Source: Alphaproteobacteria bacterium | GTDB taxonomy: Bacteria; Pseudomonadota; Alphaproteobacteria; Micavibrionales; Micavibrionaceae | NCBI GenBank assembly: GCA_009995595.1 | Contig: JAACPE010000002.1 | Location: 372,001-436,000, forward strand | DNA: 64,000 nucleotides | Direction: 5' to 3' | The notes under the pieces: generated by a model | The model's input: only the letters and a program-made list of their open reading frames with translations | Told to the model about the DNA's origin: nothing | Databases searched by the model: none | Part shown: one piece after another, positions 1 through 64,000 of the stretch | How positions within the stretch are numbered: position 1 is the stretch's first letter | Layout: each line of letters starts with the position of its first letter | Made by a program: the position numbers and the translations under genes

Positions 1-53
1 GTATCACATTTGCAGAACTCACTTTGTTCATGCAAAAACAAGATGAAAAATAA
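1..53 (+). CDS. C-terminal end of an unidentified upstream protein (partial)
   Basis: An open frame enters from the left edge and ends with TAA at 51-53. Only about 16 residues are visible, ending in QKQDEK, too few to name a family. The stop overlaps the next start by one base (TAATG), the usual layout of translationally coupled genes, so this gene and the following SDR are probably in one operon. Confidence 0.55.
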   Translation, partial: ITFAELTLFMQKQDEK

Positions 54-808
54 TGGATACTATTCAAGGAAAATATATCTGGATAATCGGCGCCAGTAGC
101 GGGATCGGCGCTGATCTTGCACGCGAGCTTTCAGAGCGTGGCGCGACCTTGGCGCTTTCTGCGCGCAGTCAAGAAAAATTACAAAATCTTCAAAGCGAGC
201 TTGGGCAGCATCACCTTGTTATGCCCTTAGATGTTTGTGATGCAAATGCGCTCAATAAGGCTGCACAAGAAATTCTTAAAAAATTTCCACGCCTTGATAG
301 TGCGATTTCAATGGCCGCTATATATAATCCAGGCGCGATTAAAGATATGGATATCAATGAGGCGCATAATATTTTAAATGTGAATTTAAACGGGATGTTT
401 AATTTTGTGCATGCCGCCTTACCTATTTTTCGCACCCAAAAATCAGGCCAGATCGTCCTATGTGGCAGTGTCGCAGGCTATCGTGGCTTACCAAATGGTC
501 AGCCTTATAGCGCGTCCAAGGCTGCCGTCATTAACCTTGCTGAAAGTTTGCGCGCCGAAGAAAAAGACAATAATATTGATGTCAAAGTTATTAATCCGGG
601 TTTTGTCAAAACGCCAATGACCGACCAAAATGATTTTGAAATGCCAATGATGATTGACTCAAATATCGCGGCAAAAGAAATAGCTGATGGGTTGATCAAG
701 AAAAACTTCGAAATTCATTTTCCCAAGAAATTCACATTCATCATGAAAGTTATCAGGCTGATGCCTTCATCGCTTTATTTTATAATCTCAAATCAATTTA
801 AGAAATAA
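53..808 (+). CDS. SDR-family NAD(P)-dependent oxidoreductase
   Basis: A 251-residue classical short-chain dehydrogenase. The Rossmann nucleotide-binding motif GASSGIG is at residues 13-19, the structural Asn at about 111, and the catalytic residues are Ser139 (GSVAG), Tyr152 and Lys156 (YSASK). The segment after the active site, NPGFVKTPMTD followed by MPMM, resembles SDRs found in clusters with lipid-modifying genes (cyclopropane synthase, DUF1365, DUF2805), and a DUF2805-like gene does lie next door. The substrate cannot be told from sequence. The start overlaps the stop of the upstream gene by one base. The 3' end overlaps the oppositely oriented neighbour by 11 bases. The family call is firm; a link to membrane lipid metabolism is inference from context. 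Confidence 0.9.
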   Translation: MDTIQGKYIWIIGASSGIGADLARELSERGATLALSARSQEKLQNLQSELGQHHLVMPLDVCDANALNKAAQEILKKFPRLDSAISMAAIYNPGAIKDMDINEAHNILNVNLNGMFNFVHAALPIFRTQKSGQIVLCGSVAGYRGLPNGQPYSASKAAVINLAESLRAEEKDNNIDVKVINPGFVKTPMTDQNDFEMPMMIDSNIAAKEIADGLIKKNFEIHFPKKFTFIMKVIRLMPSSLYFIISNQFKK

Positions 809-1088
809 AATCATCGTTTTCTAGGGTTTTGAGATCTATACGCTCTGGGCGAAGTCTTTTATTTTGTTCACGTTTTTTAGTATTCTCTATGGGGCTTAAA
901 ATTGCGTGTTTCATATCACGCCCATAAACACGTTTTCGCCACATGCGAAAGCTTGAGGGCTTCATATTGTCACGCATGATCCGTTTTACTTCTTTTTCTT
1001 TAAGTCCTGTTTGCGCCTCAATATCGTTAAATGATGCCTTATCATCCCACGCCAATTGAATAATTTCATGAATGTCTGTATCTTTCAT
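798..1088 (-). CDS. TIGR03643/DUF2805 family small protein
   Basis: A 96-residue protein. Residues 6-30 hold an acidic helix followed by EAQTGLKEKEVKRIMR, a helix-turn-helix-like segment. The block KPSSFRMWRKRVYGRDMKH (about 43-61) is the conserved signature of the TIGR03643/DUF2805 family. The function of that family is not established; the basic HTH-like fold suggests nucleic acid binding, but this is a guess. It is two bases downstream of the glutathione peroxidase gene on the same strand, so the two are likely co-transcribed. Its end overlaps the convergent SDR gene by 11 bases. Confidence 0.8.
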   Translation of the reverse strand: MKDTDIHEIIQLAWDDKASFNDIEAQTGLKEKEVKRIMRDNMKPSSFRMWRKRVYGRDMKHAILSPIENTKKREQNKRLRPERIDLKTLENDDFIS

Positions 1089-1090
1089 GC

Positions 1091-1696
1091 CTATCCTTTC
1101 AGCAACTCTTCTACGGCGGATGTAATCTCTTTTGACATCGGGTCCACTTGTGATCCAAAACTTTTGGCCACTTGCCCGTTTTGATCAATAAGGAATTTGT
1201 GAAAATTCCAACGGGGCTTTGAAAACAACATCCCGCCTTTTTTCTCCGCTGCCGCCCAAGTAAAAAACGGATGTGCATCATCGCCTTTGGTTGAATATTT
1301 TGCCGCAACGGGGAAGGTCACGCCATATTGCTCTTTAACGAAGTTTTTAATCTCGTCCTCGCCTTTTGGCTCTTGTCCGCCAAAGTCATTGCAAGGCACG
1401 GCTAAAACCATAAAACCTTGCTCTTTATATTTTTGGTATAGGGCTTCCAAGCCCTCATACTGACCCGTAAAACCGCACAAGGACGCCGTATTCACTACTA
1501 AAAACGGCTTACCCTTAAAGTCGGCAAGGTTAATCGGCTTGCCATCGATCCCTTTAAAATCAAATTGATAGGCACTGGCTTTGGTCATTTGTATCTCGTC
1601 ATTCTCTATGATGTCGTTGGCCTGTACTTGCGCTTGCATCACCATGCTAAAAAGCACGATAAAGGCACAAAAAGTAATTATTAATAAATATTTCAT
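1091..1696 (-). CDS. Secreted glutathione peroxidase family protein
   Basis: A 201-residue thioredoxin-fold peroxidase that reduces hydroperoxides with thiol donors (glutathione or thioredoxin). An N-terminal hydrophobic segment (residues 3-22) ending QAQVQA predicts a signal peptide and a periplasmic enzyme. The catalytic tetrad of Cys-type GPx is visible: Cys74 in NTASLCGFT, Gln108 in NDFGGQEP, and Trp163-Asn164 in KPRWNFHKF. It uses Cys, not selenocysteine. It precedes the DUF2805 gene by two bases in an apparent operon. Which thiol donor it uses cannot be read from sequence; many bacterial Cys-GPx enzymes prefer thioredoxin. Confidence 0.92.
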   Translation of the reverse strand: MKYLLIITFCAFIVLFSMVMQAQVQANDIIENDEIQMTKASAYQFDFKGIDGKPINLADFKGKPFLVVNTASLCGFTGQYEGLEALYQKYKEQGFMVLAVPCNDFGGQEPKGEDEIKNFVKEQYGVTFPVAAKYSTKGDDAHPFFTWAAAEKKGGMLFSKPRWNFHKFLIDQNGQVAKSFGSQVDPMSKEITSAVEELLKG

Positions 1697-1884
1697 AGGT
1701 CAAATATACGCGTTTTTAACGCTCCCGCCACTTACAAAGCTGTAATAGAGCCGCCATCATCTTGTTATTGAGCCAAACAAAGCGGCATTATGCTATATTT
1801 TCCTTCCTTTTTTCGACTCTTTCCTATAGGTAGAAGGCGAAACAAAAAGATGCACGCCATTTTTAAAGGCGGAAAGAAGAAAAA

Positions 1885-3714
1885 ATGACTGAAAAGCTTA
1901 GAAATATCGCCATTATTGCGCACGTTGACCACGGCAAAACAACTCTTATTGATGCCATGCTTAAACAAAGTGGTATGTTCCGTGAAAACGAGAATGTGGA
2001 CACCTGTATGATGGACTCTAACGACCTTGAAAAAGAGCGTGGGATCACTATTTTGGCCAAGCCAACGTCCGTTCAATGGAAAAAAGGCAATGACACTTTG
2101 CGTATCAACATTATCGACACCCCTGGCCACGCCGATTTTGGCGGCGAGGTTGAGCGCGTTTTGCACATGGCAGACGGCGTTATCCTCCTCACGGATTCTG
2201 CTGAAGGCCCCATGCCGCAAACAAAATTCGTTTTGGGTAAAGCGCTAAAGCAAGGGCTGAAGCCTATCGTCATTATCAACAAAATTGACCGTCCCGATGG
2301 TCGTCCTGAAGAAGTGGTTGATGAAGTTTTTGATCTTTTTGTATCTTTAGATGCAACAGATGAGCAGCTTGATTTCCCAATCATGTATGCATCGGGCCGT
2401 AATGGTTGGTGTACAAAAGAACTTGATGATCCGCGCGAAAACCTTACCCCGCTTATGGATCTTATCGTTGAGCATGTTCCTGCGCCAAAAGGTGACAAAG
2501 ATAAGCCGTTTGCGATGCTAGCTACACTTCTTGATTCAGACCCGTTCTTGGGACGTTGTTTAACTGGACGTGTTATCCAAGGCTCTGCAAAAATTAACGA
2601 TGCTGTTAAATCAATCGACCTTGACGGCAAAATTGTTGAAAATGGCCGCCTGACAAAATTGATGATGTTTAATGGCACAAACCGTGTCCCAGTGGCAGAG
2701 GTTAAAGTCGGTGATATTATCTGTATTGCGGGTCTCGCCAAAACATCGGTTGCCGATACAATCGGTGCGCCTGCCTTAACTGAACCTGTCCAATCAACAC
2801 CGATTGATCCGCCAACAATGGCCGTGATGATTTCGGTAAATGACTCTCCTTTTGCCGGTAAAGAAGGCACGAAAGTTACCTCAACCTTAATCCGTGAGCG
2901 CTTGCTTGCCGAAGCCGAAACAAACGTGGCAATCACTTTTTCTGAAAGTGAAAATAAAGACGCGTTTGAAATTGGGGGGCGCGGCGAATTGCAACTTGGC
3001 GTTTTGATTGAAACAATGCGCCGTGAAGGTTTTGAAATGATTGTCTCACGCCCTCGCGTTCTTTATCAAGAAATTGATGGTGAGCGTCACGAACCGATTG
3101 AAGAAATCACAATTGATGTGGATGAAGAATATTCATCAACGGTGGTTGATAAAATGAACCGCCGTAAGGCTGAAATGACCGATATGCGTTCTTCAGGTGC
3201 AGGTAAAACACGGATTACATTCTTAGCACCATCGCGCGGATTGATTGGGTATCAGTCACAGTTCTTAACGGACACGCGCGGTACTGGCGTTTTCAACCGT
3301 GTGTTCCATTCCTACCAGCCTCACAAAGGTCCAATCCCACAGCGCGGCAAAGGTGTTCTTATCTCTAATGATACGGGTTCTGCTGCCGCTTATGCGATCT
3401 TTAACTTGCAAGACCGCGGCGTGATGTTCATTGGCCATCAAAGCCTTGTTTATGAAGGTATGATTGTGGGCGAACATTCCCGTGAAAATGATTTAGAAGT
3501 GAACGTCCTTAAAGGGAAAAAGCTTACAAACATGCGTGCCTCAGGAACTGACGAAGCCGTCACCCTTGTGCCGCCGCGTCAAATGAGCTTAGAGGACATG
3601 ATGTCATATGTGAACGAGGATGAGCTTCTTGAGGTTACACCAAAGAGCTTGCGTTTACGTAAGAAATTCTTGGTCGCCCACGAACGCAAAAAAGCCAGCC
3701 GCGAAGCGAGCTAA
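1885..3714 (+). CDS. typA: Ribosome-associated GTPase TypA/BipA
   Basis: A 609-residue translational GTPase, the usual length for TypA/BipA, which acts on the ribosome in subunit assembly and stress or cold growth. G1 is AHVDHGKTT (residues 12-20), followed by the switch I motif KERGIT, G3 DTPGH and G4 NKID. Downstream are domain II, the EF-G-like domains III and V and the BipA-specific C-terminal domain ([22 protein letters not shown]). The start at 1885 follows a purine-rich site (GGAAAGAAGAAAAA). It is a stand-alone gene, with its own terminator just after the stop. Confidence 0.97.
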
Positions 3715-3732
3715 CCCTCACAACTGATTTTG

Positions 3733-3770
3733 AAAGCCACCCTTAAAATTGTGAAGGGTGGCTTTTTTTA
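3733..3770 (+). terminator. Rho-independent terminator after typA
   Basis: A perfect 12-bp stem, AAAGCCACCCTT (3733-3744) with AAGGGTGGCTTT (3754-3765), a 9-nt loop and a run of T. It lies 19 bases past the typA stop. Read on the other strand it could also stop transcription from the convergent ATP-grasp gene, though the T run there is poorer. Confidence 0.92.
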
Positions 3771-3779
3771 TTTCTTATT

Positions 3780-5258
3780 TTAGGTATGCATTTTGCCAAT
3801 TAGATTCATTAGAATATTTCTATAAATGGCGTTACCATAAATTTGGTCTTCAACCCCATGATCAATATTGGGGTTATCGTTAATTTCAATCACTATGACC
3901 TGTCCATTAGGGGTTGTTTTAAGATCAACACCATAAAGCCCATTGCCTATTAACTTGCAGGCCTTTAATGCCGTTTTAATGACATTTTGAGGTGTTTCTT
4001 CTATTGTCAGGCATTTATGGGCACCATAGATTTGCTTTTTCTTTTTTGATTCATGATTATAAATTTGCCAGTGGCCATTCGCCATAAAATATTGAACTGA
4101 AAAAATAGCTTGGTTATCTAAAACGCCAATTCGCCAATCAAATTCAGACGGCACATATTCTTGGCATAGTATGATTTCTGATTTTTTTAAAAGCCCTTGG
4201 GCCTGTGAGACCAAATCTTCTTTATTGTGAACTTTTACTATTCCTCTGGAAAAAGACCCATCAGGAATTTTTAAAACTTTAGGGTACTGCCCATCGCATT
4301 GGTAATCGGTTATTATTTTTTTGTCCAAAATTATTGTTTTTGGCGCGCCAATATTATTATTTTTTAACAGTTCATGCAGGTACACTTTATTACAACATTT
4401 GATAATTGATTCCGTATCATCAATACACGGAATTCTCTCTTTCTCTGCTTTTAGAGCAAATCTATACGTATAATTATTAATCGCTGTCGTGCTTCGAATA
4501 AGAAGGGCGTCGTATTCTAAAACAGAGGCTATATCATTTTTTGTAATAAGTTCTACGCGCGCCTCAAGCTTTTTTCCTTCACTTACAAATTTATTAAGCG
4601 CTGCTTTATTTGAGGGTGGAAAAGGATCAGATGGATCATGCAAAAGCCCAATCCAGTATTTTTCTACACTGTCTTTTTTGTTTTTTCTCCATGCCGATCC
4701 TGTAAATTTATGTAACGCGGAGTAAAACTTTTCGAGTTTGTCTTGTGTAATGGCGTTAAAGCCGAGCACATCTATATTCTTTATGTGCCATGATTTTCTC
4801 ACAGTATGCTTTAGTTCGAATGACATAATCGGAAAGCGAAAAAGATCAAAAAGATATCGGCTAATAACTTCAATCTTTGGATTTTCATGCCGCCCAAAGA
4901 AAAAAATAAACTTTTTATTCGTGAACGATTCTATGTCATGTTCATCAGCTAGTATCTTTTTAATAAAATTGTTAATGTCCTCCAAATAGCTCGAATAGTT
5001 TCTTTTCCATTGTATATTAATAATATTGGATACATTGGGTATACAGTTTATTTTTCTGGCTTCTGCCATAAGCGACACATAATACCCTTTGCTAAGGTAA
5101 TCATATTGGTTACTAAGGTTAATGATTCTCGCTTGTGATTTTGAAATATTGAAATCTTTGAGGGAACTGCGTAAGAATTGCGTTGTTGATAAGGCCACCC
5201 AATTTGGATCTTGTTTAATCAATTCAACTTTATCAGCGATGATAATATATTTTTTCAT
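3780..5258 (-). CDS. RimK-like ATP-grasp ligase with RLAN-type N-terminal domain
   Basis: A 492-residue protein. The C-terminal half (about 280-485) is an ATP-grasp fold: PKVLKIPDGSFSRGIVKV contributes the phosphate/adenine loop, EYVPSEFDWRIGVL is the central strand set, and VIEINDNPNIDHGVED near the end holds the Mg-binding Glu and Asn. The N-terminal ~200 residues resemble the RimK-like ATP-grasp N-terminal domain (RLAN). ATP-grasp enzymes of this group form amide bonds between a carboxylate and an amino group, so an amino acid or peptide ligase is expected; the substrates are unknown. It sits 10 bases after a GNAT acetyltransferase gene on the same strand, a pairing known for this family. 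Base composition is visibly more AT-rich than typA or dnaX, suggesting acquisition. Confidence 0.8.
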   Translation of the reverse strand: MKKYIIIADKVELIKQDPNWVALSTTQFLRSSLKDFNISKSQARIINLSNQYDYLSKGYYVSLMAEARKINCIPNVSNIINIQWKRNYSSYLEDINNFIKKILADEHDIESFTNKKFIFFFGRHENPKIEVISRYLFDLFRFPIMSFELKHTVRKSWHIKNIDVLGFNAITQDKLEKFYSALHKFTGSAWRKNKKDSVEKYWIGLLHDPSDPFPPSNKAALNKFVSEGKKLEARVELITKNDIASVLEYDALLIRSTTAINNYTYRFALKAEKERIPCIDDTESIIKCCNKVYLHELLKNNNIGAPKTIILDKKIITDYQCDGQYPKVLKIPDGSFSRGIVKVHNKEDLVSQAQGLLKKSEIILCQEYVPSEFDWRIGVLDNQAIFSVQYFMANGHWQIYNHESKKKKQIYGAHKCLTIEETPQNVIKTALKACKLIGNGLYGVDLKTTPNGQVIVIEINDNPNIDHGVEDQIYGNAIYRNILMNLIGKMHT

Positions 5259-5268
5259 GATTGGTTCT

Positions 5269-5715
5269 TTATATTAACTCTTTTATAACCCGCACCCCAT
5301 GACAACCATCGGGGTAATAGTTTTCTATTTGTTTTTGAATACGATATCCTCTTTCTTTATAAAAAGAGTAGTAGCGCTCTTTATCTGCACGAAACTCACT
5401 TATAATTGATTTGTATTTCTTATCTTTTAAATAATTTTCAATTAACTCAATAAAAGTGCTCCCAAAATTGTTTTGGCGATATTTGGGATTTATTGCTATT
5501 GAATAAAGCCGCGCTTTGTTGGAATTCTTGCGATATAAGACCGTCGCGGTGCCTATAATATCAGTATTATTTTCAATAATTAGAATGTCGCAACGGCCAA
5601 AATTTAATAAATAACGATATTGCCGTTTGGATGTTAGATGGTATTTGTCAGGCTCAAATCCCTTGTTTTCGACATCAATAAGGCTATCTAGGTCCTTTAT
5701 AGTGGCTTTACGCAA
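5269..5715 (-). CDS. GNAT-family N-acetyltransferase paired with the ATP-grasp ligase
   Basis: A 148-residue single-domain GNAT protein. Motif C/D (DILIIENNTDIIGTATVLYR) is followed by motif A, LYSIAINPKYRQNNFGSTFIE (about 71-90), with the acetyl-CoA pyrophosphate loop in variant form (RQNNFGS). The only in-frame start after the upstream TGA is TTG at 5715. It lies 10 bases before the ATP-grasp gene, so the two probably act together, for example acetylating the precursor or product of the ligase. Larger relatives of this partner carry an extra peptidase C39-like domain, which is absent here. The region is AT-rich like its partner. Confidence 0.75.
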   Translation of the reverse strand: MRKATIKDLDSLIDVENKGFEPDKYHLTSKRQYRYLLNFGRCDILIIENNTDIIGTATVLYRKNSNKARLYSIAINPKYRQNNFGSTFIELIENYLKDKKYKSIISEFRADKERYYSFYKERGYRIQKQIENYYPDGCHGVRVIKELI

Positions 5716-6022
5716 ATACTTGTTCTTTCAAAAAGTCTTTATTTTGATCAAAGGCTCTACAAGTTACTCATTTTTAAAGCTTAGTACTGAAATGCTGGTA
5801 TGCCTTAATTTAGCCTCTTAATTTATTGTGTTTATTGCTAAAGTGATAGCGATATTAATACATATTCGGGCATGCGTTAAACGCATATATGATGAAAAAT
5901 CTTTTGCCTTATAACAAAATACCTAAAACCCTAGAGTTTTTTTTCGCGTCTTTCCTCGGGGCGCATTTCACATAGGCTCAAAAAAATTATAGTTTACTCA
6001 TTAGCAGGGTGTTCAAAATGAT
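5716..6022. other. Intergenic stretch without a recognised gene
   Basis: About 300 AT-rich bases between the GNAT gene and the AAA+ gene. It should hold the promoter of the minus-strand GNAT/ATP-grasp pair and the 3' end of the AAA+ transcript. I see no convincing open frame, terminator or repeat in it. Confidence 0.5.
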
Positions 6023-8026
6023 TTATTTCTTATCTTTTGAATTGGGTAGATAGGTTACATTGCCCGTATCAATCGTTTTATCGCTTGGGATGTCTTCAGG
6101 CTTGATTTCCATCATCGATTCTTTATCAGTGATTTTGTTTTTAATTAAGCGGCCAGATTGTTTTTTGATTGTGGCGTCAAATAAATGCCGCACGCCCCGC
6201 GCATTGGCAAAGCGCCCAATGTCATTACCTTTTATACTCTTTAAATGAAGCAGCAGTTTTTTCTCGGCGTCGCTATTTAAAATATAGTCACTTTCTGCCG
6301 CAAAAATTTTGAAAATTGCCACCATCGCCTCAGGCTTATAATCTTTAAATTCAATGTTGAGCGCAAAACGGGATCTAAGGCCTGGGTTCGACCTGACAAA
6401 CTCTTCCATTTTATCTTTGTAGCCTGCGGCGATAACAATAAAACGTTCGTTGAAATCTTCCATAAACTTCATTAAAGAGGTCACGCTTTCACTACCATAA
6501 TCCCACTGATTATCTGTGAGCGAATAGGCCTCATCAATAAATAATATCCCATCCAAAGCCGTATGGCAGGCAAGGTTTGTTTTGGACGCGGACCATCCTA
6601 TGTATTCCCCAGTTAAAACGCTTTGATCGGCCTCAACCACATGGCCTTTTTTTAGGACGCCAATTTGATAGAATATATTTACTAATAATCGTGCAATATG
6701 GGTTTTGCCTGTCCCGGGATTGCCCAAAAACATCATGTGCATTCCTGTGGTTTTGCTTTTAAGGCCATATTCTTCACGTTTCTTTGTAATGAATGCGTAA
6801 TCAATAATAGAACGAACTTCCTCTTTAATGTTCTCAAGCCCAGGAAGTTTATCAATAGGCTCAAGCAGTTGAGACATAAGTTCTTTTTGCTTTTCATCAC
6901 TTTCGTTTAGATAAGAGTCATAGATATCTTGTTTAGCCTCAGGCTGGTGAATACGAACCCGAATAGGGGGCTTATAATCATCTTCAGGATGTTTGATAAT
7001 ATGATATCCATTTGCATCTTCTACGCTTCTATTGTTTTGAATATCAATTTTTTCAGAAAAAATAAGCTCACTCTCATTTATTTCTTTTAAATGTTCGTGT
7101 TTTTCAAAAACATATTTTTTATCGGAACTGACAAAAAACTGCATAGGGGAATGAGCACTGACATCGTGATGGTCTTGATGAATATCTATTTTATCAGCCT
7201 CAGATCCGTAATGTTCCAGCCATTCTATAGCCTCATCATGCCCCCCATCGGCGGCCGTTTTTATAAGCTCTAAACCCTTCGCCTCGTCTTTTGTTATGCC
7301 TTCCCCTTCGATGTAACAGTAGCCAAGGCAATAGCAAAGCGTGTGATAAATTGGGATTGAAAACAAATCGCTAATTTCTGCTTTTTCATACCCCTCCTTC
7401 CAAACTTCAAAGGCACTCTTGGTATCTGTTTTTCCTGGACCTGGTCCAAAAAGCCAAATTCCTTCCAGATAGTAACCGCCAATATAATTAAGCTGTTTAC
7501 AGCGAGCTGCAAATTCCAGCGCTTTTGCACTATGTCTATAGCGGGGAAAGCTGTCATCGTCATAACTTTCCGTTTCGCCATAATAAGAGGCATAAAGATA
7601 CATACCATGCTTATGACTTGATAAGGCCAAACCTTCTAAAAGCAATAAGCCTTTTGAAGGGCGTAAATATTTTGCTTTGTTGGAAATAAACTCATGCTCA
7701 CCATATTTCTCGCGATAATCATCATTCAAGAATGTAAAATCACCTCGATAAATCTGCGCTAAAACAGCCGTAGCATCTTGATTACCTGAATCATGCGCTT
7801 TTTCGATATGGGCGATGGCTTGTTCTTTGGTAATTTTGTATTCATCACCATAAAAGAGGCCAAAATAGCCCAAAATAAAATCAGTCTCAGGCGTGCTGCT
7901 CTTTTTCGCATAATCTTTTGCCAAATTCACAAGCCCAGATTCATCCTTGATGAGATTGCTGTTGGGCGCTTTGGGGTATAAAAGGGACTGAATATACTTA
8001 ATTTTGGCTGAATCAAGAGTCTGCAT
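6023..8026 (-). CDS. Sel1/TPR-repeat protein with C-terminal CbbX/SpoVK-type AAA+ ATPase
   Basis: A 667-residue protein. Residues ~45-280 hold Sel1-like helical repeats (for example AIAHIEKAHDSGNQDATAVL and GLELIKTAADGGHDEAIEWL). After an acidic linker (~280-390) comes an AAA+ module of the CbxX/CfqX family: LPGLENIKEEVRSI, Walker A GNPGTGKT (about 433-440), Walker B ILFIDEAYSL (~495), the segment ESVTSLMKFMEDF, and an arginine finger area GLRSRFALNIEF. Relatives are CbbX (Rubisco activase), SpoVK and the EccA ATPases of type VII secretion, all acting as ring remodelers. No Rubisco or ESX gene is visible nearby, so the client is unknown. The start at 8026 is followed by MQTLDSAKIKYIQ. The gene stands alone. 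Confidence 0.8.
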   Translation of the reverse strand: MQTLDSAKIKYIQSLLYPKAPNSNLIKDESGLVNLAKDYAKKSSTPETDFILGYFGLFYGDEYKITKEQAIAHIEKAHDSGNQDATAVLAQIYRGDFTFLNDDYREKYGEHEFISNKAKYLRPSKGLLLLEGLALSSHKHGMYLYASYYGETESYDDDSFPRYRHSAKALEFAARCKQLNYIGGYYLEGIWLFGPGPGKTDTKSAFEVWKEGYEKAEISDLFSIPIYHTLCYCLGYCYIEGEGITKDEAKGLELIKTAADGGHDEAIEWLEHYGSEADKIDIHQDHHDVSAHSPMQFFVSSDKKYVFEKHEHLKEINESELIFSEKIDIQNNRSVEDANGYHIIKHPEDDYKPPIRVRIHQPEAKQDIYDSYLNESDEKQKELMSQLLEPIDKLPGLENIKEEVRSIIDYAFITKKREEYGLKSKTTGMHMMFLGNPGTGKTHIARLLVNIFYQIGVLKKGHVVEADQSVLTGEYIGWSASKTNLACHTALDGILFIDEAYSLTDNQWDYGSESVTSLMKFMEDFNERFIVIAAGYKDKMEEFVRSNPGLRSRFALNIEFKDYKPEAMVAIFKIFAAESDYILNSDAEKKLLLHLKSIKGNDIGRFANARGVRHLFDATIKKQSGRLIKNKITDKESMMEIKPEDIPSDKTIDTGNVTYLPNSKDKK

Positions 8027-8241
8027 TGTCTAAGGAACACTTTCTATATTATTAAAACAAAGGCCAAAAAAAATATACCATTTACGAATGGATGAATACA
8101 AATTTGACAAAAGGCCAGTATTTTAGCCCGTAGGGGGTTGAATAATCATGCGTTTTGTGCATACTAAAATTGCATTAAATGAATATAAATGCATTGCTTG
8201 GCGGCAATAGGGCAACTCAAATCTGATACGAGAGGCTCGAC

Positions 8242-8349
8242 ATGACTTACATGATCATATTTTTATTTTTACTTCTTCTTTTAGACCTTGTTCTAAAAAT
8301 AAGGGAACGTTGCAGTGGAAGCGCTCGTTTTAACGGCAAGGCCGACTAA
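8242..8349 (+). CDS. Possible 35-residue single-span membrane protein
   Basis: ATG at 8242 opens a 35-codon frame ending TAA at 8347-8349. A good Shine-Dalgarno-like AGAGG lies at 8231-8235, six bases before the start. The product has an N-terminal hydrophobic helix of about 17 residues (MIIFLFLLLLLDLVL) and a short basic tail (KIRERCSGSARFNGKAD), the typical make-up of a small inner membrane protein. It lies 40 bases before the SRP RNA promoter. I recognise no family. Chance cannot be excluded for so short a frame. Confidence 0.4.
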   Translation: MTYMIIFLFLLLLLDLVLKIRERCSGSARFNGKAD

Positions 8350-8387
8350 GCACTGTAAAAGAAGCCCCATATTTCACAATAAAGCCC

Positions 8388-8416
8388 TTGAAACTCTTGT
8401 TTTGCGCCTCTATAAC
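8388..8416 (+). promoter_or_regulatory. Sigma-70-type promoter of the SRP RNA gene
   Basis: TTGAAA at 8388-8393 and TATAAC at 8411-8416 are separated by exactly 17 bases. The expected transcription start, about 7 bases downstream, falls at the 5' end of the predicted SRP RNA helix at 8423. Agreement of both boxes, spacing and RNA end makes this the best-supported promoter in the window. Confidence 0.75.
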
Positions 8417-8422
8417 AGGGGC

Positions 8423-8516
8423 GGAAGATCGGCGCGGGCGAAATCTCGCTGGACTCGGTCAGGTCAGAAATGAAGCAGCCGCAGGTGAATTTTTTCGGGT
8501 CGCTGTCCGGTCTTCC
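8423..8516 (+). ncRNA. ffs: Bacterial signal recognition particle RNA (4.5S-type)
   Basis: About 94 nt. The ends pair: GGAAGATCGG (8423-8432) with CCGGTCTTCC (8507-8516), one G-U wobble. The apical domain has the SRP signature GGTCAGGTC...GAAGCAGCC (8457-8480), the Ffh-binding domain IV with its asymmetric internal loop. The cap is a GAAA tetraloop closed by A-U (TCA-GAAA-TGA) rather than the common GGAA. It works with Ffh in co-translational targeting of membrane proteins. It lies just before dnaX, the same order (ffs-dnaX-ybaB) seen in many alphaproteobacteria. Confidence 0.88.
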
Positions 8517-8601
8517 ACTTTCATTCCCTAAATCATGAATTTACTGTAATACGCGCCCATGAATCATTGCGTGGCTCTTTGAATCATTCTACAAATAGAT
8601 C

Positions 8602-10305
8602 ATGTCAGATCCATCGCAAAAACATGAACAAGAAGCATATCGCGTCCTTGCGCGTAAATACCGTCCCCAAAATTTTGATGATTTAATCGGCCAAGATGCC
8701 CTTGTGCGTACACTGAAAAATGCCATTGAATCGGGGCGTATTGCTCATGCCTTTATGCTGACAGGTATTCGCGGTGTGGGTAAAACGACAACGGCGCGTA
8801 TTATCGCCAAGGCGCTCAATTACACAGGAGCGGACGGCATGGCGGGGCCAACAACAGGCGATACGTCTGATTGTGATATTTGCAGAGCCATATCCGAAGA
8901 CCGCCATCCCGATGTCATGGAAATGGACGCAGCGTCCCGTACAGGGATTGATGATATTCGTGAAATTTTGGACGGTGTACGTTATGCCCCCACCTCTGCG
9001 CGCTATAAAGTGTATATTATTGACGAGGTGCACATGCTTTCAAAGCAGGCGTTTAACGCGCTTTTGAAAACACTCGAAGAGCCACCCGAGCACGTGAAAT
9101 TCATTTTTGCGACCACTGAAATCCGCAAAGTACCCATTACCGTCCTTTCAAGATGTCAGCGTTTTGACCTGCGCCGTATCGAGGCCGATGAGCTTGCCCG
9201 ATATTACGGTGAAATAGCAGGCAAAGAAAACGCAACAATAGAGGACGAAGCGCTGTCGCTTATTGCCCGCGCCGCCGATGGCTCGGTGCGTGATGGTTTA
9301 AGCTTGCTTGACCAATCAATTGCCCTTGGGGATGGCGCGGTCACGGGAGTGCAAGTTAAAGATATGCTCGGTCTTGCTGATCGCGGACGTATCCTTGATC
9401 TTCTTGAATCGGCTCTCAAAGGGCAGAGCAAGGAGTCGCTAGACATCATGGAAAATCTCTATCGTGATGGTGCCGACCCGATTGTGGTACTTCAAGACAT
9501 GCTTGATTTTACCCATGCCTTGACCAAGGTTAAAGCACTCCCCAAACTGCCCGACACACAACTTGCTGTGACAAAAGATGAGCGTGACCGTTTAAATGTA
9601 ATGGCAGGCAATCTTTCAATGCCCAGTTTGGGACGCACTTGGCAATTGCTTTTAAAAGGGATGGGCGAAGTTCGTACTGCGCCGCACCCGCTGAAGGCGG
9701 CAGAGATGATTATCTTACGCCTCCTATACGCCGCAGATTTACCTGATCCAGCAGAACTTATTAAGAAACTCCAACTTGACCCGCCCGCCAATAATGCGGC
9801 AGCGCAGCACGGTGCTTCAACCCCGAGCCAAGCGTCCACGCCCGTTGCTATGAAACCCGCTCAAGCATCATCAACGCAAGCGCAAACCCTTGCTCCAACA
9901 GCTATGGTGCAAACACAAACAAAAATGGTAGAAACAAACGCGCCGCGTCTTGATAGTTTGGCGAGTATTGTCGCAGCGCTTAATGAAAATCAAATGCAGG
10001 TTTTGGCGGGGCAAGTCACCTACTACGTTCATCTTGTAAAAATGAGTGACGGCCTGCTTGAAATATCACTCGCGGAAAACGCGCCGCAAAAACTCACCCA
10101 AGATTTGACCCAAGGTCTCAAACAAATCAGCAATACACGCTGGATTGTCACTATATCCAATAAGCAAGGCGCGCCAACATTGGCACAACAAGCCGAGGCA
10201 GCCGATCAAGAAAAACGTGCACAATTGATGCAAGAGCCGCTGATCCAAAATATCCTAAGCACCTTTGACGGTGCGCAGATTAAAAAAATTCACCCTAAAA
10301 ACTAA
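8602..10305 (+). CDS. dnaX: DNA polymerase III subunit gamma/tau
   Basis: A 567-residue clamp-loader ATPase. It shows KYRPQNFDDLIGQ (19-31), Walker A GIRGVGKTT (55-63), Walker B with DEVH (141-144) and the sensor/arginine-finger motif LSRCQRF (~182-188). The low-complexity Gln/Thr/Ala-rich linker is about residues 395-445, and the C-terminal part is the tau domain. The zinc module is unusual: the family has four Cys, but here only Cys91 and Cys94 (CDIC) remain. The first Cys position is Tyr (ALNYTG) and the second is Thr88. I see no A-rich slippery run of the kind that makes gamma in E. coli. Downstream is ybaB, 23 bases away. Confidence 0.96.
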   Translation: MSDPSQKHEQEAYRVLARKYRPQNFDDLIGQDALVRTLKNAIESGRIAHAFMLTGIRGVGKTTTARIIAKALNYTGADGMAGPTTGDTSDCDICRAISEDRHPDVMEMDAASRTGIDDIREILDGVRYAPTSARYKVYIIDEVHMLSKQAFNALLKTLEEPPEHVKFIFATTEIRKVPITVLSRCQRFDLRRIEADELARYYGEIAGKENATIEDEALSLIARAADGSVRDGLSLLDQSIALGDGAVTGVQVKDMLGLADRGRILDLLESALKGQSKESLDIMENLYRDGADPIVVLQDMLDFTHALTKVKALPKLPDTQLAVTKDERDRLNVMAGNLSMPSLGRTWQLLLKGMGEVRTAPHPLKAAEMIILRLLYAADLPDPAELIKKLQLDPPANNAAAQHGASTPSQASTPVAMKPAQASSTQAQTLAPTAMVQTQTKMVETNAPRLDSLASIVAALNENQMQVLAGQVTYYVHLVKMSDGLLEISLAENAPQKLTQDLTQGLKQISNTRWIVTISNKQGAPTLAQQAEAADQEKRAQLMQEPLIQNILSTFDGAQIKKIHPKN

Positions 10306-10328
10306 GATGATAAAAATAAGAGGACGAT

Positions 10329-10649
10329 ATGAACATTCAAAAAATGATGCAGCAAGCTAAAGAAATGCAAACAAAAATGGCGCAAATGCAAGATAAGCTT
10401 GGCGATATAATTGTTGAGGGCTCTGCTGGAGGTGGCCTTGTGAAGGTATCAATGAGCTGTAAAGGTGACGTTAAATCAATTTATATTGACCCTTCTATTT
10501 TAAATCCAGAAGAAAAAGAAATCGCCGAAGACCTGATTAAGGCAGCTCTCAACGACGCCAAGTCAAAAGCTGATCAAACCATGGCTGATGAAACCCAAAA
10601 AATGATGAGCGACATGGGTTTACCCGCAGGCATGCAACTGCCGTTTTAA
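10329..10649 (+). CDS. YbaB/EbfC family nucleoid-associated protein
   Basis: A 106-residue protein starting MNIQKMMQQAKEMQTKMAQMQDKLGDI, the amphipathic helix typical of YbaB, followed by the strands VEGSAGGGLVKVSMSCKGDVKSIYIDPSILNPEEKEIAED (split around residues 30-70) and a C-terminal helix. YbaB proteins are small dimeric DNA-binding, nucleoid-associated proteins. The start follows AGAGGACGAT. It is directly downstream of dnaX, the conserved place for this gene. The usual next gene, recR, is replaced here by xth. Confidence 0.93.
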   Translation: MNIQKMMQQAKEMQTKMAQMQDKLGDIIVEGSAGGGLVKVSMSCKGDVKSIYIDPSILNPEEKEIAEDLIKAALNDAKSKADQTMADETQKMMSDMGLPAGMQLPF

Positions 10650-10662
10650 AGGATAAAAACTT

Positions 10663-11451
10663 ATGAAACTTGCAACGTGGAATATTAATTCTGTGCGCTT
10701 GCGTGCGCCTATTGTACTTGATTATATGGCATCGCATGCGCCTGATATTTTATGCTTGCAAGAGACAAAATGCCCTGATGATCTTTTCCCGCTCGATCTA
10801 TTTCATGCGGCGGGGTATGAGCATATACACATGAGCGGCATGAAGGGGTATAACGGCGTTTGTATCTTTTCAAAAATTCCTTTCAAAAACTCTGCTGTTC
10901 ACTCCCGTGTGGGCAAAGATGATTGCCGTCACATCGAGGTGTCATTTGATGGGTTTGATCTGCATAACCTCTATATCCCCGCTGGAGGTGATGAGCCTGA
11001 TCGTGCGATAAACGAAAAATTCGGTCATAAGCTCGATTTTGTTGATGAAATGACTTCGTTTTTTTCTAAAAAATATACATCTAAAAAACCAGTTATTGTT
11101 GTGGGAGATTTTAATATTGCCCCACGCGAGCATGATGTTTGGTCATCCAAACAATTACAAAAAGTTGTGTCGCATACACCAATAGAATTAGAGCGATTAG
11201 AGAAAATGTATAACACACTTGATTGGGTTGATGCCGTGCGTCATTTTGTTCCCGATGAAGAAAAATGTTATTCGTGGTGGTCGTATCGCAATCGTGATTG
11301 GAAACAATCAAACCGTGGGCGCCGCCTTGATCACATTTGGGTAACGCCACCTTTAAAAGACAAACTTAAATCCTATGATATTCATGCAACCGCCCGCGAT
11401 TTTGAAAAACCATCCGACCATGTGCCTGTCATGGTAGAGATTGATCTTTAG
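10663..11451 (+). CDS. xth: Exodeoxyribonuclease III
   Basis: A 262-residue enzyme of the endonuclease/exonuclease/phosphatase fold that cleaves AP sites and degrades 3' ends in base excision repair. Motifs are WNINSVRLR (about 6-14), LQETK with the metal-binding Glu34, GDFNIAP (~146-152) with catalytic Asp and Asn, and the final SDHVPVM with catalytic Asp-His. It starts 13 bases after ybaB and is likely in the dnaX-ybaB transcript. Its last four bases overlap the convergent DUF1223 gene. Confidence 0.95.
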   Translation: MKLATWNINSVRLRAPIVLDYMASHAPDILCLQETKCPDDLFPLDLFHAAGYEHIHMSGMKGYNGVCIFSKIPFKNSAVHSRVGKDDCRHIEVSFDGFDLHNLYIPAGGDEPDRAINEKFGHKLDFVDEMTSFFSKKYTSKKPVIVVGDFNIAPREHDVWSSKQLQKVVSHTPIELERLEKMYNTLDWVDAVRHFVPDEEKCYSWWSYRNRDWKQSNRGRRLDHIWVTPPLKDKLKSYDIHATARDFEKPSDHVPVMVEIDL

Positions 11452-12179
11452 TTTTTAATCTGACCCGCAGCAATAATATCACCCGAGCCATTTTGGGTTT
11501 GTGCAATTATAACATAACCCGCAGCATTCTCTTTAATCTCGTAAGATATGCGTTTAGCCTCTCCATCCCATGTCCCTAGCGGTGTAATAGCTGTCACAGG
11601 ATTAGTGTATGAAACAGTACGCCCTGTGTTCTCACCAATTGGGATTTTTTGAGTATGCTTATTCGCATGCGAAATTAGCAAGAGCGCCACAGGCGATGAC
11701 AGGCCTTCTTTTTGCGGCAGAGTAATATCAAGAACCCCCTCATTATTAATAATACGAATAGGCAAGACATGATTATCCTGAAAGGCTTTATGAATTATTT
11801 TGTTCACTTGTCCTGTTTGATTGCCAACCACATCATAAACACCATTAATGACCATTTGCGGTGTATACGGGCCACGGCTTTTCAGGCTACGCGTATAATC
11901 ACGCTGGCGGCGCGTACAAAAATCTTGGGACAGTGTATCTTCCCAATGAAGATGATTCCAATAAGTCACATTGCAACTAAGGGCAATGATGTTTTTATTT
12001 TCTGAGAGCTCTCCTAATAATTTATCTGCTGGTGGACAAGACGAGCAGCTTTGGGATGTAAATAATTCTACAATAACTGGCGAGTGACCAGTGTCAGCTG
12101 ATTTTGCGAGTGCGCTTGTCATGATTTGAAGAAACAAAAAACCAGCAAAACTGGCGCAAATAAACAATAAAAAACGCAT
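11448..12179 (-). CDS. Secreted DUF1223 (thioredoxin-like fold) protein
   Basis: About 243 residues from the preferred start. Translation could begin at 12212, but ATG at 12179 follows AAAGGGATCAC, a good ribosome binding site, and yields a clean signal peptide (MRFLLFICASFAGFLFL...ALAKS). The mature part starts SPVIVELFTSQSCSSCPPADKL, the DUF1223 hallmark with a CSSC motif on a thioredoxin-like fold, and continues with ALSCNVTYWNHLHWEDTLSQ. The family has no assigned reaction; periplasmic location and CxxC suggest redox work, as inference. It is tail-to-tail with xth, overlapping four bases. Confidence 0.85.
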   Translation of the reverse strand: MRFLLFICASFAGFLFLQIMTSALAKSADTGHSPVIVELFTSQSCSSCPPADKLLGELSENKNIIALSCNVTYWNHLHWEDTLSQDFCTRRQRDYTRSLKSRGPYTPQMVINGVYDVVGNQTGQVNKIIHKAFQDNHVLPIRIINNEGVLDITLPQKEGLSSPVALLLISHANKHTQKIPIGENTGRTVSYTNPVTAITPLGTWDGEAKRISYEIKENAAGYVIIAQTQNGSGDIIAAGQIKN

Positions 12180-12233
12180 GTGATCCCTTTGAATAAGTAT
12201 TTTAATGCTCATTCGGGATAGGAATCTATTTTG

Positions 12234-13124
12234 TTACATCATCGGTAAATAAGGCTTTTGAAACATAATTAGAGAATAATAACCGAAATCTTTATAGCCG
12301 AGCGCCGTGTATGCTTTTTCTGAGGCTTCATTTTGCGAAAAGATAACAGTTTTCTTTTTCTCCCACCTGTCTCTTGCAACCAATAAAATAGAGGCGACGA
12401 TCGGGCTTGCAAAACCTTTTGTTCTGTTTTCTGGGCTCACCCATACGACACTGGGCTGAACTGTATCGTCAGTAACGGCGTTAAATCCCGAAAAGGCGAC
12501 AGGTTTTTCTTGATACTCAAACAACCAATATTTGCCATTACTCATAAAATCCTCAACATCGCGGGCAATACGCGCGCGCGATGTTTCATTATCCTGCCCG
12601 GAACCAAATTCCATTTCATAATCAAAACGCCATTTCATCATAAGATCACGGTCTTGCTCTTTGGGGTCACGGCGATAAAAATCTGGGTCATGGCATAAGG
12701 CAGGGACTTTTAAATCCTTAAGGGACATGGCCAAAAGATGCTCTTTTGAATTAACCGTGCGTGGCCACTCTTGTATATCCATGACTTCAATTAATTCTTG
12801 AGCTTGATCAAATGACCCTAAAATACCGCGAATGCTTCGCCCTGAATTAAAGGCATTTTTGATAACAGCTTGGCTTAATTCTGCAATACCGTCCTTTGCC
12901 TCAATCATAACATTGCCATTCCAATAATGGGCGATCACGCCCACTAATTTCCCATCACGAAACGCGCCAAAATGATCCCCTTGGTTGGGTAATCCTCGAT
13001 AAGTAAGGCCAGCAATGGCAATGTGAGAGCGCATAAACATGCAGCTCTCAGCATGTTTTTCTAAAAATACATCGGTATCAATACGATCAGAGCTATTTAA
13101 TTGACGCACTAAAATCATAGTCAA
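12234..13124 (-). CDS. Predicted GNAT-family acetyltransferase (COG3393-like)
   Basis: A 296-residue protein. The N-terminal half (to ~140) is a degenerate GNAT-like domain (HFGAFRDGKLVGVIAHYWNGNV). The C-terminal half carries the active-type GNAT fold: EYQEKPVAFSGFNAVTDDTV, then WVSPENRTKGFASPIVASIL with the acetyl-CoA loop at NRTKGFA, and IFSQNEASEKAYTALGYKDFGYY, the usual motif B ending. The arrangement fits the predicted acetyltransferase family COG3393. The substrate is unknown. ATG at 13118 is an alternative start. It is upstream of the DUF1223 gene on the same strand, 54 bases apart, so co-transcription is possible. Confidence 0.78.
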   Translation of the reverse strand: MTMILVRQLNSSDRIDTDVFLEKHAESCMFMRSHIAIAGLTYRGLPNQGDHFGAFRDGKLVGVIAHYWNGNVMIEAKDGIAELSQAVIKNAFNSGRSIRGILGSFDQAQELIEVMDIQEWPRTVNSKEHLLAMSLKDLKVPALCHDPDFYRRDPKEQDRDLMMKWRFDYEMEFGSGQDNETSRARIARDVEDFMSNGKYWLFEYQEKPVAFSGFNAVTDDTVQPSVVWVSPENRTKGFASPIVASILLVARDRWEKKKTVIFSQNEASEKAYTALGYKDFGYYSLIMFQKPYLPMM

Positions 13125-13151
13125 AGCATAGCATTTTTGGGGTCAAAAATC

Positions 13152-13334
13152 CTAAAAGTCTGTGCAGCGCCCACGGTTTTCCCAATCGCCATAGCGCGTA
13201 GGCTCTGGCCCATTAGTACCACCAAATTCCTCTGGCATAATCTCTGGCGTCATTGGGGGCAGGGGGTTGGTGTCTTGCGGCGCTTTTTCTTTTGTCTGTT
13301 TTGTGTTTTCTACACTTGGTTTTTTATCACTCAT
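13152..13334 (-). CDS. DUF1674 / SdhAF4-like succinate dehydrogenase assembly factor
   Basis: A 60-residue protein from ATG at 13334, which follows GAGAGG at a plausible distance; a longer reading to 13391 is less likely. The C-terminal block PEEFGGTNGPEPTRYGDWENRGRCTDF (spans the last 27 residues; key residues GP-EPTRYGDWE-GRC-DF) is the DUF1674/SDHAF4 signature. In mitochondria this factor binds the flavinylated SdhA subunit during complex II assembly; a similar role here is inferred from homology. The N-terminus is a low-complexity, charged tail. Its start codon overlaps the divergent chorismate mutase start region. Confidence 0.85.
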   Translation of the reverse strand: MSDKKPSVENTKQTKEKAPQDTNPLPPMTPEIMPEEFGGTNGPEPTRYGDWENRGRCTDF

Positions 13335-13341
13335 GGTTACA

Positions 13342-13677
13342 ATGCCTCTCATGGATGTTTTAGAAATAAAAGAGCTTACACCGCTTCGCAAAAAGATTGA
13401 TGCGCTTGATGATCAAATTATTGATTTATTGGGACAGCGTCTAGGCATTATTCATGAAGTTTCTGTCATAAAGGCACAACAAGACATCGCGCCCGTTCTC
13501 GAAGATCGCGTGATTCAAGTCCGTGAACGTGCCGTCCAACGCGCTGTCGCCCTTGGGTATGATGCCGATTTTATACGCGGGCTCTACCAAGATTTGATTG
13601 ATTATTCCTGCCATGTGGAACAATCCTATAAAGATAAAAACAATAAGGCTCTTCACATACAGAAAGATCAGGCATGA
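13342..13677 (+). CDS. Chorismate mutase (AroQ class)
   Basis: About 111 residues of all-helical AroQ chorismate mutase, converting chorismate to prephenate for Phe/Tyr synthesis. Visible elements are LRKKIDALDDQIIDLLGQRLGII (first helix, with the active-site Arg and Asp), EVSVIKAQQ with the Lys, and the C-terminal helix with YQDLIDYSCHVEQSY. The start is uncertain: ATG at 13333, 13342 and 13351 are all in frame and none has a strong ribosome binding site. These codons lie on top of the divergent DUF1674 start at 13334. The stop overlaps rsmB by four bases (ATGA). Confidence 0.85.
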   Translation: MPLMDVLEIKELTPLRKKIDALDDQIIDLLGQRLGIIHEVSVIKAQQDIAPVLEDRVIQVRERAVQRAVALGYDADFIRGLYQDLIDYSCHVEQSYKDKNNKALHIQKDQA

Positions 13678-15002
13678 CCGATCCACAAATGATAACGCCT
13701 GCGGGAGAGGGGCTCGAATCACGCCGCATCGCATATGAAATCCTCGAAAGCGTACTAATCCAAAAACAGCCCCTTGATCATATGCTCGAAAGTCATAAGG
13801 CCTTTAATAGCCTTAATACGCAAGATCGCGGCTTTGCCCGTATGCTGATTTCTACTACTTTGCGCCGCAAGGGGCAGCTTGATGATCTTATTATGCGCGC
13901 TATTACCCAAGATAAACCGCTCCACCCTGAACACCTTCGTTTGTTGCTTTATATTGGGATCGTTCAGATTCTCTTTATGGATGTCTCTGATCACGCCGCC
14001 GTCAATGTCACCGTAGAGCTTGCCAAAATGCTTGGTTTTGAACGTCAAAAAGGCCTGATTAACGCCGTCCTTCGGCGCATGACGAGCGAGGGTGCAGAAT
14101 GGATAAAACGTCAAGACCCCGTTCAGGCCAATATACCGCCATGGCTTTTATCATTATGGATTGATTCTTATGGCCTGTCGGGCGCGGCGCAAATCGCTGA
14201 AAGTTGCCTGTCTGAGGCCTCCCTTGATATCTCTGTCAAAGATCCCAAAATGAAGCTCAATTGGGCACAAGCGCTGGAAGCCACTATCTTGCCGACGGGT
14301 TCTCTGCGCCGCTCTGGTGGGGGAAATGTCGTCCATTTGCAGGGCTTTGATGAAGGCGCGTGGTGGATACAAGATGCCTCTGCCGCGCTCCCTGTGACGT
14401 TAATGGGGGACGTACAGGGCAAAACAGTGATTGATCTTTGCGCCGCCCCTGGCGGTAAAACGGCGCAGCTTGCTGCTGCTGGCGCAACAGTCCTTGCCGT
14501 TGACCGCGCCGCCAAACGCCTCAATATCCTGAAAGAAAACATGGCCCGCCTTGGCCTATCAAGCCATGTTCAAACCCATGTTGGTGATGGCGGCGAGTGG
14601 CTCCCTAAAGAGCCTGTCGATATCGTTCTTCTTGATGCACCATGTTCTGCGACGGGTACAATCCGCCGCCACCCTGATGTTATGCACCTTAAATCCAAAA
14701 GGGATGTGGAACAGCTTTGCAAAGTTCAAGCACGTCTTTTGGATAATGCTGCCAAAATGCTTAAATCAGGCGGCATGCTTATTTATTGTACCTGCTCCCT
14801 TCAAACCGAAGAGGGCGAAGACCAAGTGGGACGGTTCTTACACGACCACGCTGATTTTAAACGTCTTCCCATCACTGCGCCCGAAATCAACGATTCGCCT
14901 TTACTCATTAACGAAGAGGGTGAGCTTCGAATCCTACCCCATCACCTTGCCGCTCATGGTGGTATGGATGGTTTTTTTATCAGCCGTTTGATTAAAAGTT
15001 AA
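13674..15002 (+). CDS. rsmB: 16S rRNA (cytosine-967-C5)-methyltransferase RsmB
   Basis: A 442-residue protein. The N-terminal ~150 residues are NusB-like (RRIAYEILESVL, NTQDRGFARMLISTTLRR). The C-terminal half is a class I SAM methyltransferase: motif I VIDLCAAPGGKTAQLA, motif IV VLLDAPCSATGTIRRHPD with one conserved Cys, and motif VI LIYCTCSLQTEEGEDQ with the catalytic Cys (TCS). It modifies C967 in helix 31 of 16S rRNA. It overlaps the chorismate mutase stop by four bases. The rsmB-rpe-heparinase order recurs in alphaproteobacteria, here broken by one inserted minus-strand gene. Confidence 0.95.
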   Translation: MTDPQMITPAGEGLESRRIAYEILESVLIQKQPLDHMLESHKAFNSLNTQDRGFARMLISTTLRRKGQLDDLIMRAITQDKPLHPEHLRLLLYIGIVQILFMDVSDHAAVNVTVELAKMLGFERQKGLINAVLRRMTSEGAEWIKRQDPVQANIPPWLLSLWIDSYGLSGAAQIAESCLSEASLDISVKDPKMKLNWAQALEATILPTGSLRRSGGGNVVHLQGFDEGAWWIQDASAALPVTLMGDVQGKTVIDLCAAPGGKTAQLAAAGATVLAVDRAAKRLNILKENMARLGLSSHVQTHVGDGGEWLPKEPVDIVLLDAPCSATGTIRRHPDVMHLKSKRDVEQLCKVQARLLDNAAKMLKSGGMLIYCTCSLQTEEGEDQVGRFLHDHADFKRLPITAPEINDSPLLINEEGELRILPHHLAAHGGMDGFFISRLIKS

Positions 15003-15003
15003 A

Positions 15004-15627
15004 TTAGCGCATGGCCATAACGAGGCTGTCGGTTGGAGGAGGGCGAATATCTTGACCATCGCCGCGCTCATATATTTGGTCAGCCAGACAATGCACGCCG
15101 AAAAAAGCCATTGTTTGCGAGGCATTTTCAACCCATTCTTGTATCAATAAGCGTTGATCGTCCCTATATTCTGGGGTTTGTAATGCATGTGTGTAAGAGC
15201 TATAGCCTGATACATTCCAATTGGAACTAAATCCACCCTCAATAATCCGCACTAAATCCCCATTTGAGTTAAGTTGAGCGCTCACAGATTGCTGATTCAC
15301 ATGAAAATATCCGCCGCCTTCATTCCACATCACCCGCGCCGTAAAGCTATGGGTAATGCTCTGGACAGGTTTGTCTTGTTTTTGGGTGATAACTGACAAA
15401 GATACCCTAAAATTGCCACCAATATCTGCGACTTCTGAAACCTCACCATATTGCGGATAGTCAGGCCGCGCAAGGCGAACAGGCACGGCCTTTAGAGCCA
15501 TATCAATGCAAGATGCTGTCTGTGGATCTAATATTTGAAATGGCTCTGCTGCGACCTGCCCCGCCATCATAAAAGATGCAAGTAAAGTTGAATGAACCAA
15601 TCTATCTATACTCATTAAACAATGCAC
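15004..15627 (-). CDS. Exported protein of unknown function
   Basis: A 207-residue protein. The start is GTG at 15627, five bases after AAGGG; an in-frame ATG at 15615 is the alternative. An N-terminal hydrophobic stretch ending MAGQVAAEP predicts a signal peptide. The mature part is rich in beta-type sequence (FRVSLSVITQKQDKPVQSIT, MWNEGGGYFHVN, GYSSYTHALQT) with two Cys. I recognise no family. It lies between rsmB and rpe in the opposite direction, one base from the rsmB stop. Confidence 0.7.
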   Translation of the reverse strand: MHCLMSIDRLVHSTLLASFMMAGQVAAEPFQILDPQTASCIDMALKAVPVRLARPDYPQYGEVSEVADIGGNFRVSLSVITQKQDKPVQSITHSFTARVMWNEGGGYFHVNQQSVSAQLNSNGDLVRIIEGGFSSNWNVSGYSSYTHALQTPEYRDDQRLLIQEWVENASQTMAFFGVHCLADQIYERGDGQDIRPPPTDSLVMAMR

Positions 15628-15800
15628 CCATACCCTTTAAGCATAACCATAAAGCGTAAAAATCACCCTCGTCAAGTTTAGAAAATTTGCACTGTGGATA
15701 AAATCTCTATACACTGGAAATAATAGGCATTCGCCTGATTCTATTAAATGATTTTCCGCTGAGATGACCCTTCCTTCGTCCCAATCGAAAGTGAGCCCGC

Positions 15801-16460
15801 ATGACATATGATATAAAAATTTCCCCTTCCATCCTTTCTGCTGATTTTGGTCATTTGGCCGATGAGATCGCCGCTATAGACAAGGCAGGAGCGGATTATA
15901 TTCATATTGATGTGATGGATGGGCATTTTGTCCCTAATATTTCATTTGGGGCGCCTGTTTATAAATGCGTACGTTCGGCTTCTAAAAAGATATTCGATGT
16001 CCACCTTATGATATCCCCCACAGATGCTTACCTCAAAGATTTTGCAGACGCGGGCGCCGATATCATTACCGTCCATGCCGAAGCAGGGCCGCATCTTCAT
16101 CGCTCGCTTCAAACCATTAAGGCGCTCGGTAAAAAAGCGGGCGTCGCAATTAACCTTACAACACCTAATGATGTGCTGATATCTGTCATGGATATGGTTG
16201 ACCTTATTTTGGTCATGACTATTAACCCAGGCTTCGGGGGACAGGCCTTTGTCCCTGCGTCCCTAAAAAAGATAGCAGACGTACGCCGCCGCATAACTGA
16301 ATCAGGGCGCATGATTGACCTTGAGGTGGATGGTGGAATTACCCCTTTAACAGCCAAACAAGTGATTGACGCTGGCGCAAATGTTCTGGTTGCAGGAACC
16401 GCTATCTTCAAAGATGGGCCTGCAAAATACGCTGAAAACATCGCGGCAATCAGGGGCTAA
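15801..16460 (+). CDS. rpe: Ribulose-phosphate 3-epimerase
   Basis: A 219-residue TIM-barrel enzyme interconverting ribulose-5-P and xylulose-5-P in the pentose phosphate pathway. Motifs are [17 protein letters not shown] at the N-terminus, [19 protein letters not shown] (His and catalytic Asp, metal site), DVHLMI with the second His, [12 protein letters not shown] (phosphate-gripping loop) and LEVDGGI with the second catalytic Asp. It is followed nine bases later by the heparinase gene on the same strand. Confidence 0.97.
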
Positions 16461-16469
16461 AATTTTCTA

Positions 16470-18113
16470 ATGACTCTGCTTCGCACCCTTCATCAAAGCA
16501 TACGGACACAAGCAGGTCGCTTGGCCTATAACTCACCGTTCTATAACTGGAGCCTTGGGGGAAGTGTCCCGCCTAAAATGTTATTTAGTCCAACAGATGT
16601 TTGGAAAGGCAAATGTGATGATGCCCGCTGGCTTTTAAATTCTGGTGCATTTTCAATTGGCGGCGATCGTTTAGAACTGCATAACGCCAATTGGCACCCC
16701 GAAGGCGTCAGTGATATTTGGATCAAACACATACACAGCTTTGACTGGTTACGGGATTTACGCAGTTTAGGCGGGCATGATGGACGTCGCGGCGCTCGCT
16801 TGATGGTGATGAGTTGGATCGAAACCCATGATCATTGGCACGAGGATTATTGGCGCACTGATATACTAGGTCGCCGCCTTGCGAACTGGTTTGCGGGCTA
16901 TGATTTTTTTGGTGAAAGTGCTGATGATTATTTCCAAGAGGCGTTTATGGATAGCGCTATCCGTCAGCTTCGCCATTTACGCCGCTCTTTATCAGGCAGT
17001 ATTTATGGTCTTGATTTACTGTACGCCATAAAGGGGCTCATCTATGGCGGCCTTGTTTTTGAAGGGCGCGAAGAATATCTGGAGCATGGGCTTCATATCC
17101 TCGATACACAAATCGACAAACAAATCCTAAGCGATGGCGGTCATATAAGCCGCAACCCTGAGCAACTGCTTCAGTCTGTTCAAATTTTGATTGATATACG
17201 TACGGCGCTTCGTCAAGGCGGCTATCCTCCTATAGAGAAAATTCAGCACGGACTTGACCGAGCAGTACAGGCTATAAGATTCTTGCGCCACAGCGACGGC
17301 AATTTCGCGCTGTTTCATAACGCCCAAGAAAACACCGATGATACAATCAAATCTGTTTTAATGCACGCAGGCGTACGGGCGCGCGCACTGAAATCCTTGC
17401 CCCATACAGGCTATGAAAAAGTGGTCGAAGGGCGCTCTATCCTCATCATGGACACGGGCAAACCAGCAAGCTGGCCGTATGATTGTGATGCCCATATTGC
17501 GCCTCTAGCATTTGAGTTTTCTCACGGGCGTGAGCGTATTTTTGTTAATTGCGGCAGTCATCCGACCTCCACCGATTGGCAAGACGCGTTACGATCTACC
17601 CCCGCGCACAACACAGTTATTATTGATGATCGCAATATTTGCGACCTTCACGATGACGGACGCGTACGTTATCGTCCGAAAATTGTTGAAGTTAGCCGTG
17701 ATGATAAACGCGGCTCAACCCTTATAGATGCAAGCCATGACGGCTACGTTCCTCAAAACGGCATTGTCCACCGCCGCCGTTTATATCTGGCAAATAAGGG
17801 ATTTGACTTTCGTGGTGAAGAAACCCTGACATGCATGCTTGGCCTCGCTAAACCGCATTGTGTTGCCATACGATTTCATCTGCACCCTGATGCCAAGGTA
17901 TCTTTGGTTAAAAAAGGCCGTGAGGCGCTCATTCGTCTTAACAACGGCGTAGGCTGGCGTTTCACCGTCGAAGGGGGGGAATTGGCTATGGATAATAGTG
18001 TTTATTTAGGGTCTGGCATTCGCCCCCGTAAAACCAAGCAATTGGTGATTACAGGCACGATGGAAACAGACCGCCGCCAATTTAAATGGGCCTTGCAAAA
18101 AGAGGGGGCTTAA
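16470..18113 (+). CDS. Heparinase II/III family protein
   Basis: A 547-residue protein with an N-terminal helical (alpha/alpha) toroid (to ~300; tryptophan-rich segments such as HWHEDYWRTDILGRRLANW and LRRSLSGSIYGLDLLYAIKG) and a C-terminal beta-sandwich (about 330-540; FVNCGSHPTSTDWQDALRSTPAHNTVIID, FRGEETLTCM). This matches the heparinase II/III-like family of polysaccharide lyases. The alphaproteobacterial version next to rpe is common, but its true substrate is not known. No signal peptide is apparent, so it may be cytoplasmic, which is odd for a lyase. The stop overlaps the next, convergent gene by four bases. Confidence 0.9.
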   Translation: MTLLRTLHQSIRTQAGRLAYNSPFYNWSLGGSVPPKMLFSPTDVWKGKCDDARWLLNSGAFSIGGDRLELHNANWHPEGVSDIWIKHIHSFDWLRDLRSLGGHDGRRGARLMVMSWIETHDHWHEDYWRTDILGRRLANWFAGYDFFGESADDYFQEAFMDSAIRQLRHLRRSLSGSIYGLDLLYAIKGLIYGGLVFEGREEYLEHGLHILDTQIDKQILSDGGHISRNPEQLLQSVQILIDIRTALRQGGYPPIEKIQHGLDRAVQAIRFLRHSDGNFALFHNAQENTDDTIKSVLMHAGVRARALKSLPHTGYEKVVEGRSILIMDTGKPASWPYDCDAHIAPLAFEFSHGRERIFVNCGSHPTSTDWQDALRSTPAHNTVIIDDRNICDLHDDGRVRYRPKIVEVSRDDKRGSTLIDASHDGYVPQNGIVHRRRLYLANKGFDFRGEETLTCMLGLAKPHCVAIRFHLHPDAKVSLVKKGREALIRLNNGVGWRFTVEGGELAMDNSVYLGSGIRPRKTKQLVITGTMETDRRQFKWALQKEGA

Positions 18114-18952
18114 TTCCCTATAAATTGAAACAGCCTATTATACCCTGTTGGTAAAATATGGGGGCCAATAGAATCTATCCTGACATTCTCATCACCAGCC
18201 TTGGTTGATTCTCTGTCGAGATAAATAGTCGGGCCTGTCTGACCTACACTTCCTGTTATGAAATCCTCACGCGTTGAAAAACTAAAAGAAGACATTAAAG
18301 AGAGCCTCTCATAATCTTGCTGTGAATATAATTCTTCATGTTGGGGCAATCCTGCTGGACTAAGTCCAGTGAAGGGAATACCCCAAAAAGCTTTGGCGTG
18401 TAATCCGTGTATTCCTCCAAGGGAATAACCAATGGATTCATAACGACTTTCTTGCCCTGCAATTTCTTTAACATCCGTTATAAACTGATAGAGCGCCCCC
18501 ATCTGACGGTTCACAATACCCAATCGCGCTTCTACACCTGTGAGAAGGTCATCCCATGCCTGCCATGGGTTTTCATCAGGCGTATTTATGCTATCGTACC
18601 AAGGTTTTGACATGCCATTAAAGACAAAAACAATATTATTGTCCCCTACCTCCATGTAAGCACTCGCGGTAAAACCCGTCTCATCATCATCAACATGAAA
18701 AATACGATTAAATACACGTCCTGTTTCAGGGATTGTTATCACCTCGGCGCGGCTGTCGCCGCCTTCAATATAAAAATGAGCGCTTGAATAAGGATCGAGT
18801 GTCGGAAACTGCTCTGAGATTTCAAAATCAATTGGGTCTGGAAGGGCATCATGATTATGATCATTTGTTGCTACATCGATATAAGCGGCAACAACCCCTG
18901 ATGACGCAAGAGCAAATAAACTGCCAAATGTATACGCGCTATATTTAAACAT
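18110..18952 (-). CDS. Secreted alpha/beta-hydrolase-like (lipase-type) protein
   Basis: About 280 residues. ATG at 18952 gives a signal peptide (MFKYSAYTFGSLFALASSGVVA); a TTG further up at 19003 would spoil it. The mature part has NNIVFVFNGMSKPWYD (strand with oxyanion-hole-like segment) and RYESIGYSLGGIHGLHAKAF, a GYSLGG nucleophile elbow typical of lipases, then a late SIGPHIL that may supply the catalytic His. An acidic segment (DVATNDHNHDALPDP) follows the signal peptide. I call it a putative secreted lipase or esterase by fold; the specific family is not recognised. It is convergent with the heparinase gene. Confidence 0.6.
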   Translation of the reverse strand: MFKYSAYTFGSLFALASSGVVAAYIDVATNDHNHDALPDPIDFEISEQFPTLDPYSSAHFYIEGGDSRAEVITIPETGRVFNRIFHVDDDETGFTASAYMEVGDNNIVFVFNGMSKPWYDSINTPDENPWQAWDDLLTGVEARLGIVNRQMGALYQFITDVKEIAGQESRYESIGYSLGGIHGLHAKAFWGIPFTGLSPAGLPQHEELYSQQDYERLSLMSSFSFSTREDFITGSVGQTGPTIYLDRESTKAGDENVRIDSIGPHILPTGYNRLFQFIGN

Positions 18953-19209
18953 TTTCACAAAATTATCCCTAACATTATTGTATATGGCCAAAGACCATAA
19001 CAATATAAATTATGTAAATCAATAGTAATAAATTTGTTCTTGTATTGTTCTGATTTTCAGCTATCCTAAAATGATAAATTTTGTTTGATAATAAAAGCGT
19101 ACACGTAACCTTTTATTTTTTGAGCAAACAAACTGGGTTAGCGAATTTTCTATATATAACAATAGGTTATGTATGGGCTTGAGAAATATAAAGGACGAAA
19201 TACAACAAA

Positions 19210-20601
19210 ATGGGCAAATCAACAACTTCTTATGTTTGTCAATCCTGTGGCTCAGTTTACCCAAAATGGGCTGGTAAATGTGAGGGCTGCGGCGAATGGA
19301 ATTCACTCTCCGAAGAAGTGCGCGAAGCCAGTATTCCAAAAGGGATGAATTCAACCCGAAAAGGCAAAAATATAGGCTTTGTTCCCTTAAAACCCGACGC
19401 CAATAAAACCAAAATCCCCCGTCATGTTACTGGCCTTAATGAATTTGACCGTGTGACGGGCGGCGGCCTTGTTAATGGCTCGGCTATTCTTATTGGCGGT
19501 GACCCAGGTATTGGAAAATCCACTTTACTGCTTCAGGTTGTTTGTAAACTTGCTTTGGCTGGTAAAAAATGTGTGTACGTGTCTGGTGAAGAATCAACAG
19601 ATCAGGTGAGTTTGCGGGCAGAGCGTCTCGGTCTTGCCGACGCTCCTGTTGATTTGGCGGCGGCGACATCTGTTCGCGATATTGTTGCGACAATGGAAGA
19701 TGCCAGCAATCCGATGGACCTCATCGTCATCGACTCTATTCAAACCATGTATGTCGATAACGTTGAGAGCGCACCCGGAACAGTGACCCAAGTCCGTACC
19801 TCCGCTCAAGAGCTTGTGCGCGTCGCCAAAAAACGGGGTATTTGTATCTTGTTTGTTGGCCATGTTACAAAAGACGGTCAAATCGCTGGGCCGCGTGTCC
19901 TAGAGCATATTGTTGATGCCGTCCTTTATTTTGAAGGCGATCGTGGGCATCAATTTCGTATTTTACGCACCGTCAAAAACCGTTTTGGCCCAACAGATGA
20001 GATTGGCGTTTTTGAAATGGCGCAAGAAGGTCTGGTTGAGGTTGCAAACCCATCAGAGCTCTTTTTGGCGCAGCGCCAAGAAAATATTGCAGGCAGCGCT
20101 GTTTTGGCTGGTCTTGAAGGAACGCGCCCTGTTCTGGTTGAGGTGCAGGCACTCGTTGCACCGTCAGGTCTGGGGAACCCGCGCCGTGCTGTGATTGGCT
20201 GGGACTCCAATCGCCTTGCGATGGTTCTGGCAGTTTTAGAATCGCGCTGCGGTATGACATTTTCTGATTGTGATATCTTTTTAAATATTGCGGGCGGGAT
20301 CCGTATCTCTGAACCTGCCGCAGATTTGGCCGTTGCCGCCGCTCTTATTAGCTCCCATACAGGACAAGCCTTGCCGCGTCATTGTGTCTTCTTTGGTGAG
20401 GTTGGCTTATCAGGCGAAATTCGCGGTGTTGCCCAACCTGATTTACGCATTAAAGAGGCCGCTAAACTTGGTTTTGAACAGGCGATCATGCCAGCGCCTC
20501 AAAAAGCGCAAAAATCGGGTAAATTCCCTCTTAACGTTGATCAAGTTGACCATTTGAGCGAACTTGTTACCCGCTTTAGTGGGGCACGCCGCGCGGCATA
20601 A
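19210..20601 (+). CDS. radA: DNA repair protein RadA
   Basis: A 463-residue RecA-like ATPase that promotes branch migration during recombination. The N-terminal zinc finger CQSCGSVYPKWAGKCEGCG (about 10-28) has four Cys. Walker A is GGDPGIGKSTLL (~97-108), and the RadA-specific KNRFG motif follows (VKNRFGPTDEIGVF). The C-terminal domain is Lon-protease-like but catalytically inert (NIAGGIRISEPAADLAVAAA). It starts after AAAGGACG, about 12 bases before ATG. It is followed by cvpA. Confidence 0.96.
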   Translation: MGKSTTSYVCQSCGSVYPKWAGKCEGCGEWNSLSEEVREASIPKGMNSTRKGKNIGFVPLKPDANKTKIPRHVTGLNEFDRVTGGGLVNGSAILIGGDPGIGKSTLLLQVVCKLALAGKKCVYVSGEESTDQVSLRAERLGLADAPVDLAAATSVRDIVATMEDASNPMDLIVIDSIQTMYVDNVESAPGTVTQVRTSAQELVRVAKKRGICILFVGHVTKDGQIAGPRVLEHIVDAVLYFEGDRGHQFRILRTVKNRFGPTDEIGVFEMAQEGLVEVANPSELFLAQRQENIAGSAVLAGLEGTRPVLVEVQALVAPSGLGNPRRAVIGWDSNRLAMVLAVLESRCGMTFSDCDIFLNIAGGIRISEPAADLAVAAALISSHTGQALPRHCVFFGEVGLSGEIRGVAQPDLRIKEAAKLGFEQAIMPAPQKAQKSGKFPLNVDQVDHLSELVTRFSGARRAA

Positions 20602-20666
20602 TAAGCTGAGAAAGCCGCGCACGCTTATTTGCTTGATTACACAGCTAAAATTACCTAAGAATAGCC

Positions 20667-21425
20667 ATGATCATAGATATCGTCGTTGCCGCTGTTGTCG
20701 TCATTTCCGCAATTATTTCATTTTTGCGCGGTTTTATCCGCGAAGTTCTTACAATTGCCGGCGTGATTGGCGGGCTTGCAGCGGCCTATTTCTTTGGCCC
20801 ACATTTATCACCAACTTTTCAGGGTTGGTTTGGCGTTCGTCCCGATGACGAAGACGTTGCCAAACTTTTTGATCTTATTCCAATGGATATCGTCGCAAGC
20901 GTCACGGCTTATGCGTCCATTTTCGTACTCTTTGTCATCATTATTTCCGTGATCAGCCATTTTACAGCGGGCGCTATAAAAGCAATGGGACTTGGGCCAG
21001 TTGACCGCTCATTAGGCGTTATATTTGGTATTACGCGCGCGATTGTTTTACTTGGTTTGATTTACTTACCTTTCCATTTATTAATGCCTGCAGGCACGAA
21101 AGCGGATCTTTTTGAAAAAAGCCGTACGCACATGTTTATTGAAAAAACCTCTGTTTTCTTGGCTGGCTTTTTGCCGAGTTCTTCGGAAGTTGAAGAAAAA
21201 ATTGAAAAAGTTGCCGATGAAAAATTAGAAACGCAGCTCAAAAATAAACTCATGGAGCAAGACCTTTTAAAAGGTGCGGAAGATATAAAAGTGAGACTTA
21301 AAAGTAATCAAAGTGAGACAGGCTATAAAGACGAACAGCGCGGAGAGCTAGAGCAACTTTTTGAAGAAAAAATTCCTTCTTCAGAAGATGAACCTGCACC
21401 TGATGCGTTAATTATAAGCGAGTAA
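20667..21425 (+). CDS. cvpA: CvpA family membrane protein
   Basis: A 252-residue protein with four transmembrane segments in the first ~165 residues (IIDIVVAAVVVISAIISFLRGFIREVL, GGLAAAYFF, VASVTAYASIFVLFVIIISVI, VDRSLGVIFGITRAIVLLGLIY). The pattern SFLRGFIREVLTIAGVIGG is the CvpA signature. A long charged tail (~170-252, coiled-coil-like, acidic) extends the family core. CvpA is an inner membrane protein linked to colicin V production and envelope stress; it commonly sits directly before purF, as it does here (26-base gap). Confidence 0.92.
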   Translation: MIIDIVVAAVVVISAIISFLRGFIREVLTIAGVIGGLAAAYFFGPHLSPTFQGWFGVRPDDEDVAKLFDLIPMDIVASVTAYASIFVLFVIIISVISHFTAGAIKAMGLGPVDRSLGVIFGITRAIVLLGLIYLPFHLLMPAGTKADLFEKSRTHMFIEKTSVFLAGFLPSSSEVEEKIEKVADEKLETQLKNKLMEQDLLKGAEDIKVRLKSNQSETGYKDEQRGELEQLFEEKIPSSEDEPAPDALIISE

Positions 21426-21451
21426 GAAAACTATAAAAAGAGCGGTGTATT

Positions 21452-22975
21452 ATGTGTGGTATTGTCGGTATTTATGAACAAATTCCTGTAAACCAAGATC
21501 TTTATGATGCGCTAACAGTTCTGCAACATCGCGGTCAGGATGCAGCAGGCATTGTGACGGAAGAAAATGGTAAATTTTATTTACGGAAAAGCAATGGGCT
21601 TGTACGTGATGTATTCCACACGCGCCACATGAAAAACCTAAAAGGGACTATCGGTATTGGTCATGTCCGTTATCCGACAGCAGGAACGTCAAATGTTTCT
21701 GAATCACAGCCTCTCTATGTTAATTCACCTTATGGTATTGTCCTTGCCCATAATGGAAATTTAACGAACCATGAACAGCTTGCAGAAGAATTATTCCGCG
21801 CCGATCACCGTCACTTAAATACTAATTCAGACTCAGAAGTGCTGCTCAATATTTTTGCCCACGAGTTACAAAAGCAAAATAAGCTTACCATTACCAAAGA
21901 CGATATTTTCGAGGCGGTTGAAGGTCTGCATCAACGCTGCCGCGGTGCGTACGCGGTTGTGGCGATGATTTCAAACTACGGCCTTATTGCCTTTCGTGAT
22001 CCGCACGGCATTCGCCCGCTCATTTATGGAGAGCGAGATGGCGATAATGAACAAAAAGAATATATGTTTGCCTCTGAGAGCGTTGCCTTAGATGCCCTTG
22101 GCTTTGACGTTGTGCGCGACCTAGAGCCTGGTGAAATTATGTATGTTGATAAGAAGGGTGTTTTATCACATTACACGCCGAAGACAAACAAAGCGCATAC
22201 GCCATGCATTTTTGAATATGTTTATTTCGCCCGTCCCGACACGATGATGGAGGGCAGTTCGGTTTATAAAGCACGTGTACGTATGGGTGAATATCTGGCA
22301 GATAAAATTCTGAGGGAAATGCCAAACCATGATATTGATGTCGTTATCCCTATCCCTGAATCAAGTCGCCCAAGTGCTATGGAGCTTGCTGTACGTCTTG
22401 GTGTAAAATTTCGCGAAGGGTTTATTAAAAACCGTTATATTGGTCGCACGTTTATTATGCCTGGGCAAACACAGCGTGAAAAATCGGTAAAACAAAAATT
22501 GAACCCAATAGAATTAGAATTTCAGGGCCGCAACGTTTTGCTGGTCGATGATTCAATCGTGCGCGGTACAACATGCCAGCAAATTATTGATATGGCGCGT
22601 AATGCGGGTGCGAAAAAAGTATACTTTGCCTCTGCCGCGCCGCCGCTACGCTATCCTAACGTGTACGGTATTGATATGCCTGTCAAATCAGAGCTGATTG
22701 CTCATGGAAAAACAGATAAAGAAATTGAAAAAGCAATAGGTGCAGATTGGCTCATTTATCAGGATTTAGGTGATTTGATTAAGGCTGTTATCCCGAGTGA
22801 CGAGCCAGAGAATAGCCGAATGTTTGATTGTTCAGTTTTTGATGGGAAATATGTCACCGATGACATTGACGAGTCATACCTTGTTCATTTGGAAGAAATT
22901 AGAAATGATAAAGCCAAAAAAATGAATGGCGAGCATGATAGTCCTGAACTTGTAGATGTTCACGAGAGCTTTTAA
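21452..22975 (+). CDS. purF: Amidophosphoribosyltransferase
   Basis: A 507-residue enzyme of de novo purine synthesis, converting PRPP and glutamine to phosphoribosylamine. It starts MCGIVGIY, so Cys2 becomes the N-terminal glutaminase nucleophile after Met removal, with no propeptide. The class II glutaminase domain spans ~2-240 ([16 protein letters not shown]). The phosphoribosyltransferase domain carries the PRPP motif [13 protein letters not shown] (~360-372). It forms a conserved cvpA-purF-SDR operon with its neighbours; the next gene starts 11 bases later. Confidence 0.97.
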
Positions 22976-22986
22976 ACGTTTTTATA

Positions 22987-23703
22987 ATGACCCATCTTGT
23001 AAACTTATCCAATAAAATTGCCCTTATAACAGGTGCTTCACGCGGTATTGGTGCGGCAGTTGCAAAGGTGTACGCCAGTGCAGGCGCACATGTTATTTTA
23101 TTGGCACGCAATGTCAGCGGCCTTGAAAAAGTTGACGACGAAATCAAATCAAGCGGCGGCAAAGCAACATTAATGCCTGTGGATTTATTGAAGCTCGATG
23201 CACTAGAAAATTTAGGCCCCATGCTTTATGAGCGTTTTGGTAAACTTGATATTTTTGTTGGTAATGCAGGTATGCTCGGTACTTTGGGGCCACTGGCTCA
23301 GGCTGATCCCAAAGAGTTTGAAAAAGTGATAGATATCAATCTAATGGCAAATTATCGTTTGATACGAACGCTCGATCCTCTCTTGCGTGCTTCTGATAAC
23401 GGGCGCGCTATTTTTGTCTCAACGGGGGCGGGTGTTACACAAGGCCGCGGATATTGGGGTGCCTATGCGGTGAGTAAAGCAGGGCTTGAAACTATGGCGC
23501 GTGTTTATGCCGATGAAACAGCGCAGACTAATTTACGCGTCAATGTTATTGATCCAGGTGCAGTGCGTACGGAAATGCGTAAAAGTGCAAAACCAGGCGA
23601 AGATCCTATGAGCTTGCCTGCCCCTGATGATATCACGCAAGAGTTCTTAAATCTTGCTGCATATAATTGCACAAAACACGGTGAGATCGTCCGTATTGGT
23701 TAG
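22987..23703 (+). CDS. SDR-family oxidoreductase downstream of purF
   Basis: A 238-residue classical SDR. It has ITGASRGIG (14-22) for nucleotide binding, VGNAGMLG (about 90-97), the catalytic Ser in VSTGAG, and the Tyr/Lys pair in YAVSK (~159-163). The late segment VIDPGAVRTEMR is the usual PG motif. Position directly after purF, 11 bases away, is a conserved alphaproteobacterial arrangement, though a purine link has not been shown. Substrate unknown. Confidence 0.9.
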   Translation: MTHLVNLSNKIALITGASRGIGAAVAKVYASAGAHVILLARNVSGLEKVDDEIKSSGGKATLMPVDLLKLDALENLGPMLYERFGKLDIFVGNAGMLGTLGPLAQADPKEFEKVIDINLMANYRLIRTLDPLLRASDNGRAIFVSTGAGVTQGRGYWGAYAVSKAGLETMARVYADETAQTNLRVNVIDPGAVRTEMRKSAKPGEDPMSLPAPDDITQEFLNLAAYNCTKHGEIVRIG

Positions 23704-23711
23704 GTTTTACT

Positions 23712-24557
23712 TTACTTTTTTGATAACATTTCAGGATTTGAAATTTCAAGCGTACGTGTTGGGAAGGGGATTGTGATTCCATCTTGATCCAACTGTTCTT
23801 TTATCGCTTTTAGTAAATCCCATTGGACAGCAAAATAATCATCAGTTTTAGTCCAAACACGCACTATGATATCAACCGATGATGCGCCCATACCTCCGAC
23901 GGCAATAAGAGGCTCTTTACCTTTTGTATCGATAAGACGTTTTTCTTTTTTAAGGACTTTTTCGATTGTTTTGAATGCTTTGTTGAGATCATCACCATAA
24001 GAAACGCCAATTTTAAAATCTTGTCTACGTTGTTTATTACGGGAATAATTGGTGATCTCTGTGCCCCAGATTTTGCTATTGGGTGCAAAAACATATTTGT
24101 TATCTGGCGTGTTTAGTTCTGTGCTGAATAATCCAAGCGCAGCAACTGTGCCGCCCACAGAGCCAAACTCGATATAATCTCCAACCTTAAAGGGACGTAA
24201 GATTAACATCATTGTGCCGGCAGCCACGTTGCTGAGTGTTCCTTGTAAAGCCAAACCAATAGCAAGACCCGCTGCGCCAAGAACAGCGAGTAAGCTTGCT
24301 GTTTGAACGCCAAATTGACCAAGGACGGCAATAAGCGAGACAGCCATAATCGCATATTTAACAAAACCGCCGAGGAAACTGGCAATTGTTTTATCAAGCC
24401 TATCTAATTTCTTAATACGTTTAGAAACGAAACCGCCAATAACCCAGCCTGCAATAAGGATGGCGAGCGCTGATATAACGCGCATACCCCAAAAAATTGT
24501 GAGCTCTGCCCATTGTGACATTTCTCCTGTACTGCTTGTTAAAAAGCCAAAGTCCAT
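23712..24557 (-). CDS. Small-conductance mechanosensitive channel (MscS family)
   Basis: A 281-residue membrane protein. Transmembrane helices are near residues 15-45, 65-85 and 88-120; the last holds the pore helix pattern LLAVLGAAGLAIGLALQGTLSNVAAG (alternating Ala/Gly, spans ~88-113). The beta domain follows (FKVGDYIEFGSVGGTVAALGLFST), then the C-terminal alpha/beta domain to PFPTRTLEI. It opens under membrane tension to release solutes on hypo-osmotic shock. The start is preceded by AAGGAGA. It sits 25 bases downstream of der on the same strand and may be read through from that operon. Confidence 0.95.
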   Translation of the reverse strand: MDFGFLTSSTGEMSQWAELTIFWGMRVISALAILIAGWVIGGFVSKRIKKLDRLDKTIASFLGGFVKYAIMAVSLIAVLGQFGVQTASLLAVLGAAGLAIGLALQGTLSNVAAGTMMLILRPFKVGDYIEFGSVGGTVAALGLFSTELNTPDNKYVFAPNSKIWGTEITNYSRNKQRRQDFKIGVSYGDDLNKAFKTIEKVLKKEKRLIDTKGKEPLIAVGGMGASSVDIIVRVWTKTDDYFAVQWDLLKAIKEQLDQDGITIPFPTRTLEISNPEMLSKK

Positions 24558-24582
24558 GATAAGTCTCCTTTATTGCTTAGTT

Positions 24583-26025
24583 TTATTTTTTGACGCGGCT
24601 ATTTGGTTTGTCTTGGAATGGGTTTTTACTGGCGCGCAATAAAAGACGTACGGCAATTCCTTCTAAACCGAAATCCTCACGAATGGCATTGGTGAGATAG
24701 CGCTTGTAACTGCTCGGAAGTTCCTTGGGCTGTGATAACCATAGGGAAAATGTTGGTGGGCGAATATTAATTTGTGTAATATATTTTAAACGGTTTGGAC
24801 GACCTTCACATAAAGGCGCAGGATGCTGACTTTCTCGCGCGGCGAGCCATCTGTTCATTTTACCTGTTGAAACGCGCTTATTCCATATTTCGTACGTATC
24901 TAAAACGCATTGCATAAGATAACCAAGATTGCGGCCATTAAGCGCAGAAATCGTAACTGTCGGCACACGGCGCACTTGGGCAAGAGATGTTTCGAGTTTG
25001 TAATTCAGTTCTGCCAACACTTCTTCTTTGTTTGTGACTTTGTCCCATTTGTTTACAGCAATAATCATCGCTCTCCCTTCGTCAAGGACGTGACCAGCGA
25101 TTTGTAAATCTTGTTTTTCCATGATCATACTGGCGTCAATCACGACGATAACCACTTGGGCAAGACGAATGGCGCGCATTGAATCTTCAACGGCCATGCG
25201 CTCGATTTTTTCGTTCACACGAGATTTTTTACGCATACCCGCCGTATCGACTAGGCGCATTTTTGTCCCGTTAAACTCCCAATCAACGGCGATAGCATCG
25301 CGGGTTATGCCAGCCTCTGGTCCTGTCATCACGCGGTTATCTTGGAGTAATGAATTTAAAAGTGTTGATTTTCCAACGTTAGGGCGACCAACAATGGCAA
25401 TTTTAATTGGCTTGTCTGAATCGTCCTTTAGCTCTAACTCTGCAAAGTCAAAGTCCTCGTTATCCTCAAGATCATCAATATCAAAATGCGGCACGATGTT
25501 ATCATCATCGTTCTCTGCTATTACTTTTTCAGGGAAATAAGGCTCAAAGGCGTGGTAGAGGTCTTCGATGCCAAAACCATGCGCTGATGAAATAGGCACT
25601 GGGTCACCAAACCCTAGTGAATAAGCCTCTGCCATACCGGCGGCGGCGGCGTTTTCATGCTCACATTTATTAACGGCAAGAACGACAGGTTTTTTTTGTT
25701 TTCTGAGCCAGCCTGCGAAATGTTCATCGCTCGGCGTTAATCCTTGCCTGCCATCAATCATAAAGAGAATGGCATCAGCGCGTTTAAGGGCTTCTTCTGT
25801 TTGTCTACGCATGCGTCCTTCGATGGAGTCATCAAAAGATTCTTCCAGGCCCGCCGTGTCCAAAATTGTAACAGGCACATCAATAAGCCACCCTGGCGCT
25901 TGTCTCCAATCGCGGGTGACTCCTGGCGTATCGTCAATAATCGCTAGCTGCTTACCCGCAAGGCGGTTAAACAAGGTCGATTTGCCTACATTAGGGCGTC
26001 CGATAATAGCGATTGTAAAGCTCAT
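24583..26025 (-). CDS. der: Ribosome biogenesis GTPase Der (EngA)
   Basis: About 480 residues with two tandem GTPase domains, each with GRPNVGKST (first near residue 7, second after an acidic linker near 205), DTAG and NKxD motifs, and a C-terminal KH-like domain. It acts in 50S subunit assembly. ATG at 26025 is chosen because it follows AAGAGGCCCT and starts MSFTIAIIGRPNVGKS, as in homologues; an upstream in-frame start at 26061 adds 12 unlikely residues. The linker is acidic (DNIVPHFDIDDLEDNEDFDF). It follows bamB by about 70 bases in the yfgM-bamB-der order. Confidence 0.96.
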   Translation of the reverse strand: MSFTIAIIGRPNVGKSTLFNRLAGKQLAIIDDTPGVTRDWRQAPGWLIDVPVTILDTAGLEESFDDSIEGRMRRQTEEALKRADAILFMIDGRQGLTPSDEHFAGWLRKQKKPVVLAVNKCEHENAAAAGMAEAYSLGFGDPVPISSAHGFGIEDLYHAFEPYFPEKVIAENDDDNIVPHFDIDDLEDNEDFDFAELELKDDSDKPIKIAIVGRPNVGKSTLLNSLLQDNRVMTGPEAGITRDAIAVDWEFNGTKMRLVDTAGMRKKSRVNEKIERMAVEDSMRAIRLAQVVIVVIDASMIMEKQDLQIAGHVLDEGRAMIIAVNKWDKVTNKEEVLAELNYKLETSLAQVRRVPTVTISALNGRNLGYLMQCVLDTYEIWNKRVSTGKMNRWLAARESQHPAPLCEGRPNRLKYITQINIRPPTFSLWLSQPKELPSSYKRYLTNAIREDFGLEGIAVRLLLRASKNPFQDKPNSRVKK

Positions 26026-26094
26026 AGGGCCTCTTGTACGCGATTGCTCGCGTAACTTCAAGAAGGAGTTAGTCTTTGGATGGATAAAGCTTTT

Positions 26095-27426
26095 TTACTG
26101 GTAAGCGAGCAATGTACCATCTTCGCCCAAAAGGTAGAGGATTTCATTGGCAACAATTGGGGCAATACGCACGTTTTTGCCTGATTTCCACTCGCGGATC
26201 ATCTCACCGTTAAGCGGGTTGATTTCAGCAACGCGCCCACCTGAGCCAGCTAGAATAAGGCGGCTTCCTGCCATGACAGGGCCAGTCCAGATGATAGGAT
26301 CTTCACGTTTTTCTGCATTTTCAAATTTTTTCAGCGCTGTCATCCAAAAAATTGCGCCTGTGATTTTGTTCATGGCGATGACTTCATTTTCAGAGGTCAG
26401 GACATACACAACATCGCCCGCAATCCAAGGCATTTCTTTACCAGTTATATCGCGTTGCCAGAGTCGATTGCCTGTACGTTTGTCAATAGCGGCCATTTTT
26501 CCGCCAAAGCTGATACCAAGAATAATCTCTCCATCAATAACAGGGAGTGCGCGAATGTCCGCCAGCCCAGAAATGCCGCCCAAACGAAGGGAGCGTGACA
26601 AATTATCCTGCCATGCTACTGCCCCGTTCTCGACACGAAGGGCGAGAATGTCGCCTGATGAAAGGCCGGGCACGACAATGTCGTTATCGGCGGCGGGGCT
26701 TGCTGCGCCGAGTAGCCCGGCGCTTTCGCCGATAGAGTTATATTCCCATATTAATGCCCCATTGCCAGCATTAAGCGCAATAACTGAATTATTGAGTAAG
26801 GACACAAAAACGCGGCCTTGCATAATTGTAGGGGCGGCGCGTGATGGCGCAATTGTCGCGGCGCGCCAGACAATTTCCCCCGAGTTAGGGTTGATTGCGA
26901 GTACTTCGTTGTAGCCTGCAGTCACATAAAGCGTGCCATCAGAAAAGGCGATACCGCCACCGATGACTTCTTCGTCTTCAAGCGGGCTTTTTACACTGGC
27001 CTGCCAGAGGCGTTTGCCAGAGGCGGCGATATAGGCGCTTAAGTTTGATCTGGTATCAAGGGTGAATACTTTACCATCAGCCACAATAGGCTGCGCGGTA
27101 AGGGGAATACGCCCTGACCCATCGCCAATATCAGCAGTCCAGATACGTTTTGGCGCATTGGCAGTAAACGCCATGTTTTGCATGATATGGGATGGATAGC
27201 CGCCTGCCTGAGGCCAGAACATATTTTTATAGACGGCAGGTATTACAATATTGGAAGCATCTTCCGTGTTTTCCGCATTAATAAGCTCTCTCTCAAGATC
27301 AAGGATTGAGATGCGATCACCTTTTAGGGGCGCGGCATCATCATCCGTTGAGCAGCCCGCTACAATAAAGGCGTAAAGAAGAAAGAGAGGGAGAAGGGAT
27401 TTCATCATTTTTGAATCCAATTTCAT
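26095..27426 (-). CDS. bamB: BamB-like outer membrane assembly lipoprotein (PQQ-type beta-propeller)
   Basis: A 443-residue protein. The N-terminus has a lipoprotein signal with lipobox IVAGC (Cys25 by this start). The rest is a series of PQQ-like propeller blades: repeats such as KVFTLDTRSNLSAYIAASGKRLW, LAINPNSGEIVWRA, VIALNAGNGALIWEY, AAIDKRTGNRLWQ, VIAMNKITGAIFWM and VAEINPLNGEMIREW. BamB is part of the BAM complex that inserts outer membrane beta-barrels. In-frame ATGs at 27408 and 27405 could be the true start and still leave a full signal sequence. It lies four bases after yfgM and before der, the conserved order. Confidence 0.93.
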   Translation of the reverse strand: MKLDSKMMKSLLPLFLLYAFIVAGCSTDDDAAPLKGDRISILDLERELINAENTEDASNIVIPAVYKNMFWPQAGGYPSHIMQNMAFTANAPKRIWTADIGDGSGRIPLTAQPIVADGKVFTLDTRSNLSAYIAASGKRLWQASVKSPLEDEEVIGGGIAFSDGTLYVTAGYNEVLAINPNSGEIVWRAATIAPSRAAPTIMQGRVFVSLLNNSVIALNAGNGALIWEYNSIGESAGLLGAASPAADNDIVVPGLSSGDILALRVENGAVAWQDNLSRSLRLGGISGLADIRALPVIDGEIILGISFGGKMAAIDKRTGNRLWQRDITGKEMPWIAGDVVYVLTSENEVIAMNKITGAIFWMTALKKFENAEKREDPIIWTGPVMAGSRLILAGSGGRVAEINPLNGEMIREWKSGKNVRIAPIVANEILYLLGEDGTLLAYQ

Positions 27427-27430
27427 AAGG

Positions 27431-28123
27431 TTAATTTGTTTGTGTTTCTTGGGGCGCTTGTTTTTCAGCTCCAGCCTCAGACTCAGGTCTGTTTAATTCT
27501 GCTTTTTGACTATACACCGCATAGAGCGCGTCTGCTTGCTGTTTTATTCCTGCAGGAATGGCATCATTGTCTTTAAAGACAGCAAGATGAGCAAGTGCCT
27601 TGGTGTAATCTTGTTTTTCATGAGCATAAAAAGTGGCAGATTCCAAATTGGCATGCCAGTAAAAGGCAGCCTTTGGGTTGTTGGATAGTTTTTTGAGGTA
27701 ATCTATTCTGCCTTCATCTTTTCCAAAGCGAACCGCCAGAACGCTGGCGAGATCGCGCAGGTTGTCTGGTGATGATTTTTGGCGGGCGATGGTTTCATAA
27801 ATGGCGGCGGCATCTTCAATTTTTTGGTCTTTTAAGAGTAAAGCGGCTTGGCTAAGTTGGGCTATCACTTTATGGCCTGTTCGAGTATCTTGGACAAAGG
27901 CTTCTATTGCGGCACCTGTATCTTCAGCCTCAAGAGCTTTCATGAGGGCAGCAGTTTCGGTTTTATTGCGGTTAGCATCCCAGCTTTTGTAAAAGCTTGT
28001 CGCTCCTGTGCTCGCGATGAGGACGATAATAGCCGTGATGATCGTATTTTTATACTCATGCCAGAATTTTTCTATTTTTTCTTGCTTAAGGGCTTCGTCC
28101 ACTTCTTGAAAAATATCAACCAT
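27431..28123 (-). CDS. YfgM-like TPR membrane protein
   Basis: A 230-residue protein. An N-terminal cytoplasmic stretch (DIFQEVDEALKQEKIEKFWHEYK) is followed by one transmembrane helix (NTIITAIIVLIASTGATSFY, about 26-45) and a periplasmic domain with TPR-like helices (LLKDQKIEDAAAIYETIARQ, HEKQDYTKALAHLAVF). This matches the YfgM family (TPR_21), a periplasmic chaperone-like partner of the SecYEG translocon. The start follows AAGGATTTGTA. It leads the yfgM-bamB-der operon. The tail is charged and low complexity. Confidence 0.88.
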   Translation of the reverse strand: MVDIFQEVDEALKQEKIEKFWHEYKNTIITAIIVLIASTGATSFYKSWDANRNKTETAALMKALEAEDTGAAIEAFVQDTRTGHKVIAQLSQAALLLKDQKIEDAAAIYETIARQKSSPDNLRDLASVLAVRFGKDEGRIDYLKKLSNNPKAAFYWHANLESATFYAHEKQDYTKALAHLAVFKDNDAIPAGIKQQADALYAVYSQKAELNRPESEAGAEKQAPQETQTN

Positions 28124-28214
28124 TACAAATCCTTATGTTTCATGCGTTTGAATATTGGGCATAGTCTAGCCAAAATAGCGCGGCTTTCCAGTAAAAATAT
28201 GGTATAATACAAAA

Positions 28215-28583
28215 ATGTCGATAAAGCCACCAAGCCAAAAAATTGGGTATACTCGCCACGAGTTTCGTTCCATTTTTCAGGTTTACAGCCAGAATGTCTA
28301 TTCTGGGCTTTTTAAGGACTTTTCTTTCACTGAAGTTCATGGACGATATTTCATCTCTTTTCGGGAAGAAGCAGGAAAAACGCCATTGATAACTATTGAA
28401 AAGCAAAAATTAGGGCCAGATCGTGCCCTTTTTATTGCAACATCACCAGGGCCGCGCAATACAATCGTTGAAATCGCTCGCAGTGAGAAAATTGATGCTT
28501 TTGTAAGACAACTGCGCACCAAAATCGAATCTTTTCGCGAAGGGCGCAGCCTTAAAGGTGAAAATGTTGCAACAATGATATAA
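28215..28583 (+). CDS. DUF2794-like protein
   Basis: A 122-residue soluble protein. The segment YTRHEFRSIFQVYSQNVYSGLFKDFSF followed by FISFREEAGKTPLITIEKQK aligns by eye with the DUF2794 family, which is largely alphaproteobacterial and of unknown function (typical pattern RRELxxILxxYGRxVAxGEWxDY with a following FSVFRR and IEK). The C-terminal ~25 residues (SFREGRSLKGENVATMI) look like a flexible tail. It is divergent from yfgM. The family assignment is moderately sure. Confidence 0.7.
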   Translation: MSIKPPSQKIGYTRHEFRSIFQVYSQNVYSGLFKDFSFTEVHGRYFISFREEAGKTPLITIEKQKLGPDRALFIATSPGPRNTIVEIARSEKIDAFVRQLRTKIESFREGRSLKGENVATMI

Positions 28584-28664
28584 CGCACGCTCTAATTCTT
28601 TTCACGCGCATGAAACTCCTATAAGATGTGCCACGAATGTAGCTCTTTGAGGAGAAATGTGCTT

Positions 28665-29879
28665 ATGGACAAAATCACAGTTAAAAATCCAATTGTCGAA
28701 ATGGATGGCGATGAAATGACCCGTATCATCTGGCAGATGATTAAGGATAAGTTCATTCACCCTTATCTTGATATCGATTTGAAATACTATGATTTATCAA
28801 TCCAAAACCGTGATGCAACAGATGACCAAGTCACCAAAGACGCAGCGCATGCGATATTAGAGCACGGCGTTGGGATTAAATGTGCGACCATCACCCCTGA
28901 TGAGGCAAGGGTAAAAGAATTTGCCCTTAAGAAAATGTGGAAATCACCCAACGGGACAATTCGTAATATTTTGGGTGGCACTGTTTTCCGCGAGCCTATT
29001 GTTACAAGTAACGTGCCAAAATATGTTCCCGGTTGGGAAAAGCCGATGGTTGTGGGGCGTCATGCGTTTGGCGATCAGTATAAGGCAACGGATGTTAAAA
29101 TTCCTGGCGCAGGTAAGCTAAAAATGGTGTTCGAGCCTAAAGAGGGTGAAACGCAGAGTTGGGATATTTTTGAGTTTGAAAGCCCGGGCGTGGCCATGGG
29201 CATGTATAATGTCGATGACTCCATCAAAGGTTTTGCGCGCTCTTGTTTTAACTATGGTTTGCAGCGCAAGTACCCAGTTTATCTTTCCACTAAAAACACT
29301 ATCTTGAAACAATATGATGGAAAATTCATGGAGATTTTCCAAGATATTTATGATGCCGAGTTTAAGGCTGAGTTTGAAAAACATCATTTATGGTACGAGC
29401 ACCGCTTAATTGATGACATGGTTGCTTTTGCCATTAAATCAAATGGTGGTTTTGTTTGGGCGTGCAAAAATTATGATGGTGATGTGCAATCTGATATCGT
29501 AGCACAAGGCTTTGGTTCCTTGGGCCTCATGACCTCTGTACTTTTAACGCCTGACGGTAAAATTGTTGAGGCCGAAGCGGCCCACGGTACAGTGACGCGC
29601 CATTATAGAGAACATCAAAAAGGAAAAGAAACGTCAACCAATCCAATTGCCTCGATTTTTGCATGGACGCGCGGTTTGAAATATCGCGGTGAATTCGATA
29701 AGACTCCTGACGTTGTAAAATTTGCAGATGCGCTGGAGCAGGCCTGTATTGAAACGGTTGAAGCAGGGCATATGACCAAAGATTTGGCCTTATTGGTTGG
29801 TAAAGATTGCCCTTGGTTGACAACAGGGCAGTATATGGACAAAGTCAGCGCTCACTTCAAAGAAAAGATGACAGCATGA
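28665..29879 (+). CDS. icd: NADP-dependent isocitrate dehydrogenase
   Basis: About 404 residues of the eukaryote-like (type II) NADP-IDH, common in alphaproteobacteria; it converts isocitrate to 2-oxoglutarate in the TCA cycle. Motifs include [13 protein letters not shown] at the N-terminus, [20 protein letters not shown] (substrate Ser/Asn/Arg residues), KDLALLVG and the metal-binding Asp segment [23 protein letters not shown] at 28665 follows AGGAG at ten bases; the frame is open further up but without support. The stop overlaps the L,D-transpeptidase start (ATGA). Confidence 0.95.
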
Positions 29880-31000
29880 ATAAAATTCTAATAACGCTCC
29901 TCGCCCTAATGACGGCAATGCCTGCCGTGGCCAAAACCTATGATAAAGATTATTTTGGCGAGACAACCATCCATAAAGCAGTCTTTGAGGACACACTTAT
30001 TCATTTGGCACGTCATAACGAGCTCGGTTTTGTGGAACTGCGCGCGGCTAATCCTGAACTTGATCCATGGATACCGGGGGCGGGTGCAAAGATTATTCTA
30101 CCCAAAAAACACATTCTTCCGGATGCACCGCGTGAGGGAATTGTGATTAACCTTTCTGAAATGCGTTTGTTTTATTTTAAAGACGCGGGCAAGGCTCCGA
30201 TTACATACCCTATCAGTATTGGGCGTGAAGGGCTAAGCACGCCGCAAGGCACAACCTCTATCGTGCGTAAAAAAGATGGCCCGACATGGCGACCAACACC
30301 GCGCATGCGCGAAGAAGATCCTGAATTACCTGAAGCTGTTGGCCCTGGTCCTGATAACCCATTGGGTACGCATGCCATGTATTTGGGATGGCCGCAATAT
30401 CTTATCCATGGCACCAATAAGCCTTATGGGATTGGCCGGCGTGTCAGTAGTGGCTGTATTCGTATGTATCCCGAGAGTATTAAGGCGTTATTCCCTCAAG
30501 TTCCTGTTGGTACGAAAGTAACGGTTGTTGATCAGGCCATAAAAGTGGGTTGGATTGATGATAAAATGTTTATCGAAGTTCACCCTAACCAAGAACAATC
30601 GCTCGCGATTGAAGAAAATGGTGTACTTAAATCTTATGAAGTGACTGCGGATGATATGAAGCGCATTACAAAAAAAGCAGGCCAGTATGCGGACCGTATT
30701 GATTGGGAGGCAGTTCGTGATGCTGTGAAAAATCATAGCGGTTTCCCCGTTGCTGTTTTAGATAAAAATAAAGAGCCAGGGCAGAGCGTTAAAGATGAGC
30801 TTCAAGCGTTGCTTGAGGAAGCGAAGCTCGAAGAGGATGAGGTATTGCAAGCTCAAGAAGTGAAGGCCGTTGAAGCCAAAGCACCAGATAGTCATATTTA
30901 TGAAGAAAGTGCGACACCTGAAAAACCTGCTACTAAGCCTAAAGTTAATAAGCTCAACACAAAGCCAGCGCGCGATACATCAATGACGTTTAATAACTAA
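29876..31000 (+). CDS. Secreted L,D-transpeptidase (YkuD) with LysM-like N-terminus
   Basis: A 374-residue protein whose ATG overlaps the icd stop by four bases. The signal peptide is [20 protein letters not shown] LysM-like segment (about 33-75: [24 protein letters not shown], then AKIILPK) precedes the YkuD domain (about 85-225) with the catalytic signature IHGTN...VSSGCIRM, active-site Cys near residue 194. YkuD enzymes form 3-3 peptidoglycan crosslinks or attach lipoproteins to the wall. The C-terminal ~100 residues are charged, low complexity ([18 protein letters not shown]). Coupling to icd is unusual and may only reflect operon packing. Confidence 0.93.
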
Positions 31001-31023
31001 GCACGCTTATCATTTTTGTGTGT

Positions 31024-31314
31024 TTATTTTTGTGAGAAGGCGTAGATGATGATAAAAATTGTTGGCGCATAGAGCGGCGCTAATTTTAGGATATAGCGCC
31101 ACTTTGCCACAATAAAGAGCGAGAAGAATGACAACACAATACTACCGAGCCAAATGTAAGTGGCGCGGGTAATCATCGCGTTGCCAAAACCATCAGGAAT
31201 TTTCTCAACATCAATTATATTCATTAACGTCAGCACATTGGCCATGAGTGGCACGAGTGAGAACCCAATAAGCCCGATGACGATAAACCCAAGTATTTTT
31301 ATGATCCAATCCAT
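31024..31314 (-). CDS. Small three-span membrane protein of unknown function
   Basis: A 96-residue hydrophobic protein with three probable transmembrane helices (IIKILGFIVIGLIGFSLVPLMANVLTL, ATYIWLGSIVLSFFSLFIVA, LAPLYAPTIFIIIYAF). No family is recognised. It lies tail-to-tail with the L,D-transpeptidase gene (24 bases apart) and follows the lipoprotein gene on the same strand after a terminator. Coding is supported by length, hydrophobic pattern and lack of a competing frame. Confidence 0.6.
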   Translation of the reverse strand: MDWIIKILGFIVIGLIGFSLVPLMANVLTLMNIIDVEKIPDGFGNAMITRATYIWLGSIVLSFFSLFIVAKWRYILKLAPLYAPTIFIIIYAFSQK

Positions 31315-31378
31315 GACGAATATGATGCCTTAACTTATTTGATTTAGAAACTAAAAAATCTATATATAAAATCAGACA

Positions 31379-31410
31379 TAAAAAAAGGCCGCCAGTACAG
31401 GCAGCCTTTT
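31379..31410 (-). terminator. Rho-independent terminator of the small lipoprotein gene
   Basis: On the minus strand AAAAGGCTGCC pairs with GGCGGCCTTTT across a TGTACT-type loop, with one mismatch pair, followed by a T run (plus-strand A run at 31379-31386). It lies about 20 bases past the lipoprotein stop at 31429. Confidence 0.75.
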
Positions 31411-31428
31411 CAAATTATTTTTGAAAAC

Positions 31429-31638
31429 TTATTTAACTTGACGGCTTTCAAATACTGGCTCGGCGCTACGCATTGGTGCAGGACGAACAGCATTGTTTTT
31501 ACCGACTGTACGCTCTTCAGCGTATGGTGCTTGAAGCATTGAACCATTTAGGTCATTGTCTGAGTAGCCTTGAGTTGAACATGCAGCAACAGCAACAGTT
31601 GAACCAAGAACAAGTGCAGTCATAAGAAATTTTTTCAT
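31429..31638 (-). CDS. Small lipoprotein of unknown function
   Basis: A 69-residue protein with a lipoprotein signal peptide (MKKFLMTALVLGSTVAVAAC, lipobox VAAC with Cys20). The mature ~50 residues are polar and probably unstructured (STQGYSDNDLNGSMLQAPYAEE). The start follows GAAGGATATTACG. It is a single-gene unit with its own promoter candidate (31723-31750), leader inverted repeat (31671-31707) and terminator (31379-31410), suggesting strong, separately controlled expression. No family recognised. Confidence 0.8.
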   Translation of the reverse strand: MKKFLMTALVLGSTVAVAACSTQGYSDNDLNGSMLQAPYAEERTVGKNNAVRPAPMRSAEPVFESRQVK

Positions 31639-31670
31639 CGTAATATCCTTCTTGCCTTATTTAAGTTGTT

Positions 31671-31707
31671 GTGACAGGTAAGCTGTCTTAAAATAACCTC
31701 CTGTCAC
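31671..31707 (-). promoter_or_regulatory. Inverted repeat in the leader of the lipoprotein gene
   Basis: GTGACAGG (31671-31678) and CCTGTCAC (31700-31707) form a perfect 8-bp dyad around a 21-base centre. It lies between the promoter candidate and the start codon at 31638, so it could be an operator or a 5' UTR hairpin. The sequence does not match an operator I know. Confidence 0.5.
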
Positions 31708-31722
31708 CAGAAAGCTACAACT

Positions 31723-31750
31723 CTTATACATCAGTTTATAAATTTGATAA
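31723..31750 (-). promoter_or_regulatory. Candidate sigma-70 promoter of the lipoprotein gene
   Basis: On the minus strand TTATCA (31750-31745) and TATAAG (31728-31723) are 16 bases apart. The transcript would begin near 31716, just before the inverted repeat. Boxes are moderate matches only. Confidence 0.35.
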
Positions 31751-31822
31751 GTGTTTTTTAAAAGTTTTCTCATTTTTTCAACTGTTTTGAATAAAAAAAG
31801 TTCCAAAATCAACGTGTTAGCC

Positions 31823-33130
31823 TTATCCGTTCTGATTTTTTTCAACTTTAGAGAAGTATTGATCAATGCTCTGAGTAAGGGCAGAAGCCATTTTGCGGCG
31901 ATAAGCAGGGGTTGACAATAAATCTACATCCTTTTTATTAGACATAAAACCCATTTCAATTAAAACAGACGGGATATCTGGAGCTTTTAGGACAGCAAAG
32001 CCAGCATATCGATGAGTTCTACCTAAAATAGGGATATTATTGTTTTTTAAGGTATCTACAACGATATTGGCAAAAAACTTTGACTGATTCATGGTGTCAC
32101 GCATAGCTAGATCAAGAAGAATATCGGAAACCTCTTTATCTTCATGGCTTAGATCAATCCCTGCGATCAGGTCTGCGCGGTTTTCGCGGGCAGCAAGTTT
32201 TGCTGTTTGTGCATCAGAAGCTTTATTGGATAATGTATAAATTGATGCACCGCGGACAGAGGAATCGGCAATCGAATCTGCATGCAGGGAAATAAACATA
32301 TCCGCTTCTTTTGAACGGGCGATGTTAACGCGTTGATGAAGTTTAATAAACGTGTCGTTATTGCGGGTCAGATGAACCCGATAACGTCCGGTTTTTTCAA
32401 GTTGTTCTTTCAGCTCTAAAGCCGCGGCAAGCGTTACTTTTTTCTCAAAGACATTGTTCTGGCCAATCGAACCTGGATCAGGGCCACCATGACCCGCATC
32501 GATAACGATCAGAGGTTTACGTATAGGCGATTTTGCTACAGGTGTGGGTTTTGATGCTAGGCTATGAGCGGGCTTATGTGTAGGGGTGATTATTGTAGAG
32601 GGGGCAACAATACGCTCAGGCGCGTCAATGATGATGTTGTTTGCTTGTTGTGTGTCAGTGATCATATTATTATCCAGTGCGCCATAATGATTGGATTTGG
32701 AATCATTGAAGGCGTTTACAGACACGCTTTTAAAATCAATGACCAAGCGGTCGGGGTTTGCTCCCGCTTTTGCTAAAAGGAAAGCGGACTGGATGGCGAT
32801 CGGTGAGGCCATGTCTATTACAAGACGTGACATAGTATTATTTAAAGTGCCTGTGCGGATGTCTCTAATTGCAGTGCCTTTAGGTTTTGATACTTGGCCT
32901 GCTTTCCAGTCATAGCGCGGCAGGTCAACGACGAGGCGATAGGGGTTTTCAAGGACAAAAGCTTTAAAATCTGCGCTTTGATCTAGCTCGACCACCATAC
33001 GTACTTTATCAGGATGAACTCCAAAACGCACGGAATCAATGGTTAAGGCCTGTGCTTTGTGAGAGGAGAGACATCCTATCAGGCACAGAAAAACAGCGAG
33101 AATAAAAAGCTTATGAGACAAGGTGAGCAT
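31823..33130 (-). CDS. amiC: N-acetylmuramoyl-L-alanine amidase with AMIN domain
   Basis: About 435 residues from ATG at 33130 (a TTG at 33163 is a weaker choice). After a signal peptide (LFILAVFLCLIGC...AQA) comes an AMIN domain (about 30-135: VRFGVHPDKVRMVVELDQ, YRLVVDLPRYDW), which targets the septum, then a linker, then Amidase_3 (about 205-425). The zinc ligands are in VIDAGHGGPDPG (His), the following Glu in NVFEKK and ISLHADS (His); the catalytic Glu is in VLIEMGFMSN. It cleaves peptidoglycan stem peptides during daughter cell separation. It is divergent from rne, a common alphaproteobacterial neighbourhood. Confidence 0.94.
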   Translation of the reverse strand: MLTLSHKLFILAVFLCLIGCLSSHKAQALTIDSVRFGVHPDKVRMVVELDQSADFKAFVLENPYRLVVDLPRYDWKAGQVSKPKGTAIRDIRTGTLNNTMSRLVIDMASPIAIQSAFLLAKAGANPDRLVIDFKSVSVNAFNDSKSNHYGALDNNMITDTQQANNIIIDAPERIVAPSTIITPTHKPAHSLASKPTPVAKSPIRKPLIVIDAGHGGPDPGSIGQNNVFEKKVTLAAALELKEQLEKTGRYRVHLTRNNDTFIKLHQRVNIARSKEADMFISLHADSIADSSVRGASIYTLSNKASDAQTAKLAARENRADLIAGIDLSHEDKEVSDILLDLAMRDTMNQSKFFANIVVDTLKNNNIPILGRTHRYAGFAVLKAPDIPSVLIEMGFMSNKKDVDLLSTPAYRRKMASALTQSIDQYFSKVEKNQNG

Positions 33131-33600
33131 TAAAAAGTGAATATCAATATGAAAAGAGGACAAATGAAAAATTCTTTTATTATTACGCGATGATTACGCC
33201 ATAAGAAAGGCAGAATTACTTTTTTGTTATTTTTAATGTGCCGCGGTGCATTTAGCGCTTGTAAGTTTTTGGGTCTATTTGTATTGTGCCTTTGCGACAC
33301 GTTGTAGCTTTAGCATAGAGTATTGATTTAATTGAATTTTAAGGGTTTCGCTAGCTATGACGGATGAATAAAAACCTGTTAGGTTTTTTGTTCCGGCGCC
33401 GAAATAAACAAGAATAACGCTATATGTGATTGTTTTTGTCATATCGGTTCATAGGGGTAGTGACATCATAAATCCCCCGGACAAACTAGACAGATAACAT
33501 AATGCGCTCTTTGCGCCCATGTTTTATGGAATTGTCGCGCCGTAAAAACAGGCAGCAATGACGTGCATCTATTTGTGCCCCCGCGCACGAGGAATGACAC
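33131..33600. promoter_or_regulatory. Divergent intergenic region with the long rne leader
   Basis: About 470 bases without a gene between amiC and rne. A weak plus-strand promoter candidate is TTGCGA (33292-33297), 18-base spacer, TAGAGT (33316-33321), which would leave a leader of roughly 270 nt. Within it are short GC-rich self-complementary stretches (CGGCGCCG near 33395; GCGC-TCTTT-GCGC near 33505). A good ribosome binding site GAGGA precedes the rne ATG by seven bases. Long leaders are known for RNase E autoregulation; here this is inference. Confidence 0.4.
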
Positions 33601-36270
33601 ATGACAAAAAAAATGCTCATAGACGCCACGCATGAAGAAGAAACACGCGTTGCCGTCGTCGAAAATAACCGCCTGATTGAATTTGATTATGAAAGCCAGG
33701 TTCGTAGACAACTTAAAGGCAATATTTATCTTGCAAAAGTGACGCGGGTTGAACCCTCACTGCAGGCGGCTTTTGTAAACTTTGGTGGAAACCGCCACGG
33801 TTTTCTTCCATTTTCTGAAATTCACCCTGATTACTTCAAAATCCCTGTTGATGACAGAGAAGCGCTTATAGCAGCGCAAAAAGAAGCGCTTGAAGAGCAT
33901 GATGAGATTTTCAGCGATGATGCTGCCGATGACAGCGACGATGACTCTGCGCCCGATGAAGACATCGCCGATGATGTGACTGTGCGTGGTGAGATTATTG
34001 ATGTTGAAGACGATGATCGTGATGATGTCGAAGAAGTTGGTGGATCAGACAAGCCTCTAAAAGAAGAGGAAGAAGAGGCGCTGGATGAGGCGGAAACATC
34101 TTTAAGTAAAACTAAGAAAAGGCCCGTTAAGAAAGTGGTCAAAAAAACTTCCAAAAAACAAGAGGAAGAAGATGATTCCGAGCCAGTGCCTGATGAAGAG
34201 ACAATAGGCAATCTAAAGCCAGATGATAACGAAAAATCTGATGAAGAATTAGATGCCGAAGCGGCAGCAAAATTAGCAGATAATCCTGACTCCAATGATG
34301 AATATGCAAATGGCGAAAATCGTGAGCGTTCACGGGGCAGGGGGCGCGGACGTTATAATAATAAAGGTCGTGCTAAGGGCCGTATGCCAATGCGTGCCAA
34401 ACGCGATGAAAAATATGAAGAGTCGGGCCGTGATTCTGGTAAGCCTTTCCGCTTTAATTTGCATCACCGTTACAAAATTCAAGAGGTCGTAAAGCGTGGT
34501 CAAATCATGCTTATACAAGTGTCTAAAGAAGAGCGCGGTAATAAAGGCGCGGCGGTGACAACTTATTTATCTTTACCTGGTCGTTACTGTGTTCTCATGC
34601 CAAACAGTCCGCGCGGCGGCGGTGTGAGCCGTAAGATTGGTAATTACAAAGACCGGCGCAAAATGCGTGATATTCTTAAAGAGCTAGAAGTTCCTGAAGG
34701 GATGTCAGTGATTTTAAGAACGGCGGGTGTTGCAAGAACGGGAACAGAGATCAAGCGTGACCTTGATTATCTAACGCGCCTTTGGAACACAATTCGTGAG
34801 GAAACATTACAATCAACTGCGCCTGCTGTGATTAATGAAGAAGGCAATCTTATTAAGCGCTCCATTCGTGATATTTACACACGTGATGTTGAATCAATTG
34901 AGGTTGCTGGATCAAAAGGGTACAAAGCAGCAAAGAAAACGATGCAGCTTTTGATCCCATCACATGCCAAGAAAGTGATTGAATATAAGGACGACAAAGT
35001 GCCGCTCTTTCATCGCTATCAGGTTGAACGCCAAATCGCTGATATTGGCGAAACAACAGCAAAATTGAAATCAGGCGGCTATTTGGTTATCAATCCGACA
35101 GAAGCGCTTGTATCTATTGATGTGAACTCAGGAAAAGCAACAAAAGAGCGTCATATCGAAGAAACGGCGCTTAAGACCAATCTTGAATCAGCAGATGAAG
35201 TGGCGCGTCAATTACGTTTGCGTGATTTGGGCGGCCTTGTTGTAATTGATTTTATTGATATGGAAGATCGCCGAAACAACCGTAAAGTGGAACAGCGCCT
35301 GCGTGATGCGTTATCAATTGATCGCGCGCGTATACAAGTAGGCCGCATTTCATCGTTTGGTTTGCTTGAGCTATCGCGTCAGCGCTTAAACCCGAGTTTG
35401 ACCGAAGCGCAGTTTGAGCCATGCGCCCATTGTCAGGGGCGAGGATCGACAATGACTCTCGATTTTGCTGCGATTACAGCACTTCGTGGTATTGAGGAGC
35501 TTGGTATTCATGGCAAAGTAAAAGAGCTATCGCTTTTGCTACCGAATAATGTCGCCGTTTATATTTTGAACAAGAAACGCGATATGTTAACCGATATTGA
35601 AGCGCGCTATGATTTCAAAGTGCATATTAATGTTGATGATGAACTACGCCCATCAGAATATCGTGTTGATGTGATTGAAGGGGATAAAAACGCCGTTCAA
35701 AAGGCAAAAGCGGAAAGCGCTAAACAAGCGACGCAACAAAAACAACAACCCAAAGTGCAGCCTAAAGCACAGCCAAAAGTGCAGGATGATGAAGAAGGCG
35801 AAGAAAAACCGAAGAAGGGTCGTCGTCGTGGCCGACGTGGTGGGCGCCGTCGTAACAAAAATAATGAGCAAAATGGTGAGCAAAATAACACGGTAAATAC
35901 CGATAAATCTTTAGATGTGGCCAATGAGAAGGATCCGCTTGTTCCATCAAATGATGAAAAGGGCGATGAAAAGCTGGTCGAAAAAGAGATAAAAAAGCGT
36001 ACAGCGAGAAAGCCTCAAGAATCAAAAAATGACTCTGAAGGGATGCAGGGTTCTGACACCAAAGAGCCTGTGAAAAAGCCTGCGAAGAAAGCGGCCATTA
36101 AAAAAGTAGCTAAAACATCGAAAAAGACGACTGAGACGGATCAAAAATCACCGTCAAATGATACAAAATCTGAGGGTAGTGTAGAAATGCGCGACCGTTC
36201 AGAGTACGAAGTTGTCAATGAGGCCCCTAAAAAGAAGAAAAAGGGCTGGTGGAATCGTTTAGTTGAGTAG
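33601..36270 (+). CDS. rne: Ribonuclease E
   Basis: An 889-residue endoribonuclease of RNA decay and rRNA processing. The S1 domain begins at ~38 (KGNIYLAKVTRVEPSLQAAFVNFG) but is split by an insertion at ~88-287 that is first very acidic, then Lys-rich, then an Arg/Gly tract (RERSRGRGRGRYNNKGRAKGR, ~241-261); the S1 resumes at RYKIQEVVKRGQ. The catalytic core follows with VSIDVNSGKAT and VVIDFIDM (metal-binding Asp residues) and a zinc-link CAHCQGRGS. The C-terminal third is charged and disordered, with RGRRGGRR-type RNA-binding patches. It ends KKGWWNRLVE; a C-terminal GWW motif binds PNPase in Caulobacter RNase E. S1 insertions are typical of alphaproteobacterial RNase E. Confidence 0.96.
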   Translation: MTKKMLIDATHEEETRVAVVENNRLIEFDYESQVRRQLKGNIYLAKVTRVEPSLQAAFVNFGGNRHGFLPFSEIHPDYFKIPVDDREALIAAQKEALEEHDEIFSDDAADDSDDDSAPDEDIADDVTVRGEIIDVEDDDRDDVEEVGGSDKPLKEEEEEALDEAETSLSKTKKRPVKKVVKKTSKKQEEEDDSEPVPDEETIGNLKPDDNEKSDEELDAEAAAKLADNPDSNDEYANGENRERSRGRGRGRYNNKGRAKGRMPMRAKRDEKYEESGRDSGKPFRFNLHHRYKIQEVVKRGQIMLIQVSKEERGNKGAAVTTYLSLPGRYCVLMPNSPRGGGVSRKIGNYKDRRKMRDILKELEVPEGMSVILRTAGVARTGTEIKRDLDYLTRLWNTIREETLQSTAPAVINEEGNLIKRSIRDIYTRDVESIEVAGSKGYKAAKKTMQLLIPSHAKKVIEYKDDKVPLFHRYQVERQIADIGETTAKLKSGGYLVINPTEALVSIDVNSGKATKERHIEETALKTNLESADEVARQLRLRDLGGLVVIDFIDMEDRRNNRKVEQRLRDALSIDRARIQVGRISSFGLLELSRQRLNPSLTEAQFEPCAHCQGRGSTMTLDFAAITALRGIEELGIHGKVKELSLLLPNNVAVYILNKKRDMLTDIEARYDFKVHINVDDELRPSEYRVDVIEGDKNAVQKAKAESAKQATQQKQQPKVQPKAQPKVQDDEEGEEKPKKGRRRGRRGGRRRNKNNEQNGEQNNTVNTDKSLDVANEKDPLVPSNDEKGDEKLVEKEIKKRTARKPQESKNDSEGMQGSDTKEPVKKPAKKAAIKKVAKTSKKTTETDQKSPSNDTKSEGSVEMRDRSEYEVVNEAPKKKKKGWWNRLVE

Positions 36271-36295
36271 AAGCGATTTCAATAACCTGTATTTT

Positions 36296-36322
36296 AAAAG
36301 GGTCAGTCACGGCCCTTTTTTA
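36296..36322 (+). terminator. Rho-independent terminator after rne
   Basis: AAAAGGG (36296-36302) pairs with CCCTTTT (36313-36319) across a 10-base loop, followed by more T. It lies about 25 bases after the rne stop. Confidence 0.7.
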
Positions 36323-36499
36323 TTGAATTAAGATTTATAATCAATGGCTTATAAGAACACCGCACATATTCTCTCAAAATAGATAAAATTGTAGATAAAG
36401 TTTAATTGAATTTAAGCTTTATTGTTTAACATAATAATTGAGACATAGTAGAGACAGATTTTTACAGATCACTTAAGCATGATGAGTAAAGTTTACATT

Positions 36500-36603
36500 A
36501 TCTCTCTTGGGTTGGCTAACCGCATGCCCCGCATAAGCCAGCCATTATAACAAGATAGGTGATACCCCTTGGCCACTGGTAGAAACCAGTGGCCTCTCTT
36601 TTT
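36500..36603 (+). ncRNA. Candidate small structured RNA ending in a strong terminator
   Basis: Two helices are visible. The first pairs GGTTGGCT (36510-36517) with AGCCAGCC (36536-36543), 8 bp with one G-U, enclosing ATGC-CCC-GCAT (36524-36534). The second is a perfect 10-bp stem GGCCACTGGT (36571-36580), tetraloop AGAA, ACCAGTGGCC (36585-36594), followed by TCTCTTTTT. No ribosome binding site or frame accompanies them. The unpaired segments carry C-rich motifs (GCCCCGC, TACCCCTT) of a type used by some small RNAs to block Shine-Dalgarno sites, as speculation. The 5' end is not fixed; no strong promoter is seen. No known family recognised. Confidence 0.45.
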
Positions 36604-36607
36604 ACAA

Positions 36608-36637
36608 CCGCCACTGTTAGAAACCAGCGGCTTTTTT
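36608..36637 (+). terminator. Second, related terminator-like hairpin
   Basis: GCC-A-CTG (36610-36616) pairs with CAG-C-GGC (36625-36631) around TTAGAAAC, followed by six T. It repeats much of the preceding hairpin (CCACTG-TAGAAACCAG-GG core), so the two look like a tandem duplication. It may serve as a back-up terminator. Confidence 0.6.
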
Positions 36638-36742
36638 GGGCGTGATCAAAAAGCCTTTTTATTGCCTTAAACAAATATCTATTTCTGTGTTAATTTGCGT
36701 TTAGATGATTAGAATGTGATCATAATAAAAAAGGATGTTTTT

Positions 36743-37396
36743 ATGTTTTTAAAGCCAATCAAAATTTCTGTTATTACTGCTTTGTCCCTGCTGCTTGTTA
36801 TGCCTGCGTTTGCACAAGACGTGAAAAAGGAAGATAAAAAAGAAGAGCCAAAAGAAATAACAACACCTGTTACAGAATGGGTTGCCGCAGAAAATAAATT
36901 GATTGCAACTTTGTCTGAAAAAGACAAGGAGACATTCTTTATTGTTCGAAATAAGCATAGCGTTGTTCGGTCTTTACGCGTTGTACGTGATGATATCGGA
37001 AATGCCGTGAAGGGGTGCGGTAAAGAAAACCCTGATTTGAAAAAAGATATGGATGCGCGTTTTAAAGATTGGCAAGACGCAGTAATGCCCATTTTAAAAG
37101 AGGCGGATAAATTTCTAAAGGAGGAAATTGATAGCCAAAAAGTTGTTTATCCTTCTGATTTTAAATACGTGCTCAAGCTCAATGATAAAGCTTATGAGTA
37201 CGGCAATAGCAAAATGGATAAGCGCGTTTTGACAGATGAAAAAAGCTGTAATAAATTAATGGAGAGTATGGATCGCTCTGAAAATGAATTGATTACCTTG
37301 CTCCAAGAAATTCTGTTGCCTGAAGAGGTTGTTCGTGAGCGCTTAGAGCAGCAGAGAAAAAATGAAGAAGCTGAGGCTTCATCCTCAAAGAGCTAA
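36743..37396 (+). CDS. Secreted helical protein of unknown function
   Basis: A 218-residue protein from ATG at 36743, preceded by AAGGATG. The signal peptide is MFLKPIKISVITALSLLLVMPAFAQD, followed by a Lys/Glu-rich linker. The mature domain is predicted helical with two conserved-looking Cys (KGCGKENPD and DEKSCNKLM) that could form a disulfide, and ends in a charged coiled-coil-like tail (VVRERLEQQRKNEEAE). No family recognised. A glycosyltransferase follows after nine bases, so the two may share a transcript. Confidence 0.8.
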   Translation: MFLKPIKISVITALSLLLVMPAFAQDVKKEDKKEEPKEITTPVTEWVAAENKLIATLSEKDKETFFIVRNKHSVVRSLRVVRDDIGNAVKGCGKENPDLKKDMDARFKDWQDAVMPILKEADKFLKEEIDSQKVVYPSDFKYVLKLNDKAYEYGNSKMDKRVLTDEKSCNKLMESMDRSENELITLLQEILLPEEVVRERLEQQRKNEEAEASSSKS

Positions 37397-37405
37397 GATT
37401 TAGTA

Positions 37406-38461
37406 ATGCGCATTTTACAAGTGATGGCGGGCGGTGAGCATGGCGGCGCTGAGATGGCGTTTGTCGATATGTGCATTGCCATGAAACAAGCGGGCGTTGA
37501 GGTGCAAGTTGTTACACGTGCTAACAAAACTCGCATTCCCTTATTACAGGCGGCGGGTCTTAAGGTTGATACACTGCCCTTTGGGGGTCCCATTGATAAA
37601 ATAACGCCGTTTTTGATGACGCGCATTATTAAAAAGTTTGAACCTGATATTGTACAAACATGGATGTCACGCGGCGCGCAAAAAGTGCTTCATTGGACAA
37701 AAACGAAAACGGATAAGCCCTATATTAATGTGGCGCGTTTGGGCGGGTATTACCCGCTTAAGCACTTTAAAAACTCGGATTTCTTTATCACAATTACACC
37801 TGATATAGGGCGGCATTTAAAAGAAAGCGGTGTCGATGAAGCCCGCGTTCGGTTCATCCAAAACTTTGCAGAAACCGAAAATGATGCAACCCCTGTTTCG
37901 CGAGGAGATTTAAAAACACCAAAAGACGCGCTTGTTTTATTAACGCTCGCCCGTCTTCATGAAAGCAAGGCGATTGATGTTGTTTTAAAGGCGCTGCAAG
38001 ATTTGCCAAACGCTTATCTATGGGTGGCAGGCGAAGGCCCGTTGCGCGGGGAGCTTGAAGACCTTGCAAAAAATTTGAGTGTTTATGATCGAGTAAGGTT
38101 TTTAGGGTGGCGTACAGACCGCAGTGCGCTGTTACAGGCGGCTGATATTTGTTTATTTACATCACGCTATGAGCCTTTTGGGACGGTATTTGCACAAAGC
38201 TGGGCGAGTAAAACGCCTGTTATCGTGACCAAAACAAATGGCCCCTCACAGTTTTGTGAAGATGGCGTTGATAGTATCATGATTGAGATTGATGATAAAA
38301 ATGCGATGGTTGCTGCAATCCATAAAATTGCGAACGATAAAGTATTACAGATGAATTTGGTAAATAATGGGTATAAAAAATACCTTGATCAATTTACCAA
38401 AGAAAAATCAGTTGGGGCGTATCTCGACTATTATCAGCAGATACTATATCAGCAAAATTTA

Positions 38462-38488
<27 letters not shown>
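37406..38488 (+). CDS. Family 4 glycosyltransferase
   Basis: A 360-residue GT-B fold enzyme. The N-terminal half has VMAGGEHGGAEMAFVDMCIAM (acceptor side, Gly-rich loop) and the C-terminal half has LTLARLHESKAIDVVLKALQDL, WVAGEGPLRGELEDLA, RVRFLGWRTD and the EX7E-like segment SRYEPFGTVFAQSWASKTPVI that binds the nucleotide sugar. Such enzymes build LPS, capsule or other glycans at the inner membrane. The acceptor is unknown. The 3' end overlaps the convergent ctaA gene by 27 bases. Confidence 0.92.
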
Positions 38489-40557
<2,069 letters not shown>

Positions 40558-40566
40558 GTTAGCCAG

Positions 40567-41364
40567 ATGCTTCCTTTAAATATCATCGACGCCGCGCAAT
40601 ATGCCTATAAAATTGTCTGGCAAGAGCGCCATTATCTTCTAAAGCTAGCTTTTGTGCCGCTTATTATTAAACTACTCTGTTTTTTTGCAGCGGTACATTT
40701 TGATGATTCAAATAGTATTATCCGCCTCAGCCTATTTATGTTGCCAGCTTATTTCGCCGAAGGTTGGATGTTGTGTCATTTTGTTGCGCTTATGACCAAG
40801 GGACAACGCTGGCCGATGATGATGACCGGCAATCAAGCTCAGGATCTAAAAACAGCAAAACGGCGCGGGCGTCCGCTTGTTGCGGGAATTCTTGGCTTTG
40901 TTCTGATTAACATGGCGATGGCGCTTTATTTTCAGACGTTCACAAACTTTGTACCACCTGAAATGTTGGCAGGTGAAGCTGTTGACCCTAATGCACTACC
41001 GCCGCAAAACGCATTTATAATAACGATGATGTTTGTGCTCATGATTGTAGTGTTTAAATATGTGTGGCTTTACATACCCCTTGCCAGTGATGCAGGCTTA
41101 ATGCCTTATATTCATAAAACACGCGGGTTTATGATGTCGCTTCGTTTTATTGCCTTATGGGTGCTTTGCTTTTTACCGACAATTTTCATTATGCAAGTAT
41201 TCATGTCTTTGGTTTCTTTTCAAGGTAATGGAGAGCATGTAAATTACGCAGCGGGGCTTATTCGCGTCCTGCTCGATACAGTCAAAAATTTGATTTGCAC
41301 AGCGGGATTTACCTTTGTCATGTTGCAATTATTTAATGGTCAGCAAAAAGGGGGTAAGTTATGA
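40567..41364 (+). CDS. Multi-span membrane protein in the reductase/ferredoxin operon
   Basis: A 265-residue protein with about five to six transmembrane segments (LLKLAFVPLIIKLLCFFAAVHF, RLSLFMLPAYFAEGWMLCHFV, LVAGILGFVLINMAMALYF, FIITMMFVLMIVVFKYVWLYI, FIALWVLCFLPTIFIMQVFMSL, LICTAGFTFVMLQLF). No family recognised. It starts nine bases after the reductase and its stop overlaps the ferredoxin start (ATGA), so it is co-transcribed with a complete electron-transfer pair. A membrane electron acceptor or anchor is possible, but no heme or quinone motif is clear. Confidence 0.8.
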   Translation: MLPLNIIDAAQYAYKIVWQERHYLLKLAFVPLIIKLLCFFAAVHFDDSNSIIRLSLFMLPAYFAEGWMLCHFVALMTKGQRWPMMMTGNQAQDLKTAKRRGRPLVAGILGFVLINMAMALYFQTFTNFVPPEMLAGEAVDPNALPPQNAFIITMMFVLMIVVFKYVWLYIPLASDAGLMPYIHKTRGFMMSLRFIALWVLCFLPTIFIMQVFMSLVSFQGNGEHVNYAAGLIRVLLDTVKNLICTAGFTFVMLQLFNGQQKGGKL

Positions 41365-41678
41365 AAATATTTGTGACAGATCCTGATGGTATAGAGCATG
41401 AGCTTGAGGCGTTAGAGGGATGGCGCGTAATGGAGATTATTAAAGATTATGGTCTGCCTTTAAAGGCCGAATGCGGTGGTGCCTGTTGCTGTGCGACCTG
41501 TCATGTGTACGTGTCCGAAGAATGGATTGGTAAGCTGTTTGAAATGCGCGAAGACGAAGAAGACATGCTTGATGAGGCCATGGAAGTGCGAGATAACTCA
41601 CGCCTATCTTGTCAGATATTAATGTCTGAGGCACTAGATGGGCTAAAGGTCACGATTGCTCCAGGGACGGAGATTTAA
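41361..41678 (+). CDS. 2Fe-2S ferredoxin (adrenodoxin type)
   Basis: A 105-residue plant/adrenodoxin-type ferredoxin. Cluster ligands lie in ECGGACCCATCHVYV (C-x5-C-x2-C spacing around residues 38-47) and LSCQI (~82). The DEEDMLDEAM stretch is the acidic partner-binding face of ISC/adrenodoxin-type ferredoxins. It probably receives electrons from the reductase two genes upstream. An extra Cys beside the cluster (ACCCATC) is notable. Its stop abuts the convergent usg gene with no gap. Confidence 0.93.
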   Translation: MKIFVTDPDGIEHELEALEGWRVMEIIKDYGLPLKAECGGACCCATCHVYVSEEWIGKLFEMREDEEDMLDEAMEVRDNSRLSCQILMSEALDGLKVTIAPGTEI

Positions 41679-41966
41679 CTACTGCAGAGTGAGTTCAACA
41701 TCGACGACTCGGCGTGAATTCGGGCCGATAAGTTCTTTTTTTGCGATGTAGACTGAATGGAGTGAGCCTTCGATCTTTTTCTCCCAAAAATGTAAAAAGC
41801 CATAAAGTTTAGGAAATTTGGGCGCAATATCATAGTTTTGCCAAATGAATTCTTGGAGCAAAGAAGGGCAATCAGGCATGTGATAGAAGATTTGTGCTGT
41901 CGTCAGGCGAAAGCCCATTAACTGAAGCTCTAACTCTTTTGGACTATAGGTTTTATTCCCACTCAT
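41679..41966 (-). CDS. usg: Usg family protein
   Basis: A 95-residue protein. The stretch ELQLMGFRLTTAQIFYHMPD, then LLQEFIWQNYDIAPKFPKLYGFL and GSLHSVYIAKKELI match the Usg family, found almost only in alphaproteobacteria, often near trp genes (upstream of trpF in Caulobacter). Its function is unknown. No trp genes are visible here. It ends one base from the ferredoxin stop and is divergent from groESL. Confidence 0.85.
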   Translation of the reverse strand: MSGNKTYSPKELELQLMGFRLTTAQIFYHMPDCPSLLQEFIWQNYDIAPKFPKLYGFLHFWEKKIEGSLHSVYIAKKELIGPNSRRVVDVELTLQ

Positions 41967-41990
41967 TGCTTCATTTTAACACAAAATATC

Positions 41991-42019
41991 TTGAAATTAA
42001 AAATAGAAAAGCGTATAGA
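41991..42019 (+). promoter_or_regulatory. Promoter of groESL
   Basis: TTGAAA (41991-41996) and TATAGA (42014-42019) are 17 bases apart, a good sigma-70 match. The CIRCE element begins two bases later, covering the expected transcription start. Confidence 0.65.
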
Positions 42020-42020
42020 T

Positions 42021-42047
42021 TTAGCACTCTCTTATTGGGAGTGCTAA
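42021..42047 (+). promoter_or_regulatory. CIRCE operator (HrcA binding site)
   Basis: A perfect match to the CIRCE consensus: TTAGCACTC (42021-42029), nine bases, GAGTGCTAA (42039-42047). It is the binding site of the heat-shock repressor HrcA and overlaps the groESL promoter start, giving heat-inducible chaperonin expression. Confidence 0.98.
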
Positions 42048-42108
42048 CACGCTCATGGTGAGGTGTTAGATAATTTAATCAAATCAAAGTCTTAAAAGGA
42101 GACCAGAT

Positions 42109-42399
42109 ATGAAATTTCGTCCTTTGCACGATAGAGTATTGCTTCGCCGCATAGAGCAGGAAGCCAAAACCGCTGGTGGAATTATTATTCCAGATACAGC
42201 GAAAGAAAAACCGATGGAAGGTGAAATTGTTGCCGTTGGAACGGGACATGTAAACGACAATGGTGATGTCCGTCCGCTTGATGTCAAAAAAGGCGACCGC
42301 GTCATTTTCTCAAAATGGGCTGGTACAGAAGTACAAGTCAACGGTGAAGAGCTTATGGTAATGAAAGAGTCCGATATTATCGGCGTCATTGCTGCTTAA
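42109..42399 (+). CDS. groES: Co-chaperonin GroES
   Basis: A 96-residue heptameric lid of the GroEL chamber. It shows [33 protein letters not shown] (roughly 3-36, including the mobile loop that docks to GroEL) and [11 protein letters not shown] at the end. A strong AAGGAG precedes ATG. CIRCE and promoter lie 60-120 bases upstream. groEL follows after 39 bases. Confidence 0.98.
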
Positions 42400-42417
42400 T
42401 TAAATTAACCAAATTAG

Positions 42418-44088
<1,671 letters not shown>

Positions 44089-44113
44089 GCTCACGCTTCA
44101 TACAAAAGAATTA

Positions 44114-44145
44114 AAAAAGGCCGAGGAGAAATTCTCGGCCTTTTT
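44114..44145 (+). terminator. Rho-independent terminator after groEL
   Basis: AAAAAGGCCGAG (44114-44125) pairs with CTCGGCCTTTTT (44134-44145), 12 bp, short loop, T run. It lies 26 bases past the groEL stop. Confidence 0.93.
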
Positions 44146-44202
44146 GTTTGATATTAAGATTCAAATCTTGGTTTTCCCATAGTGTGGGATTTATTTTTGC
44201 CA

Positions 44203-44548
44203 TTAGTGATGTAGTGATGCTCTTACCTGATCATGTGATGTCAGGTCATTAGCAATTAATTTCTGTGCTAACTCCCAACTCCAATCTCTGGCCTTTGCGA
44301 TATAGCGGTCACGGTTTTCTGGTGTTATGTCCCTAAAAGCCCACTCAAATCTTTTGCTGAGAGTATTTGCACCTTGCATTTTAAACCAAATAACGGGGCT
44401 GTTGGTACACGCGGTATTAAACTTAGTTTGGACATCGTTCTCTCCAGCGTTTTAATTTCGTTTTTTCTTCAAAAATATTGCGGCCCAAATAGGTGGCAAC
44501 GTAAAAGACGTTCATAAGGCTGGGATTTTTAAGATAATTGTATGACAT
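44203..44548 (-). pseudogene. Small gene interrupted by a frameshift, function unknown
   Basis: ATG at 44548 follows a strong AAGGAG and opens a 41-codon frame (begins MSYNYLKNPSLMNVFYVATY) that stops at 44423. A second frame overlaps it from about 44451 and runs open for 82 codons to TAA at 44203-44205, with protein-like content (RFEWAFRDITPENRDRYIAK, ARDWSWELAQKLIANDL) but no start signal. The whole span is 3x115+1 bases, as expected for one base added in the A-rich run near 44450 (AAATTAAAACG). The simplest reading is a ~115-residue gene broken by one indel. Alternatives are two tiny genes; a 36-codon frame in a third phase also has a GGAGAG site. No family recognised. Confidence 0.45.
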
Positions 44549-44862
44549 TATAGCTCTCCTTGGGCGTTTGCGTTTTAAGCGCATCAGGAAAAGACTTTAA
44601 TTTTAATGAGGCATAAAAAAAGCGACCCTGTTTGGATCGCCGTTTCAGATGACCCAAGGTATGATTGCCATTCATGACCGCATTTCTCTTTAATTTGAGA
44701 AACCACCTTGCCCCTTCCATAATGGGTCGGCAGGTTGGTAAAGATCGAGATCTTTTCTTAATACAAATACAGGATACAAAATTTCACAAAATTTTCAATA
44801 ACTATTTTTAGTGTGTTTCGTTTTTTTCTTATTTGGCGTTCATCGTAAAATGTTCTAGGCTC
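44549..44862. other. Intergenic stretch without a supported gene
   Basis: About 310 bases. A 63-codon minus-strand frame (44529-44720) exists but has no ribosome binding site and overlaps the better-supported small gene start. A remnant of a decayed gene is possible. The promoter of the DUF2939-like gene should be near 44780-44850. Confidence 0.4.
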
Positions 44863-45423
44863 ATGTTTATGAATTTTATGACTTACCTTCTTGGCGTTTT
44901 CTTAATATGTGTTGTCTATGTGGGCGCATATGCCCTTTTGAATGTGTATTCGCGTGATCGTGTCATGAACGATATTATTACGGCTATTGATGAGCGTGAT
45001 GCAAATGCGCTTGAAGATCGTGTTCAGTTTGATGCGCTGGCGAGCACCGTGAAAGAACGCTTGCAGGGTAAGGTAAATGATCTATCAATCGTAGACCATT
45101 ACGCTCAACCAGAATTTATTGAGCCACTTTTTAGTATGAAAGAGCGCTATTTCCCAGAGTATGAAGCAAAAGATTTTGTGCGTGATTTTGCATTTGATGG
45201 TCCTTTTCGGTTTTCTGTGATGATGGGGTATCCCAAGAAGCAGGGGAGCGGGGAGATTACGACTTTAAATGAATCAATCTCTCAAGTTCTGGTTTTTTTC
45301 CGCCTTGAAGGATGGACATGGAAAATTTATAAGGCTGATATGCCTGATTTTTTAGTACCAAAGAATAAATTTACGCCAGAGCAAGTTATTGCGCGTTATG
45401 GCGCTGCGCCTGTGGCTGAATAA
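44863..45423 (+). CDS. DUF2939-like membrane-anchored protein
   Basis: About 186 residues from ATG at 44863 (44869 also possible; a TTG at 44833 is unlikely). One N-terminal transmembrane helix (FMTYLLGVFLICVVYVGAYALL) is followed by SRDRVMNDIITAIDERDANALEDRVQFDALASTVKERLQ (split, ~28-66), which resembles the DUF2939 pattern of a short helix pair with acidic residues and 'FPALRxxL'. The rest is alpha/beta with LVFFRLEGWTWKIYKADMP. Function unknown. Its stop overlaps mutM by one base (TAATG), so the two are coupled. Confidence 0.65.
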   Translation: MFMNFMTYLLGVFLICVVYVGAYALLNVYSRDRVMNDIITAIDERDANALEDRVQFDALASTVKERLQGKVNDLSIVDHYAQPEFIEPLFSMKERYFPEYEAKDFVRDFAFDGPFRFSVMMGYPKKQGSGEITTLNESISQVLVFFRLEGWTWKIYKADMPDFLVPKNKFTPEQVIARYGAAPVAE

Positions 45424-46256
45424 TGCCAGAGCTCCCCGAAGTTGAAACCGTGATGCGGGGGTTAGAGCCCGCCATGGTAGGTCAAAAGATAGCTTTCGTT
45501 AATAAACGCCGCCCAGATTTACGTGTTCCTTTCCCAAAAAATATCAAATCTGTCCTAGAGGGGGCGCGCGTTCTCAATATGACGCGCCGTGCGAAGTATA
45601 TTCTTATCCATACAGATCAAAGCCATGTGCTTGTTATCCATTTGGGCATGTCGGGGCGTATTTTGATTGAAACAAATAGGGATTATAAGCCGCAAAAGCA
45701 TGATCACATTATTTTAACCATGGCTGATAAAACTCAAATTATTTACAATGATCCGCGCCGTTTTGGCATGATCTTTTTTGTTAAAAACGGCGAATTTGAA
45801 ATCCATAAGGCTTTTAAAGATATGGGGCCAGAGCCTTTGGGTAATGATTTTAATGCCCCCGTTTTACAGGCTCGGTTAAAGGGTAAGACGACCTCTATAA
45901 AGCAAGCGCTATTGGATCAGCGCGTTGTCGTGGGACTTGGGAATATATACGCGTGTGAAGCGCTCTATGAGGCAGGTATTAGCCCACAAGCTGCGGCGGG
46001 CAGTATCTCCCTCGCGCGGCTTGAGGTTTTAACACAGAAAATTAAGAATGTTCTCAAACGGGCAATTGATGCGGGGGGCAGCTCTTTAAGAGATTATCGC
46101 CAAGCCAGTGGGGAATTAGGCTATTTTCAGCATTCCTTTTTAGTTTATGATAGAGAGGGGCAGGTTTGTAAAATTTGTGCCTCTAAAAAGCCAATTCAAC
46201 GTATTGTGCAATCGGGGCGCTCAACTTTTTTTTGTAGTACTTGTCAGAAACGGTAA
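45423..46256 (+). CDS. mutM: Formamidopyrimidine-DNA glycosylase
   Basis: A 277-residue base-excision repair enzyme that removes 8-oxoguanine. It starts MPELPEVETVMRGL, so Pro1 (after Met removal) and Glu2 are the catalytic residues. NDPRRFGM and the helix-two-turn-helix (LLDQRVVVGLGNIYACEAL) are present, and the C-terminal zinc finger is CKICASKK...FFCSTCQ. It is translationally coupled to the preceding gene. Four bases separate its stop from the next secreted protein gene, and rpsT lies beyond. Confidence 0.96.
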   Translation: MPELPEVETVMRGLEPAMVGQKIAFVNKRRPDLRVPFPKNIKSVLEGARVLNMTRRAKYILIHTDQSHVLVIHLGMSGRILIETNRDYKPQKHDHIILTMADKTQIIYNDPRRFGMIFFVKNGEFEIHKAFKDMGPEPLGNDFNAPVLQARLKGKTTSIKQALLDQRVVVGLGNIYACEALYEAGISPQAAAGSISLARLEVLTQKIKNVLKRAIDAGGSSLRDYRQASGELGYFQHSFLVYDREGQVCKICASKKPIQRIVQSGRSTFFCSTCQKR

Positions 46257-46260
46257 AAAA

Positions 46261-46632
46261 ATGAAACAGTTATGCAGGGTTATTTTGCTATTCGGTTTAC
46301 TGCTGATGCCAATAAGTACACAGGCGCAGACAGTTTTTTTTCAAACTTTGTATGATGTGCCTGTTATGAACGGATTGAGCGAATTGCCTGAAATGGCACT
46401 TTCTTACGATAAAATGGAGGGGCGTGTCGCCAGTGTAACGGCAACTTATGAAAGTAAAGATATATCAGAGGTCTACGCCTTTTATAATAAAGTTTTGCCT
46501 GAATTTGGCTGGAGCCGGCAAGCAGAGGGCGTTTATGTCCGTGAGGGCGAAATTCTTACAATAAGCCGCGATTGGATGGGTGAAGGGTGGTTGGTAACGT
46601 TTTCCCTCAATCCCACTAAAATCCTCAAATAA
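46261..46632 (+). CDS. Small secreted protein of unknown function
   Basis: A 123-residue protein from ATG at 46261, four bases after mutM; a longer in-frame reading inside mutM is not credible. The signal peptide is MKQLCRVILLFGLLLMPISTQAQT. The mature domain has YDVPVMNGLSELPEMALSYDKMEGRVASV and FYNKVLPEFGWSRQAEGVYVREGE, an alpha/beta pattern seen in small proteins encoded near mutM-rpsT in alphaproteobacteria. Function unknown. Confidence 0.78.
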   Translation: MKQLCRVILLFGLLLMPISTQAQTVFFQTLYDVPVMNGLSELPEMALSYDKMEGRVASVTATYESKDISEVYAFYNKVLPEFGWSRQAEGVYVREGEILTISRDWMGEGWLVTFSLNPTKILK

Positions 46633-46813
46633 TAGGGCTTTTTGGTGAGGGCGATGGGTTTGAGTCCATTTTTGCCCTAAATTTCCGCCAAATGTCCTTG
46701 ACAATTGGGCTTTACCTCCGTAAAACACTGCAATCTCAAGGTGTTTGAGGCAGCGCAAATAGGCGCTTTATAAAATAAAAAAGAATAACTATAAAACGTA
46801 TTGGAAAAATAAA

Positions 46814-47080
46814 ATGGCAAATCATGCTTCCGCCAAAACCCGTATTCGTCGTAATGATCGCCGTGCCGTCATTAATGGTGCGCGACGTAACCGTATTCGT
46901 ACATTCATCAAAAAGATCGAAATGGCTATTGCTGATGGTAATGCAACAGATGCTCAAGTGGCACTTAAAAATGCGCAGCCAGAAATTCTGCGCGGTGTTG
47001 CAAAAGGGCTAATTCATAAAAATACGGCAGGCAGAAAACTGTCACGTTTAAGTGCAGCGATCAAAAGAATTAAAGGTTAG
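46814..47080 (+). CDS. rpsT: 30S ribosomal protein S20
   Basis: An 88-residue, very basic three-helix protein ([36 protein letters not shown]-type C-terminus [13 protein letters not shown]). It binds 16S rRNA early in 30S assembly. It sits before dnaA, the usual alphaproteobacterial position. The leader from 46633 to 46813 is about 180 bases and may carry its own promoter. It ends at a clear terminator. Confidence 0.97.
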
Positions 47081-47125
47081 TTTTTTAAACAACTTTAATT
47101 TTTTCTAAACAAAAAAATAATTTAT

Positions 47126-47160
47126 AAAAAGCTGATAAACATTGTTTGTCAGCTTTTTTG
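47126..47160 (+). terminator. Rho-independent terminator after rpsT
   Basis: AAAAAGCTGA (47126-47135) pairs with TCAGCTTTTT (47149-47158) around a 13-base loop, then more T. Confidence 0.88.
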
Positions 47161-47598
47161 TTTTAATGCCGTTCGTTTAAAATTCTTCACACCAAGGACA
47201 TTTCTATTTTTGATAAAAACGAATGAATCTTTCTTTTTTTCATGTTCTGTTTTTATCCCCATTGCCTAATAAAAAAAATCTGTTTAGGTTCATTTTTAAG
47301 TTGCTAACAACAAATTTTAGTTTTAAGAATTTTGGAGTAGCTTTTTGGGGGAAAACTCCTCGTGGCAATTTTTGCCGCAATTGCTTTTGTAAAAAGTGCA
47401 CTTTTTTAAAGTGAGAGTTAGAGGACACGATTTAATTTTACATCTGCACTCGTTAGATGAAATTTAATCCAAACCTTTTTTAAATCGTTGATTAAAGACA
47501 ATGCCATGTAAAAGCTTATGCTTTTGCAAACCCTTTTTTATTGCCTTTTGCCAACAAAATACATGTTTAATTTTATATTATGAGTGGAGAAAAATAAT
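47161..47598. other. AT-rich region between rpsT and dnaA, possible replication origin
   Basis: About 440 bases without a supported gene, strongly AT-rich, directly before dnaA in a dnaA-dnaN-recF-gyrB cluster. Two near matches to the DnaA box TTATCCACA are TTCTTCACA (near 47183) and TTATCCCCA (near 47253), each imperfect. A perfect 16-base palindrome AAAAAGTGCACTTTTT lies at 47391-47406, and inverted GC-rich pieces (GTGGCAATTTTTGCCGC) near 47362. The dnaA promoter is also here. Origin function is a weak inference: no perfect DnaA box or array was found. Confidence 0.3.
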
Positions 47599-49032
47599 AT
47601 GCCTAAAATAAGTGCGGACAAAACCGTTACGACAAATTCATCAGATGGTGTTGATTACAGTGCCCAAACGCTAGCACCATCAAAAGAGATTATGAGTGTT
47701 TGGAAGGATGTCTATAAGGCCCTTCGTGGTGAATTTGGTGAAGCGGTATTTCGCAGCTGGCTTAAGCCTTTAACGTTGCAGGCATGTTATCACGGCACTT
47801 TAGAGGTGTCAGTGCCAACACGGTTTATGAAAGATTGGATTGGAACGCACTATTCAAAACGTATGTTAGAAATGTGTGTTGAGAAAGACCCGAGTATTAA
47901 GCGTCTTGAAATTGTTGTTGTGCAAGGCGCTATTTTCTCGGATGAAAGTGATTCTGAAAAGAATAAAAAATCAAATGAAAATAAAACTCCAAAAGCGGAT
48001 CAATTTGAAATTGCCTCTCCCCTGGATGAGCGTTTCACATTCGATAGTTTCGTCGTGGGTAAGCCAAATGCGCTAGCGCATGCTGCGGCGCGCCGTGTTG
48101 TTGAAAGCGCAACTGTTCCGTTTAACCCGCTCTTTATTTACGGCGGTGTTGGTTTAGGTAAAACACATTTGATGCATGCTATTGCCCGTACTATTGGGGA
48201 TCAATCTCCTGAGAAACAAGTGATGTATCTTTCAGCTGAAAAATTTATGTATCAGTTTGTGAAAGCATTACGCTCGAATGAGACAATGGCGTTTAAAGAA
48301 TTTTTCCGATCAGTAGACGTTCTTATGATTGATGATATTCAATTCATCGCAGGTAAGGAATCAACACAAGAAGAATTCTTCCATACGTTCAATGCGCTAG
48401 TTGATCAAAATAAACAAATTATTATTTCTGCTGATAAGGCGCCGAGTGACCTCACTGGTTTAGATGAGCGTTTAAGATCGCGTCTTGCATGGGGTTTGGT
48501 TGCTGATATTCAACCATCAACATACGACCTTCGTCTTGGTATTGTTAAAACCAAGCGTGAGCAGCTACAAGTAGAGATGCCAGACGCTGTGCTTGAGTTC
48601 TTGGCATTGAAGGTGACTTCTAACATTCGTGAGCTTGAGGGTGCTTTGAACCGTATCGTGGCCCATGCTGAAGTGTCTAAAAACCCCATAACGCTTGAGA
48701 GCACACAGGATGTTCTCCAGGACCTCCTTCGTTCGCATGATCGCCGTATCACAATTGATGAAATACAGCGCAAAGTGGCAGAACATTATAATATCCGCCT
48801 TTCTGATATGCATTCAGCGCGCAGAGCCCGTCAAGTAGCGCGTCCGCGTCAGGTGGCAATGTACCTTGCTAAACAGCTGACAGCACGTTCATTGCCGGAA
48901 ATTGGACGTAAGTTTGGTGGGCGTGACCATACAACGGTTATGCATGCTGTGCGTAAGATTGAAGAACTGACGGGCGAAGATCCATCTTTCGCACAAGATG
49001 TGGAGCTAATCCGCCGCGGCTTGACGGGTTAA
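47599..49032 (+). CDS. dnaA: Chromosomal replication initiator DnaA
   Basis: About 477 residues from ATG at 47599, nine bases after GGAG; an in-frame GTG at 47584 would add five residues. Domain I is ~30-95 (VWKDVYKALRGEFGEAVFRSWLKPL), the linker is charged, domain III is AAA+ with Walker A GGVGLGKTHL (~195), Walker B VLMIDDIQF and an arginine finger region, and domain IV ends with the DnaA signature GGRDHTTVMHAVRKIEEL. It melts oriC and loads the helicase. A terminator follows. Confidence 0.98.
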   Translation: MPKISADKTVTTNSSDGVDYSAQTLAPSKEIMSVWKDVYKALRGEFGEAVFRSWLKPLTLQACYHGTLEVSVPTRFMKDWIGTHYSKRMLEMCVEKDPSIKRLEIVVVQGAIFSDESDSEKNKKSNENKTPKADQFEIASPLDERFTFDSFVVGKPNALAHAAARRVVESATVPFNPLFIYGGVGLGKTHLMHAIARTIGDQSPEKQVMYLSAEKFMYQFVKALRSNETMAFKEFFRSVDVLMIDDIQFIAGKESTQEEFFHTFNALVDQNKQIIISADKAPSDLTGLDERLRSRLAWGLVADIQPSTYDLRLGIVKTKREQLQVEMPDAVLEFLALKVTSNIRELEGALNRIVAHAEVSKNPITLESTQDVLQDLLRSHDRRITIDEIQRKVAEHYNIRLSDMHSARRARQVARPRQVAMYLAKQLTARSLPEIGRKFGGRDHTTVMHAVRKIEELTGEDPSFAQDVELIRRGLTG

Positions 49033-49071
49033 TTCTGCTTATTTGAATACCTTTAAATCTCCTAAGGTTAT

Positions 49072-49108
49072 AATGGGGCTTCTTTTAAAATAAGGAGCCC
49101 CATTTTTT
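49072..49108 (+). terminator. Rho-independent terminator between dnaA and dnaN
   Basis: AATGGGGCT (49072-49080) pairs with AGCCCCATT (49096-49104), 9 bp, around a 15-base loop, followed by T6. It lies 40 bases past the dnaA stop, so dnaN probably has its own promoter in the next 120 bases. Confidence 0.85.
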
Positions 49109-49230
49109 ATGCGTTATTGGGGAAAACAATGGGGTAAAAAGCAATAAAAAGGTTGGTGTGCCTAGTGTCTGTGATATATTGAGCGTATATTCAGTAATAA
49201 TATAAACAGATTAATTATGGAACCTTTATC

Positions 49231-50346
49231 ATGAAGCTTAGTATAGACCGCACAGCCCTGTTACGTTGCTTGAACCACGTTCAAAGCGCTGTTGAGAAAC
49301 GCAATACGATACCGATTCTTTCGAATGTCTTGATGAAGGCTGATGATGGTGTTTTATCGCTTGCCACCACTGATATGGATATGGAAATAAACGAAGCTGT
49401 TGCGGCGCAGGTCATTGAGCCAGGCGCGACAACTGTCCCTGCGGGAACATTATTTGATATTGTTAAAAAGCTTGGTGATGACGCGCAGGTTGAATTGACC
49501 CTTGATCAGGGCGGTAACCAGATGAGTATTAAATCTGGTCGATCTAACTTTAAATTGGCTTGTCTCCCTGTTGCTGATTTTCCTGAAATTGGACAGGGCG
49601 AACTCCCTGTATCTTTCTCAATTCCTTCAAATGATTTACGCGCGCTCATTGATCGCACGCGTTTTGCGATGAGCACAGAAGAAACACGTTATTACTTAAA
49701 TGGTATTTACATTCATGCTTCAGACAAAGAGGGTGTCAAAGTCCTTCGCGCTGTTGCAACAGATGGTCACCGTTTGGCGCGTTTTGAAATGCCATTGCCT
49801 GATGGGGCTGCTGAAATGCCGGGCGTTATTGTGCCGCGTAAGGCTGTTGCTGAGCTTCGTAAGCTTATCGAAGAAGCGGGCGATTCGATCCAAATTACGA
49901 TGTCTGAGAGCAAAATACGCTTTACCTTTGATCATATTGTCCTGACATCGAAACTCATTGATGGAACATTCCCTGATTACCAACGCGTTATCCCACAGGG
50001 AAATGACAAGATTGTTGAGCTTAATCCCAAGGCGTTTAGCTCTGCGATTGATCGTGTGTCGACTATTTCCGATGGAAAATCACGCGCTGTCAAAATTACC
50101 TTTGCGGGCAAAACTATGACACTTTCCGCGAGCACGCCTGATGCGGGTAGTGCGACAGAGGATCTTGAGATTAATGGAAATGATAACATCGAGATTGGCT
50201 TTAACGCCCGTTATTTGATGGATATTACATCACAAATTGAAGGAGATGGTTGCCGCTTAACATTAGCGGACGGGGCGTCCCCGACGATTATCGAAGATAC
50301 TAGTGATGGGTCAGCGCTTTATGTGCTTATGCCGCTACGCGTATAA
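49231..50346 (+). CDS. dnaN: DNA polymerase III beta sliding clamp
   Basis: A 371-residue ring-forming processivity clamp. The three domains follow MKLSIDRTALLRCLNHVQSAVEKRNTIPILSNVLM (about 1-35), FAMSTEETRYYLNGIYIH (second), and FNARYLMDITSQIEGD with the C-terminal ALYVLMPLRV, whose tail belongs to the partner-binding pocket. It is followed nine bases later by recF. Confidence 0.98.
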   Translation: MKLSIDRTALLRCLNHVQSAVEKRNTIPILSNVLMKADDGVLSLATTDMDMEINEAVAAQVIEPGATTVPAGTLFDIVKKLGDDAQVELTLDQGGNQMSIKSGRSNFKLACLPVADFPEIGQGELPVSFSIPSNDLRALIDRTRFAMSTEETRYYLNGIYIHASDKEGVKVLRAVATDGHRLARFEMPLPDGAAEMPGVIVPRKAVAELRKLIEEAGDSIQITMSESKIRFTFDHIVLTSKLIDGTFPDYQRVIPQGNDKIVELNPKAFSSAIDRVSTISDGKSRAVKITFAGKTMTLSASTPDAGSATEDLEINGNDNIEIGFNARYLMDITSQIEGDGCRLTLADGASPTIIEDTSDGSALYVLMPLRV

Positions 50347-50355
50347 TCATCAGGC

Positions 50356-51492
50356 GTGTCTTATCTCTCACAATTAAAGATTGGGCATTTTAGATGCTAT
50401 GAAAAGGCCGTTTTAGACGGCCTTTCTTCTGGGTTGATTGTGCTTTACGGGGCGAATGGGGCTGGAAAGACCAATGTGCTGGAGGCGGTTTCCATGCTTT
50501 CGCCTGGTCGCGGCCTTCGCAGTGCCAAGACAAGTGATCTGCAAAGGCGTGAAAGTAACAGTGCTTGGGGCGTTTATGGCGTTTGCGAAACACGCGCTGG
50601 TCCTGTGAAACTTGGAACGGGATATGAGGCGCTTAAGGATAAGCGTGTTATTCGGATTAATGGCGCTGATGCGAAATCACAAAATGCACTCTCTGATTTT
50701 ATCGCTTGTATTTGGCTGACGCCGCAAATGGATCGTTTGTTTATTGAGGGCGCGGGAACACGCCGCCGCTTTTTTGATCGCCTTGTTTTTGCTTTTGATG
50801 CGGGACATGCTGGCCGGGTTGCACGCTATGAAAATGCGATGCGCCAGCGTTCAAAATTATTACAAGAAGGAGGCGCTGATCCTGCTTGGATTAAGTCATT
50901 AGAGCTGCAAATGGCAGAAACGGGCATTGCGATTGTCGCGGCACGTCTTGATTTCACTGTAAAACTTGCGCAGTCCTGCGATAAAGTGGATGAGGCTGAG
51001 GAGGCATTTTTTCCTAAGGCAAAAATTATTATTCAAGGAACAATTGAAGAATTGCTCCAAAAATTACCCGCAATTGAGGTTGAGGAGATGTTTGCTTATC
51101 AGTTAGAGCAATCGCGTGCTAGGGATTGTCGGGCAGGAGGTGCAGCAACAGGGCCTCATAAATCGGATATGGCGGTGACATATATCGCCAAAAATATGCC
51201 TGCCGCCCATTGTTCAACAGGGGAGCAAAAGGCACTTTTGATTACCATCATTATTGCCCATGGCCGTTTAATGGCGGCGGAGCGAGGGGCTGCACCTATT
51301 TTGTTATTAGACGAGGTAGCGGCGCATCTTGATGAAGCGCGGCGTGCGGCTTTATTTGATATCCTTATTGCACTAGGTGGGCAGGTTTGGATGACGGGAA
51401 CAGATGTTTCCCTTTTTGATTCTATTGCCCAAAAGGCGCAGTTTTTTAAAGTAGACTCAGCTACGGTAGAGCCAATGGAGAATATATCCTAA
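50356..51492 (+). CDS. recF: DNA replication and repair protein RecF
   Basis: A 378-residue SMC-like ATPase that loads RecA on gapped DNA. The start is GTG at 50356 (V-S-Y-L-S in DNA, read as Met). Walker A is LYGANGAGKTNVLEA (~31-45), the signature motif is in ATGPHKSDMA and HCSTGEQKALLI, and Walker B is ILLLDEVAAHLDEARRAAL. It lies between dnaN and gyrB in the conserved order. Confidence 0.96.
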   Translation: MSYLSQLKIGHFRCYEKAVLDGLSSGLIVLYGANGAGKTNVLEAVSMLSPGRGLRSAKTSDLQRRESNSAWGVYGVCETRAGPVKLGTGYEALKDKRVIRINGADAKSQNALSDFIACIWLTPQMDRLFIEGAGTRRRFFDRLVFAFDAGHAGRVARYENAMRQRSKLLQEGGADPAWIKSLELQMAETGIAIVAARLDFTVKLAQSCDKVDEAEEAFFPKAKIIIQGTIEELLQKLPAIEVEEMFAYQLEQSRARDCRAGGAATGPHKSDMAVTYIAKNMPAAHCSTGEQKALLITIIIAHGRLMAAERGAAPILLLDEVAAHLDEARRAALFDILIALGGQVWMTGTDVSLFDSIAQKAQFFKVDSATVEPMENIS

Positions 51493-51579
51493 GTCTTTGA
51501 AATTACTGCATTATATTTGTGAAAAAGATTGGTTTTTTCCTGTCCATTATCTGGGGGCAATGCTATAAATATGCATTAA

Positions 51580-54120
<2,541 letters not shown>

Positions 54121-54122
54121 TT

Positions 54123-54386
54123 ATGGTTTATAATTTGCTGCTTGGTTTAGGGGCTTTGATAGCTTCCCTTTTAATATTTTATTTTGTACTGTCAAAGATA
54201 AATGAAGCGTTTACTGACCATTTTTCTGATCAAGAAAAAGAGAACGAACGCCACTCTTCCCCAACAGATAAGCAATTAAAGTGGAGTATTATTCATATCA
54301 GGCAAGATTTGAGCTTGTTAATAGGTTTGATATCAGTTGTTATAACCGTATTAATATACATAGCAATTGTACAAACCTTTAAATAA
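54123..54386 (+). CDS. Small two-span membrane protein of unknown function
   Basis: An 87-residue protein with transmembrane helices at ~4-24 (LLLGLGALIASLLIFYFVLS) and ~63-84 (LSLLIGLISVVITVLIYIAIV) and a polar centre (FSDQEKENERHSSPTDKQ). It starts two bases after the gyrB stop, so it is likely on the gyrB transcript. I recognise no family. Confidence 0.6.
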   Translation: MVYNLLLGLGALIASLLIFYFVLSKINEAFTDHFSDQEKENERHSSPTDKQLKWSIIHIRQDLSLLIGLISVVITVLIYIAIVQTFK

Positions 54387-54461
54387 GTTTTATTCAGTCT
54401 AAAATTTTAATTCATAATATAGTTTCCATTTGTTAAGGAATAATCGTTACTAAAAATTAAT

Positions 54462-56213
54462 ATGACATCACTCACACAAAAATTATCGGCTCTTGTTGGG
54501 GCGGCGTTTGAGGGGCAGGGGCTTGCTAAAGAGCTAGGGCTTGTTCGTGTTTCTGATCGTCCTGATTTGGCGCAATATCAATGCAATGGCGCGATGGCGG
54601 CGGCGAAACAGGCGAAGAAAAACCCGCGTGAAGTGGCACAGAATATCCTTGATGCGCTTGAAGGTAACGCCGCGTTCTCAAAATTAGAAATCGCGGGTCC
54701 AGGGTTTATTAACCTTAATATCACGGATGATTTTTTAAAATCTCATATAGAGGGCAGCCAAAATTTTGGCGTGACAGCGATTTCGCCTTCTGAAAAAGTT
54801 GTGCTTGATTATGGCGGCCCGAATATTGCTAAGGCAATGCATGTTGGGCATTTACGCGCCGCAATTATTGGCGATTCCGTGCGTCGTATCATGTTATTTG
54901 CGGGATATGATGTCCTTGGTGATGTGCATATGGGTGATTGGGGCACGCATATGGGTATGCTGATTGCCGATTATTTGCGTCTGGATGAGGCCCATCTTGT
55001 TTTAGAGACAGATATAAATGACGCCGCCTCTGTTCATGCCTTGATGGAAGATATGGCGGCGCGCTATCCTAAGGCCTCAGGTGAGGCAAAAGAAAACGCA
55101 AGCTTAAAGGCTGAGGCATTAGAGGCGACCGTAAAATTACAAAATAGAGAGCAGCCCTATTACGGGATTTGGGAAAAAATCCGTGATGTATCTGTTGCAG
55201 GGATGAAGGAAACTTATGCCCGTCTTGGTGTCCATTTTGATCTATGGAAGGGTGAAGCCGATGTGCATGATTATATTGCCCCCATGGTTGAGGAGATGAA
55301 GACCAAAGGTATCGCTGAGGAAAGTGACGGCGCGCTTGTTGTTCATGTCGTTGATGAAGACGATAACAAGAAAATTCCGCCTATGATTTTGTACAAACGC
55401 GATGGTGCGGTCATGTATGGCACTACCGATTGCGCGACCATTGTTGAGCGCGTGAAACTCTATAATCCGAGTAAGATGGTCTATGTCGTTGATCAACGCC
55501 AAGCGCTCCATTTTGAACAAGTGTTTCGCGCCGTTCGCAAAGCAGACATAGTAAATGATCATACCGAACTCACGCATGCGGGTTTTGGTACGATGAACGG
55601 TAAAGATGGCAAGCCCTTTAAAACCCGCGAAGGTGGGGTCATGCGCCTTGAAGATCTTATACAAATGGCAACAGACAAAGCGTATGCGCGCCTTGATGAG
55701 GCAAACTTGGCGGCGGATATGGACGCGCATGAGCGTAGCGATGTCGCGCACAAGGTTGCGATTGCAGCCATTAAATTTGCCGATTTACAAAACCAACGCC
55801 AAGCTGATTATGTTTTTGATCTTGACCGCTTAACAAGCTTTGAGGGTAAAACCGGCCCTTATCTCCTCTATCAAGCGGTGCGGATTAAGTCGCTTTTGAA
55901 TAAGGCGCGTGATGCAGGCATTACCCTTGAAGGTGAGTTAATTGTTGAGGAAGGTAATCGTGAATTATTGCTTTTGATGACGCAGTTTCCCGAGGCCTTG
56001 CAGCTTTCGATTAATGGATATGCGCCGCATCATCTTTGTGAGTATGTTTTTAAAATGGCTCAGGCCTTCAGCTCGTTTTACGGTAACTGTCATATTTTGT
56101 CAGAAGCAGACGAAGCGCTTAAAGTAAGCCGTCTGAAGCTGTGTGAAATGACGGTAGCGCAGCTTGAAAAAATATTAGAGCTTTTGGGTATCTATGCACC
56201 AACGCGGATGTGA
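54462..56213 (+). CDS. argS: Arginyl-tRNA synthetase
   Basis: A 583-residue class I synthetase. The N-terminal additional domain (~1-105) precedes the Rossmann core with the HIGH-type motif NIAKAMHVGHLRAAIIGD (~126-143); the anticodon-binding DALR domain is C-terminal, ending ALKVSRLKLCEMTVAQLEKIL and LGIYAPTRM. It charges tRNA-Arg. The 3' end overlaps the convergent RAYT gene by 22 bases. Confidence 0.97.
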   Translation: MTSLTQKLSALVGAAFEGQGLAKELGLVRVSDRPDLAQYQCNGAMAAAKQAKKNPREVAQNILDALEGNAAFSKLEIAGPGFINLNITDDFLKSHIEGSQNFGVTAISPSEKVVLDYGGPNIAKAMHVGHLRAAIIGDSVRRIMLFAGYDVLGDVHMGDWGTHMGMLIADYLRLDEAHLVLETDINDAASVHALMEDMAARYPKASGEAKENASLKAEALEATVKLQNREQPYYGIWEKIRDVSVAGMKETYARLGVHFDLWKGEADVHDYIAPMVEEMKTKGIAEESDGALVVHVVDEDDNKKIPPMILYKRDGAVMYGTTDCATIVERVKLYNPSKMVYVVDQRQALHFEQVFRAVRKADIVNDHTELTHAGFGTMNGKDGKPFKTREGGVMRLEDLIQMATDKAYARLDEANLAADMDAHERSDVAHKVAIAAIKFADLQNQRQADYVFDLDRLTSFEGKTGPYLLYQAVRIKSLLNKARDAGITLEGELIVEEGNRELLLLMTQFPEALQLSINGYAPHHLCEYVFKMAQAFSSFYGNCHILSEADEALKVSRLKLCEMTVAQLEKILELLGIYAPTRM

Positions 56214-56926
56214 TAAGGAATATATTGGCGCGACTGGCCAGTAGGTTCCTCTGGCTTTGGTTTTTTGGCGATACGAGCTTTGCGTCCGCGTTTTTGAGGG
56301 CGCACTTTTTTCCCGAGTTTTAATTCTAACTTATCAAGAAATGTATCTGTGCCGCGCGGCCTTCCTGTCTGAAGATGGGTTTGAATATCTTTAAGCTCTG
56401 CCGCTTCCATAGGGCGGTTTAAAAACTCATCCCAATTATGAACATTTGTGAATTGCGGTAGGGGGGTTAAAAAAGGATCATTTATTATTTTGATACGGTT
56501 TTTTGCACTGCTCCAAAGGTAGCTTTCTGGCTTTGGGGCAATTTTTGAAGTGACGGGCATGGTCTCGATAAACCGAAGCGCTCTAAGGGAGTGCTCATCA
56601 TCACAGACATAAGAGAAAAAACGGTCTTGAAAAAGATGGCCGCGCCACTCATTGCGCTTATTAATCATGTTGGTATAACGCCGATGAGTTTCACCAATAG
56701 CGCGCGCCAAAAGATCAGAGTCCTTGGGCACAGCAAGCAAATGGATTTGGTTTGGCATGAGGCAATAGCTTGCGATTTTAATGTCAAAGCGCTCACATTG
56801 CTCTTTTAATAAATCCAAATAGGCCTGAAAGTCCCCTTTTTCAAAAAAAACAGGCTCACCGCGATTGCCACGTTGCGTGATGTGGTGGGGGGTATAATCA
56901 AGAGTGATGCGGGCCTGGCGTGCCAT
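56192..56926 (-). CDS. REP-associated tyrosine transposase (RAYT, IS200-like)
   Basis: A 244-residue Y1 transposase-like protein (family Y1_Tnp). N-terminal HHITQRGNRGEPVFF and YLDLLKEQCERFDIKIASYCLMPNQIHLL are typical; the HUH metal motif, normally HxH, reads Q-I-H here. The catalytic Tyr is likely in AIGETHRRYTNMINKR, followed by HLFQDRFFSYVCDDEHSLRALRFIE. The C-terminal ~50 residues are very basic. RAYTs are domesticated single-copy genes that act on REP hairpins; a REP-like repeat lies right upstream (56947-57031). Loss of the first His may weaken strand cleavage. It overlaps argS by 22 bases. Confidence 0.85.
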   Translation of the reverse strand: MARQARITLDYTPHHITQRGNRGEPVFFEKGDFQAYLDLLKEQCERFDIKIASYCLMPNQIHLLAVPKDSDLLARAIGETHRRYTNMINKRNEWRGHLFQDRFFSYVCDDEHSLRALRFIETMPVTSKIAPKPESYLWSSAKNRIKIINDPFLTPLPQFTNVHNWDEFLNRPMEAAELKDIQTHLQTGRPRGTDTFLDKLELKLGKKVRPQKRGRKARIAKKPKPEEPTGQSRQYIPYHIRVGA

Positions 56927-56946
56927 TTGAGACGATTCCTGTTTTT

Positions 56947-57031
56947 GTCATTGTGAGGAGGCCGAATGGCTGACACGGCAATCTATAGAGGTGACCTGTT
57001 AAAAAGACTGCTTTGCTGAGCTCGCAATGAC
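56947..57031. repeat. REP/BIME-like inverted repeat next to the RAYT gene
   Basis: GTCATTGTGAG (56947-56957) and CTCGCAATGAC (57021-57031) are inverted with one mismatch, ends of an 85-base unit. The inner parts GGCAATC and GACTGCTTTGCTGAGC fit the common GTCATTGCGAGGAGC...GGCAATC REP family of many proteobacteria. Position beside a RAYT gene supports REP identity. Copy number elsewhere cannot be judged from this window. Confidence 0.65.
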
Positions 57032-57098
57032 GTTTGCGATTAATTAAACATCATTAGACTCTGATTTGCAGAATCTGTCAATTCCTATCCTGTCCCTT

Positions 57099-57878
57099 TT
57101 ATCGCGCTAATAATGTATGGTAGTAATGGTAACCATAACTAGGAAAACCTGTATTAGATCCTTCAACGCAATAGCTGTATTTTCCATTTGTATAGCTACC
57201 TGGGGACATACCATGCACGAATGGTGTAAAACTTCCGCGATATTTTGAAGATGAGGTTGATGCAAATCGGCTGGAGGCCTTTGGGGGATCGCCACTAGGT
57301 TGGTTATCAACACCAAGTAGATTGTTGATTTGAATGCAAATATCTTTGTTAATGTAAAAATGATATAGTAATAATTCAGAATATAGTCTTCTTTCAGGAC
57401 CAGTTTCAGGGCAATTTTGCCCAATATTTTGTACGCATGTGCCGTTGAAAAACACAGGTTTTCCTGATGTTAGCCAGCCATCAAAATGAGTCAATGTTGA
57501 AAAATTAGGGTCATAGTAGCTTTTTGGAAACACTTTAAAGTTAATTTTACCCCCATTATCATTAAAGATATGGCAAGAGAAATTTGCAGGAGATCCAGAA
57601 TTACTGTAACCACCTTCAACGGAGTTTTCAAAACTTATTTGTGATTCTGCGCAGCCATTTCTTCTTACACGTCCAATTGCAGCTTCTACTAAATTTGAGT
57701 ATTCAATCAAATTTTGGGCAGCAATTTTCGCCTGTTGTTTAGTGAGGTTCCCCGTTCCTTTATTAGCGCTTTTTGAAAAAGTATAGCCCAGAGCGCCAAA
57801 GAGAACGACGGCAATAAAGATGATGACAAAAACGTTACCAGATTGGGCGTTATCTTGTTTAGTTTTATTCTGCGGCAT
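57099..57878 (-). CDS. Pilin-like secreted or surface protein of unknown function
   Basis: About 259 residues from ATG at 57878 (57893 is an alternative). A short polar leader (MPQNKTKQDNAQSGN) precedes one hydrophobic helix (VFVIIFIAVVLFGALGYTF), then a helix with IAAQNLIEYSNLVEAAIGRVRRNGCAESQISFEN (split ~45-78) and a Cys-rich beta-type C-terminus (several CxxN-like Cys, Ser/Gly-rich). The layout recalls type IV pilin or pseudopilin, although no canonical prepilin cleavage site is evident. Its start overlaps the dotL 3' end, so it is co-transcribed with DotL/DotM homologues. Confidence 0.65.
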   Translation of the reverse strand: MPQNKTKQDNAQSGNVFVIIFIAVVLFGALGYTFSKSANKGTGNLTKQQAKIAAQNLIEYSNLVEAAIGRVRRNGCAESQISFENSVEGGYSNSGSPANFSCHIFNDNGGKINFKVFPKSYYDPNFSTLTHFDGWLTSGKPVFFNGTCVQNIGQNCPETGPERRLYSELLLYHFYINKDICIQINNLLGVDNQPSGDPPKASSRFASTSSSKYRGSFTPFVHGMSPGSYTNGKYSYCVEGSNTGFPSYGYHYYHTLLAR

Positions 57879-60234
57879 CAATAAAACCATCATTGCCAGA
57901 TTGGAATAAAGATTGTTTTAATCCTGCGCCTGCTTCGGTCAAAATTTTCTTTGCTTCTGGATCAATTGTCCCAAAAGGGATAACTTTTTCAATTGGCGCT
58001 TGTGCCGCTGGCGTTACTGGCGGCGCTACAGGCGCGCTCATAGGTTGCTGTACCACAGGTGGCACTAATGTTGGTTGTATTGGTGCTGAGCTCATTGGCG
58101 GGGCCGTTGGCGGTGGCGCATTTAGTGGCGGGCTTGAGACCAAAGGCGGTATTTTGGATGTAACAGGTTGTTGTACGGGCGGAATAGGTTTAATGGCTTG
58201 TGGCGCGGTTGATCCTGGGCTCATAAGTTCTCTGCGGGCTTCTTGCGCCTCAGTTGGGAATTTATCAGCGTGCAAAGAGGCAAGAGCCACAATGCCATGA
58301 TCAACGACGTCACTGCATTTTTCGGCGCCTAGTTTATAGCCATTGCAGATTGTTGTGATTTCAATCGGTGTTTCAACGGCAACATCTGCCTTTTGCGCCG
58401 TCCATGTTTTACTAACAAGGCGATCACGCAGTTTGGTGATCTGGTCAGAATGTTTGACAGCCGTTTCATTGGGGGGCGGTAATGACAGATATCGTGTGAC
58501 GCGCATCGCCTTGGCATGGCCGGGGTTAGAGTAGAAAATATTCAACTCTAAAACATCCATGGCAAAAGAAACGATCGCTTCCCCTTCTTTCATGTTTTTC
58601 AAGTCATCGTAGTCGGCACGTGTTCCTGTGTCGATACCCACTTGTTGTGTATCGTGATAAGAGCCTGTCGACATACCGCCAGAAAGCTGAAGGCTGGAAA
58701 CCTTCGCAATATAATCTTTTCCGATGTGGTTTTCAAAAAACTCACGGGTTTGGGTTGGGTCTTGAAGTTTACCAAATATCTTAATGTTACAGTTCGCTGT
58801 AATAGAGCGTGCTTCTTCTTTTACGCGTTTTTCCATAGCCTGTAAGTCCTGCGCGGAAAAGATAAGACAAAATCCAAGTGAACGCGCTTGCGCCGCCATA
58901 ACGGCCATACCTTGCGCGGTATAATAACCAACCTCGTCAAAGACAACCATAAAAGGCGTCGCGGAATGTGTTGGTTTGTTCTCAATAACGCTCGCACTCT
59001 CCCCTTCTAAAGTAGAGCCGAGGGTTGAGCCCATCATCCCTTTAATTGTGGCCGCAATAATTTTACCAAGGTTGGCCGTTTCATCCCCTGATTTTTCAAG
59101 GGCAGGAATAAGTGTAATCATAATACGGCGGTTCAGGACAACATCAACCATATCAATATCAGCTGAGGCTGTTTCAAAAATATAACCGTAATCATCACCC
59201 AATGATTGCAGGGCGCGTGTAAACTGCATGGTCAAATAACCGTGCTGCTGGTGAATAGTGTTTGTGTCCACCATTGGCTGATCAGGGCCGAGGGGCTTTT
59301 CTTTTCCTTGGTCATCAAAGGCATCTTCAATATAACCAGGCAATGTTTCCAGATATCCTGTAATCCCCTCACGAATTTTTTCGGGTAGCGTTTCATCACG
59401 CGACATACGAATAACGTATTTTAACCCGAGATAGGTACGGATGGAGTTAACAGATAGAGGGAAATCTTGTTTATCGCGTTTAAAAGTAAGAGCTGGCATG
59501 ACGGAGCTCAAAAGAGAAACTGCACGCTCTTTCCACATCGCGTTGTCGCCCTCAGCCTCCGGCATCAAAGAGACAAGCATCTGTGTTAAATAAGAGGCAG
59601 AGCCACTCGAAAACGGGTTCAAGGTGTTTGATGGTGAACGTCCATCGGAGTTACCCGTCATATAGTTCAAAACTAATAGATCGTCATCGCGGCCAAAACG
59701 TCGCACAAGTGATGACAAAGAGGACCACAAATCGGTATCGGCTTTACCATCAATATAAACAAAGCCAGATCCCCATGACAAAGCGCTTGTTACAAAAGAT
59801 TTGAGCCCCTCTGTTTTACCAGAGCCTGTTGTTCCGAGGTAAAGAATATGTGTTCTTGCGTCTGAATTACTATACCAAACTTGTTGTTTTGTTCTTTTTT
59901 CGTTTCCGATAAAAAGAATCCCCTCAGCTTCCCCATTTTTACCAGCGCCTATATTATTTTTATCTTTATACGGAGAGCCAACTGGCATCTTACCGGGAAG
60001 GGTGCGGTCTCTTGTTTTTAACCACCAAAAGAAAAAAAGATATCCAATAAAAATTAAATCCCCAAAATAAGCGGCGGCTTTGGGCATAAAGAAAAAACTC
60101 ATTGCGCCAATTAGGCAAACAGCAAAGGCATAGCTAGGCTGGGCAATAGATTCCCCAAAACGGACATAGAGAGGACGAATGTCTCGTATAACATCCTTCT
60201 TACCATATCCATATTTTTTCCGATCGAGAGCCAT
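57865..60234 (-). CDS. icmO: Type IV coupling protein, DotL/IcmO homologue
   Basis: A 789-residue AAA-like T4CP. Two N-terminal transmembrane helices (about 33-52 and 57-72) are followed by Walker A GTTGSGKT (134-141) in ARTHILYLGTTGSGKTEG. Walker B is at ~430 (FMVVFDEVGYYT). The tail from ~690 is Pro/Ala-rich (PVQQPVTSKIPPLVSSPP). DotL couples substrates to type IVB secretion (Dot/Icm) or IncI-like conjugation. It follows a small bitopic protein and the dotM homologue, the Legionella icmP-icmO order. Nothing shows whether this machine secretes effectors or moves DNA. Confidence 0.9.
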   Translation of the reverse strand: MALDRKKYGYGKKDVIRDIRPLYVRFGESIAQPSYAFAVCLIGAMSFFFMPKAAAYFGDLIFIGYLFFFWWLKTRDRTLPGKMPVGSPYKDKNNIGAGKNGEAEGILFIGNEKRTKQQVWYSNSDARTHILYLGTTGSGKTEGLKSFVTSALSWGSGFVYIDGKADTDLWSSLSSLVRRFGRDDDLLVLNYMTGNSDGRSPSNTLNPFSSGSASYLTQMLVSLMPEAEGDNAMWKERAVSLLSSVMPALTFKRDKQDFPLSVNSIRTYLGLKYVIRMSRDETLPEKIREGITGYLETLPGYIEDAFDDQGKEKPLGPDQPMVDTNTIHQQHGYLTMQFTRALQSLGDDYGYIFETASADIDMVDVVLNRRIMITLIPALEKSGDETANLGKIIAATIKGMMGSTLGSTLEGESASVIENKPTHSATPFMVVFDEVGYYTAQGMAVMAAQARSLGFCLIFSAQDLQAMEKRVKEEARSITANCNIKIFGKLQDPTQTREFFENHIGKDYIAKVSSLQLSGGMSTGSYHDTQQVGIDTGTRADYDDLKNMKEGEAIVSFAMDVLELNIFYSNPGHAKAMRVTRYLSLPPPNETAVKHSDQITKLRDRLVSKTWTAQKADVAVETPIEITTICNGYKLGAEKCSDVVDHGIVALASLHADKFPTEAQEARRELMSPGSTAPQAIKPIPPVQQPVTSKIPPLVSSPPLNAPPPTAPPMSSAPIQPTLVPPVVQQPMSAPVAPPVTPAAQAPIEKVIPFGTIDPEAKKILTEAGAGLKQSLFQSGNDGFIDAAE

Positions 60235-60267
60235 TCTTTAGCTTACCTTATAAACCTTTAAACTTAA

Positions 60268-60825
60268 CTAAAACCCTTGTAAAAAATCATCAGCAGACAT
60301 AGGCACACCTGTTTGTGGCTGTGACGGGTCAACTGCGCCTTGGGTTGTTAAGGCGCGTGTTTCAAATGATTGTGAGGAGGGCATTGATTGCGTCCAAAAA
60401 TAATAGACGATCCCAATAACAAGAAGTGTTGAGAGTAAGGCAACAACCCCCCTATTATTTGCAGGGGCGGCAACGGGGTTCGGTGCTTCTTTTTTTGATT
60501 TGGGTTCTTTTTCTTTTACTGGCGTGGCCGATTTACTTTTATTTGTTTTTAAAGCTTCTGAAACCATCAGTAGTGCGGACAGCGCCTTTTCTTTAGTCTC
60601 AAATTGACCAATAACGTCTGGTTTTGCACGCGTTGATTTTTTTACCATTAATGCAAAACTTTTATTTTCTTTTTTAACCTCGAAAGACGAGTCTTTGGCT
60701 TTTTCTAAATCAAGGCGCCAGACTTTTGGCTCAATCGCATCGGGTAATGAAACGATAAGGCAGTCGTCATTGATTGCCGCAGAGGCAAGAGGCGCGGTGT
60801 CTTTCTTTTTTAAAAATCCCATCAT
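60268..60825 (-). CDS. Bitopic membrane protein between DotM and DotL
   Basis: About 185 residues. ATG at 60825 (or 60822) is chosen because AAAAGGAAT precedes it at a fitting distance; a longer reading into the dotM gene has no such site. It starts MGFLKKKDTAPL, has a beta-rich N-terminal domain (IVSLPDAIEPKVWRLDLEKAK, SFALMVKKSTRAKPDVIGQF), a Lys/Pro-rich linker, one transmembrane helix (VVALLSTLLVIGIVYYFW) and a polar tail. I recognise no family. Its position between dotM and dotL makes it a likely accessory part of the same complex. No counterpart lies between icmP and icmO in Legionella. Confidence 0.65.
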   Translation of the reverse strand: MMGFLKKKDTAPLASAAINDDCLIVSLPDAIEPKVWRLDLEKAKDSSFEVKKENKSFALMVKKSTRAKPDVIGQFETKEKALSALLMVSEALKTNKSKSATPVKEKEPKSKKEAPNPVAAPANNRGVVALLSTLLVIGIVYYFWTQSMPSSQSFETRALTTQGAVDPSQPQTGVPMSADDFLQGF

Positions 60826-60841
60826 TATTCCTTTTAAATCT

Positions 60842-62056
60842 CTATGCTGTCTTAACTTTTTTGATGCCGCGTTTTGTGGAGGCGCTGTAATCAAGTGTTG
60901 GTATAGGGCGCGCATTGCTATCGGCCATATAGTCGACAATCGCAGTTACTGCATCTTGAACCTTTGGCCTTGGTATCGGGCGCTTGGCTCTTTTTTCTTC
61001 TTTGAAGTGTGCCATCGCACCAACGGCTTCCATGTGATGCGATTGGCGCCCAAGGTTATTCAGAGGGTACCAAAGCAAACGATCATGCCCGCGCAGCCAT
61101 ACAAATTGTGCGGGCGCCATAACGCCTCCCTCTTCGCGCGCTGTGAGCAAGGCGCGAAGCAAAGCCGTTGTTGTCCAGGCATGTTGATTACAGTTTTTTA
61201 GAACAGGCCCTGCAAGCTCTTTATCCTTTAAAACACGGTTAGCTTCTTTTAAGATGTCTGGATTTTTGTTCATTTGGAACCCTTTTTCATGATCCCAACA
61301 CATGGCAAGCTTACTCATTAAGTTATCGCTTTTAACGCGTTCTCTCGCGGCCTTATAACAGCAAGCGGCTAAAAGAATTTTTTCATAATTTTTGAGCGCC
61401 TTTGGCCCAGCCCAGCGGCGCCCTAATTGTTTGGCAAAAGCGTCAAAGCATGCGTCTTGATTGATGACGCCATCAGGCACAGGGATTTGGTTATAAGCGA
61501 GCCATTCTTCCGGCCCTAATGCCTCTGCAAATAAGGGAAGTTCAACAGGCACCGGAGAGCCTGGCGGCCTCGGCTTCATTTTGGAAGGGTTAAAATTGTT
61601 AAACGGGCTAATTACAGGGAAGGCTTTAGATTGGAAATTCATAAAGCTATCTAAGTTAAAAATATCTGTATATTGTGTCCCTGGTCCGCGCGTGTAAGTC
61701 CAAAGGCCAATTAAAATAATAACACCCGCAAAAAACCATTTCATGGGCAGAAGGGCAAGTGATGTCATACCTGCCAAAATACCAACATCTAGTTTTTCCA
61801 CTGGATAGGCTTTTGTTGCTTCCATCCAGTCTTTAAGGTTGACTGTTTTACCGTTTAAAAGAGTGACCATATAGTCATCACTCACAAAGAGGGATACAAT
61901 CCACATCTCCCAGTATCTTAGCCATCGAAGAGAATTGTTAATTTCGTCCTCGAGAATAAAATAGTAAATAACCCATAAAAAGACCGCTAGGACGCCCAAT
62001 ATAAGCGCCCAGCCAATAGCCTTTTCCGACATTCCATCTGCTTTACCGTCAGACAT
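60842..62056 (-). CDS. icmP: Type IVB secretion protein DotM/IcmP homologue
   Basis: A 404-residue protein. N-terminal transmembrane helices lie near 14-34 and 93-115. The cytoplasmic domain contains HAWTTTALLRALLTAREEGGVMAPAQF and WLRGHDRLLWYPLNNLGRQSHHMEAVGAMAHF, which match DotM/IcmP (and TrbA of IncI plasmids). DotM binds DotL and recruits substrates with acidic C-termini in Legionella. It leads an operon with the bitopic protein, DotL and the pilin-like protein. A region of ~196 bases upstream holds its promoter. Confidence 0.85.
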   Translation of the reverse strand: MSDGKADGMSEKAIGWALILGVLAVFLWVIYYFILEDEINNSLRWLRYWEMWIVSLFVSDDYMVTLLNGKTVNLKDWMEATKAYPVEKLDVGILAGMTSLALLPMKWFFAGVIILIGLWTYTRGPGTQYTDIFNLDSFMNFQSKAFPVISPFNNFNPSKMKPRPPGSPVPVELPLFAEALGPEEWLAYNQIPVPDGVINQDACFDAFAKQLGRRWAGPKALKNYEKILLAACCYKAARERVKSDNLMSKLAMCWDHEKGFQMNKNPDILKEANRVLKDKELAGPVLKNCNQHAWTTTALLRALLTAREEGGVMAPAQFVWLRGHDRLLWYPLNNLGRQSHHMEAVGAMAHFKEEKRAKRPIPRPKVQDAVTAIVDYMADSNARPIPTLDYSASTKRGIKKVKTA

Positions 62057-62217
62057 TTAAAAAGTCTTTTCTTTCAATTATTTACAGGTTTGACCCTTTG
62101 TGAAAATACATTAATATCTTATCAGAAATCAAAAAATATTGCCAATTTGTATTATTGTAATTTTTTTTAATAAAAATACTGTTCAAACCAATATTTTTTT
62201 GTTAATTTCCTGCCACT

Positions 62218-62246
62218 TTGACGGAACATACTGTCAAAGCTTTAGA
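62218..62246 (+). promoter_or_regulatory. Promoter of the tRNA-Thr/tRNA-Gln pair
   Basis: TTGACG (62218-62223) and TTTAGA (62241-62246) are 17 bases apart, and the tRNA starts 7 bases after the -10. It fits a sigma-70 tRNA promoter, with the transcript starting at or near the tRNA 5' end. Confidence 0.5.
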
Positions 62247-62252
62247 TTGTGC

Positions 62253-62328
62253 GCCGCAATAGCTCAGTTGGTAGAGCAGTTGATTTGTAATCATCAGGCC
62301 CCGGGTTCGAATCCTGGTTGCGGCACCA
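62253..62328 (+). tRNA. tRNA-Thr(TGT)
   Basis: 76 bases with CCA encoded. Acceptor stem GCCGCAA pairs with TTGCGGC. Anticodon loop TTTGTAA gives anticodon TGT (reads ACA). The T loop TTCGAAT is standard. The anticodon stem GTTGA/TCATC has one T-T mismatch. Confidence 0.95.
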
Positions 62329-62355
62329 CTTTTTAATAACCGCACTTATAAATGT

Positions 62356-62429
62356 TGGGGTATGGCCAAGCGGTAAGGCATCGGTTTTTGGTATCGACAT
62401 CCTAGGTTCGAATCCTAGTACCCCAGCCA
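62356..62429 (+). tRNA. tRNA-Gln(TTG)
   Basis: 74 bases with CCA encoded. Acceptor stem TGGGGTA pairs with TACCCCA. Anticodon loop TTTTGGT gives anticodon TTG (reads CAA). D loop and T loop (TTCGAAT) are standard. It lies 27 bases after tRNA-Thr and is likely processed from the same transcript. Confidence 0.96.
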
Positions 62430-62511
62430 TTTTTCTATTTAAGATATATTTAAATATATTTCCTTTTAAATTCAGTAACTTACTTAAACAACATTTTAAA
62501 ATTTTAGTGTC

Positions 62512-62540
62512 TTGTTAACACTTTTGTGGCATACTGTAAT
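62512..62540 (+). promoter_or_regulatory. Candidate promoter of the flagellin gene
   Basis: TTGTTA (62512-62517) and TGTAAT (62535-62540) with a 17-base spacer. The -10 is weak. I cannot exclude another sigma factor; no clear sigma-28 or sigma-54 boxes were seen. AAGGAT precedes the start at 62577. Confidence 0.3.
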
Positions 62541-62576
62541 GTGCGATGAGAATAATCGTAGGTAAGAAGGATTCTT

Positions 62577-63560
62577 ATGATAGGAAATGTTGGTAATCTT
62601 TTATCATCAACACAACTAAGCGTATTAAAAACAATTCAGCAGACAACTGCTGATATTAACCGTGCGCAGCTCGCGCTCGCCACGGGTAAAAATGTGCAAT
62701 CTGCAATCGATGCCCCCCAAAATTTCTTTGCGAGTCAATCACTCTTTTTTCAGGCAGATGATCTGAACACACTCCTTGATGGTATCGGAACAAGCGTGCG
62801 CACCCTTCAAGAGGCCAATAATGGTATTGAAGCCATTCTAAAGCTAGTGGATCAGGCTGAAGCGCTCGTGAATGAGGGGCTGCTTGAGTTATTTCCCAGA
62901 ACGGATGAAATACCTGATGCGGAGGCTATTCAGTATATTCTGGATAGAAATCCAGATAAGGCTTATTTAGCATCAACAAATAACTTTTATCAAAATACGA
63001 CGGATTTTGCGGGATGGTTTGAGGCGCGCGATAATGCGGCTCAAGCTGGCCTTAATGGCGTACCTGAATTAAGAGGACATTTGGCGACAATTACATCCCA
63101 AGAAGAAAACGACTTTGTTTTCAACTTGTTAACAGCTACCAGCTGGTTGGGGGGGAGTGATGATGCCGTAGAGGGAGAGTGGCGCTGGACGGAAGGCCCA
63201 GAGGCAGGTCAGCAGTTTTGGCAAGGTCTGGCGGGTGGAAGCGCGGTAAACGGCGCCTATACAAACTGGGGAGCAGGTGAGCCTAATCAGTTTTTTGGTC
63301 CGGGAAACCCTGAAAACTTTGCCCACATGCGCGCCGATGGCCGTTGGAATGATTTGCCGGCTACACAAAACTTGAATTACATTATTGAATGGGGCGGCGA
63401 CCTTTTGGTTCAAAATCCCGATATTAATGTTTCAAGCGATGCGATGGATTATCGCCGTGATTTTTTGGCAATTATTGACCAAATAGAAGAGATTTCAATC
63501 GATGCCAGCTATAGAGGTGTGCAGCTTTTACGAAATGATGCCCTAGAGACGACTTTTTAA
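62577..63560 (+). CDS. Flagellin N-terminal part with an inserted C-type lectin domain
   Basis: 327 codons to TAA at 63558-63560. Residues 1-~105 are a flagellin D0/D1 domain (STQLSVLKTIQQTTADINRA, QLALATGKNVQSAIDAPQNF). Residues ~127-273 are a C-type lectin-like domain: HLATITSQEENDF (168-180), WLGGSDDA (190-197), WRWTEGP (202-208), the sugar-specificity motif EPN (235-237), WND (257-259) and YIIEW (268-272). EPN in Ca-dependent lectins usually means mannose/glucose-type binding. After 275 the D1 return helix follows (DYRRDFLAIIDQIEEISIDASYRGVQLL, split). Its reading frame ends early; the rest of the flagellin is in the +1 frame (63559-63924). The lectin would sit at the filament surface. 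Confidence 0.9.
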   Translation: MIGNVGNLLSSTQLSVLKTIQQTTADINRAQLALATGKNVQSAIDAPQNFFASQSLFFQADDLNTLLDGIGTSVRTLQEANNGIEAILKLVDQAEALVNEGLLELFPRTDEIPDAEAIQYILDRNPDKAYLASTNNFYQNTTDFAGWFEARDNAAQAGLNGVPELRGHLATITSQEENDFVFNLLTATSWLGGSDDAVEGEWRWTEGPEAGQQFWQGLAGGSAVNGAYTNWGAGEPNQFFGPGNPENFAHMRADGRWNDLPATQNLNYIIEWGGDLLVQNPDINVSSDAMDYRRDFLAIIDQIEEISIDASYRGVQLLRNDALETTF

Positions 63561-63924
63561 CCGTGATAGCCGCAGTAAGCTTGAAACCGAAGGCATGGAC
63601 GCAAGCATGGAAGGCCTTGGGCTGACCAATGATAATTTTATCAGTAAAATTGAAATGACAAAAATACTCGGCCAATTACAAGAGGCGCGTGAGACCCTTC
63701 GTGACTATAGCGCCAGCATACAAACTGACCTGCGCGTTATTGAAACGCGGCGCGATTTTATACAAAAAAACGTTAACACCTTTCAAGCAGGGGGCGATGA
63801 CCTGATTCTTGCGGATTTAAATGAAAAGGGGAGTCAAATCTTGGCTCTACAGACCCGCCAACTGATCCAATTTGAAACGCTATCTTTTACCTCTAATCTT
63901 AATATTTTAGATTTGTTCTCCTGA
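63559..63924 (+). pseudogene. Flagellin C-terminal part, in the +1 frame
   Basis: Codons from AAC at 63559 to TGA at 63922-63924, 121 residues, open directly from the preceding gene's stop without a start of its own; ATG at 63595 has no ribosome binding site. Sequence such as KIEMTKILGQLQEARETLRDYS, LRVIETRRDFIQKNVNTFQAG and LALQTRQLIQFETLSFTS is the flagellin D1/D0 C-terminus. Joining it with the upstream frame by skipping one T in a T5 run gives a complete flagellin of about 448 residues. Either a true frameshift (inactive gene or recoded product) or an assembly/sequencing error. Marked as pseudogene because no independent start exists. Confidence 0.75.
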
Positions 63925-63978
63925 TTATAACAAGAGTTGCTAACAAATGTAATTTTAGCTCTATAAAATAAGTACTTA

Positions 63979-63995
63979 CCCCTTGACAGGAGGGG
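63979..63995 (+). terminator. Possible terminator stem at the window edge
   Basis: CCCCT (63979-63983) and AGGGG (63991-63995) form a short hairpin 55 bases after the flagellin stop. No T run is visible before the window ends. It could equally contain a TTGACA promoter box (63983-63988). Confidence 0.25.
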
Positions 63996-64000
63996 CAAAA

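Follow-up and report, generated by a model that had tools for sequence, protein, structure and literature searches.

The last gene of the window (the whole stretch of 64,000 nucleotides that was analysed) encodes a flagellin with a C-type lectin-like domain (CTLD) inserted in its predicted D1 domain, and, judging from profile matches and conserved ligand residues, it is likely that this protein belongs to a group of modular lectin-flagellins through which the filament would bind glycans in a Ca2+-dependent way. A flagellin carrying such an inserted domain had been described in the first-pass annotation, and the profile searches agreed with it: Flagellin_N and Lectin_C were both matched (Table 1), Lectin_C at 34 bits (curated cut-off 22.6), and both families were matched at E 0.01 or better in all eight orthologues, the window protein included. 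What that annotation did not spell out is that the two halves of the gene lie in different frames. The lectin-flagellin of the window is real as a feature, but its gene as assembled is interrupted by a one-base frameshift. Flagella help some bacteria to adhere, and the source of the binding specificity is often unclear; here the specificity would come from a recognisable lectin built into the filament.

Table 1. Features of the lectin-flagellin gene, in positions of the window
Feature	Position	Strand	Remark
Flagellin N-terminal part, C-type lectin domain and start of C-terminal part	62577..63560	+	ORF, 327 aa, ends at the frameshift
Flagellin_N match (D0 and first D1 helix)	62613..62870	+	residues 13-98, E 1.2e-8
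Whole inserted CTLD module with N-terminal extension	62898..63416	+	residues 108-280; similar module, extension included, in the genome's RTX proteins
Lectin_C (PF00059) match	63069..63383	+	residues 165-269, E 5.3e-8
WLGG motif	63144..63155	+	read from sequence
EPN motif	63279..63287	+	E235, N237; invariant in 8/8 orthologues
E246 codon	63312..63314	+	invariant in 8/8 orthologues
WND motif	63345..63353	+	N258, D259; invariant in 8/8 orthologues
Second half of Flagellin_N profile (positions 90-136), behind the lectin	63399..63536	+	weak alone, E 0.25; agrees with the FljM alignment
TTTTT run, where the frame shifts by one base compared with five aligned orthologues	63554..63558	+	in-frame TAA at 63558-63560
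Flagellin C-terminal part, with the remainder of D1 and D0, shifted frame	63559..63924	+	profile positions 326-448, E 6e-45

The flagellin core and the insertion point

Flagellin ends were found at both termini: Flagellin_N was matched in 8/8 orthologues and both ends aligned to the solved flagellin FljM, in one frame for seven of the orthologues and in two for the window protein. The alignment of the orthologue profile with FljM (E 1.3e-15 for the whole) falls into two pieces: the stretch ahead of the lectin corresponds to chain residues 15-92 and the stretch behind it to 101-272, and the first of these is weak alone (i-Evalue 0.0089); the N-terminal part of the window protein alone matched no PDB chain at E 0.01. 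This two-piece alignment, together with the second Flagellin_N match behind the lectin, places the lectin within Flagellin_N, and by this alignment the lectin sits inside D1, where FljM has residues ~92-101, which accords with the split within D1 that had been proposed from the first reading. We take the insertion point to lie between ND1a and ND1b, the first and second N-terminal D1 helices; the classical D2/D3 domains start later than this point.

The C-terminus was identified as flagellin by the FljM alignment and by NCBIfam models below their cut-offs, and Pfam Flagellin_C was matched in 0/8 CTLD orthologues at E 0.01. For the lectin-flagellin L018, Flagellin_N was below the Pfam cut-off (23.6 vs 26.6 bits) and the NCBIfam flagellin models matched both ends, again below their cut-offs. 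The only NCBIfam models matched by L018 and by the window protein were flagellin models, all below their cut-offs.

The lectin domain and its predicted sugar site

The sequence relatives of the insert in the PDB point to the C-type lectins: the best phmmer matches include CLEC10A (E 4e-9), mannose-binding protein, conglutinin, aggrecan and the lectin domain of the IgE receptor, and fish type II antifreeze proteins also count among the relatives. The motifs WLGG, EPN and WND follow one another in the order first reported. In all eight orthologues, the window included, E235, P, N237, E246, W, N258 and D259 are kept without exception, and five of these residues (E235, N237, E246, N258 and D259) would, by comparison with mannose-binding protein, be the ligands of Ca2+ site 2. 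The presence of calcium- and sugar-binding residues at the aligned positions, on which the first-pass annotation had made its reading depend, was thus found for all five ligand positions. EPN is the mannose/glucose form of the C-type lectin site, and CTLDs can also bind ligands other than sugar. The lectin domain contains no cysteine, and no peptidase family was matched in the window protein (Pfam, E 1).

An AlphaFold2 model of the CTLD module, made from a 7-row alignment, was poor (pLDDT 46.7, pTM 0.52). With this weak model, the best 50 of 371 Foldseek matches were all chains of the C-type lectin-like kind, judged by their titles or known identities, the best E being 2e-4 with six matches at 0.001 or better, and the TM by query was only ~0.3-0.4 with an rmsd above 10 Å. 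VIA-align with the same weak model gave a best Z of 9.1 (rmsd 2.6 over 85 residues), and 52 of 537 chains had a Z of 8 or more. A model of an intact orthologue from a 3-row alignment (AlphaFold2, pLDDT 42.5) was set aside.

The interrupted reading frame

The lectin-bearing ORF stops at a TAA codon, and the flagellin C-terminus resumes in another frame (Table 1). Each of the seven other orthologues has one uninterrupted frame, of 445-462 aa, and at the T run the five orthologues aligned there have one base fewer than the window gene. The window copy may be silent in this organism, rescued by slippage, or misassembled. An assembly error in the homopolymer, with the gene intact in the living cell, has in our judgement close to an even chance. 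This would agree with the open frames of the seven other orthologues, with the fact that both frame changes seen in this genome fall in homopolymer runs, and with an assembly in which 18 of the 20 other window proteins scanned have Pfam matches and, by eye, no neighbouring ORFs carry halves of one family. However, a run of five T is short for such an error, and a real mutation is equally likely provided that the rest of the assembly is sound. Somewhat more doubtful is a pseudogene in this organism, in which the frameshift removes the C-terminal D1/D0 half, so that no lectin filament would be made here, although relatives may make one. The frameshift relative to the five aligned orthologues argues for it, as does the second CTLD gene of the genome (an RTX gene, G000:C5), which likewise changes frame, at an 8-G run. 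In contrast, both halves of the window gene are well conserved, the C-terminal part matching its profile strongly (Table 1), and the CTLDs of the window and L018 have a pN of 0.114, while first-clade pairs without the window have 0.120-0.194. Since both halves are still conserved, any break would be recent or not real.

Three further explanations were weighed. A programmed +1 slip at TTT TAA is possible by sequence, but the site is absent from the five aligned orthologues. A four-letter code (TTTT=F) by which the gene could be read through misreads other TTTT sites in the gene and was discarded. Phase variation at a poly-G tract had a candidate in the 7-G run of the WLGG codons (63149-63155), one of only two G/C runs of seven or more in the window (the other is at 17973-17979), and in the 8-G run at the break of the RTX gene, but it finds no support, the seven other orthologues having no G run at the WLGG codons.

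Distribution of CTLD flagellins

The profile of CTLD flagellins was matched in eight of the 142 genomes of the order, namely G000, which is the genome of the window and was matched in two frames, G001, G007, G008, G035, G017, G092 and G068; the first four of these are among the ten genomes of the genus. Lectin_C matches were found in at least 9 of 385 genomes in a sample of the class and in at least 8 of 398 in a sample of the phylum. The broad family search was less sensitive, with one Lectin_C match in G000 vs three in the search of that genome itself at E 0.001, and since CTLDs are missed in this way, the genome counts are lower bounds. When the loci from the class and phylum samples were scanned with the flagellin profile, CTLDs in flagellins were found only in G593, a genome of another class. 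The supposed rarity of the combination is in keeping with the numbers obtained, eight of 142 genomes of the order and one in the sample of 398 of the phylum, both as lower bounds.

G593 has two neighbouring CTLD flagellins (L175:9160-10458 and 11255-12547, minus strand) with open frames of 439 and 436 aa. In this case Flagellin_N (3.5e-44) is contiguous, Lectin_C (1.1e-11) and Flagellin_C (6.6e-21) are matched as well, and the CTLD lies behind the complete Flagellin_N; this different insertion point suggests a separate origin of the CTLD flagellins in G593. One of the two sugar sites has EPN and the other QPD, and both depart from WND. When 61 genomes around G593 were searched, the two genes of G593 itself were the only full-length ones among the matches listed. 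Searches of viral contigs gave one distant CTLD with A7 and none with A6.

Interchangeable inserts in flagellins and RTX proteins

The genome of the window (1.99 Mb, 99.97% complete) has six flagellins and one FlgL-like protein (L014, matched over its length by TIGR02550 with 67 bits, below the cut-off of 127, and called a flagellin by another model). Besides the lectin-flagellin there are an ordinary flagellin (L011, with a weak Flagellin_IN match), three flagellins with a Laminin_G_3 (LamG) insert (L013, L015 and L009, the last just below the Pfam cut-off) and one, L010, with an insert of an unnamed family that we labelled JR. The question raised with the first reading, whether the other flagellins of the genome lack the insert, thus has a divided answer: the five others are without a CTLD, but four of them carry other inserts, three of these LamG. 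All three Laminin_G_3 matches of the genome are in flagellins and none are in RTX proteins.

Among 62 flagellins of the order with both ends, the inserts clustered into 26 LamG, 13 JR, 12 ordinary, 7 CTLD and 4 singletons; this set came from 40 regions picked mainly for flagellin ORFs of unusual length and from 16 earlier loci, with three one-ended ORFs dropped, and because of this choice the counts are not frequencies. The singletons are L039, with a further Laminin_G_3 type, L153 (216-1919, minus strand), with a Gly-rich domain (Gly_rich_2, PF21722, E 2e-23), and L138 and L046, which group with the ordinary flagellins on the core tree. LamG, a lectin-like module, was the commonest alternative insert found at the insertion site of the lectin, and the Sialidase N-terminal family is matched as well in 4 of 27 flagellins with LamG. 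The JR module, of ~165-200 aa, is common to 13 flagellins and an RTX protein. It matched no Pfam family at E 0.01 (only SGBP_B at E 0.073, in one of the 13), its profile had PDB matches on flagellin chains, and the NCBIfam matches of L010 were flagellin and hook-protein models; by eye, it appears to be beta-rich.

The CTLD with its N-terminal extension is also carried by three RTX proteins of the window's genome (L006, L007 and L008). L006 matches a type I secretion target model and has JR (E 6e-39) directly behind its CTLD (E 5e-43), and an RTX protein of a relative (L026) has a CTLD and LamG. The CTLD module of L007 has lost the EPN/WND residues. In L008 (2400-3300, on G000:C5), the frame changes at the 8-G run, inside the CTLD, and the new frame leads on to an RTX-like C-terminus.

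Evolution and conservation of the inserts

A tree of 63 flagellin cores, built without the inserts, requires two changes of the CTLD label, both forced by well supported branches. The LamG flagellin L039 is sister to the window's clade, and the label changes in the order may mean that the CTLD was gained twice, or that it was gained once and replaced in L039; two gains are accordingly not claimed. The ordinary flagellins form one group on this tree, and LamG and JR need four changes each, one of them forced. The tree of the CTLDs has three flagellin clusters (the window's clade, L022/L088/L089, and G593), apart from the CTLDs of RTX proteins; its deep branches lack resolution, and one origin is still compatible with it.

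Insert identity was higher than core identity in all six pairs of the first CTLD clade (means 76.5% vs 56.1%) and in two of three pairs of the second. The same was found in 28/28 LamG pairs, but in 0/1 for the pair L013/L015, and in 12/21 JR pairs; for ordinary flagellins, insert identity was below core identity in 45/45 pairs. These comparisons covered ten ordinary flagellins, eight LamG flagellins and one LamG pair, seven of the 13 JR flagellins, and four and three CTLD proteins of the two clades, with the window left out. Synonymous differences were near saturation in lectin and core alike for nearly all pairs, and recent exchange of the lectin therefore does not explain the pattern of conservation. 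The simplest reading would be purifying selection on the lectin together with relaxed constraint on the filament core, which would suit accessory subunits.

Sigma-54-like sites upstream of the flagellins

The pattern TGGYAYN5TTGC, which we take to be the -24/-12 pattern of sigma-54 promoters, was sought in 63 flagellins, in the 160 bases that precede the start of the flagellin match. It was present upstream of 12 of them, namely eight with LamG, two with a CTLD, one with JR, and L039 (examples are L009, L142, L088 and L022). Controls resampled by a first-order Markov model gave a mean of 0.05 and at most 2/63, and a spacing one base shorter or longer gave 0/63. No such site was found at the window gene or at any of the 14 ordinary flagellins.

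Proposed role of the lectin-flagellin

We propose that the D1 domain of this filament subunit is split after its first N-terminal helix and ahead of the second, making room for a whole C-type lectin module that carries the residues of a Ca2+-dependent sugar site, and that the protein is one of a lineage-wide set with interchangeable modules (CTLD, LamG and JR), kinds that also occur in the RTX proteins of the lineage. The subunit would be exported and would co-polymerise with ordinary flagellin as an accessory subunit, the lectin would stand on the filament surface and bind sugars with Ca2+, and the filament could thereby serve as an attachment or sensing organ for glycan-coated surfaces such as other bacteria, algae or matrix. 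Prey capture is no more than a possibility. The better conservation of the lectin than of the core in the window's clade, the several module types at one site, and the occurrence of CTLDs in flagellins of another class together point to selection for glycan binding on flagella. More tentatively, with slightly less than even confidence, the flagellum of the lineage could be regarded as a modular multi-lectin adhesion organelle, in which ordinary flagellin is combined with accessory flagellins whose interchangeable glycan-binding modules (CTLD, LamG and JR), from a pool shared with RTX proteins, would recognise and grip glycan-coated targets, for example prey or host cells. The predicted sugar-binding residues make flagellar specificity directly testable by glycan array, and the insertion site suggests a second, natural display position on filaments.

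Alternatively, the CTLD might be structural and not a lectin, thickening or stabilising the outer filament surface as D2/D3 do. The outer domains of ordinary flagellins have such roles, and sugar binding is here predicted from sequence. However, the Ca2+/sugar ligands are invariant and the lectin of the first clade is more conserved than the filament core, which would not be expected of a filler, and the commonest alternative insert at the site, LamG, is itself lectin-like; we consider a purely structural role unlikely. The variable proteins that are targets of diversity-generating retroelements also share the C-type lectin fold, and the CTLD could in principle be such a target and not a fixed lectin. 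This is very improbable, as the reverse transcriptase family (PF00078) had no match in the whole genome of the window at E 0.01, and within its clade the CTLD varies less than the core, where such a target would vary more.

Relation to known flagellins and lectins

By sequence, the solved flagellins closest to the D0/D1 core are FljK, FljL, FljM and FljN (solved filaments, e.g. 8uxn and 8uxj), which are presumably those of Caulobacter. The likeness to the present genome extends to the several flagellins per cell; these proteins differ in having 270-273 aa, whereas the lectin-flagellins have ~185-200 extra residues where FljM has residues ~92-101. The insert resembles animal C-type lectins (mannose-binding protein, CLEC10A and CEL-I) in its profile match, in the order WLGG-EPN-WND and in the five Ca2+-site residues. 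Canonical disulfides are typical of those lectins; in contrast, the present domain is without cysteine, has an extra segment before EPN, and is carried by flagellins and RTX proteins. The RTX proteins of the lineage share the CTLD, LamG and JR modules (CTLD and JR adjacent in L006, CTLD and LamG in L026) but have another scaffold and another export route, to which the type I secretion target model in L006 points, and the flagellin CTLDs cluster apart from theirs on the CTLD tree.

Flagellins that carry inserts are already known, and within the literature searched the C-type lectin insert is the new element. No description of a CTLD flagellin was found in searches of the open-licence PMC literature. 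In the main text of Eckhard et al. 2017 (PMC5595980), 61 domain types are reported in flagellin hypervariable regions, and the ten commonest insert types in its Table 1 include gluzincin metallopeptidase, vWFA and Sialidase and no C-type lectin; the word lectin is absent from that main text, and the full domain list is in the supplement. A term search of PMC7643111 led to one passage, in which lectin is likewise not mentioned. Given the Sialidase N-terminal matches of 4 of 27 LamG flagellins, some inserts of LamG type may already be counted in PMC5595980. As described in the main text of that paper, flagellinolysin is similar to the present protein in that a functional domain is inserted in the central part of a flagellin, is shown on the filament and was gained by domain insertion; it differs in that its insert is a gluzincin metallopeptidase, whereas here it is a C-type lectin with an insertion point inside Flagellin_N.

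Genomic surroundings

The lectin-flagellin gene (62577-63924) is preceded by tRNA-Thr and tRNA-Gln, and the next gene, beyond the window, is RNA methyltransferase-like, as judged by eye. An ORF with RTX-like repeats (L005:3712-4239, on G000:C6, outside the window) starts ~1.8 kb downstream of the lectin-flagellin and runs off the contig end. On the other side, at 57865-62056 on the minus strand, a TraG/TrwB-like coupling protein lies near a DotM_C protein (PF23127, E 4.5e-47), and the two resemble a Dot/Icm-type coupling pair beside the flagellin. The window also contains an IS200-like Y1 transposase (56192-56926, minus strand) and a Heparinase II/III-like protein (16470-18113, plus strand).
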